Shown here: positions 1 to 64,000 of the stretch, piece after piece | Numbering within the stretch: the stretch's first letter is position 1 | Layout: every line of letters starts with the position of its first letter | DNA from: Pseudoselenomonas ruminantium | GTDB lineage: Bacteria; Bacillota; Negativicutes; Selenomonadales; Selenomonadaceae | Direction of reading: 5' to 3' | Assembly: GCF_900104055.1 (NCBI RefSeq) | Contig: NZ_FNJQ01000001.1 | Span: forward strand, 124,001 to 188,000 | DNA: 64,000 bases | The notes under the pieces: model-generated | What the model saw: only the letters and a program-made list of their open reading frames with translations | Databases searched by the model: none | What the model was told of the DNA's origin: nothing | Made by a program: the position numbers and the translations under genes

Positions 1-2286
1 GATAAAGCAGACATGCTGAAAATGCTGGTTCAGCAGAATCCGCTGGGACAGGCCGGCCTCATTGACTTCCAGCATCATACGCTGGGGCGATCTGTTTCCA
101 ACAGTTCCTTCCCCCGCCTGCAGCTTGCCTTCCATGGCAATACCATCATCGATTACAATCCCGATATCGGCATTCTGCTGGCCACCCCGGTCATCTATGG
201 CGACAATGTCCGCTATGTGCTATACCAGATCTACCCCATCAGCATACTGCCCCAGTTGTTTGCCCTCTCCGACTACGATGCCTTCACCCATGTCATCATT
301 CAATACCATGACGGCACCTTGGCCGTCCCCTACGAAAACTACACCACGGAAGATACCAAGTTCTGGGCCGATGACACCATCCAGGAAGGGATGCGGGAAG
401 TACATCGCCGGCTGGAGCGGAATAAGGCAGCCGCAGTCTATACCGAAGGGGCGGAGGGAAAATACTTCGTCTTCGGTGCAGATCTGCCCCAGACCGATTT
501 TTCCCTGATCGGCTATATGCCCTGGTCAGCGGTAGCCGGCCAGATCATCAGCATCTACCAGCGCGTGTTCTTCCTCTTCACCCTGATGCTGATCCTCTTT
601 GCCTGCCTGAGCATCTATCTGCTCATGGCCCAGACTAGTGTAGCTGAAACCGAGGAACTGCGGCAGGCCAGACAGGCTGCCGATGCCGCCAATCAGGCTA
701 AAAGCCAGTTTCTCGCCAATATGAGCCACGAGATCCGCACGCCCCTGAATGCCATCAGCGGCATGAACGAGATGATCCTGCGGCAGGAACTGCCGCGAGA
801 AGTACGGCAATACGCCAGCAACATCCGCTCCGCCACGACGGCACTGCTGACCATCATCAATGAGATCCTGGATTTTTCCAAGATCGAGTCTGGACACATG
901 GAAATCGTGCCCACGGACTATCAGTTGACGCAGGTGCTGCGGGAAGTCTGTACCTTGGTGGGCGTGCGCGCGCAGACCAAGAACCTGGACTTCCGGATCA
1001 ACGTTGATGCGGAACTGCCCAACGGCCTGCATGGTGATGCGGGACGCCTGCGGCAGATCCTCATCAATCTTTTGAACAATGCCATCAAATACACGCCCTC
1101 CGGCTCCGTCACCCTGGATATCAGCGGCCAGCAGCTGAAAAACACGCTCTATCTCCAAGCGGCCGTCACGGACACCGGCATCGGCATCCGCGAGGAGGAT
1201 AAAGACAGGCTGTTCCATGTATTTGAACGCCTCGACCTCAAGCGCAACTGTCAGATTGAAGGCACCGGCCTGGGACTAGCCATCACCCACCGCCTGCTGA
1301 CCATGATGAATGGCAGTATCAAGGTGGACAGCACCTATGGCCAAGGCAGTGTATTTACCATCGAACTGCCACAGGAGATCCACTCCTTTGAGCCTGTAGG
1401 TGCTTTCAGCGTCAATGCCCAGCCGGACCTTGACGCAGGTCTTCGCCATCAATCCAGTTTCATCGCGCCGGCCGCGCAGGTGCTCATCGTCGATGACAAC
1501 GACATGAACTGCTTCGTAGCCAGCAGCCTGCTCAAGGAAACCCAGATGCAGACTGTCATCGCCCACAGTGGTGCTGAAGCTCTGAAAGCCCTACAGGAGA
1601 AACACTTCCATGTCGTGCTGCTGGACTACATGATGCCCGGCATGAACGGTGTGGAAACCCTGCATAAGGCCAAACAGCTGCCCAATATCGGTGCCACCCG
1701 CTTTATCGCCCTGACCGCTACGGCCATCTCCGGGTCCCGGGAAAAATTCCTCCGCGAAGGCTTTGACAATTATCTAAGCAAGCCCATGACCGGTGACGAA
1801 CTCTCAGTCATGCTGCACCAGTATCTGCCGCCAGAGCTCATCCAGCAGCCATTGCCCAGCCCCGCACCAGCACCAGTCGAGGTGAAAAAGCCCACAAGCA
1901 CAGCAGATGCAACGCCGCTTATCGATCCTAAGCTCGGGCTTACCTACTGCAACAACATGCAGGCAATCTACGACAAAGTGCTGACCTTGTTCCATGATCA
2001 GTCCGCCGACAGGATTGCCCAGATGGACCAGGATCTGGCCAGGGATAACTGGCAAGATTACCGGATCAATATCCACGCACTCAAATCCACCGCCCTGACC
2101 ATCGGCTGCCGCACGCTCAACCAAAAAGCCAAGGAACAGGAGCAGGCTGTCAAAGACTATCTGGCAGAAGATGCCACCGCCAGTCAGCAGCAGCAGGCTA
2201 TGGACTACATCCGGCAAAACCATGCAGATATCATGAACCTCTATCGTCAGGCAGCGGCATTGGCCACCTCACAATCAGCAGAGTGA
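1..2286 (+). CDS. Hybrid sensor histidine kinase with receiver and HPt domains (5' end outside window)
   Basis: The reading frame is open from base 1, so the true start lies upstream and this is the C-terminal part. The order is: the end of an extracytoplasmic sensor region, one membrane segment (about residues 182-206 counted from the Met at base 13), a HisKA domain with the phospho-His box SHEIRTPLN near 239, and an HATPase domain with NLLNNAIKYT, DTGIGI and GTGLGLAI. These are followed by a receiver with VDDND and a phospho-acceptor Asp in LLDYMMPG, and an HPt-like C-terminus with HALKSTA. It should therefore run an internal His-Asp-His phosphorelay from the inner membrane. The signal and the final response regulator cannot be told from here. 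The stop overlaps the longest reading of the next frame, but nhaC has its own ribosome site downstream. Confidence 0.93.
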   Translation, partial: DKADMLKMLVQQNPLGQAGLIDFQHHTLGRSVSNSSFPRLQLAFHGNTIIDYNPDIGILLATPVIYGDNVRYVLYQIYPISILPQLFALSDYDAFTHVIIQYHDGTLAVPYENYTTEDTKFWADDTIQEGMREVHRRLERNKAAAVYTEGAEGKYFVFGADLPQTDFSLIGYMPWSAVAGQIISIYQRVFFLFTLMLILFACLSIYLLMAQTSVAETEELRQARQAADAANQAKSQFLANMSHEIRTPLNAISGMNEMILRQELPREVRQYASNIRSATTALLTIINEILDFSKIESGHMEIVPTDYQLTQVLREVCTLVGVRAQTKNLDFRINVDAELPNGLHGDAGRLRQILINLLNNAIKYTPSGSVTLDISGQQLKNTLYLQAAVTDTGIGIREEDKDRLFHVFERLDLKRNCQIEGTGLGLAITHRLLTMMNGSIKVDSTYGQGSVFTIELPQEIHSFEPVGAFSVNAQPDLDAGLRHQSSFIAPAAQVLIVDDNDMNCFVASSLLKETQMQTVIAHSGAEALKALQEKHFHVVLLDYMMPGMNGVETLHKAKQLPNIGATRFIALTATAISGSREKFLREGFDNYLSKPMTGDELSVMLHQYLPPELIQQPLPSPAPAPVEVKKPTSTADATPLIDPKLGLTYCNNMQAIYDKVLTLFHDQSADRIAQMDQDLARDNWQDYRINIHALKSTALTIGCRTLNQKAKEQEQAVKDYLAEDATASQQQQAMDYIRQNHADIMNLYRQAAALATSQSAE

Positions 2287-2369
2287 AAGCCACGCTGGAT
2301 TTGACAAGCATGCCCCATATTCACTATAATGTTCAAGTTATTTTAATTCTTGACAAAGGATGTGAAATT

Positions 2370-3692
2370 ATGGAACAAGCTGCAAAACAGCCCCCAGCAC
2401 GCGCGATGGCCCTGCTGCCCATATTGGTTTTCCTCGTGCTCTATTTAGGCGCGGGCATCTGGTATGAATACATTGCACCGGTAGAAGGCCAAATGGGCTT
2501 CTATGTCATGTCCGTGGTGGTGGCCTTCGGGCTGGCCCTGATTGTGGCCTTCATGCAGAACCGCCAGCGCCTCTTTGTGGAAAACATCCAGCTCTGCGCC
2601 AGGAGTATCGGCGATGTGAACATCACCATCATGCTCTTCATCTTCCTGATGGCCGGTGCCTTCAGCGGCATAGCCAAAGCCGCCGGCGGCGTGGAAAGCA
2701 CGGCTCACCTGTTGCTGAATTTCGTACCGGGAACGCTGGCTGTCCCCGGGCTCTTCCTCATTGCCTGCCTGATATCCATGTCCATGGGTACCAGCGTGGG
2801 CACCATTACGGTGCTGGTGCCCATCGCCGCTTCCGTAGCGCAGAATGCAGGCCTGAGCCTGCCCCTGACCGTTGCCTCGGTAGTGGGCGGCGCCATGTTC
2901 GGCGATAATCTTTCCTTTATCTCTGACACCACCATTGCCGCCACCCGCACCCAGGGCACCCGCATGCAGGATAAATTCTACGCCAACCTCAAGCTGGCCC
3001 TGCCGGCAGCCCTGATCACCCTGGCTGTGCTCTTTTTCCTGTCGCTGTCCAGCGATGCTGCCGATTTAGGCCAGTTTGATTACTCTCTGCTGCTGGCCCT
3101 GCCCTATTTTATCGTCCTGATCATGGCCCTTACCGGGCGCAATGTATTTCTGGTTTTAGGCACAGGTATCGTACTGTTCTTCGTCCTGGGGCTCGCTACG
3201 GGGACCACGGACCTTTCCCAAGCCTTTTCCGCCATGGGCACTGGCACCAACGGCATGTTCGAGACCATGATTGTCACGATCCTGGCCGCTTCCATCAGCG
3301 CCCTCATGCGGGACGGCGGCGGCTTTGCTGCCCTGCTGGCCTTCATCCGCCAGCATTTCAAGGGCAGAAGCGGCGGCCGTCTGGGCATTGGCCTGCTGAC
3401 CATCCTGATGGATGTAGCCACGGCCAACAACACGGTAGCCATTGTGGTTGCCGGCCCCATCGCTAAGAATATCAGTGAAGAATACGGCATTGAACCCCGG
3501 GAAAGTGCGTCCCTGCTCGATACCTGCTCGTGCATTGCCCAGGGCATCATTCCCTACGGCGCACAGCTGCTGATTGCCTCCGCCATTGCCGGCATAACCA
3601 GCCTCAGCATCATTCCCTATCTGTTCTACCCCTTCTTCCTGGCCATTGCGGTCCTCGTCTGGATTGCTATGGACACACAGAAGAATCACTAA
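2370..3692 (+). CDS. nhaC: NhaC-family Na+/H+ antiporter
   Basis: About 440 residues, almost entirely hydrophobic, with roughly 11-12 predicted membrane segments. Family-type motifs include MSMGTSVGTITVLVPIA, GGAMFGDNLSFISDT and the C-terminal DTCSCIAQGIIPYGAQ, which match NhaC-type antiporters that exchange Na+ for H+ across the inner membrane. The start at 2370 is chosen because AAAGGATGTGA precedes it; an open frame reaches back to 2283 but gives a charged, non-hydrophobic leader without a ribosome site. It follows the sensor kinase by about 80 bases and ends at a strong hairpin terminator. The ion specificity is inferred from the family; related NhaC-like proteins can exchange organic acids with Na+. 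Confidence 0.85.
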   Translation: MEQAAKQPPARAMALLPILVFLVLYLGAGIWYEYIAPVEGQMGFYVMSVVVAFGLALIVAFMQNRQRLFVENIQLCARSIGDVNITIMLFIFLMAGAFSGIAKAAGGVESTAHLLLNFVPGTLAVPGLFLIACLISMSMGTSVGTITVLVPIAASVAQNAGLSLPLTVASVVGGAMFGDNLSFISDTTIAATRTQGTRMQDKFYANLKLALPAALITLAVLFFLSLSSDAADLGQFDYSLLLALPYFIVLIMALTGRNVFLVLGTGIVLFFVLGLATGTTDLSQAFSAMGTGTNGMFETMIVTILAASISALMRDGGGFAALLAFIRQHFKGRSGGRLGIGLLTILMDVATANNTVAIVVAGPIAKNISEEYGIEPRESASLLDTCSCIAQGIIPYGAQLLIASAIAGITSLSIIPYLFYPFFLAIAVLVWIAMDTQKNH

Positions 3693-3706
3693 AACCTACA
3701 GGAAAG

Positions 3707-3738
3707 CCTCCAAACCACAAGATGGTCTGGAGGTTTTT
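3707..3738. terminator. Intrinsic terminator between convergent nhaC and GspE-like gene
   Basis: CCTCCAAACC and GGTCTGGAGG form a near-perfect stem, followed by six T on the plus strand. It lies between two converging genes and can serve nhaC directly. Confidence 0.8.
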
Positions 3739-3754
3739 TATGCGCAGATGCCGG

Positions 3755-4891
3755 CTATAACACGCGTGCCACTTCTGCCATGGTGGTCATTCCTGCCTCA
3801 GCTTTGGCCTCGCCATCAGCCCAAAGCGTCTGCATTCCACCTTGCAAGGCCAGTTCTTCCAGCCGTTTCTGACTCTGACCAGTCAATATGGCCTCCCGGA
3901 TTGACTGGTCAACAATCATCAGTTCATGCAGGGCAATCCGCCCGCGATAAGTCCCCTGCTCCTTATCCACACAGCGCCGGACCAAGCGCTGGGCCAAAAC
4001 GCCGGACAAGGTGGCGGCCAGCAGATATGGCGGCACTTTCATTTCCAGCAGGCGCAGGACAGCAGCAGCCGCACTTTCCGTGTGCAGCGTAGTCAAAATA
4101 AGATGGCCTGTAAGAGCCATGCGCACAGCCAGCATGGCTGTTTCTTCATCCCGAATCTCCCCAAGCAATATCCCCTGGGCATCCATGCGCAGGACAGCGC
4201 GCAAGCCCGTGGCATAGCTGAGCCCGGCCTGCGGGTTGACCTGGATCTGATTCACGCCCTGAATGCGCCGCTCAATCGGATCTTCCAAGGTCAGCCAATT
4301 TTTCTCCGGGCTGTTGATTTCCCGCAGGGCCGCATAAAGGCTGGTCGATTTGCCGGAGTTCATCGGACCGCAAACAATGATCAGGCCGGCAGGCCGCTGG
4401 ATCAGGCCGCGGAATTTCTGCTCGTTTTCTGCCGTGAACCCCAACTCACCCAAGGTCAGCATCTCTTCCTGCATATTCATCAGGCGCAGCACGAGCATCT
4501 CCCCGCCATCCACAGGCATAGACGCCACGCGGATATCCACACGCTGCCCCTGTTCCTGAAAGATAAAGGCACCATCCTGCGGCTGCTGATGCCTGGCAAT
4601 GTCCATGCCCGCCAACACCTTGAGCCGGGATACCAGCATGGGCGCCAGCTCTCCTGGCAGCTGCCAGGGCATGACCTGCAGCAGGCCATCGATGCGTAGG
4701 CGGAAGCGCAGCCCCTGCTGCCAGGGCTCGATATGCAGATCGCTGGCCCCGGCTTCCACCGCCTGCAGGATCAGGAAATCCGCCAGCCGCACCATGGCCG
4801 CGCTGCCTCCCGCCGTCCCCTCTCCGCCCACAGTCTGTTCCTGACGGCATTGATTGATCAAAATACGCCAAAATGTCTCCTCTGTTTGCAT
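3755..4891 (-). CDS. Solitary GspE/PilB-family secretion or pilus assembly ATPase
   Basis: About 378 residues from the ATG at 4891, preceded by AAAGGTCGGGGTG; a longer frame to 4927 has no ribosome site. The protein shows the N2/ASDLHIEP element, Walker A (GPMNSGKST), the Asp box (TLEDPIE), Walker B (ILLGEIRDEET) and the His box (HLILTTLHT), in the order found in type II secretion and type IV pilus extension ATPases. It is shorter than usual: the large N1 domain is missing, and the C-terminal tetracysteine zinc module is reduced to a single Cys (RRCVDKEQGTYRGR). No secretin, inner-membrane protein or pilin of a T2SS/T4P is adjacent, and the Tad locus 10 kb away has its own CpaF. It may power a type IV pilus or competence machine encoded elsewhere. 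Confidence 0.87.
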   Translation of the reverse strand: MQTEETFWRILINQCRQEQTVGGEGTAGGSAAMVRLADFLILQAVEAGASDLHIEPWQQGLRFRLRIDGLLQVMPWQLPGELAPMLVSRLKVLAGMDIARHQQPQDGAFIFQEQGQRVDIRVASMPVDGGEMLVLRLMNMQEEMLTLGELGFTAENEQKFRGLIQRPAGLIIVCGPMNSGKSTSLYAALREINSPEKNWLTLEDPIERRIQGVNQIQVNPQAGLSYATGLRAVLRMDAQGILLGEIRDEETAMLAVRMALTGHLILTTLHTESAAAAVLRLLEMKVPPYLLAATLSGVLAQRLVRRCVDKEQGTYRGRIALHELMIVDQSIREAILTGQSQKRLEELALQGGMQTLWADGEAKAEAGMTTMAEVARVL

Positions 4892-4979
4892 ATCACCCCG
4901 ACCTTTTCCTGCTAAATCATGAAACAATTATCTTTTCGCGAAACACTGTTTTTTCTCCTGCCATATTCCGCCTGATTAT

Positions 4980-5008
4980 TTGCCACCTGCTCCATAATGT
5001 ACTATACT
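4980..5008 (+). promoter_or_regulatory. Predicted promoter of the AraC-type regulator gene
   Basis: TTGCCA and TATACT are separated by 17 bases, about 30 bases upstream of the start codon; GGAGG follows at a normal distance. Confidence 0.55.
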
Positions 5009-5038
5009 TAGAACAAGTTCTATCCGGAGGTATGTTAT

Positions 5039-5887
5039 ATGAGCGACTATGAGAAGAAAGGCTATCTGGTCAGTGATTTCCGTGTCTTTCGCCTGAAGGA
5101 CGCCGCACTCAAGCCCATTCCTTTTCATTATCACGATTTCCATAAGATCATCATGTTTTTGGACGGTGCCGTGGACTATGTGATTGAAGGCAAGACCTAT
5201 CACCTGACGCCGCGGGACATTGTCTTTGTTACGGCCGGCGAGATCCATCGGCCGGTCTTTACCGATGACCAAAAAGATTACGAACGCATTGTCATCTATG
5301 TTGCCCCGGACTTCCTTGCCCGCTGGCAGGAACAGAATGCCAAACACGTTGACCTTGCCCAATGTTTTTCCTATGCCCGGGAAAACAGCAGTGTCATGCA
5401 CCAGCCTCCCGGCACGAGCCATGACCTACTCTTCCATATGGACAAGCTCGAAAAGACCGCTCATGGGCAGGGCTTTGCCAACGACCTGTTCACCGAAATC
5501 ATGTTCATCGAGTTCATGATCCTGTTGAACCGCTCTCTTCATGAACACGAATTGTCCGGCCTGAACAACGCCGTCTATGATCCCAAGATCCAGGAAATCC
5601 TAACCTATATCAATGCGCATCTGGCGGAAGAACTTTCCATCGATGACCTGGCCGCCCGCGCCTACATCAGCAAGTTCTACCTGATGCGTAAATTCAAAGC
5701 CGATACCGGCTATGGCATCCATCAGTACATCCGCAGCAAGCGCCTGCTGCTGGCCCGGGACCTTTTGAAGACCGATCTGCCGATCACCTCCATCTGTGAG
5801 GAAGTAGGCTTTGCCGATTACTCTACCTTTTCCCGCGCCTTCAAGGAAATGTTCAAATGCGCACCGCGGGATTATCGGAAACAATGA
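5039..5887 (+). CDS. AraC-family transcriptional regulator with cupin sensor domain
   Basis: 282 residues. The N-terminal half has an AraC-type cupin pattern (HYHDFHKIIMFLDG, then TPRDIVFVTAGEIHRPV), typical of small-molecule sensing. The last 95 or so residues hold two helix-turn-helix motifs (LSIDDLAARAYISKFYLMRKF and ITSICEEVGFADYSTFSRAFKE). TATCCGGAGG precedes the ATG. The gene is followed at 30 bases by a TVP38-type membrane protein and then a Tat-exported phosphatase on the same strand, which suggests the three are co-transcribed and that the regulator controls them. The ligand is not predictable; a sugar or phosphorylated compound is only a guess. Confidence 0.88.
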   Translation: MSDYEKKGYLVSDFRVFRLKDAALKPIPFHYHDFHKIIMFLDGAVDYVIEGKTYHLTPRDIVFVTAGEIHRPVFTDDQKDYERIVIYVAPDFLARWQEQNAKHVDLAQCFSYARENSSVMHQPPGTSHDLLFHMDKLEKTAHGQGFANDLFTEIMFIEFMILLNRSLHEHELSGLNNAVYDPKIQEILTYINAHLAEELSIDDLAARAYISKFYLMRKFKADTGYGIHQYIRSKRLLLARDLLKTDLPITSICEEVGFADYSTFSRAFKEMFKCAPRDYRKQ

Positions 5888-5917
5888 TTACTAATTTGCC
5901 TTAGGGAGGAAATTCTT

Positions 5918-6613
5918 TTGCAGTTCACGAAATCTTTAAAAGTAGTCAAGCTCGGAGCGCTGGCGGCTATTATCCTGCTGTTCGTCATCATCCACCTGCT
6001 CAATCCGGCATTCCTGCCACATATGTGCGGCCTGCTGGCCCGAGGGGACATTCAGGAGACCGCAGAATATATTGCCTCCTTCGGTTCCGGAGCCATTGTT
6101 TTCAGTTTCCTGCTGACGCTTTTTGTCAATGCGCTGGGCTTCCCGCCGGCCATCATCTTTTCCACGGCCAACACTTTGATCTTCGGCATCGGCTGGGGGA
6201 TTTTCCTGTCTGTAGTGGCCGAAACCGTCGGCGTGGCCATCAGCTTCATCCTGCTGCGGTTCTTCTTCCGGGATGCGGCCGAAAAGATCATCAGCAAGCA
6301 TAAGACCTTATCCGATCTGGATAAGTACAGCGGCAACCGGGGCTTTGTAGTCATGCTGATTGCGCGCATGGTTCCCTACCTGCCTTCCGTGATGCTCAAT
6401 GCCATAGGTGCTTTGTCCGCCATGCGCTTCCGGGATTACGTTGTGGCCTCCTTCGTGGGCAAATTTCCCTCCACAGGCATTGAGGCCATCATCGGGCATG
6501 ATGCCATCACCCACCAGGAAGATCCCACCCGCATGATCGCAGTGATCATCCTGGCCATCCTGCTGATTGTCGGTGCCTGGCTCTATGAGCGCCATGAACA
6601 GAGAAAGAAGTGA
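5918..6613 (+). CDS. TVP38/TMEM64 (VTT/DedA-like) membrane protein
   Basis: 231 residues with a TTG start placed by AGGGAGGA eight bases upstream. The protein has about six hydrophobic segments, and the central region matches the VTT/SNARE-associated fold: FPPAIIFSTANTLIFGIGWG, then RMVPYLPSVMLNAIGALSAMRF and the FVGKFPSTG loop. Family members are inner-membrane proteins tied to lipid scrambling, envelope stress or export; the exact substrate is unknown. It sits between an AraC regulator and a Tat-signal phosphatase, six bases upstream of the latter, so the three probably form one operon. Confidence 0.82.
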   Translation: MQFTKSLKVVKLGALAAIILLFVIIHLLNPAFLPHMCGLLARGDIQETAEYIASFGSGAIVFSFLLTLFVNALGFPPAIIFSTANTLIFGIGWGIFLSVVAETVGVAISFILLRFFFRDAAEKIISKHKTLSDLDKYSGNRGFVVMLIARMVPYLPSVMLNAIGALSAMRFRDYVVASFVGKFPSTGIEAIIGHDAITHQEDPTRMIAVIILAILLIVGAWLYERHEQRKK

Positions 6614-6619
6614 TATATC

Positions 6620-7879
6620 GTGACACTTTCAAGGCGAAAGTTTTTGACATTGGCGGGGAAGGTTATCCTCTTCCTGGGGCTGAGTTCTTCCTTCCCCCGC
6701 CTGGCAGCTGCGGCCAGCGGCACTTTGCCCATTGAGGCCCTGCGCCAGCTGATAACGGCAGATCCGCGCCATTCGCGCACCATCATGTGGCAGAGCAAGA
6801 CGCCGCTGGAGGGCTGCCGCCTGCAGTATCAGGGCCCTGACGGCGCCATGAAGAACCTGCCGGTCAACATGGAAAGCCTCGACGAAGACCGCGTGGTCAA
6901 TTACTACTATACCTGCTATCTGAAAGACCTGGCCCCCGACAGCACCTATCACTACCGCATCTGGCAGGGCAATATCGCCACCCCCTGGCAGAATTTCAAC
7001 ACAGCTCCAGCAGAGATTGATGCGTTCTCCGCCCTCATCTTCTGCGACTCCCAGTGCGGGAAAACCTATGCCGGCTGGGGCCAGGCCTTCCGCACGGTCT
7101 GGCAGCGCCATGCCAATGCCCACTTCTTTGCCATCGTGGGCGACATCGTAGACAATGGCCAGCAGGAATGGCAATGGCAGAATTTCTTTGCCAATCTTGA
7201 AGGCGTGCTCCCCCAACACATCTATGTGCCGGTCATGGGCAACCACGAATGTTACAGCCTGATCTGGAAATTCTGCCGCCCCCGCCGCTATGAGCTCAGT
7301 TACAACCTGCCGGCCAATGGCTCACCGGAATTGCAAAATCACTACTATTCCTACGACTATGGTCCGGTGCATTTCATCGTGCTCAACACCCAGATGCTTG
7401 AGCTCAAGGATATCCATCCGGATCTGCTCGAAAAACAAAAAACCTGGCTGCGTCAGGACGTAAAAAACCACCGTGCCAAATGGCAGGTGGTACTGATGCA
7501 CAAGGACATCCTGGCTTATGATGAATATCAGGAAGGCTCCAAGACCATGATGAGCATCAGCGATGTTGGCTATGCCCTTATGCCTGTTTTCGACGAACTC
7601 GGTATCGACCTGGTCCTGACCGGTCATATGCACACCTACCGGAACCGGGGACATATCCATCATTTGCAGCCAGCCGAAAAAGGCCCGGTCTACATCATGA
7701 GCGGGCCTATCGGCAATCAGCAGTATACCGTCCCTGCCGATAAGACATTTGATCGGTCAGCCATCTATCAGCCCACACCGGAAAACTATCTGCTGCTGAA
7801 TGCCAGCAATGAAAAGCTCTCCGTTACCTGTTATACCGTAAACGGAGAGCTGGTAGAAACATATGAGATCAAAAAATGA
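6620..7879 (+). CDS. Tat-exported calcineurin-like metallophosphoesterase (purple acid phosphatase type)
   Basis: 419 residues with a GTG start directly downstream of the preceding stop. The N-terminus carries a twin-arginine signal (SRRKFLT, hydrophobic stretch, then AAAASG), so a folded, metal-loaded enzyme should reach the periplasm. A fibronectin-like N-terminal domain (about residues 50-135) is followed by the metallophosphatase core: FCDSQCG, VGDIVDNG, MGNHE, LMHKD and TGHMHTYRNR supply the expected metal ligands. Substrates could be phosphomonoesters or phosphodiesters. The upstream neighbours (AraC regulator, VTT membrane protein) suggest a scavenging or envelope-repair role. A strong terminator follows within 12 bases. 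Confidence 0.88.
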   Translation: MTLSRRKFLTLAGKVILFLGLSSSFPRLAAAASGTLPIEALRQLITADPRHSRTIMWQSKTPLEGCRLQYQGPDGAMKNLPVNMESLDEDRVVNYYYTCYLKDLAPDSTYHYRIWQGNIATPWQNFNTAPAEIDAFSALIFCDSQCGKTYAGWGQAFRTVWQRHANAHFFAIVGDIVDNGQQEWQWQNFFANLEGVLPQHIYVPVMGNHECYSLIWKFCRPRRYELSYNLPANGSPELQNHYYSYDYGPVHFIVLNTQMLELKDIHPDLLEKQKTWLRQDVKNHRAKWQVVLMHKDILAYDEYQEGSKTMMSISDVGYALMPVFDELGIDLVLTGHMHTYRNRGHIHHLQPAEKGPVYIMSGPIGNQQYTVPADKTFDRSAIYQPTPENYLLLNASNEKLSVTCYTVNGELVETYEIKK

Positions 7880-7890
7880 CCTACCCTGCA

Positions 7891-7918
7891 CCTTCCCCCT
7901 CCAGGGGAAGGCTTTTTT
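7891..7918. terminator. Bidirectional terminator, shares a dispersed repeat core
   Basis: CCTTCCCC / GGGGAAGG forms an 8-bp stem with a 5-nt loop followed by CTTTTTT. The corA stop codon on the opposite strand starts two bases beyond. The same stem and flank (CACCTTCCCC...GGGGAAGGCTTT) recurs at 47705-47730. Confidence 0.85.
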
Positions 7919-7919
7919 A

Positions 7920-8873
7920 TCAGAACATATCCTTCTTCCATAACGCATAAGCCCCGGTGATGCTGATGCCAAAGGCAATGACCATCACATAGAAAAAGCC
8001 ATGATTGCTTTCAGCAAACGGCACCGGCACATTCATGCCGAAAAAGCTGGATACCACCGTGGGAATAGCGATGATGATGGTCATAGCTGCCAAGAATTTC
8101 ATCACTAAGTTCTGGTTATTGGCAATGATGGAAGTGAACGTATCTGCCATCCGGGCGAGAATCTTGCTGTACATCTCCACCATTTCCTTGGCCTGCTTGT
8201 TCTCGATGATAACATCTTCGAGCAGGTCCTCATCCTCCTCATAGGCCTTGAGGATGGGCGTCAGTGCCGGATTGTTGCGCATCCGCAGCAGCTTATCGAG
8301 CACCGCACCGTTGGAACGGATTGCCGCATTGAAATAGGTCAGGCCTTTCTGCAGTTCCAGCAGACGCAGGATCTCACTGTTCTTCATATCATGGCGCAGC
8401 TGGTTCTCGATATCATCCGAAAGCTTGCTTATCTGGCGCAGATAACGCAGATAGAATGTCGCAGACTTGTAGAGGATCTGGAACAGGAAGCGCGTCTTTT
8501 TATAGGTGCGGAAAAGCTTGGCCGTGCGCTCGTTGAATTCGGCCATGACGGGCGTTTCTTCCAGGCAGACCGTGATGATATAATCCTCACTGATGATGAT
8601 GGCCAGAGGCAAGGCATCATAGCTGTCATTGCCACGGTTCACCGCCACATTGGTCAGGACCATGACGGAATCATCTTCGATATCCGTATGGGAACGTTCC
8701 TCGTCATCCAATGCGGAGCGCAAAAAGTCAGGATCAACTTCCGTCAGGTTACTGACTACCTTCAGCTCATAGGGAGTAGGATCGACAATATTGATCCAGG
8801 CCCCCTTCTCCAGCGTTTTCAAGGTCAGTTCCTGCAGAGGACCGCTCTCCAGGGATTTGTATATCTTTAGCAT
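7920..8873 (-). CDS. corA: CorA-family magnesium/divalent cation channel
   Basis: 317 residues. The long charged N-terminal cytoplasmic domain is followed by an extended helix (about 150-255) and two C-terminal membrane segments. The signature YGMN-like filter appears as FFGMNVP at the end of the first segment. CorA proteins form pentameric inner-membrane channels that import Mg2+ and sometimes Co2+ or Ni2+. AGAGAGGAG lies at proper distance from the ATG. It is monocistronic and convergent with the phosphatase gene. The second membrane segment ends in a short basic tail (ALWKKDMF), as in the family. Confidence 0.92.
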   Translation of the reverse strand: MLKIYKSLESGPLQELTLKTLEKGAWINIVDPTPYELKVVSNLTEVDPDFLRSALDDEERSHTDIEDDSVMVLTNVAVNRGNDSYDALPLAIIISEDYIITVCLEETPVMAEFNERTAKLFRTYKKTRFLFQILYKSATFYLRYLRQISKLSDDIENQLRHDMKNSEILRLLELQKGLTYFNAAIRSNGAVLDKLLRMRNNPALTPILKAYEEDEDLLEDVIIENKQAKEMVEMYSKILARMADTFTSIIANNQNLVMKFLAAMTIIIAIPTVVSSFFGMNVPVPFAESNHGFFYVMVIAFGISITGAYALWKKDMF

Positions 8874-9063
8874 GGATATCTCCTCTCTATATAGGAAGAC
8901 TCCATGCCCTTATGCCGTCAGGATAATGGAACAGGAGCTCCCTGCTGTTTGTGTGCATCGCTTTGGGTTTGCCGTATCAGGGTGATCGTCCATTATCCTC
9001 ACCAGCCTTTCTGTCAAGTATTTTTCCGGATACCATTATAACGCGAATTCATATATTTTGCCA

Positions 9064-9097
9064 CAAAAATTTGACCGGTCATTCCGACCGGTCAAAT
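9064..9097 (-). terminator. Intrinsic terminator of the chemoreceptor gene, GACCGGTC family
   Basis: On the minus strand a 12-bp stem (ATTTGACCGGTC / GACCGGTCAAAT) with loop GGAAT is followed by five T. Each arm contains the self-complementary octamer GACCGGTC. Related hairpins end ssrA, tadG, clpB and the rubredoxin gene. Confidence 0.85.
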
Positions 9098-9108
9098 GGT
9101 TCACCTGC

Positions 9109-11094
9109 TTATAATTTGAATCGATTGATAGCCTCCTGCATATCCGAAGCCAGATTAGCCAGTGCCTGCGACGCTGCAGCAATCTCTTCATTAGATGCCG
9201 ACTGCTCTTCCGTAGCCGCCGAAATGGAGGATGTGTGGTCAGCAGTCTTGCGGCTGACACTGTCGATGGAATCCACCGCATCGACGATATTGCCTGCACC
9301 AGAGGATACCGAATTGACCGAGGTCGTGATCTCGTCAATCTGTTCCTTGATACCATTGACCTGTCCCATGATATCCTGGAACTGCACGCCTACATCGCGG
9401 ATAGCCTTTGCCCCCAGCTGCACTTCCGTCTTGCCTTCTTCCATCGCCTTCACAGCCTGCGCCGTATCATTCTGGATGGTAAGGATGCGTGCCTTGATCT
9501 GCTCAGCAGATTCCTGGGATTCAGCGGCCAGCTTGCGGACTTCATCTGCTACGACCGCAAACCCGCGGCCATGCTCACCGGCACGGGCAGCCTCGATAGC
9601 CGCATTGAGGGCCAGCAGGTTCGTCTGGTCCGCAATGGAGGAAATTGCTTCCACGATCTGTCCGATCTGCTGGGAGCTTTCCCCTAACGTACGCACGACG
9701 TCAGCAGAGTTCATGACACTTGTCTCGATATGCGCCATCTTGGTTGTCGCATCCTTCATCAGCAGTTCGCCCTGTTTGGCCGCATCTGCAGTATTGATTG
9801 ACGCTTCCGAAACCTTCCTGGTCTTTTCCGTCATCGCCGTGATATCGATAAAGACGCTGTCTACATTCTTCTTGGCACCATCGATATCCACCAACTGCTT
9901 ATCCATGCCTGCAGATACTTCTCCAATGGTTTCCGCCACATGCACCGCGGCTTCCGCCGACTGCTGGGCGTTGGCGGTGAGCTCTTCCGACGCTGCCGCC
10001 ACCTGCTCTGACGTAGAAGCCATCTTGCCGATCAGGTCATGCAGATTCGTCTGCATCTTGTTGAACGCATTGGTCATGGAGCCGATCTCATCACTGGAAG
10101 TAACGGCCAGCTGCGGTACGCGCAGGTTGCCATCAGCCAGCTGCGAAGCCTGCCCTTCCAAAGCCACGATTGGGCCCGTGATACGGCCGGCAAAGAACAG
10201 GCACATGCCAACCACCAGCAAAAAGCCGACCACGATCAGCACACCATAGATTACCCGCAAGCGATGGATTGGAGCAAACACGAAGTCTGTCGGCACAGCC
10301 ATAGCAATCAGCCAGCCGGTTGAAGGAACTGTCGTGTAGGCACAAAGCTGCTCCACGCCTTCGCCATCTTCATAGGTGAAATAGCCATTGCCACTTTGGA
10401 ACATGGAATCCAGCTTCTCACCTACGCCCTTGATCTCTTTTGCCTCGGACATAGGCTGCTCCTTGCCGGAAGTAGCCAGCAGTTTGCCAGTCTTTTCAAT
10501 GATATAGCCGATGCCCTGATCACGGTATTTGATCTTCTGCACCTGTTCCTTCAACACGTTCAGCGTGATATCACCGCAGATGGCACCACGGAACTGCTTG
10601 TTCTCCCCATAGAAAGGTGCCACCGCAGACACGACGAGGTCTCCGGTGCTCTTGCTGGTATAGACTTCGGTATAAACCGTCTTGCCAGCATCACGGGCCT
10701 GCGCATACCAGGGACGCTTGCGCGGATCCGTCTTGCCCGTTTCATCCGGACTGTTATAAGGCAGGAACATACCTTCCTCATCACCGCGCGTCATCTCCTG
10801 ATAGTCCTTGTCCGAAGATGCCACGCCGAGCAAGTATTTCATTTCCTCATTGTCAAGTTCGAGCTCACTCTTTTCCACATCCGTCATCAGATTTGCCTGA
10901 GCCGTGACTGCATTGGCTTTTTCCTTGAGCCAGCCATCCACAAGCTCCCGCTCGGTACTGACATTGGCCACGATTTCTCCGTTCACCGATTCAGACAGAT
11001 TATTATAGGCGGTAAAGTAACCCGTAGCCGAGACCACAATCAGGATAATGCCGACTATGCCTGCCAACATGATGAACTTCTGCTTGATTCCCAT
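9109..11094 (-). CDS. Methyl-accepting chemotaxis protein with dCache sensor domain
   Basis: 661 residues. Membrane segment 1 lies near residues 7-29 and segment 2 near 280-305, flanking a periplasmic double-Cache domain with the motif [20 protein letters not shown], which in this family often binds amino acids or other small metabolites. A HAMP domain follows ([20 protein letters not shown]), then the signalling hairpin with its conserved tip ([20 protein letters not shown]) and [17 protein letters not shown]. Start ATG follows AAGGGAGTG. No che genes are in the window. It is divergent from ssrA and single-gene, ending at a GACCGGTC terminator. Confidence 0.95.
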
Positions 11095-11206
11095 GATTTC
11101 ACTCCCTTAAAGATTTTCCTGACACCAACCATCCAATATCAACCACAAGAGATAACCATTTGAATCAATTATTTCTACACGCTATTAAAAATCTCCTGCC
11201 GGAATC

Positions 11207-11216
11207 TGACCGGTCA
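11207..11216. promoter_or_regulatory. Single TGACCGGTCA palindrome between the chemoreceptor gene and ssrA
   Basis: One copy of the 10-bp palindrome TGACCGGTCA occurs in the divergent intergenic region, without a second arm. Elsewhere in the window the same core occurs paired in terminators. It could be an operator or a remnant of a hairpin. Confidence 0.3.
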
Positions 11217-11230
11217 AAAATATATTTTTC

Positions 11231-11259
11231 TTGCTTTTAATCATTAAAAATGATATACT
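11231..11259 (+). promoter_or_regulatory. Predicted ssrA promoter
   Basis: TTGCTT and TATACT are spaced by 17 bases and lie about 15 bases upstream of the mature tmRNA 5' end. Confidence 0.6.
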
Positions 11260-11273
11260 AAATAAACATTCTT

Positions 11274-11612
11274 GGGGATGTAATGGTTTCGACGGGGTAT
11301 TGAAGCCACGAGGTTCGCAGGCCAATGGTTACGAAGCCTAACTCTTAACCGCTAAATGTAATTGACGAATTCGATTACGCATACGCTGCCTAAGCTTCGG
11401 CTTAGCAGCCCCCTCGGTATCACTAGCTGCGGGCAGGGCTGAGGGTTTCAAATAAGCGCAGCAGTTTTTCCCCTTTTCGCAAAAGAGGATGGTGGAGAAC
11501 TCTGAATCCCAGAGTTGCGCTTCTATGATGTTAGCATACTCTAACTATTGCGATAATGCCTTGTGATGTGGATGTATTTCGGACAGGAGTTCGATTCTCC
11601 TCATCTCCACCA
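11274..11612 (+). ncRNA. ssrA: Transfer-messenger RNA (tmRNA)
   Basis: The 5' end GGGGATGTAATGGTTTCGAC and the 3' tRNA-like end (GGAGTTCGATTCTCC, then CATCTCCACCA) pair into the acceptor stem, with CCA encoded. The tag reading frame ends in GAC GAA TTC GAT TAC GCA TAC GCT GCC TAA, giving ...DEFDYAYAA, and its stop lies in the usual hairpin (CTGCCTAAGC, TTCG, GCTTAGCAG). tmRNA rescues ribosomes stalled on broken messages and tags the products for proteolysis. The upstream boundary of the tag is not obvious: the codons before it read CTA AAT GTA ATT, so a longer tag such as NVIDEFDYAYAA is possible. A GACCGGTC hairpin ends the gene. Confidence 0.96.
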
Positions 11613-11624
11613 TGATAAAAATTC

Positions 11625-11661
11625 AGCGCTGACTGGTCAATTGACCGGTCAGCGCTTTTTG
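11625..11661. terminator. Bidirectional terminator of ssrA and the asparaginase gene
   Basis: A 16-bp stem (AGCGCTGACTGGTCAA / TTGACCGGTCAGCGCT, one G-T pair) is followed by five T on the plus strand and preceded by a run of A that gives T on the minus strand. It is almost identical to the hairpin at 13252-13283. Confidence 0.9.
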
Positions 11662-11681
11662 TCTTGGGGAATTATATTCGC

Positions 11682-12749
11682 TTAATACTTATGGAACATA
11701 TCCTGAATCGTCTTGAGATCCTTGGTCTTGGTCAGGGCCAGCTGCAGGAGCACGCGGGCTTTCTGAGGATTCAGGGAATCGCCATCCAGGAAGTGATAGT
11801 CGATATAGCTCTGCTCTGCCGGAATGACAGAACCGTTGCCTACGCGGGCACTGCGCACTACAACGATGCCAGCCTTTGTTGCCTTAGCCAGTGCTGCCTC
11901 AGCATCCTTATGGACAGAACCGTTGCCGGTACCAGCATAGACAATCCCCTTCACACCGCCTTTGATGGCTGCATCCACAAAAAGAGCATCGTCATTGGCC
12001 GTACCATAAATAACCTTCACATAGGGAAGTTCATTGAGCTTCGTCACATCAAATTCGCTCTTGCTGGTATTGAGGCGGGTGGAGGCGCGATAGAATTCGG
12101 GCACACCGTCATTCACATAACCGAAAACCCCCAGTTCCGGAGCTTTGAAGGTATCCACAGACGTGGTATGCGTCTTGGTCACGTCACGAGCACCGTTGAT
12201 GGCGTCGTTAAGGACAACCAGCACGCCACGGCCAGCAGCTTTCTTATCGGAAGCCACACGCACTGCATTCAGCAGATTCATGGGGCCATCGGCACTGATA
12301 GCCGTTGCCGGACGCATTGCACCAGTGATGACTACCGGCTTGTCGCTCTTGACCGTCAGATTCAGGAAATACGCCGTTTCTTCCAGCGTATCCGTACCGT
12401 GCGTGATGACAATGCCGTCCACGTCCTTGCTGGCCAGCAGTTCATTGCAGCGTTTGGCCAGTTTCAGCCAGACATCATTGGTCATATCCTTGCTATCAAT
12501 GCTGCAGATCTGTTCGCCGGACACGTTGGCATAGTTTTTCACTTCCGGGACAGCATTGATCAACACATCGATCCCGAGTGCACCAGCCTTATAGCCAGTA
12601 GTCGCCGTATCGGACGCTGCACTGCCGGCAATCGTTCCCCCGGTTGCCAGGATCTTGATGTTCGGTTTGGCCTGCGCAGCAAAGGCACACTGTACCCCCA
12701 CCAACAGCATAGCCAGTGTCATAAGGATTGCAGAAACTTTTACCTTCAC
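11682..12749 (-). CDS. ansB: Periplasmic type II L-asparaginase
   Basis: 355 residues from the GTG at 12749, which is set by GGGAGG seven bases upstream; the frame also contains an earlier ATG without a ribosome site. A signal peptide (basic start, hydrophobic core, cleavage after AFA) directs it to the periplasm. Catalytic motifs of the family are present: the first Thr in [10 protein letters not shown], and the [12 protein letters not shown] motif. [14 protein letters not shown] is also typical. The enzyme hydrolyses asparagine to aspartate and ammonia, and often glutamine to a lesser degree. It is monocistronic, convergent with ssrA, and shares a terminator with it. Confidence 0.93.
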
Positions 12750-12847
12750 AAAGATTCCTCCCTTTCCGCCCATGACATTCCCCAAAATCACAGGCATAAC
12801 ACAACTATAGAATCATTATAGCACCAATCCTAACACAAAGACTAGGC

Positions 12848-12877
12848 AATCCGACAAAATCCGACAAAATCCGACAG
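12848..12877. repeat. Three tandem 10-bp direct repeats
   Basis: AATCCGACAA occurs three times in a row, the last copy ending in G. The repeats lie upstream of the asparaginase start on the minus strand and before the pseudogene. They have no spacers and no known function. Confidence 0.7.
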
Positions 12878-12923
12878 CAGGTTCACTTCATCTCCAACAT
12901 TAAGAATACAAGGCCTAGTACGA

Positions 12924-13245
12924 TGGCTATCATTTCTCTGATGGCCGGTGAGCAGCGAAAGATTGATACAGCAAATTTTGCCAACGATATGACCACCTTC
13001 CACAGTATGGATGATGTGCTGACCTTGTTTTCCTGCCCAAGCCCAAGTATGCTGATATGCCAGCCATGATTTTGGAACTAAAATGGGATAAGGATGCTAA
13101 TACTGCCATCAGGCAGATTAAGGAAAAAGCCTCCCCCAAAGCAATTGAAACCTACACAGGCAAAATCCTTTTGGTTGGCATTAACTATGATAAACAGTCC
13201 CGCAAACACTCCTGCCTGATAGAAACTTTCGCCATTTCCACATAA
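12924..13245 (+). pseudogene. Internally deleted DUF1703/PD-(D/E)XK-type AAA ATPase remnant
   Basis: Two conserved blocks of this family survive in different frames. The first reads MAIISLMAGEQRKIDTANF followed by MTTFHSMDDVLTL (from 12924). The second reads VFLPKPKYADMPAMILELKW and then continues to LLVGINYDKQSRKHSC and a stop near 13245. They join near 13026, and the segment that normally lies between them is absent, as is the whole N-terminal ATPase. Family members are common in gut and rumen Firmicutes and Bacteroidetes in many copies, with a nuclease-like C-terminus of unknown role. The remnant is followed by a copy of the ssrA terminator. Confidence 0.75.
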
Positions 13246-13251
13246 AAATTC

Positions 13252-13287
13252 AGCGCTGACTGGTCACTTGACCGGTCAGCGCTTTTT
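13252..13287. terminator. Bidirectional terminator of tadG and the pseudogene
   Basis: The stem AGCGCTGACTGGTCA / TGACCGGTCAGCGCT has T runs on both sides. Including flanks it matches 11616-11662 at nearly every base. Confidence 0.85.
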
Positions 13288-13316
13288 ATCCCTCTATATT
13301 CACGGTGTGACAACAT

Positions 13317-14759
13317 TTATTGCCATTTTATTCCATCCGGCGGACTCACCAATGAGATGCCATCTGCACTAACAGATGATGTACTGCCAGCTCCACTGCT
13401 ACCACCAACATAATCTTTATATTTATACGTACAATGATCACCATTAAGATTCAGATAAGATGTAACTATCGTCCCTATAAAGGTACTATTAGTTGCATTT
13501 ACTAATAGGCCTTCTATTCTATCACCATATTTTACTGCTTTACAATATGGTGCATAGATAACCCCCTTAAAAGTATGGCCATTCAAAGCAAAAGTAACCT
13601 GAGGTCTGTTATTATCATCACCATCAATGCAAATAATCAAAGGTCTTCCCGTATCAGTATCAAGTTTTATATTTACAACTCCCATTCCCGACTTTATGTA
13701 AACGTATATGGGAACATCGCTATCACCGAGTTTTTTATTTACAGTTATATTCACATTTGGAATACGATTCGTATTTGGTACCACTATAACATCGCTCTTA
13801 AACAAATTACTATCAGTATATATATTCTGGTCGTCAGCAATATTTTTGCAATCCTTTGCTTTGTCTCTCACAAAATCATAGAACGTTTGAAATTTATAAT
13901 TGTAATAGCCCGCCTTACTCCAATTGCCACTCTGCAATTCACCATTGTCATCAAATTTCGCAACCGGATTATCTTTCTCCTTATCTGACATTAAAACCTT
14001 GATGCTCGTATCCTTATTTTTCTTTTTACCATATGAAGTATAGAATCTATCTAAAGGGTGTAAAAACTCTTTTCCTTCAGTCTGCACACTATGTCTTATA
14101 TTCTCTTTAGGATAATAACTAGGATTATTAATTCCATCGCCTTTGGTATAGACTATACGTCCATCAAAGACATCAGAAATCATATTCTTACCACGATTAA
14201 GATCATCATAAATAGCATTATCTTTCAAAACGCCCAAATCATTCACTGTATTTGTGGCCGAAAATCCGTCCTTAAATATAAAAAGATTTTTAAACGAATT
14301 ATTTGTTGCACCGCCTTGCATAGACGCAATACTCACAGCTGTAACATCTACACTTTTCTTTATACTCCCCAAGAAATACAACGGTACTTTTTTTACTAAT
14401 TTCACTCTATAATATACTGCATCATCAGCTTTTCCAGCCATAAAAGAGTCATCATTATAATCAACATTTTCTTCATTCTCATCCAAATTATGATATTCAC
14501 CTTTTATATATTTTTTTGCCATTTTGTCAGCATTCCCATGATTTGCAAGAGTATCACCTTTAACTGCATACTCATGAGCTCCTGCCAAAGCTGCTGCATC
14601 AGCTGCATTCTGCAAACGACTATACTGCACATAAACATTCCCAAGATCGACGGCCAAACCTGTCCCTACCACAATCATTGGGAGCAACAGTGCCGAAAGT
14701 GCTAATACAGCCCCTTTTTGCCACCATCTCTTTGCTATTGACTTCATATATGATTGCAT
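13317..14759 (-). CDS. tadG: TadG-like Flp pilus assembly protein
   Basis: 480 residues. The N-terminus (WWQKGAVLALSALLLPMIVV, then LAVDLGNVYVQYSRLQNAADAAALAGA) is the TadE/G-type prepilin-like membrane anchor with the Asp and Ala-rich helix typical of TadG. The rest is predicted periplasmic and rich in Asn, Lys, Asp and Tyr. Near the C-terminus, FKGVIYAPYCKAVKYG and FIGTIVTSYLNLNGDHCTYKY resemble beta-helical surface domains found in pilin-like proteins. The base composition is much more AT-rich than the neighbours. The start follows TTAGGAG. It lies downstream of tadC with a 236-bp gap, so it may have its own promoter. Confidence 0.8.
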   Translation of the reverse strand: MQSYMKSIAKRWWQKGAVLALSALLLPMIVVGTGLAVDLGNVYVQYSRLQNAADAAALAGAHEYAVKGDTLANHGNADKMAKKYIKGEYHNLDENEENVDYNDDSFMAGKADDAVYYRVKLVKKVPLYFLGSIKKSVDVTAVSIASMQGGATNNSFKNLFIFKDGFSATNTVNDLGVLKDNAIYDDLNRGKNMISDVFDGRIVYTKGDGINNPSYYPKENIRHSVQTEGKEFLHPLDRFYTSYGKKKNKDTSIKVLMSDKEKDNPVAKFDDNGELQSGNWSKAGYYNYKFQTFYDFVRDKAKDCKNIADDQNIYTDSNLFKSDVIVVPNTNRIPNVNITVNKKLGDSDVPIYVYIKSGMGVVNIKLDTDTGRPLIICIDGDDNNRPQVTFALNGHTFKGVIYAPYCKAVKYGDRIEGLLVNATNSTFIGTIVTSYLNLNGDHCTYKYKDYVGGSSGAGSTSSVSADGISLVSPPDGIKWQ

Positions 14760-14995
14760 AGCTTTTATCTCCTAACGAACAGACTTTCACAAAATAATAT
14801 ATCTTATCAATCATTACTTCTAGCATGATATAAACAATATTCTCCATTCTCATTAACCCTGTAACTAAACACCGGTTCATTTGGACAATACGTAATGATT
14901 AATCACAAAATCAAATATAAAAGAAACTGCTCCCACCACGGCATAGCGGAACAGTTCTAAACAAATCTCCTTATATTACTTCTCGTATAACGATA
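14760..14995. other. AT-rich gap between tadC and tadG with a weak hairpin
   Basis: No gene is visible. A short imperfect hairpin on the minus strand (GAACTGTTCC / GGGAGCAGTTTC, 14923-14957) followed by TTTT may be an attenuator or terminator after tadC. No clear promoter for tadG was recognised. Confidence 0.35.
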
Positions 14996-15940
14996 TCACA
15001 TATTTCTCATTAGGAACAACAGCGTGGGCACCAATGTCACCACAAACAGCGCCGGAAAAATAAACAATACGAGTGGAAAGACAATCTTTACCGGTGCCCG
15101 CATAGCTTCGGCTTTTACATATTGTCTTCTCCGCTCCCGAATGTTGTCAGCCTGATTTTTGAGTGTCTTGCTCATACTGGTACCCAAGCGTTCTGCCTGA
15201 ATCACCGATGTCATGAACAGAGATACGTCCTGCACGTCACAACGGCTGGCCAGATTCTTCATGGCGGTACGACGTACCATTCCCATGCGGATATCTTCCT
15301 GCAGGCGTTTGCACTCACTGATAAGTGCGCCCTTCATGCGGTCCGTAATCTTACTCAATGCCGCATCAAAGGACAAGCCTGCCTGTACACTGACACATAA
15401 CAGATCCAAGACTTCCGGCAACTGACGAGCGATTTCGGCCTGACGATTCTGCACCATGGTATTAAGGCAAGCCACAGGCATCATTCCGCCTAAAATCCCC
15501 CCCAGTAACAGGAAAACTACCTTTTGAATCAAAATATAATTGCCATCTCCAACAAAAGTGAACGTTATAAACCACATAGAAAGCGCACCGATCAAGATAA
15601 TCACCATAAATTGCGGTGCCGTACATTCATGAGCTTTCCCTGCCATAACCAGACGCTTTTCAATAAGTGCCAAAACCTGTTTTGGTGCCATATGGCTGAT
15701 TGTATCTGCTATATGCTCGCCCGCCGGCTTCACCACACGTTCCATGAAAGGGATCTCACGAATTTTACGCTGGCCATCTGTTTTGACCACTGTCGTCCCT
15801 GGCACAGGAGCATTATTCTGATCCAAGGCAAAGATACGCTGCCGCACGCTGGTCTGTGGCAGAATCACTTTGCGGATTACCGCAAAAAAAATCATAAACA
15901 CAGTCAAAGCCAGAACCATGGAGAATAAAAATATCAACAT
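14996..15940 (-). CDS. tadC: Tad pilus inner-membrane platform protein TadC
   Basis: 314 residues with hydrophobic segments near the N-terminus (residues 1-24), at about 115-165 and at the C-terminus. The cytoplasmic core LPEVLDLLCVSVQAGLSFDAAL is typical of the T2SSF domain of TadC, the partner of TadB in the inner-membrane platform that couples CpaF ATPase motion to pilin insertion. Its ATG overlaps the stop of cpaF by one base, so translation is coupled. Confidence 0.92.
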   Translation of the reverse strand: MLIFLFSMVLALTVFMIFFAVIRKVILPQTSVRQRIFALDQNNAPVPGTTVVKTDGQRKIREIPFMERVVKPAGEHIADTISHMAPKQVLALIEKRLVMAGKAHECTAPQFMVIILIGALSMWFITFTFVGDGNYILIQKVVFLLLGGILGGMMPVACLNTMVQNRQAEIARQLPEVLDLLCVSVQAGLSFDAALSKITDRMKGALISECKRLQEDIRMGMVRRTAMKNLASRCDVQDVSLFMTSVIQAERLGTSMSKTLKNQADNIRERRRQYVKAEAMRAPVKIVFPLVLFIFPALFVVTLVPTLLFLMRNM

Positions 15941-17337
15941 CAGAACATGCTCCTCCTAGTCTCCGGCTCTGCCGCAAAGAAATCATCGGGCAGATCTACA
16001 TCATTGATTTCAAACTTATCCATAAAGTCCGGTTTGAGTCCTGTAGCAACATAATGGCCAATGGCCTTGCCATTTTCATCATATCCCTGCTGCTGATAGC
16101 GGAAAATATCCTGCATGGTGATGGTATTGCCCTCCATATGCTGGACTTCCGTCACATGAGTAATCTTGCGGCTGCCATCCCGCAAACGGGATTGCTGGAT
16201 AATCAAGTCAATAGCCGAGGAAATCTGCTCCCGGATAGCCCGTACCGGCAATTCCAAACCAGACATCAGCACCATTGTCTCCAAACGAGAGAGTGCATCA
16301 CGCGGACTATTAGCATGCGCCGTGGTCAAAGAACCATCATGACCGGTATTCATGGCCTGCAGCATATCGAGAGCCTCACCAGAACGCACCTCACCGACAA
16401 TAATACGGTCAGGACGCATACGCAGGGCATTGCGCACCAAATCGCGGATGGTAATCTGACCTTCACCTTCAATATTTGCCGGGCGGGATTCCAAAGTCAC
16501 CACATGTTCCTGCTGCAGACGCAATTCTGCCGCATCCTCGATGGTGACAATACGTTCTTCCTCGGGAATGAATGAGGAAATCACATTCAAAGTCGTCGTT
16601 TTACCAGAACCGGTACCTCCGGACACGAGGATATTGATTCGTGCCTCGACACAGGCCCGCAGGAATTTGGCCATTTTCTCATCGATTGTACCAAAAGCAA
16701 TCAGGTTATCCACCGTCAAGGGCTTCTTGGAGAACTTACGGATGGTAATCGACGGACCATTGAGCGCCAGCGGCGGAATGATGATATTCACGCGGCTGCC
16801 ATCTTCGAGGCGAGCATCCACCAACGGCGAAGACTCGTCAATACGCCGCCCCAATGGTGTCAGGATGCGCTCGGCAATATTCATGATATGCGCATTGTCA
16901 TGGAACTGCACATCCGTACGTTCCAATTTGCCCAAGCGCTCCACAAAGACCTTCTTAGGGCCGTTCACCATAATTTCCGTGATACTGTCATCCTGCAGTA
17001 ACGGCTCAATCGGCCCTAAGCCCAGCATTTCATCCCGGATATCGGCAATCAGCCGTGCCTTTTCTCCACGCGGAACATTGAAGGCCGTATTCATATCCAA
17101 CACCCGTTCGCAATAGCGGGTGATAACTTCTTCGACCTTGCGGGGATCCTGGTTCATACTGGACAGCAATACCTGTTCCGCTGGTGTCATTTCATCGATG
17201 ATACGCTGATGAATACGATGCTTCACCGCCTGATAGGAGCGTTCTTCCGCCATCTCCTGCGCTTCATCCTGCGCGGCAAAAATCCGTACCTGACTGTTAC
17301 GACCATTCTTACGCCCCAGTCGCGTCAATAAAGACAT
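15940..17337 (-). CDS. cpaF: Tad/Flp pilus assembly ATPase CpaF (TadA)
   Basis: 465 residues. An N-terminal basic domain precedes the VirB11/CpaF core: [19 protein letters not shown], Walker A in [14 protein letters not shown], the Asp box IEDAAELRL, Walker B in [20 protein letters not shown] and the His box [13 protein letters not shown]. The hexameric motor powers assembly of Flp pili and, in some species, retraction. It lies between tadE and tadC in a continuous minus-strand operon. I use cpaF rather than tadA to avoid confusion with the tRNA deaminase at 55 kb. Confidence 0.96.
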
Positions 17338-17351
17338 TCTATTCCCTCCGC

Positions 17352-17798
17352 TTACTCCAGTTCATGTTCACTGAACATCGTATAGGTAACATTCAGCTCC
17401 ATGTTTTTCATATTACTGCCAGCTATGCTGTCCATCACACTGGCCACCTTATAACCAACCTTTTTTTTATTTAAATCAGCCTTTATTTCCACTTTAACAT
17501 TCCGGCTGTTTTTTTCGTAAGTAATTTTAAAATATTTATCCTTAGTAGGATCCCATGTAAAAATATCTACTGGTAATTCCTTATTACTATAATTGCTTAT
17601 TACTGTCGAATACTTGCTTTGTTTATATTTCTCTGTGCTTATAACTGCAGCCTCCCTCGCACTGCTGCGAGCCATGCTGCTCAGTGTCAGGTAGTCGGCC
17701 ATAATCATGCCTGTATATAATATACCAAACAATAGAATTAAAAAGAGAGGCAACAATAATGCAAACTCCACTATGGCCTGTCCCTTCTGGAATCTCAT
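17352..17798 (-). CDS. tadE: TadE-like minor pseudopilin
   Basis: 148 residues from an ATG set by GGGAGG; the longer frame would start inside this ribosome site. The N-terminus RFQKGQAIVEFALLLPLFLI is a type IVb prepilin signal: cleavage after Gly, with Glu at position +5 of the mature protein and then a long hydrophobic helix. The remaining 110 residues are periplasmic, Lys/Asn/Ser-rich and without recognised domain. It is a minor pseudopilin of the Flp pilus and would need a TadV-type peptidase, which is not in this window. The coding sequence is AT-rich like tadG. Confidence 0.88.
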   Translation of the reverse strand: MRFQKGQAIVEFALLLPLFLILLFGILYTGMIMADYLTLSSMARSSAREAAVISTEKYKQSKYSTVISNYSNKELPVDIFTWDPTKDKYFKITYEKNSRNVKVEIKADLNKKKVGYKVASVMDSIAGSNMKNMELNVTYTMFSEHELE

Positions 17799-17820
17799 AT
17801 TGTTACCTCCCTTCAATCAA

Positions 17821-18003
17821 TTATTTACCGAATGCATTCGTTACATTCTGGAATACCGTGCTGATTTTAGTCGTCAGCGTACCATCACCACCAACATATG
17901 TAGCAATTGCTACAACGAAAGCCAGAATCAGTGCATACTCCACAATGCCCTGACCATTTTCATTGCAATAACGAACTTTCAAATACTCCATGATTTCCTT
18001 CAT
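17821..18003 (-). CDS. flp: Flp major pilin precursor
   Basis: 60 residues from the ATG at 18003, preceded by TAGGGAGGA. The prepilin signal ends NENG, followed by QGIVEYALILAFVVAIATYV: Glu at +5 and Tyr at +6 are the Flp hallmark. The mature pilin is about 45 residues, ending NVTNAFGK. Flp pilins polymerise into bundled fibres used for tight surface adherence and biofilm formation. Placement between tadB and tadE, rather than first in the operon as in Aggregatibacter, is like many Firmicute Tad loci. Confidence 0.93.
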   Translation of the reverse strand: MKEIMEYLKVRYCNENGQGIVEYALILAFVVAIATYVGGDGTLTTKISTVFQNVTNAFGK

Positions 18004-18073
18004 TCTGAAATCCTCCCTAAAAATAATAAATAATATATTTATGAAAATCCCCAATAAGGATTGACATACAAAG

Positions 18074-19054
18074 TTAAATCTTGATATTGACAATTCTCTG
18101 AATCACCAAATAACCAACAATTTCCAAAATTACAGCTGCTGCAATACACATGCGGCCTATCGGCTCTGTAAACAGGGGCTGTAAATATGTAGGATTGATT
18201 ACGGACAATAAAAATGCCAACGCAATCGGCAGAGATGCCAAAACAATACCAGACGCCCGGCCCTGCGCCGTCAATGCCATAACTTCCCGCCGCATCCGGA
18301 TGCGTTCGCTGATCGTGTCACTGATTGTGTCCAATATCTGTGCCAGATTACCACCGACCTGCCGTTGTATCAGCACGGCCGTGACAACTAACTCAAAATC
18401 AGGGCTGTTAACCCGCTTCTGCATATTGTCCAAGGCCGTTTCCAAGTCCACGCCGATATTGACTTCACTTACAACCTTCTGCACTTCCCGGCCAATGGGA
18501 GCATCCATCTCCCGGGCGATGAGTTCGAAGGCCTGCATGAAACTGAAACCGGCCCGCAGGGCGTTGGCCACCATGGTGAGCATATCGCCCAACTGATTGG
18601 TGAAGGCTTTCTGCCGCCGCTTGATGTAGATATTCAGGAACATCACCCCGAGCATCACACCGCCGGCGAAGGCTGCAATAGCCCATAACAGCTCAAGCGT
18701 AGCGGCCAAAGTGATGGCCGCACACAGTCCGCCTATAAGTCCAAGAATAACCTCAAACTCCGAACCCAGCAACGGCCAGTCAGCCTGCTGCATCTTGAAA
18801 TCCAGGGGATTCCCCCGGTGCTGGATGTGTTCCAGCCAGGCACCTGCCCGCTGAACGAAGTTACGGATGCCATCCCTGGCGGCAGTCTTGGCCCGCTGAC
18901 CGCGCAGTTCCTGCTGACGCAGGCGCATGGCGGCACCGGAGAAATACTCCATGCGGTTCACCAAATCTGTACGCTGACGCATCCTGATGCGAATCAGCAT
19001 CAGGAACAGGCTAAGGCTTAATAACGTGACGGCCAAAGCTAACACAATTCTCAT
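18074..19054 (-). CDS. tadB: Tad pilus inner-membrane platform protein TadB
   Basis: 326 residues. One N-terminal membrane segment (RIVLALAVTLLSLSLFLMLI), a central pair near 107-148 and a C-terminal pair surround a T2SSF cytoplasmic domain (LGDMLTMVANALRAGFSFMQ and VGGNLAQILDTISDTI). It pairs with TadC as the platform for the pilus motor. The start chosen is the ATG that overlaps the cpaE stop as ATGA with AAGGTGG eight bases upstream; a GTG four codons earlier is the alternative. Confidence 0.92.
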   Translation of the reverse strand: MRIVLALAVTLLSLSLFLMLIRIRMRQRTDLVNRMEYFSGAAMRLRQQELRGQRAKTAARDGIRNFVQRAGAWLEHIQHRGNPLDFKMQQADWPLLGSEFEVILGLIGGLCAAITLAATLELLWAIAAFAGGVMLGVMFLNIYIKRRQKAFTNQLGDMLTMVANALRAGFSFMQAFELIAREMDAPIGREVQKVVSEVNIGVDLETALDNMQKRVNSPDFELVVTAVLIQRQVGGNLAQILDTISDTISERIRMRREVMALTAQGRASGIVLASLPIALAFLLSVINPTYLQPLFTEPIGRMCIAAAVILEIVGYLVIQRIVNIKI

Positions 19055-20181
19055 GAGGCAGCCCACCTTATGCGATGCTGCCGGCCGATGATGTTGTCAG
19101 CCAGGCGGTCAACCTGCCGCGACAACGGGCTGTCCGGACGGATATCCGTGGCCATCTTGCCTTTGTCAGCGGCATCAGAAACAATGGTATATTCATTGGG
19201 TATGATCTCAGTAACGGGATACCCAAGTTTCTGCGATAATTCAAGTTTGGAACGGGAATCACAGGGTTCGACACGGGTGAAGATGGTCTTAACCCGCGTC
19301 TCCATATCCTCCCAATCACGGAAGATATCCAACGCCCGCTTCATATGGTCAATCTCATAACCTCCATTGATCATACTCATCACAAATGTAGTCGTGGAGG
19401 CTTCTGCCGCCGCAATGGATGTAGGATTGAATCCCGCCGGCACATCAATCAGGATGTAACGGAACAAGCTGCGGCTCATGGCAATGAGATTTTCCAGCCG
19501 ATGGATGGAAACCTTGTCAATCATGTTCGGTGTCTTCGTACCGCAGAGCACGCTGACATTGGGTGCCACCGGCATATAATAGGAACTCAGCGATGCCGGC
19601 GACAGGAACTTCGTATCCCGCACGGCCTCCACGATCGTGGTCTGCGGCGCGAGGTTGAAGAACACTGCCATATCACCGAACTGCAAATCCGCATCGATGA
19701 TGCCCACCGGTTCTCTCGTCTTACGGGCCAGTGCCATGGCAAGGTTCGCAATCAGTGTTGTCTTGCCGCTCTTGCCTTTTGGACTGAAGAACACCAAGGT
19801 CTCAGATCCGGCTTCACTGCCCAGACGCGAGAAGGTATCCACCGTCTCCTGCAGTTCCACGCCCGTGAACGGCTTGATGATATAGCCCTTGGCTCCGGCT
19901 TTGACACTATGGCTGGCGTTTTCAGCCTGCCATTTCTCCCCCATGCAGAGGATGGCTGCTGTCGGATAGACCTTCTTGAACTCATCAATCAGGCCCATGC
20001 CGCCGGGCTGCTCGATATCGAGCAGAATCAGGTTGGGGTTGAATACAGTCCCCTGCCCCAAGGCGTCGCTGACATTTTGGAATTTGGCGGCCAAAGTAAA
20101 GTTTGGGGTATCATTTACCACCTGACCAAGCCGTTCCAGCATCAAGCGATCCGACTCCGCCAGTAATACGCGGTATTCCAT
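19051..20181 (-). CDS. cpaE: CpaE/TadZ-like protein: receiver domain plus MinD-type ATPase
   Basis: 376 residues. Residues 1-115 form a receiver-like domain with the acidic pocket in AESD, Asp55 in ILLDIEQPGG and Lys103 in IIKPF, so phosphorylation looks possible, unlike many CpaE proteins with degenerate receivers. Residues 128-376 are a ParA/MinD-type ATPase with Walker A FFSPKGKSGKTT (signature Lys135 kept) and GIIDADLQFGDMAVFF. CpaE/TadZ marks the site of pilus assembly at the cell pole in studied systems. It is followed, with ATGA overlap, by tadB and preceded by a second CpaE-like ATPase. Confidence 0.88.
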   Translation of the reverse strand: MEYRVLLAESDRLMLERLGQVVNDTPNFTLAAKFQNVSDALGQGTVFNPNLILLDIEQPGGMGLIDEFKKVYPTAAILCMGEKWQAENASHSVKAGAKGYIIKPFTGVELQETVDTFSRLGSEAGSETLVFFSPKGKSGKTTLIANLAMALARKTREPVGIIDADLQFGDMAVFFNLAPQTTIVEAVRDTKFLSPASLSSYYMPVAPNVSVLCGTKTPNMIDKVSIHRLENLIAMSRSLFRYILIDVPAGFNPTSIAAAEASTTTFVMSMINGGYEIDHMKRALDIFRDWEDMETRVKTIFTRVEPCDSRSKLELSQKLGYPVTEIIPNEYTIVSDAADKGKMATDIRPDSPLSRQVDRLADNIIGRQHRIRWAAS

Positions 20182-20192
20182 AACTTACCTCC

Positions 20193-21026
20193 TCAGCCAA
20201 AAATCCGGGACAACCAGGATTCTGACACTCCTTCGTCCTCATCCATGGTCACATCATCATAAGCGCGATTGGTATAACGAGCTACCAGATCCCGCAGGGC
20301 ATCGCCCAACTCGCTGCCGCCGGAGCGGAGCACCAACGGCACACCATCCTGTATGGAACGGCTGGCCGCCTGGAAATCGTTGGGCAGAATGTGATAGAAC
20401 GGTTCTCCCAGCAGATTTTCCACATCGGCGATACTGATACGGGTTTTCGCATTGCTGCGGTTCAGGATCAAGCGGATCTTGTTCTTGTCGTAGTTCAGCT
20501 TCTTCAACGTATCCGTGCCGATTTTCATATTCTTGATTGTCGGAATGAAATCCACAATCCCCAGGAAGCTGACAATCGTGGACAAATCCAGAAGTTCCAG
20601 ATTCAATTTGCTGAACATGGATGTCGTATCCACCAGCACATAATCAAAGACATTCTGCAGCTGCCGGATCATCCCTGCGGCCTTATCCGCATCAATATTG
20701 TAGGATTCTTCCAGCTTCGTGGGAGCCGCCAGCACATAGAATACCACATTATGGTATTCATAAGGCGTCAAGTACTCCTCGGCCCGCACATTACTGCCCT
20801 GCAAGGCCATTGCCTGCTGGAGGTCAAAAGACGTACACTGGGGCAATATCTGCAGATAGTTACTGACATCCCCAAACTGCAGGTCAAAGTCCACGAGACA
20901 GACTTTCTTTCCCTGCCGGGCCAGTTCCGCAGCCATATTGGTACTGATAATGGTCTTGCCTACCGCTGACGCGGTACTGAAAAAGGTTATGACAACGCCG
21001 TGTATTTCCTGTGTAAATCCTGGCAT
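20193..21026 (-). CDS. Second CpaE-like ATPase lacking receiver and signature lysine
   Basis: 277 residues beginning directly with the ATPase fold: VVITFFSTASAVGKTI replaces the usual KGGVGKT, so the P-loop Lys24 and Thr25 remain but the MinD signature lysine is Ala19. VCLVDFDLQFGDVSNYL is the switch region and VLVDTTSMFSKLNLELLD the Walker B region. No receiver domain is present. The arrangement beside a full-length CpaE suggests a duplicated partner that may form a heterodimer, or an ATP-binding but poorly hydrolysing paralogue. AAGGAGA precedes the ATG, and 11 bases separate it from the downstream cpaE. Confidence 0.82.
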   Translation of the reverse strand: MPGFTQEIHGVVITFFSTASAVGKTIISTNMAAELARQGKKVCLVDFDLQFGDVSNYLQILPQCTSFDLQQAMALQGSNVRAEEYLTPYEYHNVVFYVLAAPTKLEESYNIDADKAAGMIRQLQNVFDYVLVDTTSMFSKLNLELLDLSTIVSFLGIVDFIPTIKNMKIGTDTLKKLNYDKNKIRLILNRSNAKTRISIADVENLLGEPFYHILPNDFQAASRSIQDGVPLVLRSGGSELGDALRDLVARYTNRAYDDVTMDEDEGVSESWLSRIFG

Positions 21027-21045
21027 AATGTCTCCTTCTTAATTC

Positions 21046-22599
21046 TTAGTTGTTACCTACAGGCACGATTACATCCAGCGGGCTTTGTTCTTCACCACGC
21101 AGTTCCTGGTCTGCCTGTTCCTCCCGGGCTTTCCGATCAGCCTTGGCCTCTTTTTTCGTCATCTTGTCATGAACCCAGCCATTGGGATTGACGTTCTTCA
21201 TGGTCTTGTATTCCCGGCGGCTGTCCTGGAAAGTTTCTTCCATTTTCTCGGACATCTTCACATGAGTGCGTTCATTGACAACACGCGGCGTAATCAGAAT
21301 CATGATTTCGGACTTCTGCCGGCTGTCATTATGATATTTGAAGAGTTCGCCCAAAATGGGAATATCCCCCAGCAAAGGCAACTTCGTAATCGACTTGCTG
21401 TCTTCAGAATTCAGCAGTCCGCCAATAGCCATAGTCATGCCGTTAGGAATCGTCACTTCTGTCTGGGCTGAACGAGTGGACAGGCCCGGCATCTTATAGC
21501 CATTGGCCGTAACGCTGTTCGTCCAATCCAGACGGCTGACTTCTGCATTGAGTTTGGCCTGGATATTTCCCTGACGGTCTACGGTAGGATTGAGTATGTT
21601 GAGCGAAATACCATAGGGTTTGTATTCCACGGTGATATTGTTGCTGGAACTGGAAACGGACGGATAAGGAATCTGTCCGCCTACGAGGATTCCGGCAGAC
21701 TTGCCACTCATGGTTGTAATGTTCGGCCGGGACACGATACGTGCTTTCCCCTGTTCAATCATCAGGTGCAGCTGGGCATTGATCTGCGAGAAATGGGTAA
21801 AGAGCCAGTTCTTGGTATACCAATGGCTGCCCTTGTTGCGCTGTGCACCGAAAGTTTCGCCGCCATAGAACACCCCTGTATCGCCCAAAGTCACACCTTG
21901 GGTATCCGACGATGTGGATGTAACAGGTGATGCATAGGTCACGCCCAACTGCTTGGCTGCATCGGAATTGATCTCGATAACAAGAGCTTCCATATTTATT
22001 TGGTCAGGATTCTCCATATCCAAAAGGTTAATAACCCGCGCACTGCTTTCAATCTGCTCCTCTGTCGTTACTTCCGTTTTTACTTTTGCGTCTGAACCAG
22101 TGCTGTCCCCTAGCTTGATATTGCCCTTCTTGGCAGCAGTAGGATCTTCACCCACATACAGGCAGGCAATCTTGAATGCCAGATCCTTTTCGTACTGATT
22201 CTTGACCTGACCGCGCAGGAGGACCCGGTTCTCCACCATCTGCACGGTAACGCCCGGCAGATTGATGGCACGTTCGATGGCTGCTGCCAGTCCCTTGTCC
22301 TCTTTGCTGACGCTGACCGTAAAGTCCTGACGCATGCCGTTTGACGTCCAGACATTGATTGTCGTGGTCCCCTGACCAACGGCTACGATATTGATGGCAT
22401 AAGGCCCCAATTCCTGCACATCTGCAATCTTGGGATTGCCAACTGCCACGCGGGTGATTGCGCTGCCCGGGCTCAGATAATAGGACTGATTGACTCCCAG
22501 CCAGATCGGCTGCATATAGGCATAAGCCGGTGCCGGTGCCACGATAGCGGCAGTTGTGAGTCCCAGTGCAATAGCCGCTACTTTCTTCCCTGTGAACAA
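21046..22599 (-). CDS. cpaC: CpaC/RcpA-type outer-membrane secretin of the Tad pilus
   Basis: 517 residues from the TTG at 22599, which has AGGGGG upstream and begins one base after the cpaB stop. The N-terminal signal peptide ends APAYA. It is followed by a pilus-secretin N0-type domain (YYLSPGSAITRVAVGNPKIA), a BON domain near 100-160, and the secretin core (GKARIVSRPNITTMSGKSAG, then VEVTIPNGMTMAIGGLL-like residues and LPLLGDIPILGELF). It should form the outer-membrane channel for Flp pili and is direct evidence for a two-membrane envelope. The tail is charged and rich in Lys and Glu. Confidence 0.93.
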   Translation of the reverse strand: MFTGKKVAAIALGLTTAAIVAPAPAYAYMQPIWLGVNQSYYLSPGSAITRVAVGNPKIADVQELGPYAINIVAVGQGTTTINVWTSNGMRQDFTVSVSKEDKGLAAAIERAINLPGVTVQMVENRVLLRGQVKNQYEKDLAFKIACLYVGEDPTAAKKGNIKLGDSTGSDAKVKTEVTTEEQIESSARVINLLDMENPDQINMEALVIEINSDAAKQLGVTYASPVTSTSSDTQGVTLGDTGVFYGGETFGAQRNKGSHWYTKNWLFTHFSQINAQLHLMIEQGKARIVSRPNITTMSGKSAGILVGGQIPYPSVSSSSNNITVEYKPYGISLNILNPTVDRQGNIQAKLNAEVSRLDWTNSVTANGYKMPGLSTRSAQTEVTIPNGMTMAIGGLLNSEDSKSITKLPLLGDIPILGELFKYHNDSRQKSEIMILITPRVVNERTHVKMSEKMEETFQDSRREYKTMKNVNPNGWVHDKMTKKEAKADRKAREEQADQELRGEEQSPLDVIVPVGNN

Positions 22600-22600
22600 A

Positions 22601-23578
22601 TTAGTTTCCCCCTGTCGATCTTGTACCACGGATTATCTTCATACCGCCGTTTTCATGTGCGCTGGCCGATGCCGGCTGCACAGCAGGGGCAGGGGCCGCA
22701 GCAGCTGCAGGCGCTGGCGTTGGAGCCGGAGCCGATGCTGCCGGGGCACTATTCTGGGGAGCCGGATTCACACCGCGCTCAGCAGGAATCATATAGTCCG
22801 TATTGATGGTAAAGATATCCGTCGGGGCTACAGGCCGAAGCACCAGATAGATGGTGCCCTTCTGGGAGGCCGTTGCCACCTTCAAAGCCTCATCCAATGG
22901 CAGGGCCAGGGTTGCGGTTGCCATAGCATCGCTGCTCCCCTTGATAGCACCTTCCTCACCATTCTTATTATCAGAAGACTTGTTGTCTTTGTTCTCTTCA
23001 GCACCCTGACTGCCGGTCTTATTGATAGCCAACAGCTGTACATTCTGTAACAGTATTTCACCCTTGAAACCAGCCTCCTTGGTTCCGGAAACCACCATTA
23101 CATCCACGAAATCGCCCGGCTTGGCAAAGCCGGATACACCAGTGATATCCGTGATTGCAACCGACACTGCCCGGCAATTTGCGGGAATGGTTCCTGTAAA
23201 GCCGGCCATACGCACGTCCGCGAAAATCTTTTTCGTGGTCATGATATCGCCCTGCTGGATAGCTACGCTGGTGGGATTGCCGGTGATCTCACTGACATCA
23301 TGCACCGCTTCAGCCGGGACTACGTCCACTGGCATTTCCACCACTTTGAGCATATTGTCCTTAATAATAGTACGCTCAGGAATATCCTGCTTGGCCACTA
23401 CCACCTTGACCAGTTCCACCTGATTCGTATCTTTCGCTGCCGTTTCCACACTGGACAGCGATAAATAGACCAGGACTCCTAACAGACAACTGACTCCCAC
23501 TGCCAGCATCACCCATTGTTTATAGGTCAGCTTGGCATCCAGCATCCACTTCTTCACGTTTTGACCATCCTTACTCAT
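22601..23578 (-). CDS. cpaB: CpaB/RcpC-type Tad pilus assembly protein
   Basis: 325 residues from ATG 23578 (upstream TTG codons are alternatives; no strong ribosome site is visible). One N-terminal membrane segment is followed by an SAF domain (VVAKQDIPERTIIKDNMLKV) and the CpaB fold (GFAKPGDFVDVMVV). Two low-complexity stretches stand out: a charged insert rich in Glu, Lys, Asn and Ser around residues 190-220, and a Pro-Ala-rich segment near residues 270-310 that may span periplasm or peptidoglycan. CpaB works with the secretin. It is the first gene of the tad operon. Confidence 0.88.
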   Translation of the reverse strand: MSKDGQNVKKWMLDAKLTYKQWVMLAVGVSCLLGVLVYLSLSSVETAAKDTNQVELVKVVVAKQDIPERTIIKDNMLKVVEMPVDVVPAEAVHDVSEITGNPTSVAIQQGDIMTTKKIFADVRMAGFTGTIPANCRAVSVAITDITGVSGFAKPGDFVDVMVVSGTKEAGFKGEILLQNVQLLAINKTGSQGAEENKDNKSSDNKNGEEGAIKGSSDAMATATLALPLDEALKVATASQKGTIYLVLRPVAPTDIFTINTDYMIPAERGVNPAPQNSAPAASAPAPTPAPAAAAAPAPAVQPASASAHENGGMKIIRGTRSTGGN

Positions 23579-23828
23579 CAATTCAATCAACCAAATGAAT
23601 TTACCCGGGACATGACACTCAGTTTAGGGCATCCGTCCCAACTTTTATGACTTTTTAAACTTGCTTTAACAGTCCTTTAATGAACTGTTAACACTATAAC
23701 ACATGACATATTATGAATTCAACCCCTTTTTGGTAAAAATGAAGCAGTATTTCACACGTTTTGTGTAAAAAAAATCCAAAGTTCCTAAAAGTTTGGGACT
23801 GCAGTCCTAAAAATACATACAAAAATTA
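23579..23828. other. AT-rich divergent region between tad operon and NlpC gene
   Basis: No open frame of interest. It should hold the tad promoter on the minus strand, but I see no confident -35/-10 pair. A short inverted repeat (AACAG...CTGTT) occurs near 23667-23688. Confidence 0.4.
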
Positions 23829-23869
23829 TTAGCACCTGATTGACCTGCCAAGTGCTAATATGCTATAAT
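23829..23869 (+). promoter_or_regulatory. Promoter of the NlpC/P60 gene with overlapping CIRCE-like inverted repeat
   Basis: TTGACC (23840-23845) and TATAAT (23864-23869) are 18 bases apart. TTAGCAC (23829-23835) and GTGCTAA (23852-23858) flank the -35. They equal the outer halves of the HrcA operator CIRCE, but the 16-base spacing is longer than in CIRCE, which makes HrcA control uncertain. Confidence 0.5.
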
Positions 23870-23908
23870 TTACCTAGTTTTGTGTACAAGATTAAGGGGG
23901 TTTTTTAC

Positions 23909-24583
23909 TTGCGTCTGACAAAACCAGGCTGCCTGCTTGCAGCAGCAGCATTTTTTCTGAGTTCCACATCGATTACCCAGGCCGCCAGTTTCCAGCTGGG
24001 CGATACCGGCCGTGAAGTCATTGAGATCCAACAAGCTTTGGCCAGCCGTGGCTATGATGTAGTCGTGGACGGTGATTATGGCCCAGCTACCAAAGCAGCT
24101 GTCGCCGATTTCCAGAAGGACAACAATCTGGAAGTAGATGGACAGGTCGGCTCTAATTCCTATCAGGCTCTTTTCCACCGCGCTATGCCTGAACATCAGC
24201 GCAAATCCTACTTTGCTGACGGTCATGGTATCATCGACCTTGCACAGCAGTTCTTAGGCGTTCCTTATGTCTGGGGAGGCAGCAGCCCGCGAGGCTTTGA
24301 CTGCTCCGGCTTTGTCCAGTACGTCTACGCTCAAAAGGGTATCCATCTGCCCCGCACGGCAGATATTCAGGCAACCGCCGGACGGCCAGTTGCCAAGGCT
24401 GAACTTCAGCCAGGCGATCTGGTTTTCTTTGCCGGCGATTACGTGAATATCTCCCACGTCGGTATTTATGTAGGCAATGGTCAGATGATTCATGCCTCAT
24501 CCACCCACGGCATCGCTTACGATAACCTGAACCGTGATTACCGCGTAGCTCACTATGCCGGTGCCTGCCGTGTACTCAACTAA
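23909..24583 (+). CDS. Secreted NlpC/P60 peptidoglycan endopeptidase with PG-binding domain
   Basis: 224 residues from a TTG start set by AAGGGGG; upstream codons in the frame cover the promoter. A signal peptide ends near TQAAS. A peptidoglycan-binding type 1 domain follows (LGDTGREVIEIQQALASRGY...YGPATKAAVADFQ), then an NlpC/P60 domain with the catalytic Cys in FDCSGFVQYVY and His in ISHVGIYVGNG. Such enzymes cut stem peptides of peptidoglycan in the periplasm. Its neighbours are the tad operon (divergent) and a polysaccharide deacetylase. Confidence 0.93.
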   Translation: MRLTKPGCLLAAAAFFLSSTSITQAASFQLGDTGREVIEIQQALASRGYDVVVDGDYGPATKAAVADFQKDNNLEVDGQVGSNSYQALFHRAMPEHQRKSYFADGHGIIDLAQQFLGVPYVWGGSSPRGFDCSGFVQYVYAQKGIHLPRTADIQATAGRPVAKAELQPGDLVFFAGDYVNISHVGIYVGNGQMIHASSTHGIAYDNLNRDYRVAHYAGACRVLN

Positions 24584-24594
24584 TATTTTTGCCT

Positions 24595-24620
24595 TAAAAG
24601 CCCCCGCATGGGGGCTTTTA
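24595..24620 (+). terminator. Intrinsic terminator after the NlpC/P60 gene
   Basis: TAAAAGCCCCC and GGGGGCTTTTA form an 11-bp stem with a 4-nt loop, 12 bases after the stop codon. Confidence 0.85.
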
Positions 24621-24689
24621 TAATTGACAGAAACAGGCCATTGTTATATAGTAGTCAATATGCGAAAAAATCAAAGGAAGTGTCTTTCT

Positions 24690-25535
24690 ATGACAATATG
24701 GATAAAGCGGTTGCTGCTTCTACTGGCGACCGTTGTCTTAGCGGTTTTGGCAGCCTGCTTCTATCTCCTGCACAGCGCAGATCAATCGGTGCCTGTGCTG
24801 AACTATCATCAGATCAATGACCGGGATGAAAATGCCCTCACTGTGCATACCGATCAGTTTGAGGCACAGATGAAGTACCTGGCAGAAGAGGGTTATCACG
24901 TCATCACACCGGAAGAGATGATCAATGCCTGGGAAAACAACGAAAAATTGCCGGAAAAACCCGTCATCATCACCTTTGACGATGGTTATGCAGATAATTA
25001 CCGCAACGCCTTCCCCATTTTGCAGAAATACAATCTCAAAGCTACCATCTTCCTGATTTCGGATTATGTCAGCACCTATCCGAACTATCTGACCTGGACG
25101 CAGATCAGCGAAATGCAGGACAGCGGCCTGATCGATTTTGAAAGCCATACGCTGTCCCATGAGCAGCTGGACAGCACCAGCCCGGAAGATACCTGGAACC
25201 AGCTTGACGGATCGAAAAAAGCCTTGGAATGGCACCTGCAGAAGGAAATCAACTTCCTGGCCTATCCCTGCGGCTCTTATGATGAAGAGTTGCAGCAGCT
25301 TGTGAAAAAAGCCGGTTACAAGGGTGCCTTCACCGTCAACTATGGACTGGCCGACAAAGGAGAAAACCACTACATCCTGGATCGGGTGCCCATCTTTGGC
25401 TGTACCAATCACACTCTGATGCGTTTCAAGCTGCGTCTGCAGTACACGCCCATCTTCGCCCCATTAGCCAAACTAAACAGAAAACTGTTAGCAGGAGGTC
25501 ACAACTTCCTGGCAAGGTTCATTCCCACACCTTGA
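24690..25535 (+). CDS. Membrane-anchored polysaccharide deacetylase (NodB/CE4)
   Basis: 281 residues from ATG 24690, with AAAGGAAG upstream; longer frames start inside the terminator region. An N-terminal membrane segment (about residues 5-24) is followed by the CE4 fold: PVLNYHQI, the catalytic TFDDGYADN, the metal motif SHTLSHEQL (HxxxH) and FLAYPCGSYDEE. The substrate could be peptidoglycan GlcNAc or an exopolysaccharide. It is monocistronic between two strong terminators. Confidence 0.92.
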   Translation: MTIWIKRLLLLLATVVLAVLAACFYLLHSADQSVPVLNYHQINDRDENALTVHTDQFEAQMKYLAEEGYHVITPEEMINAWENNEKLPEKPVIITFDDGYADNYRNAFPILQKYNLKATIFLISDYVSTYPNYLTWTQISEMQDSGLIDFESHTLSHEQLDSTSPEDTWNQLDGSKKALEWHLQKEINFLAYPCGSYDEELQQLVKKAGYKGAFTVNYGLADKGENHYILDRVPIFGCTNHTLMRFKLRLQYTPIFAPLAKLNRKLLAGGHNFLARFIPTP

Positions 25536-25537
25536 AT

Positions 25538-25576
25538 AACGTAAAAAGGAGCCGCATTGCGGCTCCTTTTTACGTT
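25538..25576. terminator. Bidirectional terminator
   Basis: AACGTAAAAAGGAGCCGC and GCGGCTCCTTTTTACGTT pair over 18 bp with loop ATT, serving the deacetylase gene and the opposite small gene. Confidence 0.9.
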
Positions 25577-25585
25577 ATGATGGAA

Positions 25586-25855
25586 TCAGGAAGGCATCCC
25601 TACATTGATTTCCTTGACAATCTTGGCCTCATCCCGGCCCATACACCAACCCAGCGTCTTGATTTCTGAGTAGAGCATCACCCGCTGCTCCCGGTTATCC
25701 ACCTCAGCCTGCATCAGGATGCGATACTGCTGGATGGCCTGACCATAACGGGCGCTTATCTCGTGGTAGCTGCGTGGCTTTTCCGGCCGCTCCCCCTTAT
25801 GACGGCGAATCAGATCCTCTGCTGCGCTTACCGTTTCATTATCCGTGACTATCAT
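25586..25855 (-). CDS. Small conserved-looking protein of unknown function
   Basis: 89 residues, charged, no signal peptide or membrane segment. The N-terminus is acidic (MIVTDNETVSAAEDLI), the middle basic and Pro-containing (RRHKGERPEKPRSYHE), then a helical Gln/Arg/Glu-rich part likely to form an alpha-hairpin. GGAAGATT precedes the ATG. It is located 63 bases downstream of trpF on the same strand and ends at a bidirectional terminator, so it may be co-transcribed with trpF. I do not recognise the family. Confidence 0.6.
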   Translation of the reverse strand: MIVTDNETVSAAEDLIRRHKGERPEKPRSYHEISARYGQAIQQYRILMQAEVDNREQRVMLYSEIKTLGWCMGRDEAKIVKEINVGMPS

Positions 25856-25919
25856 GACGAATCTTCCTTTCTGTCCAGCTTTTCTATATTAGATTTCGTC
25901 ATCCAGCCGAAAAATCCTC

Positions 25920-26522
25920 TTATTTGATCCGGCGCAAAAATGCCTGAATCTTGTCCAAGGATTTTTCGCCGTTCTCCTCCACCCCGCTGGACACATCCAC
26001 AGCATAGGGATGGAGCAGTTTATTGACCTGCTTGACATTTTCCCGATTGATGCCGCCTGCGACCAGCACGGACTTGTGAATCTGGGCGATATCCCGGGCC
26101 GCCTTGCGCCAGTCGAACTGCCTGCCGGTGCCGCCGGGAAGCGAGGGGTGCGGTGTATCCAGCAATACCATTTCCGACGGATAGGCATTGGCTTCTTCTA
26201 CGGAAAATTTCTCATCATACGGATAGGCCTTGATCACCGGACAGTTGACCTGTTCCGCATAGGAAGCAGACTCATGACCATGAAGCTGTACATAATCCAG
26301 GCCTACCTGTTCGGCAATCTCATTGACCGTTTCCAGATCTTCATCCACAAAGACACCGACACAACGGGACTCGCGAATCTGCTGGCAGATGACCGCCGCT
26401 TTCTGCGGATCGATATAACGCGGGCTGGACTTATAAAAAACAAAGCCGATGAAATCTGCGCCTGCCTCCTCCGCCACCTTGGCAGCAAACAAATCCTTAA
26501 TACCACAAATTTTTGCTCTCAT
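25920..26522 (-). CDS. trpF: Phosphoribosylanthranilate isomerase
   Basis: 200 residues from the ATG at 26522, which follows GAGGGAG; an upstream in-frame ATG lacks a ribosome site. A TIM barrel with the family motifs KICGIK, GADFIGFVF, VGVFVDE, LDYVQLHG, LVAGGI and VDVSSGVE. Cys7 in KICGI and Asp in LLDT act as catalytic base and acid in studied TrpF. It converts N-(5-phosphoribosyl)anthranilate in tryptophan synthesis. No other trp genes are nearby, so the pathway genes are split. Confidence 0.94.
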   Translation of the reverse strand: MRAKICGIKDLFAAKVAEEAGADFIGFVFYKSSPRYIDPQKAAVICQQIRESRCVGVFVDEDLETVNEIAEQVGLDYVQLHGHESASYAEQVNCPVIKAYPYDEKFSVEEANAYPSEMVLLDTPHPSLPGGTGRQFDWRKAARDIAQIHKSVLVAGGINRENVKQVNKLLHPYAVDVSSGVEENGEKSLDKIQAFLRRIK

Positions 26523-26656
26523 AGCGACTCCCTCTTGTATTCCCATAACATTTTTTTGTATAAATCATCATCAATGACTATTATGTTACAGGCTTTTGTC
26601 CTTATTGTCAAGACATAAGTCCAAATCGTTAGGGAAATTTGTGTATATTTGTTAAG

Positions 26657-26698
26657 AAAAAGAGCAGCTTGACCACTACAGTCAAAACTGCTCTTTTT
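26657..26698 (-). terminator. Intrinsic terminator of the secreted repeat protein gene
   Basis: AAAAAGAGCAG / CTGCTCTTTTT outer stem and TTGAC / GTCAA inner stem; minus-strand T run. It starts just after the stop of the gene at 26703. Confidence 0.8.
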
Positions 26699-26702
26699 AT
26701 CT

Positions 26703-27452
26703 TTATTTGGCTTTGTCAGCGCCATCCATTTCCGGTGGTGCCATCTCTCCGCCCATATCCTCTGCTGGCGGCGGCCCCCCCTGCGGGCCATGGCCACGGA
26801 AGCCGCCCTCGCCACGCTGCGGACGGAGCTTATCGCGATCAACACCTAACTGCTGAGCCACATCGCCCCAACGGTTGTTGATCTTCTTCATCCCCAATAC
26901 CGTCTGGATATCCTTACCGCTGAGCTTGGCCAGTTTAGCTGCCATGCCGATATCATGCGGACGATAACCCTCGTTCATGAGCTTCAATGCCGTGTCCTTA
27001 TCCACATCGCCCTTCTCAGCCATGCGTACAGCGGTCATCTCATTCATCTGAGCACGAATCTGCTCATTGGTAACGCCCAGTTCTTTACCGATTTCCGGCC
27101 AGTGTTTGTCATCCGTCTTCATGGCCAACACGTCCTTGAATGACTTACCACTGATCTTGGAGAGCATCGCCGCCTGGCCGATATCACGGAAATCCTTATG
27201 TTCATCCAGCGCAGCTTTTACTTCCTTCTCGCTGACACCAAAGGTCTTGTTGATCTCCTTGGCCATGTCATCCGAACTCATGTGCATCATCGGCGCCTGA
27301 CCACCGCGATGGCCTTTCATCATCGGAGGCGGACAGGGCTGTCCATTCTGTACATTCTTATCTGCGGCCTGAGCCTGCCCTTCGAGAACACCAAAACCCA
27401 TGCCCACCATCAAAGCACCGGCCACGATACCTGCTAACATTTTCTTACGCAT
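26703..27452 (-). CDS. Secreted protein with a duplicated helical module, function unknown
   Basis: 249 residues from an ATG preceded by GGAGG. A signal peptide ends near GQAQAA. After a Pro/Met-rich linker come two related modules: about residues 89-132 (DIGQAAMLSKISGKSFKDVL... HWPEIGKELGV) and 166-210 (DIGMAAKLAKLSGKDIQTVL... RWGDVAQQLGV). Spacing and conserved positions show internal duplication. The C-terminus is Gly/Pro/Glu-rich and low complexity. It probably resides in the periplasm. Similar modules occur in uncharacterised Negativicutes proteins as far as I recall; no enzymatic motif is visible. Confidence 0.7.
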   Translation of the reverse strand: MRKKMLAGIVAGALMVGMGFGVLEGQAQAADKNVQNGQPCPPPMMKGHRGGQAPMMHMSSDDMAKEINKTFGVSEKEVKAALDEHKDFRDIGQAAMLSKISGKSFKDVLAMKTDDKHWPEIGKELGVTNEQIRAQMNEMTAVRMAEKGDVDKDTALKLMNEGYRPHDIGMAAKLAKLSGKDIQTVLGMKKINNRWGDVAQQLGVDRDKLRPQRGEGGFRGHGPQGGPPPAEDMGGEMAPPEMDGADKAK

Positions 27453-27690
27453 AATATTTACCTCCATTCAAAATACCTCTTGGTTAACTTCATCTGCTAT
27501 GGTTATAATATAACGCATCATTCTTATAGTTGCTTTAGATTACTATTAATTTTTCCTAAAATTTCAATGAAATTAAGCTGAAAGATCATAAGTATAAATA
27601 TTTTTTATTTTGTTCTGCCAAAAAGAAGGATATTTTTCCTGATATGTCGTATAATATAACGTGTGATAATTATGGAAAGAGGTGTATTCG
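27453..27690. other. AT-rich divergent intergenic region
   Basis: It holds the promoters of the secreted repeat protein (minus) and the small plus-strand gene. The plus side has TATAAT at 27652-27657 about 30 bases before the next ribosome site. No other structure stands out. Confidence 0.4.
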
Positions 27691-27897
27691 ATGACAGATC
27701 AGGAAATCGAGAAACTCGTGCAGGATAAACTCAACGAGGCTTATCAGGCAGAAGAACATCCCAAGAAGTTCTTCATTACGGAAAATGGCCGTGGTGTCTG
27801 CGATGGCGGCGACCTTTACAACGCGCTGCTCGGTGACATGATGCGCATTTCCCAAAAAGCCCTGACCAGCATTCTCAAAGAAGCGCTGAAGAAATAA
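27691..27897 (+). CDS. Small acidic/basic protein of unknown function
   Basis: 68 residues from the ATG after AAAGAGGTG. The sequence starts MTDQEIEKLVQDKLNEAYQA, has a central KKFFITENGRGVCDGGDLYNAL with one Cys and a Gly-rich turn, and ends in an amphipathic helix with KALTSILKEALKK. There is no membrane segment. It is followed by a strong terminator six bases after the stop. I do not recognise the family. Confidence 0.65.
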   Translation: MTDQEIEKLVQDKLNEAYQAEEHPKKFFITENGRGVCDGGDLYNALLGDMMRISQKALTSILKEALKK

Positions 27898-27902
27898 GGC
27901 AT

Positions 27903-27943
27903 AAAAAACAGCCTCCCGTCATACCAGCGGGAGGCTGTTTTTT
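27903..27943. terminator. Bidirectional terminator between the small gene and nadC
   Basis: AAAAAACAGCCTCCCG and CGGGAGGCTGTTTTTT pair over 16 bp, with T runs in both directions. It ends both the plus-strand gene and the nad operon. Confidence 0.92.
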
Positions 27944-27948
27944 ATGCC

Positions 27949-28791
27949 TTATTTTATTTCCCCGATATCCATGCTGATATCCAAGGCCTTGACGCTATGT
28001 GTCAAAGCGCCGACAGAAATCACATCCACGCCGCTTTTGGCAGCTGCCGCCAAAGTCGTTTCATCAATGCCACCTGAGGCTTCCACCACGGCCCGATGGT
28101 CGATCAATCTGGCCGCCTCGGCCATCAGCTCCGGTGCCATATTGTCGAGCATGATCACATCGGCCTTACCAGCCAGTGCTTCCTCAACACCAGCCAGATC
28201 CTCTACTTCAATCTCAATCTTCGTCATATGGGAAGCATAGGCTCTGGCCCGCCCCAATGCTGCCGTGATGCCCCCAGCCACCTGGATATGATTGTCCTTG
28301 ATCAGGATGGCATCATAAAGCCCCAGACGATGGTTGGCGCCGCCGCCGACTTTTACCGCATACTTATCCAGCAAACGCAGGCCCGGCGTGGTCTTACGCG
28401 TATCCACAAGCTTTGCCCCGTAAGGTGCGGCAATCGCAGCCAGCTTATGCGTGCGGGTTGCCACACCGGACAGATGCTGCAACAAGTTCAGAGCCAGCCG
28501 TTCCCCCGTCAGGATAGCCCGTGCCGGACCATCCAGCGTCGCAATCACCGAAGTCGGCGTAAGTTCCGCGCCATCTTCCAGCACTTTGTTGAATTGGATA
28601 TCCGGCTCCAGCAGGGCGAAAACCCGCTGCGCCACATCCACACCAGCCAGAACCCCCGTATCCTTGGCATGGATGATCGCATGGGCTGAAGCCCCTTCCG
28701 GAACCGTTGCTAAAGTAGTGATATCGCCGCTGCCCACATCCTCCTGCAGCCAGCCTTTGATTTTCTCGTCCAATCCTAATATATTCATCAT
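27949..28791 (-). CDS. nadC: Nicotinate-nucleotide pyrophosphorylase (quinolinate phosphoribosyltransferase)
   Basis: 280 residues starting at MMNILGLDEKI; GGAAGG lies six bases before the first of two adjacent ATG codons. The protein has the QPRTase motifs EDVGSGDITT, LNLLQHLSGVAT, DTRKTTPGLR, KVGGGANHRLGLYDAILIKD and EASGGI. It uses quinolinate and PRPP to make nicotinate mononucleotide. It is third in nadA-nadB-nadC, 16 bases downstream of nadB. Confidence 0.96.
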   Translation of the reverse strand: MMNILGLDEKIKGWLQEDVGSGDITTLATVPEGASAHAIIHAKDTGVLAGVDVAQRVFALLEPDIQFNKVLEDGAELTPTSVIATLDGPARAILTGERLALNLLQHLSGVATRTHKLAAIAAPYGAKLVDTRKTTPGLRLLDKYAVKVGGGANHRLGLYDAILIKDNHIQVAGGITAALGRARAYASHMTKIEIEVEDLAGVEEALAGKADVIMLDNMAPELMAEAARLIDHRAVVEASGGIDETTLAAAAKSGVDVISVGALTHSVKALDISMDIGEIK

Positions 28792-28807
28792 TAACATCCT
28801 TCCCCTT

Positions 28808-30451
28808 TTATACCATGCCCAACGTAACTGCCGCGGCAATATTTTCTTCTCCGAAGCGTTCTGCTTCATCATAAACCTTGCGCCGATCCCCAAAATGCTG
28901 GCGCAGGAATTCATCCTTATCCGGATAATCGGAACGGTAATGAGCGCCACGGCTTTCCCGCCGGCGCTGGGCCCCATGGAAAATCAACGCACCGCAGAGC
29001 AATGCCGAGCGTAGATCCAGTTCGGCAGGCGTATCTGCACTGGTCCCCTCATAGCTTGCAGACAACTGACTTAACTTTTCTTCCCCCACGCTCATTTCCT
29101 GCGCCTCACGGGTAATCCCCAGATAACGACTCAGGATCTGCTGACCGGCTTCCCGGTCAGCCAACACACCAGCATGTTTTTCCGCAGCCAAAGACTCTTC
29201 CCGCCAGAAAAGCCCTGCCTCAGCCTGTGGCAGTCTCGTCTTGCCGATAATCGTCGCTACCCGGCGGCCAAAGACCAGCCCTTCGAGGAGGCTGTTGCTG
29301 GCCAGACGGTTTGCCCCCTGCAGACCAGTGCAGGCTGTTTCCCCGCAGGCATAGAGCGCCTCGATATTCGTGCGTCCCCAGATATCCGTATGCACACCGC
29401 CCATCATATAGTGGGCCGCCGGAGCAATGGGAATCAGGTCTTTCTCGATATCCACACCATAATCCCGGCAAGTCGCCGCAATCATCGGGAATTTCTCCGT
29501 CACCTTTTCGATATGGCGGGCATCGAGCCAGATATGGCTGGTTTCGGCCCTGGTCATTTCCTGGAAAATGCAGCGGGCCACCACATCACGCGGCGCAAGC
29601 TCCGCCAGCGGATGGCGTTCCGGCATAAAGCGTTTGCCTTCACTGTTCAAAAGATACGCCCCGGCACCACGCACGGCCTCGGAAATCAGGAAATTCGGGC
29701 AGCCTTTGAGCGCCAGCGCCGTGGGATGGAACTGCACGAATTCCATATCCGTAAGTTCCGCCCCGGCACGAGCCGCCATGGCCATGCCGCTGCCCGTAGC
29801 CCCCTCCGGATTAGTCGTATGCTGGAACAAGCGCCCCAAACCACCTGTTGCCAGTACCGTGTGTTTGGCCCGCAGGCAGATCTTGCGCCCATGCCAGAGA
29901 GCCGTCACCCCATAGCAGCGTCCTTGATGCACCAGCAGATCCACCACATAGCAGCCTTCCAATGTGCGGATATTTTTCTCACGGGCTGCCATCGCATTGA
30001 GTGCCCGCGCTACCTCTGCACCTGTGGCATCCCCATGGCTATGGACAATGCGGTTGCGGCTATGGCAGCCTTCGCGTCCCAATGAAAGCGTGCCATCTGC
30101 ATTGTGGTCAAATTCCGCCCCATTTTCGGCCAGCCAGCGGATATCCTGCGGCCCTTCCGTCACCACCATACGCGAAACGGACTCATTGCTGAGCCCCGCA
30201 CCTGCGACCAGCGTATCAGCCAAATGCAGCTCCGGATTGTCATCCATTCCCAGGGCTGCCGCGATACCGCCCTGTGCTTTACTGGTATTGCTGTCCTGCA
30301 GAGTATCCCGCACCACCAATAACACATGATGACCATGACGGGCCAGCTGACAGGCCGCTGTGAGTCCGGCCACGCCGCTGCCAATCACCAGGCATTCCGT
30401 CTGCCGCGTTTCCATCCGTCGGGTATCGAAATTCATCAAATAGCGCTGCAT
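28808..30451 (-). CDS. nadB: L-aspartate oxidase
   Basis: 547 residues from ATG 30451; GGGGG lies five bases upstream, inside the end of nadA, so the two genes overlap by 16 bases. FAD-binding VIGSGVAGLTAACQLARHG is followed by the family segments SKAQGGIAAA, SHGDATGAEV, FVQFHPTAL and MGGVHTDIWGRT. It oxidises aspartate to iminoaspartate, in anaerobes using fumarate as acceptor, for NadA to condense with DHAP. The C-terminal helical domain is complete (LRSALLCGALIFHGAQRRRESRGAHYRSD). Confidence 0.96.
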   Translation of the reverse strand: MQRYLMNFDTRRMETRQTECLVIGSGVAGLTAACQLARHGHHVLLVVRDTLQDSNTSKAQGGIAAALGMDDNPELHLADTLVAGAGLSNESVSRMVVTEGPQDIRWLAENGAEFDHNADGTLSLGREGCHSRNRIVHSHGDATGAEVARALNAMAAREKNIRTLEGCYVVDLLVHQGRCYGVTALWHGRKICLRAKHTVLATGGLGRLFQHTTNPEGATGSGMAMAARAGAELTDMEFVQFHPTALALKGCPNFLISEAVRGAGAYLLNSEGKRFMPERHPLAELAPRDVVARCIFQEMTRAETSHIWLDARHIEKVTEKFPMIAATCRDYGVDIEKDLIPIAPAAHYMMGGVHTDIWGRTNIEALYACGETACTGLQGANRLASNSLLEGLVFGRRVATIIGKTRLPQAEAGLFWREESLAAEKHAGVLADREAGQQILSRYLGITREAQEMSVGEEKLSQLSASYEGTSADTPAELDLRSALLCGALIFHGAQRRRESRGAHYRSDYPDKDEFLRQHFGDRRKVYDEAERFGEENIAAAVTLGMV

Positions 30452-31365
30452 GCTGTTTCCCCCTTTATTGCCAGCATCCGTTCCAAGGCCGCTACAGATT
30501 TCAGGCGGATATCCTCCGGCACCACCACTTGCGGCTCCATCGTCAGCAAAGCATCCCGTACCTTTTCCAAGGTCGTTTTCTTCATATTCACGCACAGCAA
30601 GCGGCGGGAAGCCAGATGGAATTTCTTCTGCGGGCAACGCTCGGTCAGTTCATACATGACACCCTCCTCAGTGGCAATGATAAACTCCTCCGCTTCGCTC
30701 TCCTCGGCAAATTTGATGATACCGCTCGTACTGCCCACATAATCGGCCAATGCACAAAGTTCAGCCCGGCATTCCGGATGCATCAGCACTAGCGCCTGCG
30801 GGTACTTTTCCTTGGCCGCCTGGATTTCTGCCACGGTAAGGTTCCCATGAATCGGACAACCGCCCTGCCATTTCAACAGCTTGCGGCCGCATTGCGTTTC
30901 CGCCCAGGAGGCAAGATTGGCATCGGGAACAAAGATAACCTCCTTATCCCGAGGCAGAGAGGCCACCACGGCGGCAGCATTGGAAGAAGTACAGCAGATA
31001 TCGCTCATGGCCTTGACCGCAGCCGGCGTATTGACATAGGAGACGATCAGCGCTTCCGGATGCTCTTCCCTGGCCTTGCGCACCTCTCCCGTAATGGCAT
31101 CGGTAAACATCTGACAGCCGGCATCCACAGCGGGCAGCAGGGTAATCTTGTCCGGCGACAGGATATTGGCCGTCTCGGCCATAAAGCGCACACCGCAGAA
31201 CACGATCACCTCAGCATCCGTAGCTGCTGCCTTCTGGGACAAACCGAAAGAATCCCCGCTGAAGTCCGCAATCTCCTGAATCTCCTCCGGCTGATAGACA
31301 TGCGCCAGGATAATCGCCTTGCGCTCCCGCTTCAGCCGCATAATTTCCTCAATGATATCTTCCAT
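30436..31365 (-). CDS. nadA: Quinolinate synthase, 4Fe-4S enzyme
   Basis: 309 residues from ATG 31365, preceded by GGGGAG; the open frame continues upstream through the promoter and is not coding there. Conserved motifs include ILAHVYQPEEIQEIAD, FCGVRFMAETA, YVNTPAAVKA, HPEC and CPQKKF; the cysteines of these last blocks are the usual cluster ligands. It condenses iminoaspartate with dihydroxyacetone phosphate to quinolinate. First gene of nadABC. Confidence 0.96.
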   Translation of the reverse strand: MEDIIEEIMRLKRERKAIILAHVYQPEEIQEIADFSGDSFGLSQKAAATDAEVIVFCGVRFMAETANILSPDKITLLPAVDAGCQMFTDAITGEVRKAREEHPEALIVSYVNTPAAVKAMSDICCTSSNAAAVVASLPRDKEVIFVPDANLASWAETQCGRKLLKWQGGCPIHGNLTVAEIQAAKEKYPQALVLMHPECRAELCALADYVGSTSGIIKFAEESEAEEFIIATEEGVMYELTERCPQKKFHLASRRLLCVNMKKTTLEKVRDALLTMEPQVVVPEDIRLKSVAALERMLAIKGETACSAI

Positions 31366-31389
31366 ACGTAACTCCCCATAAAAAAAGTA

Positions 31390-31454
31390 ATAGCATTGCT
31401 TACTGTCATGACAGTAGACAATGCTATTATAAACGCAATCAAAACATCTGGCAA
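31390..31454 (-). promoter_or_regulatory. nadABC promoter with a downstream palindromic operator (NiaR-like)
   Basis: On the minus strand TTGCCA (31454-31449) and TATAAT (31431-31426) are 17 bases apart. Immediately downstream is the perfect palindrome TACTGTCATGACAGTA (31401-31416), nested in a longer inverted repeat (ATAGCATTG...CAATGCTAT, 31390-31427). The TGTC-N2-GACA core is like operators of NiaR, the niacin-responsive repressor of nad genes in Firmicutes; niaR itself is not in view. Confidence 0.65.
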
Positions 31455-31475
31455 GTGAAATGAAAAAATTGTACC

Positions 31476-31504
31476 AAAAAACCCGCCAGCAAAATGCTGA
31501 CGGG
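31476..31504 (-). terminator. Intrinsic terminator of rplM-rpsI
   Basis: CCCGTCAGC / GCTGGCGGG stem (one G-T pair) with loop ATTTT and six T on the minus strand, 22 bases after the rpsI stop. Confidence 0.85.
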
Positions 31505-31526
31505 CATAATTCCAACGGTAATGAAA

Positions 31527-31919
31527 TTAACGCTTGGAGAACTGGGAAGCCTTGCGGGCTTTCTTGAGACCGTACTTACGGCGCTCTTTTTCACGCGGGT
31601 CACGCGTAACAAAACCAGCTTTTTTCAGAGCCGGACGGAGTTCAGCGTCCATTTCCATGAGTGCACGGGTGATACCGTGACGGATTGCGCCTGCCTGACC
31701 AGATACGCCGCCACCTGCTACGTTAGCGATAACGTCATACTTGTCAACAGTTTCCGTGAGGTTCAGAGGCTGACGAACGATGAGTTCGAGAGTCTTCAGA
31801 CCAAAATATTCTTCCATGCTACGACCGTTGATCGTAACCTTGCCTTCGCCTGGAACCAGACGAACACGGGCAACGGAAGACTTTCTGCGGCCAGTGCCGT
31901 AATAGCTTACTTGTGCCAT
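31527..31919 (-). CDS. rpsI: 30S ribosomal protein S9
   Basis: 130 residues, the normal length. [19 protein letters not shown] at the N-terminus and the basic tail ending [12 protein letters not shown], with terminal Lys-Arg reaching the decoding site, are diagnostic. It follows rplM by 20 bases, the usual bacterial pair. Confidence 0.98.
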
Positions 31920-31939
31920 TTATATGTTCCTCCTCCAGA

Positions 31940-32380
31940 TTAGCGAATGTTCAGCTCGAGCTTTTCCGGCTTCTGAGCTGCATGCGGATGCTCGCTGCCA
32001 GCGTAAACGCTGAGCTTGCGGTACATCTGAGCACCGAGACGGTTATGCGGCAGCATGCCTTTTACAGCGTGCTCAATAACGCGTTCCGGGAACTTTTCGA
32101 GCATCAGGCCAGCGGACGTGAACGTCGTGCCACCCTGATAACCGGAATGACGGAAGTACGTCTTATCCGTAAGCTTCTTACCCGTAAATTTAACCTTCTC
32201 TGCATTGATGACGATGACATAATCACCCGTATCAACGTGCGGAGTAAAGGTCGGTTTATTTTTACCGCGAAGAACTTTAGCAACTTCAGCTGCGAGACGG
32301 CCGACAGTCTGCCCTTCAGCGTCTACAACATACCATTTACGCTCAACGTTGGATGCATTTGCCATAAACGTTGTCTTCAT
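31940..32380 (-). CDS. rplM: 50S ribosomal protein L13
   Basis: 146 residues from ATG 32380 behind AGGGGGG; the open frame upstream covers the leader. Motifs include [39 protein letters not shown] and [11 protein letters not shown]. First gene of the rplM-rpsI pair. Confidence 0.98.
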
Positions 32381-32420
32381 GCGTGTTTCCCCCCTAATAA
32401 GTTCAAATAATATTCGATAT

Positions 32421-32476
32421 GTGATACTCTCGTGACTGGCTTCCGGGGCTAATGGATGCCATGCCCGTAACATCAC
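32421..32476 (-). promoter_or_regulatory. Possible structured mRNA leader of rplM-rpsI
   Basis: On the minus strand GTGAT...ATCAC close a region holding GGGC/GCCC and GGC/GCC helices, 41 bases upstream of rplM. L13 leaders that allow autoregulation are known in Firmicutes. I cannot confirm by eye that this matches that model, so this is only a candidate. Confidence 0.35.
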
Positions 32477-32584
32477 AAAGAACATTTTACGCAAAAACGG
32501 CCAACAAGTCAAGAACTTTTTCTGATTTTCCTAAGAAAAATTTTTCAAAGTTTCCTGACCTGCCGGCCGTCATCTATTCATTCC

Positions 32585-33727
32585 TTAATCCAGGAAATCC
32601 TTCAACTTGCGGCTGCGGCTCGGATGGCGCAGCTTGCGCAGGGCCTTTGCCTCAATCTGGCGGATACGCTCACGAGTAACGCCGAAGCTCTGGCCTACTT
32701 CCTCGAGCGTGCGTGCCCGGCCATCATCGAGGCCGAAACGCAGGCGCAGGACCTTTTCCTCACGCGGCGTCAGCGTATCAAGCACTTCTTCGAGCTGCTC
32801 CTTGAGGAGCATGAAGGAAGCTGCATCGGCCGGTGCCGGTGCATCCTGGTCTTCGATAAAGTCGCCCAGATGGGAATCTTCCTCTTCGCCGATTGGCGTT
32901 TCCAGCGATACCGGCTCCTGGGCAATCTTCATGATCTCCCGGACGCGCTCCACACTGATATCCATTTCCTTGGCGATTTCTTCCGGCGACGGTTCGCGTC
33001 CAAGCTGCTGCAGAAGTTGACGTGATACGCGAATCAGCTTGTTGATGGTCTCGACCATATGCACCGGAATGCGGATAGTACGAGCCTGATCGGCAATGGC
33101 GCGGGTAATGGCCTGACGAATCCACCAGGTAGCATAGGTACTGAATTTATACCCCTTGGTATAGTCGAATTTCTCAACGGCCTTAATCAGACCTAAGTTG
33201 CCTTCCTGGATCAGATCCAGGAACAGCATGCCGCGGCCCACATAGCGCTTGGCAATGCTGACAACCAGTCGCAGGTTGGCTTCTGCCAGACGCTTCTGGG
33301 CGATTTCATCGCCTTCCTGCATGCGCTTGGCCAAAGCCACCTCTTCATCAGCCGTGAGCAGAGGCACGCGGCCGATTTCCTTCAGATACATGCGCACGGG
33401 ATCATCAATGCTGATGCCCTCGGGCACGGAGAGGTCAATCTCGACTTCTTCCGCGTCCTTGTCGTCAATATCAATATCATCATCCCCTACATCCGTAGTA
33501 GAGGAGTCATCCACAATCTCGATACCCTGCTGGCTGAAGGTATCATACATGCGGTCGATTTCGTCAGGGGTGAGGTCTTCCTGCTGGAGAGCTTCTACGA
33601 GTTCTCCATAAGTCAATGTACCACCGTTTTTGTTTCCTTTGGACAAAAGATTTTCCACAATCTGCGAACTGTGGTTCTTACTGCCAGCCTCAGCCTGCGC
33701 GACACCCTTCTTTTTCGCTTCAGCCAT
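32585..33727 (-). CDS. rpoD: Primary RNA polymerase sigma factor (sigma-70/SigA)
   Basis: 380 residues, a length typical of Firmicute SigA. Region 1.1 is short and followed by an acidic run ([18 protein letters not shown]). Regions 1.2-2.4 carry [37 protein letters not shown] and [17 protein letters not shown]. Region 3 follows, then region 4.2 with [27 protein letters not shown] sits eight bases before the ATG. It lies 41 bases downstream of dnaG, the classic dnaG-rpoD macromolecular synthesis pair, here preceded by dgt. Confidence 0.98.
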
Positions 33728-33768
33728 TCAGCATACCCCTTTCCACGACCTTAATATTCCATACGATT

Positions 33769-35571
33769 TCACTCAAGTTGCAATTCTTCCATTTCGGTTT
33801 TAATTTGCTGGGCCTTATTGAGTTCCTCAATATAACCCGTATCCCCGGCCTGGGATAATTCCATGGCCCGTTGGGAATGTCTGATGTAGCACAGGTTCAA
33901 ATATGCCTTGCGCAACACACCTACTGCCTTGGTATAGGCATCGGTTTCACTGAGGACGCCCAAGTCCTCCACCATGGCCCTTGAGAGTTCGGCCACAGCT
34001 TCCTCGCTTAACTTGTCAGCGACCTCAATATCATTAGTTTTCTGCCCTTGGGCGGCTAAATCCTGCAAGTAAAGAAAAATTTCCCGCTGGGCCTTGTCGC
34101 CGATTGACTCCAAGGGCACCATCGCAGCCAGATGCTGCAGGATACCGCTGTCCTGCCAGGCCAGACGGATGGCTATGCGCCCCGCCCGCTGCAGGGCCGT
34201 ATCCGTGCGCCGGCTGACCTGCCGGATGGGCGCCCGTGGTGCTTCCGCCTCCGGCAGTGGCAGAGGCTGACGGCTGAACCTGCGCAGTTCATCCCGCACG
34301 ATGCCCTCATCCAAGAGCAGGGCCTGCGCCAGACGCTTGACATACTCGCCAAGCAGTGCTGGTTCCCGAATTCCCGACAGCACCGGCAGCATGGCATGGA
34401 GGGCCTTGACCTTGCCCTCCAACGTATCATAAGCAAAATGCTTCAGCACATATTGCAGGCGGTATTCCACCAGCGGCAAAGCTTTTTTCACCAACTCCTG
34501 AAAAGCCGGTGCACCGTGCTTGCGGATGTACTCATCGGGGTCCTTGCCATCCGGCACCACGATGACCTTCACATCCGCACCTGTGCCCTGCACGATGGAT
34601 AAAGCTCGGATAGTAGCCTTCTGTCCCGCCTCATCACTGTCATAGCAGAAATAGATGGCAGGCGCATAGCGCAGCAGCAGCTTGCCATGTTCCGGCGTAA
34701 AGGCCGTCCCCAGGGAAGCCACCACATTTTTCACGCCGGCGCTGAAGACGGAGATGGCATCCATATAGCCTTCCACCACGATGGCAAAGCCGGCATTCTT
34801 TATCGCCCGGTGCGCTCTGTCCAGCCCGAAGAGGATGCGCCGCTTATTGAAGATGACCGTTTCCGGGGTATTCAGATACTTTGGCGTGCTGTCATCGAGG
34901 ACGCGCCCGCCAAAGCCAACCACCCGGCCCCGTTCATCGGCAATCGGAATCATGACGCGGTTGCGGAACCGGTCATAGACGCCTTCACCATTCTTGCGTT
35001 CTGCGGCCAGCCCCCCTGAGAGCAAATATTCCTGCTTCACTCCACGCTTCAAAAAGGCGGTGGACAACTTATCCCAGGCATTAGGGGCAAACCCCAGTTT
35101 GAATTCTTCAATGGTTTCCGCTGAAATGGCACGGCCTTCGAAATAAGCCTTCCCCGGCTCACCCAACCTTGTCATGGTCAGGCAGTTATGAAAAAAGTCC
35201 CGCGCCATCTCATTGACCTTGCGCAAATCTGCAATCTCCCGCTCCCGGGCCAGCTCCTGCGGCGACTTCTGCCGCTGCGGCATCGGTATGCCGAGCTTTT
35301 CTGCCTGCAGCTTAATAGCTTCAAAATAGGAAATGTTTTCAATCAAAGATAAGAACTTGAACACATTCCCTCCGGCGTGGCAGCCAAAGCAATAGAAAAA
35401 GCCCTTGTCGGGAACCACGGAAAAAGAAGGGGTTTTCTCGCCATGAAAGGGGCAGCAGCCCCAATACCGGTTACCCTTGCGCTTCAAGGGAACATAGCTT
35501 TGCACAACCTGCAGGAGGTCTGACTGAGCATTGACTTGCTCGACAAACTCATCCATTTCCTCTCTGTGCAT
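33769..35571 (-). CDS. dnaG: DNA primase
   Basis: 600 residues. The zinc-binding CHC2 domain shows Cys40, His43, Cys61 and Cys64 (CCPFHGEKTPSF, FYCFGCHAGGN). The catalytic core has FAPNAWDKLS and VVGFGGRVLDD, and the Toprim domain has VVEGYMDAI and CYDSDEAGQKA. The C-terminal helical DnaB-binding region is complete. It makes RNA primers for replication. AGAGGGG precedes the ATG; it is upstream of rpoD. Confidence 0.97.
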   Translation of the reverse strand: MHREEMDEFVEQVNAQSDLLQVVQSYVPLKRKGNRYWGCCPFHGEKTPSFSVVPDKGFFYCFGCHAGGNVFKFLSLIENISYFEAIKLQAEKLGIPMPQRQKSPQELAREREIADLRKVNEMARDFFHNCLTMTRLGEPGKAYFEGRAISAETIEEFKLGFAPNAWDKLSTAFLKRGVKQEYLLSGGLAAERKNGEGVYDRFRNRVMIPIADERGRVVGFGGRVLDDSTPKYLNTPETVIFNKRRILFGLDRAHRAIKNAGFAIVVEGYMDAISVFSAGVKNVVASLGTAFTPEHGKLLLRYAPAIYFCYDSDEAGQKATIRALSIVQGTGADVKVIVVPDGKDPDEYIRKHGAPAFQELVKKALPLVEYRLQYVLKHFAYDTLEGKVKALHAMLPVLSGIREPALLGEYVKRLAQALLLDEGIVRDELRRFSRQPLPLPEAEAPRAPIRQVSRRTDTALQRAGRIAIRLAWQDSGILQHLAAMVPLESIGDKAQREIFLYLQDLAAQGQKTNDIEVADKLSEEAVAELSRAMVEDLGVLSETDAYTKAVGVLRKAYLNLCYIRHSQRAMELSQAGDTGYIEELNKAQQIKTEMEELQLE

Positions 35572-35730
35572 AAAAACCCCTCTTCTAGTCTGACCATGCT
35601 GATTTGCAAGATACTCGTATACAATTCGCTATTTTTTAGCAATATCCTTCTTTTTTTCGAAAATTTTCTGCGTTTACTATAACATTTTTTGCATACAGTT
35701 CTTTTACATTATAGTATTCTACCCGCTTTG

Positions 35731-36747
35731 TCAATATCCTTTTTTATTTTTTTCCACCGTCCGGCCCATCGGCGGCATGAAAATCTCTTCAAAAAGAGCC
35801 ACCGCATAGCTGTCTGTGAGCCCGGCCACATAGTCCGTGACGATCTGCTGCCGTCCCCAGCGGGCTTCGCGCTGGATGAACTCCACCGGCAGTTCTCCTG
35901 TATGCTGCAGGAAGTAATGATAGAGCTCCTTCAGGACAAAGGAAGCCTGCTCACGTTCCCGCGAAAGCTGGTCCGAATGATAGATATGCTCGAACATGAA
36001 GTTCCGGAATACATCCATGACCTGCTTGATGGCCGGCGACTGCAAGATTTCGCCGGTGCCCTGCGAGGTCATGATCATATCCGCCACCATGCTCGTAATC
36101 ATCCGCGAAGTATCCGGTCCCAATTTCGCATAGACCTCTGCAGGCAGATCACCGGGCTTCAAAAGCCCCGCCCGCAGGCTGTCATCATAATCATGGCAGA
36201 GATAGGCAATGCGGTCAGCCGTGCGCACGATACGGCCTTCCAGCGTCTTGGGCAAATGCCTGCCCGTATGATTGACAATGCCGTCCTTGACCTCAAAGGT
36301 CAGATTGAGCCCCTGACCGCTCCGCTCCAGATACTCCACCACCCGCAGGCTCTGCTCGTTATGGGTGAAATGCCCCGTTAGCTCGGCCATCACCGACTCA
36401 CCGGCATGGCCAAAGGGCGTATGCCCCACATCATGTCCTAATGCAATGGCCTCTGCCAGATCCTCATTGAGCTGCAGCCCCCGGGCAATGGTCCGGGAAA
36501 TCTGCGCCACTTCGAGGCTGTGCGTCATACGGGTGCGGTAGTGGTCACCGGCCACGATATAGACCTGCGTCTTATGCTTCAAGCGGCGGAAGCATTTGGA
36601 ATGGAGGATGCGGTCCCTGTCGCGTTGGAATTTCGTGCGAAAATCGCATTCCTCCATGGGGTATTTGCGTCTTGCCTCCCGGCTCTTGGCTGCCAGAGGC
36701 GACAAAATCCTATATTCCTGTTCCTCCGTGCGTTCCCTGATTTTCAT
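35731..36747 (-). CDS. dgt: dGTPase-like HD-domain triphosphohydrolase
   Basis: 338 residues from ATG 36747 behind a perfect GGAGGTGA. The HD motifs are CFRRLKHKTQVYIVAGDHYRTRMTH (His), AIALGHDVGHTPFGHAGE (HD) and RTADRIAYLCHDYDD (Asp). Family members release triphosphate from deoxynucleoside triphosphates, often as tetramers or hexamers with allosteric control. The gene lies upstream of dnaG-rpoD with a 160-bp AT-rich gap, a common Firmicute neighbourhood. Confidence 0.92.
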   Translation of the reverse strand: MKIRERTEEQEYRILSPLAAKSREARRKYPMEECDFRTKFQRDRDRILHSKCFRRLKHKTQVYIVAGDHYRTRMTHSLEVAQISRTIARGLQLNEDLAEAIALGHDVGHTPFGHAGESVMAELTGHFTHNEQSLRVVEYLERSGQGLNLTFEVKDGIVNHTGRHLPKTLEGRIVRTADRIAYLCHDYDDSLRAGLLKPGDLPAEVYAKLGPDTSRMITSMVADMIMTSQGTGEILQSPAIKQVMDVFRNFMFEHIYHSDQLSREREQASFVLKELYHYFLQHTGELPVEFIQREARWGRQQIVTDYVAGLTDSYAVALFEEIFMPPMGRTVEKNKKGY

Positions 36748-36847
36748 TTCTGTCACCTCCGTTAATTTGCTGAAATTCTCACTCAATATTATACACGAAT
36801 TGGCGCAAATGAAAAGCGGAGGTTATCCCTCCGCCCTGCATACGGCC

Positions 36848-37447
36848 TCAGCCGATATAAGTCACTTCATTGCCTTTGATATTCACGATATTGCGGTTGG
36901 GCAGCCCATCCGGCATATCCGGATAGCCCAGGCTCAGGGAAGCAAACACCCATTCATTCTCAGCCATGCCCAGTTCATGCAGATAGTCCAGCAGCACTGG
37001 ATTGTCCTGCAGCCAGCGCAGCTGATTGATCCAGCAGGCGCCCAGGTCCAAAGCATTGGCCGCCAGCAGCATGTTTTCCATGGCCGCGCAGGCATCTGCC
37101 ATATTATTGCCATAGTCTTTCTTATTGGCTACCACAATCAGCACCGGGGCATTGTACTTGAAGACGTAATTACCCTTCTTGGACAGCTTGATGGCGCCGC
37201 CAATATTGGCTTCATTATCCGGTGTAATCTCCATCTTGGCAAACTCGGACTGCACGAGCTCCACCAATCTATCCAATACTGCGGCATCGCGGATCACCAG
37301 AAAGTGATTCGTGTTCTTGCTCTTACCGCTAGGTGCCCGGCGGCCTGCTTCGATAACTTTCTCCAACAAATCATCGGCCACCATCTCCGGTTTGAACTTG
37401 CGGGTACTGTGCCGGGTAGCAATTACATGCAATGCGTCTTTTTCCAT
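36848..37447 (-). CDS. Nitroreductase-family FMN flavoprotein
   Basis: 199 residues. The N-terminal IATRHSTRKFKPE and RRAPSGKSKNTNHFLVI are the FMN-binding signature; NMADACAAMENMLLAANALDLGACWIN is the family dimer-helix block. It should be a soluble NAD(P)H-dependent reductase; the substrate is unknown. AGGAGATATC directly precedes the ATG, and only eight bases separate it from dhaM, so it is the last gene of the dihydroxyacetone kinase operon. Whether it works with that pathway is unclear. Confidence 0.88.
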   Translation of the reverse strand: MEKDALHVIATRHSTRKFKPEMVADDLLEKVIEAGRRAPSGKSKNTNHFLVIRDAAVLDRLVELVQSEFAKMEITPDNEANIGGAIKLSKKGNYVFKYNAPVLIVVANKKDYGNNMADACAAMENMLLAANALDLGACWINQLRWLQDNPVLLDYLHELGMAENEWVFASLSLGYPDMPDGLPNRNIVNIKGNEVTYIG

Positions 37448-37455
37448 GATATCTC

Positions 37456-37842
37456 CTATTCCGGGAACTTACGGACATTGTAAGCTTCCTTGATCTTGAC
37501 CGCCAATTCTTCCAGGGTAATGCCGCCGGTGGATTCCACGGCTGCCAGCACGGCGCCTTCCACCAGAGGACAATCCAGCATCATGACCTTCTTGTCCTCC
37601 ATATCCTCCACCACGATTTCCGTGGTCATCACGGCACTGCCCATATCCATCAGCACGGCTACGCCGTCTTCTGAATAGACTTCTTCCACAGCCGCACTAA
37701 TCCTGGCATAGCTTGTCCCCAGCTCCCCATCTTCCAGACCGCCAGCTGCTGCCAGTGGCGCGTTTGGTGCCATCATCCTGGCGATTTCCACCACTCCTGC
37801 TGCTAATTTTTCGCTGTGTGATACGATTACTATCCCGACCAA
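37456..37842 (-). CDS. dhaM: PTS-dependent dihydroxyacetone kinase, phosphoryl donor subunit DhaM
   Basis: 128 residues with a TTG start behind GGGGGGAG. It is an EIIA-mannose-like fold with the phospho-accepting His9 in VIVSHSEKLA and the typical VAVLMDMGSAVMTTEI block. It passes phosphate from HPr to ADP bound on DhaL. It consists only of the EIIA-like domain; the HPr and EI-like fusions seen in enterobacterial DhaM are absent. It overlaps no gene and sits 46 bases after dhaL. Confidence 0.93.
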   Translation of the reverse strand: MVGIVIVSHSEKLAAGVVEIARMMAPNAPLAAAGGLEDGELGTSYARISAAVEEVYSEDGVAVLMDMGSAVMTTEIVVEDMEDKKVMMLDCPLVEGAVLAAVESTGGITLEELAVKIKEAYNVRKFPE

Positions 37843-37888
37843 ATTTCTCCCCCCACCGAGAAAACTTCTACATCCTTTTCAAAAAGGC

Positions 37889-38512
37889 CTATAGACATTT
37901 TACCATTTCTTCGAGCATATATAAAGAGGATGTTGCCCCCGGGTCCTGATGGCCAATGCTGCGCTCACCTAAATAGCTGGCCCGGCCCTTGGTGGCAATG
38001 ATGGTCTTGGTGTATTCCACGCCCTCTTTGGCTGCGGCCACGGCTTTTTCCAAAGCTTCCTTGAGTTCCGCGCCGCCATCTATGGCTTCAGACAAGGCCT
38101 TATAAGCCGGACAAAGGGCATCGAGCATGGTCTTTTCGCCAGGTTCGGATTTGCCCCGCATCTTGATGCCGCCAATGGCTGCTTCCATCGCGGCGGCAAA
38201 GTCGGCGGCGCTGGCCTCCGTCTTCCCCTTGAGAATATTGCCTGCTTTCATGAACGCCGTACCATACAGCGGGCCCGAGGCGCCGCCCACATGGGAAACC
38301 AGCTGCATCCCCACGCCCTTGAACAGGCCGCCGATATCGCCATTTTCCACTTCCGGTAGTTTTTCCAATACGGCTTTAAAGCCCCGCTCCAGATTGATGC
38401 CGTGGTCGCCATCACCGATTTCATTGTCGAGCTGCGTTAAAAAGTCTTTTTCTGCTTCCATCCGTACGGCAATGGCCCGGATGATTTCTGCTGCTTTTGC
38501 TGTGTCTAACAT
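37889..38512 (-). CDS. dhaL: Dihydroxyacetone kinase ADP-binding subunit DhaL
   Basis: 207 residues. The metal/nucleotide site appears as LDNEIGDGDHGINLERGF with conserved acidic and His residues; HVGGASGPLYGTAF and KPGEKTMLDAL-like (EPGEKTMLDALCPA) motifs follow; GRASYLGERSIGHQDPGATS is near the C-terminus. It holds ADP as a cofactor that is rephosphorylated by DhaM and phosphorylates dihydroxyacetone on DhaK. AGAGGAG precedes the ATG. Confidence 0.96.
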   Translation of the reverse strand: MLDTAKAAEIIRAIAVRMEAEKDFLTQLDNEIGDGDHGINLERGFKAVLEKLPEVENGDIGGLFKGVGMQLVSHVGGASGPLYGTAFMKAGNILKGKTEASAADFAAAMEAAIGGIKMRGKSEPGEKTMLDALCPAYKALSEAIDGGAELKEALEKAVAAAKEGVEYTKTIIATKGRASYLGERSIGHQDPGATSSLYMLEEMVKCL

Positions 38513-38527
38513 GATCTTTCTCTCCTC

Positions 38528-39517
38528 TTAGCGTTTCAGAGCCGGCGTATCTGCCTTGGCATCATAAAGGGTCTTCATTTCCCCATCGAGCCGCAGGAGC
38601 GTCAGGGAAAACCCTGCCATCTCGATGGAGGTCATATAGTTGCCGACCATCGTGTCATAGACCTTGATGCCCTGTTCCTTTAGATAATCCTGCACGAAAT
38701 TGTTGATGATATAGAGTTCCATCAAAGGCGTAGCGCCCATGCCATTGACCAGCACCACGACTTCCTGCCCCTTGTAGTCAATATCGGCCAGGATCTTGTC
38801 CAGCAGTTTCTTGGCCGTTTCATCAGCCGTGCTGAGCTTCTCGCGCGTCGTGCCCGGCTCGCCATGGATGCCGATGCCGATTTCCACTTCATCCTCGGCC
38901 AGTTCAAAGCCCGGTTTACCAGCGGCAGGCACCGTACAAGGAGAAATAGCCATCCCCATCGTGCGGACATTGGCGATGACCTTTTCCGCTACGGCTTTGA
39001 CTTCCGCCAGGCTTGCCCCGGTTTCGGCCTTGGCCCCAGCGATCTTGTGTACCAGCACAGTCCCGGCCACACCACGGCGCCCCGTCGTATAGAGGCTGTC
39101 CTTGACGGCCACATCATCATTGACCACCACATAATCGGCTTCGATGTCCTCATCTTTTGCCATGTCGATGGCCATCTCAAAATTCATCACATCACCGGTG
39201 TAATTCTTGACAATGCAGAGTACGCCCTTGTCCGCAGCCACGGCCTGAATCCCGGCCAGAATCTTATCCGGCGTCGGTGAGGTAAAGACCGCACCAGCCA
39301 CTGCGGCATCGAGCATGCCCTCGCCGACGAAGCCGCCATGTGCCGGTTCGTGCCCGCTGCCACCGCCACTGACTAAAGCAACCTTACCTTCTTTCTTCTG
39401 CGCCCGGACGACGATATTGCCCTCCGCCAATTTCTTCAGTTTCTGGGGGGCTGATTTCACCAGGCCGAGAATCATCTGTTCCTCTACTGAATCTACACCG
39501 TTGATCAGTTTCTTCAT
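38528..39517 (-). CDS. dhaK: Dihydroxyacetone kinase substrate-binding subunit DhaK
   Basis: 329 residues. Substrate-site motifs SGGGSGHEPAHGGFVGEGM and NYTGDVMNFEMA are present, and the His that binds dihydroxyacetone covalently is in GIGIHGEPG. VLVNGMGATPLMELYI is also typical. It is the first gene of dhaKLM plus a nitroreductase gene. The product dihydroxyacetone phosphate enters glycolysis, or feeds NadA. AAGGGAGGA lies upstream of the ATG. Confidence 0.97.
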   Translation of the reverse strand: MKKLINGVDSVEEQMILGLVKSAPQKLKKLAEGNIVVRAQKKEGKVALVSGGGSGHEPAHGGFVGEGMLDAAVAGAVFTSPTPDKILAGIQAVAADKGVLCIVKNYTGDVMNFEMAIDMAKDEDIEADYVVVNDDVAVKDSLYTTGRRGVAGTVLVHKIAGAKAETGASLAEVKAVAEKVIANVRTMGMAISPCTVPAAGKPGFELAEDEVEIGIGIHGEPGTTREKLSTADETAKKLLDKILADIDYKGQEVVVLVNGMGATPLMELYIINNFVQDYLKEQGIKVYDTMVGNYMTSIEMAGFSLTLLRLDGEMKTLYDAKADTPALKR

Positions 39518-39601
39518 TATCCATATCCTCCCTTGGGCCTGCTGCCCTGTTTATACATAACAACAGACAGTTCCCCTCCAGAAACTGCCTGTCTGGTATG
39601 T

Positions 39602-39982
39602 TTATTTGATGACCATTACAGGAATAGGTGATTCCTCAATGACCTTCTGGCTCACGCTGCCAATCAGGGCACCTTTGAAAAGGCCGAGGCCGCGGCTGCC
39701 CATGATGATCATATCGCTGTGTTCCTGTGCAGCCACGCGAATGATGGCCTTGTGGATGCTGCCAGTCTCCACATGCTTGGCAGCCCGCAAATCTTCCGGA
39801 ATCTTCTCCCAGATGCGGTCAAAGACTATATGACTGGGAATGTCCTTGTTGATATTGCTGGACACATAGACAAAATCCAAATCGGCTTTGCATTTCTCTG
39901 CGAGAAAAATCGCCTCATCCACCGCCTTGCAGCCATTAACCGAACCGTCAACGGGCACGAGGATTTTTTGAATCTTCCCCAT
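39602..39982 (-). CDS. Universal stress protein (UspA family)
   Basis: 126 residues, single Usp domain: ILVPVDGSVNGCKAVDEAI at the start, and the ATP-binding G-2x-G-9x-G(S/T) pattern as IMGSRGLGLFKGALIGSVSQKVI near the end, so it probably binds ATP. GGGGAGG precedes the ATG. It lies 84 bases upstream of dhaK on the same strand, with an imperfect hairpin (39549-39595) between them, so it may be a separate unit. Confidence 0.9.
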   Translation of the reverse strand: MGKIQKILVPVDGSVNGCKAVDEAIFLAEKCKADLDFVYVSSNINKDIPSHIVFDRIWEKIPEDLRAAKHVETGSIHKAIIRVAAQEHSDMIIMGSRGLGLFKGALIGSVSQKVIEESPIPVMVIK

Positions 39983-40129
39983 ACTAAAACCTCCCCACGA
40001 GTTTATTCATCACTTTGTTTATTATTTCGCGCCTGCCCGGTATAAATCCTGCAAAACAGCCTGAGAAAATCCACGCTGCACCGACTTTTTCACGCGCTGT
40101 AATTTTTTTGCATATTTAAAAAAAAATGC

Positions 40130-40158
40130 TTGACAGGAGTAGTGATTATCCGTATAAT
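40130..40158 (+). promoter_or_regulatory. Strong promoter of tRNA-Pro
   Basis: Consensus TTGACA and TATAAT separated by 17 bases; the tRNA starts 14 bases after the -10. Confidence 0.85.
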
Positions 40159-40172
40159 ATTTCTTGTGATTG

Positions 40173-40249
<77 letters not shown>

Positions 40250-40260
40250 TTGAGAGGTCA

Positions 40261-40290
40261 AGCCAGTAACTTCGGTTGCTGGCTTTTTTG
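40261..40290 (+). terminator. Terminator of tRNA-Pro
   Basis: AGCCAGTAAC, TTCG tetraloop, GTTGCTGGCT, then six T. Confidence 0.9.
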
Positions 40291-40310
40291 CTATATTGTT
40301 TTAAATTCAT

Positions 40311-40352
40311 TGTGAGCCAATCACATACAAGCAGCCAGCCAGATGCTATAAT
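40311..40352 (+). promoter_or_regulatory. trxA promoter region with a Crp/Fnr-like box
   Basis: TATAAT (40347-40352) has no good -35. TGTGA-N5-TCACA (40311-40325) is centred about 41 bases upstream of the expected start, the position of class II Crp/Fnr activation. The five-base spacer differs from the usual six, so this is tentative. Confidence 0.4.
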
Positions 40353-40397
40353 CAAGGCAATAAGAAAACATGACGCAAATACAAGGAGGAAACGATT

Positions 40398-40706
40398 ATG
40401 GCAACGACAGTCATTACGAAAGATAATTTCCAAGGCGAAGTGCTCGACCAGCAAGGTACGGTACTGATTGACTTCTGGGCAGAATGGTGCGGCCCCTGCC
40501 GGATGCTCTCCCCCGTCATCGATGAAGTCGCCGCAGAGAACCCGTCCATAAAAGTCGGCAAAGTCAATGTGGACGAACAGCAGGAACTTGCCGCCCAGTT
40601 CGGCATCATGAGCATCCCCACCCTGCTCGTATTCAAGAACGGCCAGAAAGTCAACGAATCCCTGGGGCTTATTCCCAAGGAACAGGTGGAAAAACTTATC
40701 GGCTAA
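40398..40706 (+). CDS. trxA: Thioredoxin
   Basis: 102 residues. The active site FWAEWCGPCRML has Cys31 and Cys34; IDFWA, VDEQQELAAQFGIMSIPTLLVF (cis-Pro in SIPT) and GLIPKEQVEKLI complete the fold. It is a general disulfide reductase. AAGGAGG precedes the ATG. It is monocistronic and ends with a terminator at 40737-40771. Confidence 0.97.
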   Translation: MATTVITKDNFQGEVLDQQGTVLIDFWAEWCGPCRMLSPVIDEVAAENPSIKVGKVNVDEQQELAAQFGIMSIPTLLVFKNGQKVNESLGLIPKEQVEKLIG

Positions 40707-40736
40707 AAAGGAAAGTAAAATAATCCCTGATATCTC

Positions 40737-40771
40737 AAAATCCCGCCGGCACTAAATGCCAGCGGGATTTT
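40737..40771 (+). terminator. Terminator of trxA
   Basis: AAAATCCCGC / GCGGGATTTT with CGGC/GCC extension; T run downstream. Confidence 0.8.
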
Positions 40772-40773
40772 GT

Positions 40774-41373
40774 AAATTGCAGTTTATGCGAGCTTAAAAT
40801 AACTTGTTACAACGCAGTGGGGCGGAGGTGGGAATACTTTTGCGCCGCTCGCTAAAATGACCCGCCAGCATAAATAGTGCTTTCTAGTCACCTGCGCCGG
40901 GCAGGCCGGCGGCGCGTATGTTCAGCTCAGTATCTAGCAACTAATGCTTGCGGGCCATCCCTCACTACGTTCGGGCAGTCGCTCGTTTGCGCAAAAGCAT
41001 CCCCACCTCTGCCCAAAGTTACGATTGTATCTGTCTGCCACGTTTCGGCTAGAAGCTGCAATCACATCGATGTTCTTGTTACGGGAGCAACGGTTCGTGT
41101 CGATTGCAAATTCCGTATCTTGGGGCGAACGGGGGCGTGCTTTTGCTGTGGGAGCGACAGTCTGAGCGCAAGCGAAGACCGGCCCGACGCAGGTAATATC
41201 TAGAAAGCACGCTGAAAGACGCGCCGTTGGCCTGCCCGGCGCATCCAGCTAAACAACTCTAAAATTGCAGGGAGGGACGTTTAGCGGAAACAGCAAAAGT
41301 ACGCCCCCGTTCACCCCTGACTACGTATGAACAAGATACTATTCAGCACGTACTAATCAACAAACTGCAATTT
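40774..41373. repeat. Nested ~600-bp inverted-repeat element, apparently non-coding
   Basis: The ends are the perfect 12-bp inverted pair AAATTGCAGTTT (40774-40785) and AAACTGCAATTT (41362-41373). The left half and the reverse complement of the right half stay recognisably similar throughout, for example around GCGCCGGGCAGGCC at both centres. Each half is itself an inverted repeat: 40818-40845 against 40990-41015, and 41120-41149 against 41290-41318. The middle lies near 41060-41080. Frames inside the element do not look like proteins. It resembles two miniature inverted-repeat elements in opposite orientation. Confidence 0.75.
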
Positions 41374-41387
41374 ATATGCGCGCTCTT

Positions 41388-42071
41388 TTATTTTCCAGCC
41401 AATTGTTCCATCGCTTCCCGGTCGATGATCTTGATGCACCCGCGGGAGTTTTTGATCAGACCTTCCTGATTGAAATACTTCACGAGGCGGCTGACCACTT
41501 CCCGGGCCGTGCCCATAAAGCGGGCAATCTGCTCGTGCGTCAGATGGATTTCCTCTGAGCCGTTTTTCTCGCTTTCTTCCAATAAGAAGATGGCGAGCCT
41601 GCGGTCGGCGGAGAAAAACAGGACCTGCTGCATCTTCCAAAGCATATCGGACAGGCGGCTGGTCGCCATCTCATAGCCATAGCATCGCACCAAGAGATTG
41701 CTATCGGATAATTTGCGGAAAGTCGGGGACTTGATCAGCAAAGCTTCTGTATCCTCCTCTGCATCCACATAGACATCAAAGGTCAGGGAATCCAGCACAC
41801 AAGGAGCAGACAGGACGCCCACATCATTGGCAAAGAGCCGATAGAGCGTGACTTCCCGGCCATCTTCCGACATGGTATAGACACGAAGCTGTCCTTTCTT
41901 CAACAGATGCACACCAATGCAGTCCAAAGTTCCCTGATGAACATGTGTTCCTTTAGGATAATGCACAATTTTCGATCCTTCTATCAATCGTTCCTTCTCC
42001 GCCGTTGACAATTGCGGCCAAAAGTCAAAATGCTTGATAAACAGATCCATGAACTCTGATTCTGAGGCCAC
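41388..42071 (-). CDS. Crp/Fnr-family transcriptional regulator
   Basis: 227 residues. The N-terminal cyclic-nucleotide-type beta barrel (about 10-130, including HYPKGTHVHQGTLDCIGVHL and FANDVGVLSA) is followed by a dimer helix and a winged helix-turn-helix (LTHEQIARFMGTAREVVSRL then YFNQEGLI). Four Cys are scattered and not arranged as an Fnr 4Fe-4S ligand set, so a small-molecule or heme ligand is more likely than an iron-sulfur cluster. Crp-like palindromes occur in this window near trxA, prs and the alpha-glucosidase gene. The gene ends 15 bases beyond the large inverted repeat. Confidence 0.9.
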   Translation of the reverse strand: MASESEFMDLFIKHFDFWPQLSTAEKERLIEGSKIVHYPKGTHVHQGTLDCIGVHLLKKGQLRVYTMSEDGREVTLYRLFANDVGVLSAPCVLDSLTFDVYVDAEEDTEALLIKSPTFRKLSDSNLLVRCYGYEMATSRLSDMLWKMQQVLFFSADRRLAIFLLEESEKNGSEEIHLTHEQIARFMGTAREVVSRLVKYFNQEGLIKNSRGCIKIIDREAMEQLAGK

Positions 42072-42101
42072 GAAAATCCCCTCCCCTGTTTAATATCACG
42101 T

Positions 42102-42127
42102 AAAAAAAGCGCCCCCGTAAAGGGGGC
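42102..42127 (-). terminator. Terminator of prs
   Basis: GCCCCC and GGGGGC stem with a 5-nt loop and seven T on the minus strand, between prs and the Crp/Fnr gene. Confidence 0.88.
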
Positions 42128-42163
42128 AACTTTCTGCTGCGTTCTTCCCAATCCCGATAAATC

Positions 42164-43111
42164 TTAGCGGAAGAGCTGGCTTACAGAGCGGTGGCTCTGG
42201 ATGCGCATGATGACATCACCGATTGCATCTGCCAGGGACAACGTCACGAACTTGTCGGAATGTTTTTCCGGCGGCAGCGGAATCGTGTTGGTGATGACCA
42301 GCTTTTCAATGCAGGAATCGTTGATGCGCTGCACAGCCGGATCACTCAGGATAGCATGGGAGCAGGAAGCGAACACACGCTTAGCACCCTGTTTTTCCAG
42401 AGCCTTGGCACCTTCGCAGAGGGAACCAGCCGTATCGACGATATCATCGATGATGATAGCCGTCTTGCCCTTTACATCGCCGATGAGGTTCATAACCTCA
42501 GCGCAGCCCGGTTTCGGACGGCGCTTCTCGATGATGGCGATTGGAGCATGGAGATGGTCAGCCAGTACGCGGGCACGGGTTACGCCGCCCAGGTCCGGGG
42601 ATACAACGACAACATCATCCAGCTTCTGGGAGCGGAAATAGTTGGCAATAGTCGGAGCTGCTGCCAGATGATCCACAGGGATATCGAAGAAGCCCTGGAT
42701 CTGGCCAGCATGGAGGTCTACGGTTACAACGCGGGTTACGCCAGCGGTAGTCATGAGGTTGGCTACCAGCTTTGCAGAAATCGGTTCACGGCCGCGAGTC
42801 TTGCGGTCCTGACGAGCGTAAGCATAGTAGGGAACAACTGCCGTTACGCTATGAGCGGAAGCGCGCTTGCAGGCATCTGCCATGATCAGCAGTTCCATCA
42901 GGTTGTCATTTACCGGATAGGAAGTCGGCTGAATGATGAAGATATCCTTGCCGCGAATGCTCTCGCTGATCATTACCTGGGTTTCACCATTGTTGAAATG
43001 ACCGACATATGCATCGCAAAGATTCACGCCGATGTGATCAGCAATCTCTTTTGCCAGCTGCGGATTAGCGTTACCGGTCAGGATGCATAAGTTTCCAGTG
43101 TCTAAAGCCAT
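42164..43111 (-). CDS. prs: Ribose-phosphate pyrophosphokinase
   Basis: 315 residues from ATG 43111; GGAGG is upstream, and the longer frame begins inside it. Motifs: [55 protein letters not shown], the flexible loop and [18 protein letters not shown], and the PRPP site [15 protein letters not shown]. It makes PRPP from ribose 5-phosphate and ATP for purine, pyrimidine, His, Trp and NAD synthesis, so it feeds both NadC and TrpF. It follows glmU, with its own predicted promoter in between. Confidence 0.97.
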
Positions 43112-43164
43112 TTTGTAAAAGTCCTCCAAATCTTTCTTTTCCTAAAAGTTAACACATCTTGGGG

Positions 43165-43200
43165 AAGTGACACATGTCACTTTCTATCTACAACAGTATA
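43165..43200 (-). promoter_or_regulatory. Predicted prs promoter -10 with downstream inverted repeat
   Basis: TATACT on the minus strand (43200-43195) is followed by the inverted repeat AAGTGACA-CA-TGTCACTT (43165-43182), a few bases after the expected start. The repeat fits a Crp-type box (AGTGA-N6-TCACT) or another repressor site. The -35 is weak. Confidence 0.5.
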
Positions 43201-43259
43201 GCACTGTTTGTATTTAACATAAAGCCCTATTTATGCTTGTTTCGCCAATTATTTGCAAC

Positions 43260-44624
43260 TTATTTGCGCTTGTCAGCCCAGCCTTCGATATTCGTCTGGC
43301 GTGCACGGGCGATAGCCAGGTTGTTGCTGGGCACTTTCTTGGTAATCGTGGAGCCGGCACCGATATAAGCACCATCCTCTACTTCCACAGGTGCCACGAG
43401 GTTGGAGTTGCAGCCAACAAAGGCATCGTTGCCAATCTTCGTGCGGAATTTGGTCTTGCCATCGTAGTTGACGGTAATCGTGCCGCAGCCCATGTTGACG
43501 CCGGAACCCATGTCCGTATCGCCAATGTAGGAAAGATGCGGCAGCTTGGAGCCTTCGCCTACTACAGAGTTCTTGACTTCCACGAAGTTGCCCATCTTGA
43601 CGCCAGCCATCAGGTGGGAGTCCGGACGGATATGGTTGAACTGGCCGAGGATCACGCCGTCATCGATCACGCAGTCATGGTAGTAACCGAACTGTCCCAT
43701 GACGTTGTTTCCCATCTTGACATCCTGCAGGCGGACGCAGGGGCCCACTTCACAGTCCTCACCAATCACGGTATTGCCTTCAATCCAGGTCTGCGGATAG
43801 ATAACCGTATCGCGGCCGACCTTGACATCAGCATCCACATAGGTGGTATCCGGGTCCATGATCGTTACGCCTTCAGCCATCAGTTCTTCATTCTTGCGGC
43901 GGCGCAGGATTTTCTCGGCGCCGGAGAGCTGCAGGCGGGAGTTGATGCCCAGCGTAGACTCATAATCATCCGCAGCCACGGCCCAGATCTTTTCGCCCTG
44001 CTTCTGGAGAATTTCCAGCACGTCCGGCAGATAGTATTCGCCCTGGGCGTTGTCATTGGTCACCTGCTTCAGGGAGTCAAACAATGCGCGGGCATCAAAG
44101 CAGTAGATACCGGAGTTGACTTCCTTCACGGCGCGTTCTGCTTCCGTCGCATCCTTATGCTCCACGATCTTGAGTACGCTGCCGTCTTCAGCACGGATGA
44201 TGCGGCCATAGCCCGTGGCATCCGGCATGATGGCCGTGAGCACCGTAGCCTTGGCCTCTGCCTTTACATGGGACTCGTAGAGATTCTTGAGCAGGTCGCC
44301 CGTCAAAAGCGGCGTATCGCCGCAGAGTACCATGACCGTGCCCTGTTCGTCTTTCAAGAGATCTGCGGTCTGCAGGACTGCATGGCCTGTGCCCAGCTGT
44401 TCCTTCTGCTCGGCAAATTCAATCTCGCTGCCCAGAGCCTTGCGGACTTCTTCACCGCCAAAGCCCGTGACCACGATATTGCGCTTGGCACCGGCAGCCT
44501 TGGCAGCATCGATGACATGCTGCACCATGGACTTGCCGGCTGCCTTATGCAGCACTTTCGGAAGCTTGGATTTCATACGGGTGCCCTTGCCGGCGGCAAG
44601 GATTACAGTTACTAAATCAGACAT
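43260..44624 (-). CDS. glmU: Bifunctional GlcNAc-1-phosphate uridylyltransferase / GlcN-1-phosphate acetyltransferase
   Basis: 454 residues. The N-terminal pyrophosphorylase has LAAGKGTRMKSKLPK and VLCGDTPLLTGDLL; the C-terminal left-handed beta-helix has hexapeptide repeats (DTVIYPQTWIEGNTVIGEDC and onwards) and the acetyl-CoA site (ITVNYDGKTKFRTKIGNDAFVG). It makes UDP-GlcNAc for peptidoglycan and lipopolysaccharide. GAGGAG precedes the ATG, 21 bases after the GntR gene. Confidence 0.97.
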   Translation of the reverse strand: MSDLVTVILAAGKGTRMKSKLPKVLHKAAGKSMVQHVIDAAKAAGAKRNIVVTGFGGEEVRKALGSEIEFAEQKEQLGTGHAVLQTADLLKDEQGTVMVLCGDTPLLTGDLLKNLYESHVKAEAKATVLTAIMPDATGYGRIIRAEDGSVLKIVEHKDATEAERAVKEVNSGIYCFDARALFDSLKQVTNDNAQGEYYLPDVLEILQKQGEKIWAVAADDYESTLGINSRLQLSGAEKILRRRKNEELMAEGVTIMDPDTTYVDADVKVGRDTVIYPQTWIEGNTVIGEDCEVGPCVRLQDVKMGNNVMGQFGYYHDCVIDDGVILGQFNHIRPDSHLMAGVKMGNFVEVKNSVVGEGSKLPHLSYIGDTDMGSGVNMGCGTITVNYDGKTKFRTKIGNDAFVGCNSNLVAPVEVEDGAYIGAGSTITKKVPSNNLAIARARQTNIEGWADKRK

Positions 44625-44645
44625 TTTATCAGTGTCTCCTCACAT

Positions 44646-45359
44646 TTATTTCTTGGCTTTTTTCGCCTTGGCCTGCTTTTCATGTTCCAAAGCCTCCATG
44701 GCTTTGAGCAGCGTCTTTTCCGAGTTTTCCATATGGAGCTCCGCCGCCTTGCTGGCTGCCTTGCGGTCACCGTTGGCAATGGCCTCCACGATTTTCTTGT
44801 GCTCTTCCAGCGTCTCTTCCAAACGTCCCGGATAGGACATGGACAAAGTGCGGAAGCGCGTCAACTGGTCGCGCAGATTCGAGATGATTCCCACCAGGCG
44901 CTCATTGCGGGCTGCATGATACATGGTATCGTGGAATTCGATATCGGTTTCCACGATTTTATCAATGTTGCCGTCCTTGATATAGCCGCCAATAATCACC
45001 AACAGACGCTGCAGATGCTCCAGCTCATCATCCGTGATATGATCCGCCGCCAAACCGTTGGACAGAGATTCCAACGCCGTGCGGATCTCGAAGATCTCAT
45101 TGATATCGCGAATGGACATGCTGGCCACATAGGTGCCCCGGCGGGGCATCATCACCACATAGCCCTCTAATTCCAGCTTGCGGATGGCTTCCCGCACCGG
45201 TGTGCGGCTGACGCCCAATTCCTCAGCCAGCTGGATTTCCATAATGCGCTCACCAGGCTTCAATACGCCATTGCGAATGGCTTCCCGCAGGGATTCGCAC
45301 ACTACTTCCCGCAAAGGCTGGTAGCTGTCAAGTTTTATCGGAGCTAATCTGTTCTTCAT
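44646..45359 (-). CDS. GntR-family (FadR/FCD subfamily) transcriptional regulator
   Basis: 237 residues. The N-terminal winged helix is clear (GERIMEIQLAEELGVSRTPV, REAIRKLELEGYVVMMPRRG). The C-terminal all-helical FCD domain has metal-ligand positions typical of the family (EFHDTMYHAARN, then EEHKKIVEAIANGDRKAASKAAELHM). The tail is Lys/Ala-rich. It is set between ispE and glmU with short gaps, where Bacillus carries purR-yabJ-spoVG. It may regulate this operon, but the ligand is unknown. Confidence 0.9.
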   Translation of the reverse strand: MKNRLAPIKLDSYQPLREVVCESLREAIRNGVLKPGERIMEIQLAEELGVSRTPVREAIRKLELEGYVVMMPRRGTYVASMSIRDINEIFEIRTALESLSNGLAADHITDDELEHLQRLLVIIGGYIKDGNIDKIVETDIEFHDTMYHAARNERLVGIISNLRDQLTRFRTLSMSYPGRLEETLEEHKKIVEAIANGDRKAASKAAELHMENSEKTLLKAMEALEHEKQAKAKKAKK

Positions 45360-45383
45360 ATAGGCCTACCTCATTTGCAAAAA

Positions 45384-46253
45384 TTACGCTTTTATGCGGT
45401 TCATCTGAAAGGTACGGGTGACAAAGACATCCGCATTGGTTTCCTGGCGCAGGACATTGGCGATGGCCTCTGCCTGTTCCCGGCTGCGAGCCAGGCCAAA
45501 GACAGTCGGGCCGCTGCCGGACATCATGCTGGCCATCGCGCCGTTATCGAGCATCATCTCTTTGTATTCCGCAATCACATCATACTTTTTAATAGTAACA
45601 CTTTCCAGCACATTACACAATAACCCCGCCACGGCTTTTCGGTTCTTGCGGGCAATAGCTCGCTCAATGGCCTTATTGTCCGGATGTTTTTCCGCGCCCT
45701 GCTCATCATAATTTTGATAAGCCCAGGCCGTGGATACGGAAATGCGGGGTTTGGCCAGCACCACCCAGGTCTCGGGCATATCGGCAAGGCGCGTGAGCAC
45801 CTCGCCACGCCCCGTGGCCAGCATGGTGCCGCCCATGATGCAGAAGGGAATATCCGAGCCCAGCTGCGCGCCGAGTTCACAGAGTTTCTGCTGCGAAAGA
45901 CCGAGGCCATAGAGCTCATTCATGCCCTTGAGCACGGCCGCCGCATCGGCACTGCCGCCCGCCAAACCTGCCGCCACGGGAATGCGCTTCGTCAGTTCGA
46001 TGCGCACGCCGCCCTGCAGGCCGCATTCCTGGCGGATAATCTCTGCCGCCCGCCAAGCCAGGTTCTTTTCGTCGGCTTTGAGCCAGGGCACATTGATTGA
46101 AAGTTCAATGGCGCCATCCGTCTTTTCCAAGGTCAGCGTATCGTGCAGGCCAATGGTCTGCATGACCATGGCTACCTCATGGAAGCCATCTTCGCGCTTG
46201 CCCAAGATATCCAAAGTCAGATTGATCTTGGCATTTGCTTCAACTGTTACCAT
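45384..46253 (-). CDS. ispE: 4-diphosphocytidyl-2-C-methyl-D-erythritol kinase
   Basis: 289 residues, a GHMP kinase. Motifs: NAKINLTLDILGKREDGFHE at the start, the ATP loop IPVAAGLAGGSADAAAVLKG, and MMSGSGPTVFGLA near the C-terminus. It acts in the MEP isoprenoid pathway. It lies 18 bases downstream of the aminopeptidase gene and 24 bases before the GntR gene, so it is part of a long operon. Confidence 0.96.
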   Translation of the reverse strand: MVTVEANAKINLTLDILGKREDGFHEVAMVMQTIGLHDTLTLEKTDGAIELSINVPWLKADEKNLAWRAAEIIRQECGLQGGVRIELTKRIPVAAGLAGGSADAAAVLKGMNELYGLGLSQQKLCELGAQLGSDIPFCIMGGTMLATGRGEVLTRLADMPETWVVLAKPRISVSTAWAYQNYDEQGAEKHPDNKAIERAIARKNRKAVAGLLCNVLESVTIKKYDVIAEYKEMMLDNGAMASMMSGSGPTVFGLARSREQAEAIANVLRQETNADVFVTRTFQMNRIKA

Positions 46254-46271
46254 CGTTTCTCTCCCTCAAGC

Positions 46272-47660
46272 TCAGGCTTCCTGCAGGAAGGCCATATAGC
46301 CCTTCTTCACTTCATACACGTCAATCTTGCTCGTGACTTCCCAGGGCGCATGCATGCTCATGACGCCTACGCCGCTGTCAATCACCTGCATGCCGTAAAG
46401 GCTCATGATATAGGCAATGGTGCCGCCGCCGCCCAAATCCACCTTGCCGAGCTCGGCCAGCTGATAGTGGACATTATGCTTGTCCATCATGGCACGCAGC
46501 TCGCCGAGGTATTCGGCATTGGCATCATTGGAACCGGATTTACCGCGGGCGCCCGTGAACTTGTTGAACACCATGCCCTTGCCCAGATAGGCGACATTCT
46601 TCTTGTCATAAGCACTGGCATAAAGCGCATCATAAGCGCTCGATACATCCGAGGACAGCATCTTGCAGTTGGCCAGCAGACGGCGCAGACCGAGTTCGCT
46701 ATACACACCGCAGGCATTCATGACCTCAGCCACGGTGTTCTCAAAGAAGCGGGACTGCATGCCCGTAGCACCTACGCTGCCAATCTCTTCCTTGTCCACG
46801 AGCAGGCAGCAGGAAGTGCGCTTGACCTCTTTCATATCGAGCATTGCCCGCAAAGATGTATAGGAGCAGACACGGTCATCCTGACCATAGGCCAGGATCA
46901 TGCTGCGGTCAAAACCCAGTTCCCGGGCTTTGCCAGCCGGTACCAAGCAAAGTTCTGCAGACTGGAAATCTTCCTCTTCAAGACCATATTTATCCTTGAT
47001 CAGCTGCAGCACGCCAGCCTTGACGCTTTCCTTGTCATCTTTTTTCAGCGGATAATTGCCCACGAGGATATCGAGGCTTTCCCCTTCGATGACCTTGGCG
47101 GCATTCTTCTTCATTTGTTCCTGGGAAAGATGAATCAAGAGATCCGTCACGCAAAATACCGGATCATTCTCATCCTCGCCGATGCAGATTTCCACCACGG
47201 AGTCATCTTTCTTCGCCACAACACCATGCATGGCCAGCGGCAGGGTTACCCACTGATACTTCTTGATGCCGCCATAGTAATGCGTATCCAAGTACGCCAA
47301 ACCGCCATCTTCATAGAGCGGATTCTGCTTGACATCGAGACGGCAGGTGTCGATATGGGCACCTAAGATATTCATGCCCTGCTCGATCGGTTCCGTACCG
47401 ATATTGAAGAGCACGAGGGCCTTTTCCATATTGACCGCATAAACTTTGGCACCCGACGTCAGTTTTTCGCCGCTCTTGATGATATCGGCCAGATTGCGGT
47501 AGCCGGCAGCTTCTGCCTGTTTGACCGCTTCTTTGACGCTTTCCCGCTCCGTCTTGCAATTCGTCAGGAATTCACGATAGCCCTGGTTGAGTTCTTCCAG
47601 TTCCTGCTTTTCCTTATCGCTGTACTGGCTCCAGATGGAGTCTTTCTTTTCTTCGCTCAT
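46272..47660 (-). CDS. M18-family metalloaminopeptidase
   Basis: 462 residues. The M18 zinc ligands are recognisable in LGAHIDTCRLDV, in DKEEIGSVGATGMQ (Glu-Glu pair) and in VMSMHAPWEV near the C-terminus. YYGGIKKYQWVTLPLAMHGVV is also typical. These tetrahedral cytoplasmic enzymes remove N-terminal residues, often acidic or hydrophobic, from peptides. A perfect GAGGAGG lies upstream of the ATG. A palindromic repeat separates it from dusB. Confidence 0.92.
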   Translation of the reverse strand: MSEEKKDSIWSQYSDKEKQELEELNQGYREFLTNCKTERESVKEAVKQAEAAGYRNLADIIKSGEKLTSGAKVYAVNMEKALVLFNIGTEPIEQGMNILGAHIDTCRLDVKQNPLYEDGGLAYLDTHYYGGIKKYQWVTLPLAMHGVVAKKDDSVVEICIGEDENDPVFCVTDLLIHLSQEQMKKNAAKVIEGESLDILVGNYPLKKDDKESVKAGVLQLIKDKYGLEEEDFQSAELCLVPAGKARELGFDRSMILAYGQDDRVCSYTSLRAMLDMKEVKRTSCCLLVDKEEIGSVGATGMQSRFFENTVAEVMNACGVYSELGLRRLLANCKMLSSDVSSAYDALYASAYDKKNVAYLGKGMVFNKFTGARGKSGSNDANAEYLGELRAMMDKHNVHYQLAELGKVDLGGGGTIAYIMSLYGMQVIDSGVGVMSMHAPWEVTSKIDVYEVKKGYMAFLQEA

Positions 47661-47680
47661 ATGTAAACCTCCTCAACTTT

Positions 47681-47730
47681 CCACCTCATCCGCCCCTTAC
47701 AGGGCACCTTCCCCTCAAGGGGAAGGCTTT
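47681..47730. repeat. Palindromic repeat element overlapping the end of dusB
   Basis: CCTTCCCC-TCAA-GGGGAAGG (47707-47726), next to the smaller hairpin GCCCCTTACAGGGC. The dusB stop codon (TGA on the minus strand, 47715-47717) is inside the loop. The core and flank match the terminator at 7888-7914. Similar elements are widespread in Firmicute genomes, from memory. Confidence 0.65.
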
Positions 47731-48692
47731 AGCAGATATTCGTTGATTATGTTGATAAAATCTTCTCTTTTCTCGGCATGATTGAATTTATCCCGCAGGA
47801 TTGCACCATGGGTGATGCCTCTGGTATACCAGGTCGCATGCTTGCGCATTTCCCTTGGCCCGATATAATCGCCCTTGTATTTGAGCAGCAGATCCAAATG
47901 GCGGATAATGACCTCCGCCCGCTCCTGCATGGTGGGCTGCGGCAGGATTTCGCCGGTCCTGAGATAATGCGTCAGCCGCTTGAAGATCCAGGGATTGCCC
48001 TGAGCGCCGCGGCCAATCATCACGCCATCAGCACCCGTGACTTCCAATATCTTTTTCAAATCCTGACAGGTGCGCACGTCGCCATTGGCAATCACCGGCA
48101 CCTTGACAGCCTGCTTGACCTTGGCGATGATTTCCCAATCCGCATTGCCGCTATAGAACTGCTCGCGGGTGCGGCCATGGACGGCAATCGCATCCACGCC
48201 CGCAGCTTCCGCAATCCTGGCGATTTCCAACACGTTGACATGCTCGTCATCCCAGCCCTTGCGCATCTTGACCGTCACGGGCATCTTGACCGCCTTGCGG
48301 ATGGCCGACAGGATCTCATAGACCTTATCGGGCGCCAGCATCAAAGCCGAGCCTTCGCCATTCTTGACGATCTTGGGCGCCGGACAGCCCATATTGAAAT
48401 CGAGGATATCGGCCGTACCCAGCTCCTCCACGTATTTGGCCGCCTCGGCCGCCATATCCGGCGAATTGGCAAACAGCTGCATGGCCAGCGGGCGTTCACC
48501 CAGCTCCGACTCCAGCATGGTCAGGGTACGCTCGTTGCGGTAGTGGATGCCCTGACAGCTGACCATCTCCGCATAGCATAAGGGGCAGCCCATGTCATGG
48601 GCAATGATGCGGTAAGCCGTATCCGTAACGCCAGCCATCGGCGCGAGGAACACCGGTGCGTCAAAGGTAAAGTTTCCGATTTTCATAGTCAT
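47715..48692 (-). CDS. dusB: tRNA-dihydrouridine synthase (DusB type)
   Basis: 325 residues. FMN-binding TIM barrel: PVFLAPMAGVTDTAYR, catalytic Cys in DFNMGCPAPKIVKNGEGSAL, VTVKMRKGW, AIAVHGRTREQFYSG, VIANGDV and GVMIGRGAQGNPWIF. It reduces specific uridines in tRNA to dihydrouridine. The start lies two bases after the coaX stop. The last four residues (KPSP) are encoded by the palindromic repeat, so the insertion set or moved the C-terminus. Confidence 0.95.
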   Translation of the reverse strand: MTMKIGNFTFDAPVFLAPMAGVTDTAYRIIAHDMGCPLCYAEMVSCQGIHYRNERTLTMLESELGERPLAMQLFANSPDMAAEAAKYVEELGTADILDFNMGCPAPKIVKNGEGSALMLAPDKVYEILSAIRKAVKMPVTVKMRKGWDDEHVNVLEIARIAEAAGVDAIAVHGRTREQFYSGNADWEIIAKVKQAVKVPVIANGDVRTCQDLKKILEVTGADGVMIGRGAQGNPWIFKRLTHYLRTGEILPQPTMQERAEVIIRHLDLLLKYKGDYIGPREMRKHATWYTRGITHGAILRDKFNHAEKREDFINIINEYLLKPSP

Positions 48693-48694
48693 GC

Positions 48695-49489
48695 TCAGGC
48701 GTTCCTCTCCGCGTTGTCCCGCTTGTCGGCATTGCGTTCATAGAGTGCCTGCAGGCCCGTCAGCGTCAGGAAGTGGTCAACCTTGTCAATGGTGGCCGAT
48801 TCCTTGGCAATCATACGCGCGAGGCCGCCCGTCGCGATAACCTTCATATCCTTGCCGTATTCCGCCTTGATGCGGCGCACGATCTCGTCAATCTGCCCCA
48901 CGTAGCCGAAGATGATGCCCGCCTGCATGCCCTGAATGGTATTGCGGCAGATGATCTGCTTCGGCGGTACCAGTTCGATACGCGGCAGCTGAGCCGCGGT
49001 CTGGAACAGGGCATCGGCACTCGTGCCGATACCGGGAGCAATCACACCGCCCATGAAGTCGCCGTCATCGCCGACCACATCATAGGTGGTAGCCGTACCG
49101 ATATCGATGACAATCAGCGGGCCGCCATACTGTTCATAGGCGCCGACAACATTGACGATACGATCCGCACCGATGGCCCGGGGGTTCTCGTAATGCAGTT
49201 TGATGCCCGTCTTGATGCCAGGGCCCACCACCAACGGTTTCAGATGGAAATAACGCTCACACATCTTGACCATCGGCACAACGAGCGGCGGTACAACGGA
49301 AGAAATGATGATGGCATGGATATCGTCCATGCTGATGCCCTGATAGCGAAACAGATCATTCATCAGCATGCCGTATTCGTCCCCGGTCTTCTGCCGGTCC
49401 GTGGAAATACGCCAATGCTTCATCAACTTCTTGCCTTCATAGGTTCCCATGACAATATTGGTATTGCCAATATCCAAAACTAATAACAA
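48695..49489 (-). CDS. coaX: Type III pantothenate kinase
   Basis: 264 residues with a TTG start behind GGGAGG. ASKHA-fold motifs: VLDIGNTNIVMG, GADRIVNVVGA, IVIDIGTATTYDVV and FMGGVIAPGIGTSADALF. It phosphorylates pantothenate, the first step to coenzyme A; this type needs a monovalent cation and is not inhibited by CoA. It lies between birA and dusB, a frequent Firmicute order. Confidence 0.96.
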   Translation of the reverse strand: MLLVLDIGNTNIVMGTYEGKKLMKHWRISTDRQKTGDEYGMLMNDLFRYQGISMDDIHAIIISSVVPPLVVPMVKMCERYFHLKPLVVGPGIKTGIKLHYENPRAIGADRIVNVVGAYEQYGGPLIVIDIGTATTYDVVGDDGDFMGGVIAPGIGTSADALFQTAAQLPRIELVPPKQIICRNTIQGMQAGIIFGYVGQIDEIVRRIKAEYGKDMKVIATGGLARMIAKESATIDKVDHFLTLTGLQALYERNADKRDNAERNA

Positions 49490-49516
49490 AGGAATATCCT
49501 CCCAGATAACAAAAAA

Positions 49517-50503
49517 TCACCATTTACCATTGCGGGGACGAATGGACACATCCCCAGCCAGCACTTTCTGGCGGCCCGTTTCCGTATCCACCAGCAGAGC
49601 GCCGTCCTCATCGATATCGACGGCCTTGCCGGTATAGACCTCGCCATCGCGCACACCGATCACTTTGACCTCCTGCCCCAGCGTGATGCTGTACTGACGC
49701 CATTCCGCCAACACCGGTGCAAAGCCCTGCTGCTGCACCTTGGCATACAAGTCATCAAAAGCCCTCAGCACCGCCTGGAAAAACTTCACTCGCGGCAGCC
49801 TCTCGCCCTTCATGATGCTCAGGGACGTGGCCACCTCCCGGATATCCTCCGGAAAATCTGACGAGTCAATATTGACATTGATGCCTGTGCCGATGACGAT
49901 ATAGTTGATGCCATCCATCTCCGCACTCATTTCCGTCAGGATGCCGACCAGTTTCTTATTCTCATAAAGCAGATCATTGGGCCATTTGATGCCCGGCGTG
50001 AGCCCAAATTCCGCCATGGCCCGGGCCACGGCCACAGCCGCCATCAGCGTGCACTTGGGCGCCTCCTGCGGCAGGAACTTGGGCCTCAGGATCACCGAAA
50101 ACCAGATTCCCTTGCCCTTGGGCGAGAAGAACTTGCGCTCCAGCCGCCCCTTGCCGCCGGTCTGGCTTTCTGCCACGATCACCGTGCCGTCTGCCGCCCC
50201 CTCACGGGCCAGCCGCTTGGCTTCATTATTGGTGGAGTCAATCTCATCATGGCAGATGATCTGCCGGCCAATCACCTGCGTATTCAGGCCGTGATTGATT
50301 TCCCCGGCCAAAAGGGCATCCGGCGCCACGCGCAAGCTGTAGCCGCTGCGGGCATGGCTCTCGATCTCATAACCCTGCGCCCGCATCTCCTTGATATGCT
50401 TCCAGACCGCCGTCCGGGACACCCCCAGCCGGTCCGCGATTTCCTCACCGGATATATATGTATCACCTGCATTGCGCAGGATTTCTAAAATCTTGTTACG
50501 CAA
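49517..50503 (-). CDS. birA: Bifunctional biotin-protein ligase and biotin operon repressor
   Basis: 328 residues from a TTG set by AAGGGGG. An N-terminal winged helix (LGVSRTAVWKHIKEM) is followed by the ligase domain: DEIDSTNNEAKRLA, the biotinyl-AMP loop QTGGKGRLERKFFSP, IKWPNDLLY, KLVGILTEM and VIGTGINVN; then a C-terminal SH3-like domain. It attaches biotin to carboxylase subunits and can repress biotin genes. First gene of the long operon that runs towards prs. Confidence 0.95.
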   Translation of the reverse strand: MRNKILEILRNAGDTYISGEEIADRLGVSRTAVWKHIKEMRAQGYEIESHARSGYSLRVAPDALLAGEINHGLNTQVIGRQIICHDEIDSTNNEAKRLAREGAADGTVIVAESQTGGKGRLERKFFSPKGKGIWFSVILRPKFLPQEAPKCTLMAAVAVARAMAEFGLTPGIKWPNDLLYENKKLVGILTEMSAEMDGINYIVIGTGINVNIDSSDFPEDIREVATSLSIMKGERLPRVKFFQAVLRAFDDLYAKVQQQGFAPVLAEWRQYSITLGQEVKVIGVRDGEVYTGKAVDIDEDGALLVDTETGRQKVLAGDVSIRPRNGKW

Positions 50504-50567
50504 CAGCCAGCCCCCTTGGAAAAAATTACATACTTCTTTATTATAGCGCCAGAACCGCCATTGCGCC

Positions 50568-50605
50568 ACAAAAAAATTGACCGGTCAAAACTGACCGGTC
50601 AATTT
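50568..50605 (-). terminator. Terminator of clpB, GACCGGTC family
   Basis: AAATTGACCGGTCA / TGACCGGTCAATTT is a 14-bp stem with loop GTTT on the minus strand, followed by seven T. Confidence 0.9.
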
Positions 50606-50613
50606 CCGTTAAC

Positions 50614-53187
<2,574 letters not shown>

Positions 53188-53234
53188 AATGTATTCCTCC
53201 GTAACTTCGCGGTTAAGTTTCATCTTCAAGTTCT

Positions 53235-53322
53235 ATTATACAGGATAAAGTCAAAAAGTCAAATACTATTTCTGACTTTTTGACTTTAAACCTTGTCTTC
53301 CCTGCTCATTTTAAGCTATAAT
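53235..53322. promoter_or_regulatory. Divergent clpB / TPR-gene promoters with symmetrical operator
   Basis: AAAGTCAAAAAGTCA (53247-53261) and TGACTTTTTGACTTT (53273-53287) form a perfect 15-bp inverted repeat with an 11-base spacer; each arm also holds a direct repeat AGTCA. The clpB promoter reads TTGACT-N16-TATAAT on the minus strand (-10 at 53240-53235), with its -35 inside the operator. The plus-strand promoter reads TTGTCT-N18-TATAAT (-10 at 53317-53322). The arms resemble half of a CtsR box (GGTCAAA), but spacing and orientation differ. Confidence 0.7.
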
Positions 53323-53353
53323 AGGGAAAGCTGATCATAAGGAGGATTTTTTC

Positions 53354-54058
53354 ATGACACAGAATGAATTCCATAAATTAGTCCATGTGGTAATGGACTC
53401 CAAGGCCAAGCCGCCTGAAAGCCTGTTCAACGGTGGTATGGACAGCTGGCGCGCCCGGGCAAGACTGGCACATTTCCTTGCCATGGACGAGATCGACAAG
53501 AAGGACGAGGCCAGCGAGCTTTTCCATAGCGTGGTTGAGGCCGACTACGACGAGGAAAACAGCGAAGAAGTTGAAGAATACGTCTTCGCTCTGCAGAAGC
53601 TCAGTGCCCTCGAAAAAGATCAGAAAAAATATGACGAAGCACTGAACCATATCAATCAGGCCATCGAAGCCGGCGAAGGCACGGACTTCCTCTACAAGTA
53701 TATACTGCGCGGCGAACTTTGGGCCGACCGTTGGAACATCCTGCACAAGCTGGGCATGACTGCCGATGCGGAAAAGGAAGTCGATGAACGCATCGAGGCC
53801 TACAAGGACATCCCCATCGAACATAACAGCTATCTCTACTATGGCTACCGCTTCAAGGCCCAGCTGGCAGCTGCCCGCGGCGTGACCTTAGTCGCCAAGG
53901 ATTATATGCATATGGCCATCCATGCCATGGAAATTCCCGAAAACTATCAGGCCGGACTCGAAAAAGCGTTTGCGGCTGACCATGATAATGCTTCCTGGAT
54001 CCTGGCCGAAGTGGATAAGGCTACGCCAAATCCGGATATGCTGCATTGGGACATTTAA
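53354..54058 (+). CDS. TPR-like helical-repeat protein of unknown function
   Basis: 234 residues, no signal peptide or membrane segment, acidic overall. Helical repeats resembling tetratricopeptide repeats cover about residues 30-200 (KYDEALNHINQAIEAGEGTD is the clearest). Conserved-looking aromatic and acidic residues occur in YLYYGYRFKAQLAAARG. AAGGAGG precedes the ATG. It is transcribed divergently from clpB and shares its operator region, so it may be part of the protein-stress response. Confidence 0.75.
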   Translation: MTQNEFHKLVHVVMDSKAKPPESLFNGGMDSWRARARLAHFLAMDEIDKKDEASELFHSVVEADYDEENSEEVEEYVFALQKLSALEKDQKKYDEALNHINQAIEAGEGTDFLYKYILRGELWADRWNILHKLGMTADAEKEVDERIEAYKDIPIEHNSYLYYGYRFKAQLAAARGVTLVAKDYMHMAIHAMEIPENYQAGLEKAFAADHDNASWILAEVDKATPNPDMLHWDI

Positions 54059-54102
54059 GATTGCCACCATTGATTCGTTAATGATTGTCCATTCCGTTTA
54101 GA

Positions 54103-54177
54103 AAAGCCCGGGGTAACTATTTCTTCCGCTGAGACGCTTACGCGCCAAACGCTCCAGAAATAGTTACCCCGGGCTTT
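54103..54177. terminator. Long 22-bp inverted repeat between convergent genes
   Basis: AAAGCCCGGGGTAACTATTTCT (in two blocks AAAGCCCGGGG and TAACTATTTCT, 54103-54124) is exactly mirrored at 54156-54177, with a 31-base loop. It lies between the TPR gene and nagB. It has no long T run, so it may be a repeat element used as a terminator. Confidence 0.6.
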
Positions 54178-54208
54178 CTCTGTTTATGCCTGCCAATATA
54201 TGTTCGCT

Positions 54209-54976
54209 TTATTTGCGGGTTATGCTGATGCCACGGATGGTCTCGGGCAGCAGCGCCGCCGCTTCTTTGTCGATAATCACAGCCACATCACGGTGCAGCT
54301 GCAGGATTGAAGCCGGTGCTTCCGGCGTCACATCACCACAGACAGCCTTATACACGGCTTCCGCTTTATTGCGGCCATTGGCCAGCAAAATGACGTGTTC
54401 CGCCATCATAATGGTCTTGATGCCCATGCTGATGGCATAACGTGGGACTTCTTCTGCACTTTTGAAGAAACGGGAATTGGCCTGGATGGTCTCTTCATCC
54501 AGCTGCACTTTATGGGTGGTGGCGGCAAATTTCACATCCGGTTCATTGAAACCGATATGGGCATTCTGCCCGATACCCAGGACCTGCAGGTCTATGCCGC
54601 CCTTGGCGGCAATCAGCTTTTCATAGCGCTCGCCCTCTGCCACCATATCCTCGGCCATGCCATTAGGCAGATAGACGTTCTCAGGACAGATATTGATATG
54701 ACGGAAGAAATTCTCCTGCATGAAGTAATGATAGCTCTGCGGATTATCCGGACTCATGCCGATATATTCATCGAGATTAAAGGTGGTCACTTCCGAAAAA
54801 TCCAGCCCCACGCTTTTGTGCACGGCTGCCAGCCGCTGATACATAGAAACCGGCGTACTGCCCGTGGCCAGCCCCAAAACGCTGTCAGGCTTCAGATAGA
54901 CCTGCCCCGCCACGATATTGGCCGCTTCCAGTCCCATCTTTTCATAGGAATCCGTTATGATGATCCGCATAATCAT
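54209..54976 (-). CDS. nagB: Glucosamine-6-phosphate deaminase
   Basis: 255 residues. LGLATGSTPVSMYQRL binds the phosphate; TTFNLDEYIGM holds the proton-transfer Asp; GIGQNAHIGFNEPD holds the catalytic His (usual text GxGHIGFNEPG, here with Ala and Asp changes). It converts glucosamine 6-phosphate to fructose 6-phosphate and ammonia, opposing GlmS and recycling wall amino sugars. The start overlaps the tadA stop as ATGA. No nagA is adjacent. Confidence 0.94.
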   Translation of the reverse strand: MIMRIIITDSYEKMGLEAANIVAGQVYLKPDSVLGLATGSTPVSMYQRLAAVHKSVGLDFSEVTTFNLDEYIGMSPDNPQSYHYFMQENFFRHINICPENVYLPNGMAEDMVAEGERYEKLIAAKGGIDLQVLGIGQNAHIGFNEPDVKFAATTHKVQLDEETIQANSRFFKSAEEVPRYAISMGIKTIMMAEHVILLANGRNKAEAVYKAVCGDVTPEAPASILQLHRDVAVIIDKEAAALLPETIRGISITRK

Positions 54977-55476
54977 GCCTCCGCTTCTTTAGCCTGCTGT
55001 TTTTCCCGTTTTTTCTTCTCCCGGCGTTCCTTAAAAAAGCGCTTCATGATGCCTGCACATTCCTCCTGCAGGACACCTGCCGTGATTTCCGGCCGATGGT
55101 TCAACTGCTCGTTGCCCGGAATGTTGAAAACTGACTCACAGGCCCCGGCCCGGCTGTCGGTACTGCCATAGACCACCCGGTCCACCCGGCTCATGACAAT
55201 GGCCCCGGCACACATGGGGCAAGGCTCAATGGTCACATAAAGCGTCAGACCGGACAAACGCCAGCGCCCCAGATCCCTGCAGGCGCTCTGTATGGCAATC
55301 AGTTCCGCATGGGCCGTGGCATCATGCCAGATTTCCCGCATATTATGACCGCGGGTTACGATCTCGCCGGTGGCATTGTCCACAAGCACAGCACCGATGG
55401 GCACTTCCTCCAGGTCGTAAGCCACCTGCGCCTCTTTCAAAGCCTCCCGCATATAGTAAACATCATCTTTTTCCAT
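54973..55476 (-). CDS. tadA: tRNA-specific adenosine deaminase
   Basis: 167 residues from the ATG before EKDDVYYM (an open frame continues upstream through a terminator). The zinc site is HAEL (catalytic Glu) plus PCPMCAGAI; VPIGAVLV and RVVYGSTDSRAGA are typical. It changes A34 to inosine in tRNA-Arg. The C-terminal tail is very basic (KKREKQQAKEAEA region). This is unrelated to the Tad pilus ATPase also called tadA. Confidence 0.95.
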   Translation of the reverse strand: MEKDDVYYMREALKEAQVAYDLEEVPIGAVLVDNATGEIVTRGHNMREIWHDATAHAELIAIQSACRDLGRWRLSGLTLYVTIEPCPMCAGAIVMSRVDRVVYGSTDSRAGACESVFNIPGNEQLNHRPEITAGVLQEECAGIMKRFFKERREKKKREKQQAKEAEA

Positions 55477-55498
55477 TATGTACCCCGTTTTCCTCACT

Positions 55499-55541
55499 AA
55501 AAACACTCCTTGTGTATATTCTAGCACAAGGAGTGTTTTTT
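55499..55541 (-). terminator. Terminator of the alpha-glucoside PTS gene
   Basis: AAAAACACTCCTTGTG and CACAAGGAGTGTTTTT pair over 16 bp; the minus-strand T run follows. The loop shares ATTCTAGCACA with the terminator at 59585-59616. Confidence 0.88.
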
Positions 55542-55577
55542 TCATAATGATTCCTTAGGGGATATCTTTAGTATTCT

Positions 55578-57176
55578 TTAGGCTTGATGTGCCAATTGCT
55601 CTTCCAGCAAGGTCTCAAACCGTTCACGCACCTGCGGCACGGACAGGCCGATGATGATCTGCAAAGCACAGCCATTATGCACCAGCCCCCGGGCACCATG
55701 AGCCTCGAAGGTTTTGGCATCAGCCAGCAGGCTTTCGTCCTTCACGGTCACCCGCAAGCGGGTAGCGCAGTTGGTCACATCCACGATATTATCCGGACCG
55801 CCCAGATCTGCCAGGAAAGCAGCGGCTTCTTCTGCCAGGATATCCTTGCCCGCCTGTTGTTTGGCCTTGTAATCGGCCTTGGTATAGAGCTTGGCTTCAT
55901 CACCACTTCGCCCCGGTGTCTTGAGATCCAATTTGATGATCATCGTGCGGAAGACCACAAACCAGATGCAGGTGAAGATCAAACCGATGACAATCTGCGT
56001 CAGATAAGTTGGCCAATGGTTCTGAAACAAGGGAATCCAATCCTGGAAAATCGCACAGTCCAGAAGACCTCCGCCAAAATTACCCGTAACGCCAAAGGCG
56101 TACATGGTGGCAGCCAAGGTTCCGGCCAGCAGGGCATGCACCAAAAACAGCACCGGTGCCAGGAACAGGAACGTGAATTCCAGCGGCTCCGTGATGCCGC
56201 AGCAGACAGCCACAGCTGCTGCCGGGAAGACCAGGGCCCCAATCTTCTTCCGATTCTCCGGTCTGGCCGTGAAATAGATGGCCAGAGCAATACCTGGGCA
56301 GCCAAAGATCTTGCTCATGCCATGCAGGGCAAAGCCACCTTGGGGAAATAATTCGATCAAGGGTTTCGTCGAAGCGGCAAATTCCTGCAGATGCTGCAGC
56401 CAGTAAACCTGAATGCCATTATCCACCACGGCAGGGCCAAAGATAAAGGGAATATAGATGAAGTGATGGAGTCCGGTCGGAATCAGGATGCGCTCCAGGA
56501 AGGTATATACCCAGACGCCCGTCACACCGGCCCCCACCAAAAAGCCCTGCAAAGAGGCAATGGCCTGTTGGAACTGGGGCCAGACTACACAGAACAGCAG
56601 GGCAATGGGGAACATCAGCCAGAAACCGGCTACCACAACCAGCGAGGAGCCGCGGAAAATGCCCAGACTTTCCGGCAGATTCACATCAAAGAGTTTATCA
56701 TGGAGCCAGACTGCAATGGATGCAATCAGGATGGCCCCTACGATACCGGTATCCAAGGTCTTGATGGTTGCCACCATCGTCAGACCGGAACCAGTCACCG
56801 CCTCCTGGGCAAAATTCACGCCGAACTCCGGCCCATAAATGGAAAGCATGGCACTGATGAAATAGTTGAAGATGATATAGATCAGAAAGGATTCCATGCA
56901 GGCCCGGGCATTGTTTTTCCTGGCCAGACCAATGGGCAGACCAATAGCAAACAGCAAAGGCATCTGCCGGAAAACCGTCCAGGAACCTTCCTGAATGATA
57001 TACCAGAAGTTATACCACAGAGTGCCTTTCTCTGCTATAGGACCTAAAATCACAGGATTGGTACAGAGAATGGACACCGCAACAAAAATACCGAACACAC
57101 CGAACATGAGTACCGGCGTGAACATGGCACCGCCAAACCGCTGGACTTTCTGCATGACAATATCTTTTGAAATCAT
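55578..57176 (-). CDS. Alpha-glucoside-specific PTS permease, EIICB
   Basis: 532 residues. The EIIC domain (about 1-420) has some ten membrane segments and the glucose-family motif TGLHHFIYIPFIFGP and ITEPLEFTFLFLAPVLF. A cytoplasmic linker leads to the EIIB domain with its phospho-Cys in VDVTNCATRLRV. No EIIA domain is present, so a glucose-type EIIA must come from elsewhere. It imports and phosphorylates maltose-like or other alpha-glucosides at the 6-position; the next gene upstream encodes the matching 6-phospho-alpha-glucosidase. MalB/AglA-type naming would fit. Confidence 0.92.
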   Translation of the reverse strand: MISKDIVMQKVQRFGGAMFTPVLMFGVFGIFVAVSILCTNPVILGPIAEKGTLWYNFWYIIQEGSWTVFRQMPLLFAIGLPIGLARKNNARACMESFLIYIIFNYFISAMLSIYGPEFGVNFAQEAVTGSGLTMVATIKTLDTGIVGAILIASIAVWLHDKLFDVNLPESLGIFRGSSLVVVAGFWLMFPIALLFCVVWPQFQQAIASLQGFLVGAGVTGVWVYTFLERILIPTGLHHFIYIPFIFGPAVVDNGIQVYWLQHLQEFAASTKPLIELFPQGGFALHGMSKIFGCPGIALAIYFTARPENRKKIGALVFPAAAVAVCCGITEPLEFTFLFLAPVLFLVHALLAGTLAATMYAFGVTGNFGGGLLDCAIFQDWIPLFQNHWPTYLTQIVIGLIFTCIWFVVFRTMIIKLDLKTPGRSGDEAKLYTKADYKAKQQAGKDILAEEAAAFLADLGGPDNIVDVTNCATRLRVTVKDESLLADAKTFEAHGARGLVHNGCALQIIIGLSVPQVRERFETLLEEQLAHQA

Positions 57177-57274
57177 GGCAAGACTCTCCTATCTCATATA
57201 ATCCGGAAGCATCAGATACAACAAGGGAGACACAGGGCAGTGCCTGTGCCTCCCTCTTGTTTCCCCGCCGGTTC

Positions 57275-58753
<1,479 letters not shown>

Positions 58754-58763
58754 TCACGGGCGA

Positions 58764-58777
58764 TGTGATATATCACA
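58764..58777. promoter_or_regulatory. Perfect palindrome TGTGATATATCACA
   Basis: A 14-bp palindrome of Crp/Fnr type (four-base centre) about 97 bases upstream of the expected GH4 operon start, overlapping the rpiR stop codon. A Crp/Fnr regulator is encoded at 41388-42071. Confidence 0.45.
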
Positions 58778-59555
58778 CCCCGTCCTCATCCGTCGTATCG
58801 TCCTGTTCTGCCAGGAATTGCGTATAACTGATAAACCAGATCTCGACCAACAGGAAGAAGGCCAACATGGACTCATAGGGCTGTCCCAGCGCTGCGGGCA
58901 GCTCACGGGGAGTCACATAGAGATTTTCCGTACTGAGCCGGGCTAAGGGATTGCTCTGCAGCCGTGTCATGGATATCAGCGGCACTCCCTTGACATGCAA
59001 TGTTTTGGCAAAGTCTACCACCTGTTTCCCCTCACCGCTCAGAGAAATGATGATAAAGAGATCCTGCTTGCCCGCCTGCTCCATGATGGTACGAAATTCA
59101 TTATACCCCTGAACACTAAAGATATACTTGTTGGTATGCAGAAACAAGCGCGTCAGCTCATTGGCAATATTGCGCTGCACCAGCCCGGAAGCAAAGACAA
59201 AAACCCGTTGCGCCCGATACATCAGCTTGTTGACCTTCCAGAAGTCCTGCCTGGCTATCTCCTCCCCAATGCTTTTGCAGAGCGCCGTCGTGGCCTCGGC
59301 GATATTCTGGGAGGGCTTTTCCTGCGGCTTCACCTGCTCCAGCTTGAGCATCGCCTTCAAATCGCTGAAACCGTCAAAGCCCAGTTTCTTGGCAAAGCGC
59401 ATAATGGTCGTCCGGGACACATGACAGGCATCGGCCAGATCATAGATGGAAATATAGCAGCACTCCTGCATATGGGCGTAGATATAGCGCCAGACAATAA
59501 GGTCTGTATCATTCAAATGGCTCAGGTTATGATTGACCAGCTCTTCTAATTTCAT
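58773..59555 (-). CDS. RpiR-family transcriptional regulator
   Basis: 260 residues. The N-terminal helix-turn-helix (SIYDLADACHVSRTTIMRFA, then KKLGFDGFSDLK) is followed by a sugar isomerase (SIS) domain (VFVFASGLVQRNIANEL, IIISLSGEGKQVVDFA) that senses phosphorylated sugars. It lies just upstream of the GH4 and PTS genes on the same strand and most likely controls them, with a sugar phosphate as ligand. Confidence 0.93.
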   Translation of the reverse strand: MKLEELVNHNLSHLNDTDLIVWRYIYAHMQECCYISIYDLADACHVSRTTIMRFAKKLGFDGFSDLKAMLKLEQVKPQEKPSQNIAEATTALCKSIGEEIARQDFWKVNKLMYRAQRVFVFASGLVQRNIANELTRLFLHTNKYIFSVQGYNEFRTIMEQAGKQDLFIIISLSGEGKQVVDFAKTLHVKGVPLISMTRLQSNPLARLSTENLYVTPRELPAALGQPYESMLAFFLLVEIWFISYTQFLAEQDDTTDEDGV

Positions 59556-59584
59556 ACTGTTTGGTTCTCCCCTCCATAAAAATA

Positions 59585-59616
59585 AACTTCCTGAACTTAT
59601 TCTAGCACAGGAAGTT
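59585..59616 (-). terminator. Terminator of the small gene at 59.6 kb
   Basis: AACTTCCTG / CAGGAAGTT stem, loop with TTCTAGCA, followed on the minus strand by TATTTTTAT. Confidence 0.75.
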
Positions 59617-59628
59617 ATGATTTACTAT

Positions 59629-59907
59629 TCAGCTGGGGAGGTTTACCTTATCTTCGATCTCACTTAAATCCACCATTTCCCGATAAAACAGCGACTGGGT
59701 AGGTCGGGTAGACAACTCCAGACGATAGGCATTAGGAATGCCGATGCCTGCCTCATTGCCTGGACGAACCTCTTTGTCCATTTCCTTGCTCAGAACGTCT
59801 TTGAATGATTGCTTGTTCTTCTTATCCTCATTGTATCCTTCCTTGCGCTCGAAGGCACGGCCTTCAACGCCCTTGATGCGGGCTACACGCTCAATACGCT
59901 CCAGCAT
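59629..59907 (-). CDS. Small protein of unknown function
   Basis: 92 residues from the ATG at 59907, eight bases after AAAGGAGGTG; the longer frame begins inside the ribosome-site region. It is basic at the N-terminus (MLERIERVARIKGVEGRAFE), highly charged in the middle (GYNEDKKNKQSFKDVLSKEM) and ends in an acidic segment (MVDLSEIEDKVNLPS). No Cys, no membrane segment. It is flanked by the rpiR and mdh genes and has its own terminator. I do not recognise it with confidence; the KKKNQSFKDVL-like core is reminiscent of flagella-associated small proteins, but that is weak. Confidence 0.6.
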   Translation of the reverse strand: MLERIERVARIKGVEGRAFERKEGYNEDKKNKQSFKDVLSKEMDKEVRPGNEAGIGIPNAYRLELSTRPTQSLFYREMVDLSEIEDKVNLPS

Positions 59908-59991
59908 GACAGACACCTCCTTTGCCATAGACTTACTTGCTTACTTGATATATCGTATCATTTACGGCAAAGCTTAATAGTTTGCAAAAAT

Positions 59992-60018
59992 AAAAAAACT
60001 GCCTCCCGCAGGAGGCAG
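59992..60018 (-). terminator. Terminator of mdh
   Basis: CTGCCTCC / GGAGGCAG stem with a 4-nt loop and seven T on the minus strand. Confidence 0.9.
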
Positions 60019-60029
60019 CCATAATATTC

Positions 60030-60998
60030 TTATTTCAGTGCGTCACCGAGTTTGGAGTTGGTGTTGCGGGCAGCAGCTACGCTTTCATCAAACTTAGCTT
60101 TTTCGTCGCCTTCCAGCTTGTACTCCACGATTTTTTCCATGCCGTTCTTGCCGAGGATAACGGGAACGCCGATGCAGAGATCTTTTTCGCCGTATTCGCC
60201 ATCGAGGTATACGCAGCAGGGCATGAGCTTCTTAGCATCGAGAGCGATTGCCTCAACCATAGCAGCGGCAGCAGCGCCCGGAGCATACCAAGCGGAAGTG
60301 CCGAGGAGGCCAGTCAGCGTAGCGCCGCCAACCTTGGTCTGAGCAACAGCTTCATCCAGCTGTTCTTTCGTAAGGAGCTGGGTAACAGGAATGCCGCGAT
60401 AAGTAGCCAGGCTCGTCAGAGGAACCATGGTCTTGTCGCTGTGGCCGCCGATAACCGTGCCATCGATGTCGGTCGGAGTTGCCGGATAACCAGCTTCCTG
60501 CAGAGCCTTGGACAGGAAATAACGGAAACGGCTGCTGTCGAGCATACCGCCCTGACCGAGAACGCGGTTGCGCGGCAGCTTGGAATCTTTCAGCGTCAGG
60601 AACGTCATAGCGTCCATCGGGTTGGAGATGATGATGAAGATAGCGTTGGGAGAATATTTCAGCGCCTGGTCAACAACACCTTTGACGATCTTTGCATTTA
60701 CGCCGATGAGTTCTTCACGCGTCATGCCTGGTTTACGCGGCATACCGGAAGTAACAACCACAACATCGGAACCTTCCGTCGGTGCATAACCGTTCTCGTC
60801 ACCGATTTCAGCCGTAACGCCCGTTACCGTAGTGTCAAAATTCAGCAGATGTGCCGTCTGCATGATGTCCATTGCCTTACCTTCAGCAAAGCCCTTCTTG
60901 ATGTCCACGAGCATGACTTCGCTGCAGAAATTCTTTACTGCCAGCACATTTGCGACGGTAGCGCCAACGTTACCTGCACCAACAACTGTTACCTTCAT
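60030..60998 (-). CDS. mdh: Malate dehydrogenase (LDH-like type)
   Basis: 322 residues from ATG 60998 behind AAGGAGG; the longer frame runs through the promoter. The NAD site is VVGAGNVGATVANVL with the acidic VDIKKG stop. The substrate loop GMPRKPGMTRE carries the Arg pair typical of malate rather than lactate specificity. The catalytic His is in GGHSDKTMVPL. It interconverts malate and oxaloacetate, probably in the reductive route to fumarate and succinate or propionate common in this class. Confidence 0.93.
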   Translation of the reverse strand: MKVTVVGAGNVGATVANVLAVKNFCSEVMLVDIKKGFAEGKAMDIMQTAHLLNFDTTVTGVTAEIGDENGYAPTEGSDVVVVTSGMPRKPGMTREELIGVNAKIVKGVVDQALKYSPNAIFIIISNPMDAMTFLTLKDSKLPRNRVLGQGGMLDSSRFRYFLSKALQEAGYPATPTDIDGTVIGGHSDKTMVPLTSLATYRGIPVTQLLTKEQLDEAVAQTKVGGATLTGLLGTSAWYAPGAAAAAMVEAIALDAKKLMPCCVYLDGEYGEKDLCIGVPVILGKNGMEKIVEYKLEGDEKAKFDESVAAARNTNSKLGDALK

Positions 60999-61082
60999 AA
61001 TCAAAAGCCTCCTTAAAATTAGAAAGCGATTCTCCGAAACCAAACTACCATAATGGAAACCGCTTTCGGAATGCCAGGAATT

Positions 61083-61142
61083 ATGAATCACACTTATGAT
61101 TCATTACGTGATAATTATAACAAAGTAAGACGAAAAAATCAA
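61083..61142 (-). promoter_or_regulatory. mdh promoter with downstream inverted repeat
   Basis: TTGATT (61142-61137) and TATAAT (61119-61114) are 17 bases apart on the minus strand. ATGAATCA-N6-TGATTCAT (61083-61104) lies immediately downstream of the expected start, a typical repressor position. Confidence 0.6.
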
Positions 61143-61216
61143 TAAAAAGCGACAAATATTTTTATTATTTTTTATCTTATCATAAATCTATTTAATGGTC
61201 TTATGACCTGCTAACA

Positions 61217-61248
61217 AGAAAAATGACCGGTCAATCTGACCGGTCATT
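61217..61248 (-). terminator. Terminator of the rubredoxin gene, GACCGGTC family
   Basis: AATGACCGGTCA / TGACCGGTCATT, a 12-bp stem with a 3-nt loop, then five T on the minus strand. Confidence 0.88.
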
Positions 61249-61268
61249 CCCCTGCCTTAACAGCTGTT

Positions 61269-61427
61269 CTATTGTTCCTCAAACATATCCTTGCCCACAC
61301 CGCACAGAGGGCAGACAAAATCCTCCGGCAGGTCCGCAAAAGCTACACCCGGCGCCAGATCATACTCGCTGTCGCCCTTCTCCTCATCATAGATCCAGCC
61401 ACAAACCGTACAAACCCAAGTCTTCAT
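61269..61427 (-). CDS. Rubredoxin
   Basis: 52 residues, the normal length. The two iron-binding pairs are Cys6/Cys9 (KTWVCTVCGWIYDEE) and Cys39/Cys42 (DFVCPLCGVGKDMFEE). The single Fe(S-Cys)4 centre carries one electron, in anaerobes to rubredoxin:oxygen reductases or superoxide reductases. AGGAGGGC lies upstream of the ATG. It is monocistronic with its own terminator. The partner enzyme is not in the window. Confidence 0.97.
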   Translation of the reverse strand: MKTWVCTVCGWIYDEEKGDSEYDLAPGVAFADLPEDFVCPLCGVGKDMFEEQ

Positions 61428-61466
61428 AAACCAGCCCTCCTAAGCACCACAACCAATAAAGGTATA

Positions 61467-61576
61467 TCGTTGCCCGGCGCCCAAGGACGGGCGCCGGCGG
61501 ACGTAAATCACGTGATGTGATTTCAGTCCGCTGTTTCTTTGTGTACTTTTCTTTGCACCAAAGAAAAGTACACAAA
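61467..61576. repeat. Composite repeat of three consecutive palindromes
   Basis: In order: GGCGCCC-AAGGAC-GGGCGCC; a stem CGGAC..AAATCAC with GTGATTT..GTCCG; and the 18-bp perfect stem TTTGTGTACTTTTCTTTG (61538-61555) with CAAAGAAAAGTACACAAA (61559-61576). The region has no gene. It looks like an extragenic palindromic (REP or MITE-like) unit, and may help end transcription between the PHP gene and the rubredoxin gene. Confidence 0.7.
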
Positions 61577-61639
61577 CCTCTCTGCAACTTAATTAGGATT
61601 TTCTAGCTTGTCCAAGACAAATCCTGCCAATAGCAAAAA

Positions 61640-62503
61640 TTATTTCCCGAGTCTTTCCTTAATACCTCGAAAAAATTCATAAGGCACGGAAATATTTCCG
61701 TTTATCCCACTCCCCAACTCAATCTGCGGCCGGTTCGTCCCATGGAAATCCGTACCGCCTGTCGGCAGCAGATCATACTTCTGGATCATCTGTGCTGCAA
61801 ACGCTTCATCCTCAGCGGAATAATTGGGATAATACCGCTCCATCCCATCCAGCCCCAGCTGATGCAGTTCCAGGATAGCCTGCTCCTGCTGCTGGCGGTT
61901 ATCGAGGTTGCCCAAGCCGATATTCTTATGGAAATGCGCCAGCGACGTCACGCCGCCCGCCTTATGGATAAGCGGCAGGGCCTCTTCGGCCGTGATGCTG
62001 AAATTCAGCCCCAGTTCCACTGCGGCCGGATCGAGGTAATGATCCCAAAGCGGCTGCGCCCGGTCATACATATGCAGGGATACCAGATACCGCATGATGG
62101 CATAACGATCCATCAGCCCCTTATAGGCAAATTTTTCCACTTTTTCCCAACTGATATCCACACCCTTGCGGCGCACGAACTCGATGATATCCTCAATGCG
62201 GCCCTCCTTGATGGCCCGCACCTTCTTATACACGGTCTGAAAGGCCGCATGCTCCGGATCGAAGCCCAGGCATACCACATGGATCTTATGCCCTTTGAAA
62301 TCTGCTGTAAGCTCCATGCCATTGATGAATTCCACGCCTGCGTCCTGGGCCGCTGCGGCAGCGTCTTCCGTTCCCGCAATCACGTCATGGTCCGTCAGCG
62401 CAAACGCCGAAAGCCCCTGTTCCTTGGCATGGAAAGCTAATTCTGCCGGGGTAAAGCTGCCATCCGACACCAGCGAATGTACATGTAAATCAATCTTCTT
62501 CAT
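61640..62503 (-). CDS. PHP-domain phosphoesterase (nucleoside 3',5'-bisphosphate phosphatase-like)
   Basis: 287 residues. The PHP metal motifs are DLHVHSLVSDGSFTP, ALTDHDVIAG, NGMELTA, LAHFHKNIG and GTDFHGTNRP. The family includes YciV/RnaAM-like enzymes that remove the 3' phosphate of pAp or act as 5'-3' exonucleases on short RNA; which activity applies here cannot be told. GAGAGGAA is followed by ATGAATG, so the start is 62503. It is 27 bases downstream of... uvrC on the same strand, so they are probably co-transcribed. Confidence 0.9.
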   Translation of the reverse strand: MKKIDLHVHSLVSDGSFTPAELAFHAKEQGLSAFALTDHDVIAGTEDAAAAAQDAGVEFINGMELTADFKGHKIHVVCLGFDPEHAAFQTVYKKVRAIKEGRIEDIIEFVRRKGVDISWEKVEKFAYKGLMDRYAIMRYLVSLHMYDRAQPLWDHYLDPAAVELGLNFSITAEEALPLIHKAGGVTSLAHFHKNIGLGNLDNRQQQEQAILELHQLGLDGMERYYPNYSAEDEAFAAQMIQKYDLLPTGGTDFHGTNRPQIELGSGINGNISVPYEFFRGIKERLGK

Positions 62504-62530
62504 TCATTTCCTCTCAATCTATCATCAACA

Positions 62531-64000
62531 TCATTTGCCCCGCAGTTCCTTCTGCGCGGCAAAGAAATTAAACACAGCTTCTGCCGCAGGCTTATTCATC
62601 CCTGGTGCCTGCTGCAATTCTTCCAATGAAGCGGCTTTTATCTTATTGATACTACCGAAATGACTCCATAAGGCCTGCCGCCGTTTCGGTCCAATGCCCA
62701 CGATATGGTCGAGCACCGACACGAGATTGCGCTTGCCCCGCAATTTGCGGTGATAGGTGATGGCAAAGCGATGGGCCTCATCACGAATCCGCTGAATCAG
62801 ATAAAGCGCCTGGCTATGCCGCGGCAAGACCACAGGTTCAGGATTGCCTTCCGTGAACACCAGTTCAAACTGCTTGGCCAGCCCAACCACCGGCACCGTT
62901 TTATGCCCCGCCACATTGCGGATGATTTCCAGTGCCGACGAAAGCTGTCCCTTGCCGCCATCGATAATGATGAGGTCCGGCAGTTCCTCCTCCGGCAGAT
63001 CCACATAACGCCGGGTAGTAACCTCCCGCATAGACAGGAAATCATCCGGCTTGCCCTCGGTGCTCTGTATCTTGAAGCGCCGATAGTCCGATTTCTTCGG
63101 CAGGCCGCCTTCAAAGACCACCATGGAGGCCACCGTTTCGCTGCCCTGATTATGGGAGATATCGAAACATTCCATGCGGTCGGGCATCTTCGCCAGCCCC
63201 AGATAACGCCCCAATTCTTCCACCGCACCTAAGGTCTGGTCATTGGCCTGCTTGATGCGGGCGGCTTCATCGTGCAGGTATTTCTCCGCATTGCCTACGG
63301 CCATATCCACGATATCCTTTTTCGTGCCTCGCTGCGGCAGGATAAGCTGAACCTTGGCCTTCCGCTTCTTCTCCGACAGCCATGTTTCCAATAATTCCCG
63401 CTCCACCGCCGGCAATTCCATGGGCAACAGGATTTCCCGCGGAATAAAAGTCGCACGATGGTAATACTGCTGCAGGAAGGCCGCGAGTATTGCCCCATCG
63501 CTTTCGTCCTCACTGCCCTGCAGCAAGAAATGCTCGCGGCCAATCATCTTGCCCGCACGGATCATGAATACCTGCACTACCACGCCGATTTCCGAACGGG
63601 CAATGCCCACGGCATCCTGATCACCGGAACCTGTGACGATATTCTGCTTTTCCGCCACCTTACGCACGGCCAGCAACTGGTCACGCAGGCGGGCCGCCAC
63701 TTCAAAATTGAAGCTCTCCGCCGCCTGCTCCATGCGGAACTGCAATTCCTTCTCCACATCTTCCGTACGGCCTTCAAGGAACAGCAGCACCGCCTTGATC
63801 ATGGCATCATAATCAGCTTTTTCCACCTTACCCGCACAGGGAGCCAGGCATCTTTTGATATGATACTCCAGACAGGGACGTTCCTGCAAATGCTTGCAGG
63901 TGCGCAAAGGGAACAAACGCCGCAGGAGCTTCAGACTCTCATGTACCGCTGTCGCATTGGTATAGGGGCCAAAATATCTTGCACCATCCTTCAGGATGCG
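62531..64000 (-). CDS. uvrC: Excinuclease ABC subunit C (N-terminal part outside window)
   Basis: The frame is open to the window edge, beginning RILKDGARYFGPYTNATAVHE, so the start lies beyond 64000. Visible parts are the end of the GIY-YIG domain, the Cys-rich CLEYHIKRCLAPCAGKV, the UVR motif (EQAAESFNFEVAARLRDQL) that contacts UvrB, the RNase H-like endonuclease region (ECFDISHNQGSE, IIDGGKGQLSSAL, RDEAHRFAITYHR) and the C-terminal helix-hairpin-helix (VGIGPKRRQALWSHFGS, then APGMNKPAAEAVF). It makes both incisions in nucleotide excision repair. Confidence 0.96.
   Translation of the reverse strand, partial: RILKDGARYFGPYTNATAVHESLKLLRRLFPLRTCKHLQERPCLEYHIKRCLAPCAGKVEKADYDAMIKAVLLFLEGRTEDVEKELQFRMEQAAESFNFEVAARLRDQLLAVRKVAEKQNIVTGSGDQDAVGIARSEIGVVVQVFMIRAGKMIGREHFLLQGSEDESDGAILAAFLQQYYHRATFIPREILLPMELPAVERELLETWLSEKKRKAKVQLILPQRGTKKDIVDMAVGNAEKYLHDEAARIKQANDQTLGAVEELGRYLGLAKMPDRMECFDISHNQGSETVASMVVFEGGLPKKSDYRRFKIQSTEGKPDDFLSMREVTTRRYVDLPEEELPDLIIIDGGKGQLSSALEIIRNVAGHKTVPVVGLAKQFELVFTEGNPEPVVLPRHSQALYLIQRIRDEAHRFAITYHRKLRGKRNLVSVLDHIVGIGPKRRQALWSHFGSINKIKAASLEELQQAPGMNKPAAEAVFNFFAAQKELRGK

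Follow-up and report, generated by a model that had tools for sequence, protein, structure and literature searches.

The intergenic region between trxA and the Crp/Fnr-type gene

The window analysed here is a stretch of DNA of 64 kb. It contains, directly behind a tRNA gene at 40173-40246, the gene trxA and, on the other strand, a gene for a Crp/Fnr-type regulator; both names come from the first-pass annotation and fit the open reading frames (ORFs). A tmRNA gene lies elsewhere in the window (11274-11612; Rfam match of 98.7 bits). The intergenic region had been described as one large imperfect palindrome with a perfect pair at its ends and with an inverted repeat in either half, and this description was confirmed (Table 1). 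The palindrome spans 600 bp (40774-41373), the terminal pair is identical over 13 nt (40773-40785 and 41362-41374; 100%), and the arms match at 88% over 26 nt in the left half and at 93% over 28 nt in the right half. The sequence said to be common to the two centres, GCGCCGGGCAGGCCGGCGGCGC, was found at 40894-40915 and, in opposite orientation, at 41221-41242. The hairpin that abuts the palindrome on the trxA side is part of the site and not of the element.

Table 1. Features of the element and of its surroundings (positions in the window)
Feature	Position	Strand	Remark
trxA (thioredoxin), left neighbour	40398..40706	+	name from first-pass annotation; ORF fits
Terminator-like hairpin (stem and A/T tracts) abutting the element after trxA	40736..40772	+	
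Whole element, copy of dispersed repeat	40774..41373		600 bp
Left terminal inverted repeat, AAATTGCAGTTT	40774..40785	+	family consensus AAATTGCAGTTTG
Hairpin H1, 5' arm, left half	40820..40845	+	pairs with 40989-41014
Inner hairpin H3, left half (GCGCCGGGC...)	40894..40915	+	
Hairpin H1, 3' arm, left half	40989..41014	+	
Central palindrome ACATCGATGT, between the halves	41064..41073		conserved
Hairpin H2, 5' arm, right half	41122..41149	+	pairs with 41290-41317
Inner hairpin H4, right half	41221..41242	+	inverted homologue of H3
Hairpin H2, 3' arm, right half	41290..41317	+	
Right terminal inverted repeat	41362..41373	-	
Crp/Fnr-type regulator gene, right neighbour	41388..42071	-	name from first-pass annotation; ORF fits

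Transcription through the region had been expected to give a very long hairpin. Folded as single-stranded DNA, the 600 nt form one long hairpin of -132.7 kcal/mol, as against -94.7 ± 5.6 kcal/mol for dinucleotide shuffles (z = -6.75), with none of 100 shuffles as good. The halves, folded as RNA outward from the centre, gave z values of -4.06 (100 shuffles) and -5.19 (200 shuffles). Self-comparison bore out the palindrome, with only short blocks of 26-34 nt in the window copy; in a second copy, L008, the right half aligns in inverted orientation with the left half of the window copy (69% over ∼213 bp). The long-range inverted similarity between the halves is moderate.

Coding capacity and transcription signals

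The view that the region holds no convincing gene stood up, as no conserved protein was found among the aligned copies of the element. Of 119 aligned copies, 11 keep the frame of the longest ORF in the window copy (40877-41203, 108 aa) open and in register; an ORF of at least 100 aa of any kind is present in 52 of the 119 (median 92, longest 157), and neither of the two ORFs of the window copy tested had a Pfam match at E ≤ 0.01. In this lack of coding capacity the element is like a miniature inverted-repeat transposable element (MITE).

Scans of positions 40700-41400 detected no sigma-70-like promoter and, with a stricter terminator search, no terminator-like site, the hairpin at 40736-40772 included. 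At gathering scores Rfam gave no match within the element, and on this ground a known structured RNA family or a group II intron was rejected; at E-values up to 5 there were two hits far below gathering, both in the flank just ahead of the element. The 8-mer GTCAGCGG occurs four times in the window as against 1.8 expected, a number reached by 15 of 100 shuffles and hence not significant.

A family of dispersed repeats confined to one genus

A search of related genomes for the repeat unit was rewarded with dispersed copies, among which a unit of ∼600 bp recurs. Within the genus (the Selenomonas ruminantium group) 15 of 22 genomes matched the window copy used as query, and outside it none of 58 did. 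With a divergent copy the matches numbered 16 among 189 genomes of the family, and all 16 belonged to a single one of 30 genera; the sixteenth genome, G019, has a match of 77 nt only, and none to the window copy. A pattern scan of named genomes, from which records near the window's own genome were possibly left out, returned 23 stretches, all in Selenomonas ruminantium records (GACV-9, ATCC 12561, HD4 and the MAG SIG241). No match to the element was found in viral contigs (searched with one exact pattern) or in phages (blastn).

The assemblies are mostly drafts, G011 and G013 among them; that of G010 consists of one contig, and that of G017 includes a contig of 3.0 Mb. The window's own genome (G000) has ∼40 strong places among the 40 scored of 70 candidates. 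Six of its copies are complete and one is internally deleted, while most others are truncated where a contig stops, the repeat having broken up the assembly. There are 33 places in G010, 31 of them near full length, and 28 near-full and three split copies, plus fragments, in G011. Half-only or internally deleted places account for 2 of the 33 in G010 and are more numerous in G017, where several copies are deleted or interrupted.

The element is bounded by a terminal inverted repeat (TIR) of 13 bp with the consensus AAATTGCAGTTTG; as in MITEs, both TIRs (with at most three mismatches) were present, together with a length of 560-650 bp, in 58 of 66 fetched copies. Each half of ∼300 bp consists of a long-armed hairpin (H1 or H2) and inner hairpins, and the halves are inverted homologues set head to head. 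The first-pass annotation had seen here two palindromic elements of ∼200 bp head to head, either a pair of miniature transposable elements or one structured RNA. Two palindromic units there are, but the unit that recurs is the whole ∼600 bp with a TIR at each end, and half-only or deleted places are a minority; therefore, this is one composite element and not a pair of independent ones. An origin as a miniature transposable element fits the data, though not as a pair of such elements.

Aligned copies are ∼595-615 bp long, except for a subfamily of 666-671 bp in G002 and G012 (L135, L136, L137, L220 and L222). In the longer copies, inspection by eye places ∼60 bp that include a terminator-like hairpin (CCTTCCCC...GGGGAAGG) within the right end; this sequence seems to be a gain, such as the capture of a neighbouring terminator would produce. 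One derivative of 277 bp (L168, G017:C1:1247149-1247425) retains both TIRs, with one mismatch, and is deleted between H3 and H4. Three G011 places (C5:340465-341183, C7:140739-141476 and C11:184515-185372) matched in two pieces with extra central sequence and an overlapping stretch, and similar two-piece copies were seen in G005 and G020; these could be products of recombination.

Among plasmids only pSR1 matched. Its record (NC_002139.1, 'plasmid pSR1'; L258) contains a stretch of ∼450 bp from the element, with 97% identity to a copy of strain HD4 (L092) and a common left flank; the junction with the HAMP-domain gene shows, as judged by eye, a microhomology resembling TTCAGCGTGCT. The record may represent a circularised or cloned chromosomal segment.

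In the titles and opening parts of abstracts listed by searches of an open library on Selenomonas repeats, MITEs, concerted evolution and insertions near terminators we found no description of this repeat family.

Placement beside hairpins

A hairpin starts 0-20 bp from the element end in 64 of 174 flanks, while at offsets of 60, 100, 150, 200, 250 and 300 the counts were 11/171, 3/171, 12/171, 11/171, 4/161 and 6/137. This count was made without a T-tract requirement. Recounted for hairpins with an A- or T-tract, the number is 63 of 174 flanks as against 4, 1, 3, 7, 0 and 2 at the same offsets; with homologous flanks counted once, a hairpin stands at the end in 43.4 of 125 clusters as against 2.5-8.5 of 102-122. 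The hairpin may sit on either side of the element: for the 59 elements with both flanks it was present on one side in 34, on both sides in two and on neither in 23. We call these hairpins terminator-like from their form. Many of them have a common core resembling CCGCTGAC...GTCAGCGG.

The trxA-crp gap measures 682 bp in G000 and 689 bp in G013, but 98-158 bp without the element in G010, G011, G014 and G007; in G017 it is 355 bp and contains an internally deleted copy. At the remaining 8 of the 15 loci examined, either the two genes were not both placed or the gap obtained was not sensible. The copies are thus dispersed and some sites are empty in relatives, again as in MITEs. At another site G008 and G016 (L186/L189) have no element and carry AAATTGCA / AAATTACA where G011 has a copy; this is a possible excision scar or a possible pre-insertion sequence.

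No target duplication of more than 2 bp was found, with only scattered matches at 3-9 bp, and a duplication of 2 bp (TA) is indistinguishable from a target preference. The sites have a T|A tendency and nearby hairpins, and a further common motif was not seen. Neighbouring genes were read as tandem at 13 places, convergent at 12 and divergent at 9, with 124 without a call.

Common sites with swapped and inverted contents

Many sites, judged by their flanks, are common to several genomes. In a tree, weakly resolved with 20 of 58 inner branches open, the copies cluster according to genome, or to group of related genomes, rather than according to site; for instance, G017 copies are 0.954 identical among themselves and 0.853 to those of G013. 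Copies of G003, G005, G006, G008, G010, G011, G016 and G020 intermingle, and therefore donors need not come from the same genome; the copies of G000 are scattered, with one G003 copy (L078) among them.

Same-site pairs of the cross-genome comparison were required to have flank alignments of at least 80 bp on both sides. Copies failing the length, or with more than three TIR mismatches in one set (58 of 66 copies kept) and more than four in the other (94 of 108 kept), were excluded, as were the three loci L301, L305 and L311. The pairs are not independent, as 33 come from 18 sites and all 47 from 30. Among the 33 cross-genome pairs, 17 have the element in the same orientation and 16 have it inverted; at 16 of the 30 sites compared there is at least one inverted pair. 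The window copy itself and the HD4 copy L084 occupy the same site in opposite orientations with 0.814 identity, between flanks that are 86-88% identical. At the site of L011 (G000) and L312 (G013) all 22 of 22 bases are identical on each side, while the element is inverted and 0.797 identical. The draft state of most assemblies calls for caution here; a misassembly would be expected to join foreign flanks, not to invert an element between collinear ones.

The sister genomes G010 and G011 were compared with 25 G010 copies from 33 places and 27 G011 copies from ∼31; 6 and 8 of these, respectively, had no partner in the sample. They have 19 same-site pairs with a mean flank identity of 93.9%, 11 in the same orientation and 8 inverted. 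For 11 of the 19 pairs a closer G011 copy was found at another site; the same-site copy was the closest in the other 8 (six in the same orientation, two inverted).

Same-site pairs had a mean identity of 0.886 versus 0.864 for different sites, a value equalled by none of 10 000 random samples. Split by orientation, the aligned identity was 0.887 in same-orientation pairs, 0.841 in inverted pairs and 0.842 at different sites; the same-orientation excess was reached in none of 20 000 samples and the value for inverted pairs in 10 538 of 20 000. What residual common descent the same-site pairs have lies wholly in the same-orientation pairs. In two inverted pairs, L315/L330 and L346/L329, the same-site copy is the best match of the G010 copy, which suggests simple inversion in place; as the sole cause of flips this was rejected, since inverted pairs have on average no residual similarity. 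The same-orientation pairs L106/L338, L344/L098 and L347/L326 are mosaics with one or both ends kept and the interior replaced, and they weaken exchange of whole-element cassettes as the only process.

Variants at TIR positions 1-3 were compared in 21 inverted pairs. In 6 of 13 cases, drawn from four sites, both copies had the variant at the same end of the site; at three of these sites only the outermost base is concerned, possibly flank rather than element. No variant was common to opposite ends, where base frequencies predict 0.88. At positions 4-13 the score was 3 of 26 for the same end and for the opposite end alike. Ends whose TIR had more than four mismatches were left out. The distribution suggests that points of exchange may lie inside the TIR.

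Conservation of the helices

Across 119 copies, 83% of helix cells are Watson-Crick pairs versus 34-43% with the partners shifted by 1-3 bases, a comparison that favours the actual helices as they were named from the window copy. Changes on both sides of a pair were observed at 40832-41002 (TA 76, GC 42), 41140-41299 (CG 59, AT 52), 41166-41173 (AT 68, GC 50) and 40826-41008, with one-sided intermediates in only 1 of 119 copies at the first and at the third of these. Over all named helices GT (329), AC (423) and other non-pairs (182) outnumber the second Watson-Crick types (321).

Consensus folding gave -42.2 for the outward strand versus -31.2 for the other in one half, and -31.0 versus -23.5 in the second; the outward strand folds better in 88 and 97 of the 119 copies, respectively. 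Conserved wobbles agree with the outward-strand folding: on the minus strand 40833-41001 (105/119) and 40836-40998 (110/119), on the plus strand 41139-41300 (96/119). The two-sided changes and the better folding of the outward strand are compatible with the structured-RNA option of the first-pass annotation, while the missing promoter and Rfam match speak against it. Pair changes and strand bias could arise from RNA, from single-stranded DNA or from correction between arms, and taken alone do not prove an RNA.

Transposases and comparison with known repeats

A search with the TIR pattern found no autonomous partner with the same ends in G010, in G017 or, among the matches listed, in G000; in G010 every TIR match with at most one mismatch was, by reading, a 600-bp-type copy or stood alone. 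Three TIR pairs of 2326 bp in G017 were rejected as an autonomous element, being 600-bp copies that carry an insertion sequence (IS) of the IS1182 family (491-aa transposase, NF033551, E = 8e-106). This IS is present inside five G017 copies (L165, L166, L167, L301 and L305; in the last two only one IS end was seen), in four at the same point of the H1 arm and in one in the H2 arm, and this suggests the arms of the palindrome as its target.

Co-occurrence with transposases was followed for the Y1 and IS110 families. A role as passenger of IS110/IS1111 elements was rejected, with PF02371 present in 7 of 15 element-bearing genomes and not in G000, G010 or G013. Y1_Tnp matches (E ≤ 0.001) were absent from six of the 15 (G001, G002, G005, G010, G011 and G017).

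We file the element as a non-autonomous palindromic interspersed repeat in the broad sense, under no named family. In REPINs, which depend on RAYT transposases, two inverted palindromic units form one long hairpin and many copies lie between genes; the element is like them in all of this, but is several times longer, bounded by TIRs and without co-occurrence with Y1 transposases. Group IIC introns insert beside terminators, and the element resembles them in its placement at terminator-like hairpins and in a length near 600, but it has no Rfam group II match, possesses TIRs and has the hairpin on either side. With bacterial MITEs, of which MITEAba12 of Acinetobacter is an example (PMC6382973), it has in common that it is non-autonomous and non-coding, with TIRs and multiple intergenic copies; it differs in its large size (600 bp), in the two structured halves set head to head, in that neither an IS with matching ends nor a diagnostic target duplication was found, and in the exchanged or flipped content of its sites. 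Being a dispersed repeat of one species group is a likeness to BOX and RUP, from which the element is set apart by size, architecture, adjacency to hairpins and exchange between common sites. BOX and RUP are repeats of the pneumococcus (PMC3049150).

Origin and evolution of the element

The explanation that we consider probable is a MITE-like palindromic repeat that sits at inherited sites and evolves by exchange between copies. An element of ∼600 bp bounded by TIRs is present at dozens of places per genome, often beside a terminator-like hairpin; sites common to several species often hold a non-orthologous copy, with whole or partial elements replaced by family members, and about half of the compared common sites carry the opposite orientation in at least one pair. 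Because of the TIRs, the scatter and the empty sites we infer that the element spread by transposition, probably with an enzyme acting in trans and with at most 2 bp of target duplicated; its initial mobility is reasoned indirectly, since no transposase with its ends was found. The palindrome would be fragile, hairpin-forming DNA that provokes breaks; repair from another copy, or recombination with it via the near-identical TIRs, would then swap the content in either orientation, so that mosaics, concerted evolution and flips would arise with no new insertion. Any part of breaks, or of a particular recombination enzyme, in this exchange is hypothetical. Going further, one could speculate that the sites are inherited docking positions and that recombination inside the 13-bp TIRs shuffles whole elements in either orientation, a process that would be neither transposition nor ordinary gene conversion; we put this forward only tentatively, both the shuffling and its distinctness.

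If the element were instead excised precisely and reinserted, in random orientation, at exactly the same preferred sites, the sites would be common through target specificity and not through inheritance. Such recurrent transposition predicts the random orientation observed (17 to 16 in 33 pairs from 18 sites) and inverted pairs without residual similarity; the strong adjacency to terminator-like hairpins suits it, and the G008/G016 site with AAATTGCA or AAATTACA resembles an excision scar. Yet the T|A tendency and the hairpins seem too weak to direct repeated targeting of the identical base, partial mosaics retain one end of the resident element, some variants of the outermost TIR bases remain at the site although transposition should bring in whole TIRs, and no transposase was found; we consider this unlikely. 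The transposition in trans of a REPIN-like element by a Y1 (RAYT-type) enzyme would account for two inverted palindromic units in one, for the intergenic location and for the lack of a long target duplication, but 6 of 15 element-bearing genomes have no Y1_Tnp match, 4 of 7 genomes lacking the element have one, and clear TIRs and a length of 600 bp are unlike REPINs. For present-day genomes the Y1 distribution largely refutes such a mechanism, with some assemblies being incomplete, and its probability appears to be very slight.

Selection on RNA could also have preserved the structure. The element would then be a structured non-coding RNA family, with two homologous predicted RNAs of ∼300 nt transcribed outward from the centre and stopped by neighbouring terminators, mobility being secondary. 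Base pairs changed on both sides (40832-41002, 41140-41299 and 41166-41173) and consensus folding that favours the outward strand in both halves are what this predicts. Against it are the absence of a sigma-70-like promoter in 40700-41400 and of an Rfam match, the 7 of 22 genomes of the genus without a match to the window copy, and the GT, AC and other non-pairs, which outnumber the second Watson-Crick types; moreover, few one-sided intermediates would also be given by arm-to-arm correction of DNA palindromes. We consider such an RNA family improbable.

The reading of a MITE-like repeat exchanged between inherited sites bears on how such sequences are understood. The usual view of dispersed repeats in bacteria is that they jump, decay and disappear; here many positions persist between species, and the persisting positions hold swapped and inverted sequences. 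Synteny or phylogeny drawn from such intergenic repeats would mislead, and many contig ends of the window's own assembly are due to the repeat. Concerted evolution of dispersed palindromes becomes measurable in a cultivable rumen bacterium, and this would show whether the exchange is driven by breakage of the palindrome, by short terminal repeats or by an unknown recombinase.
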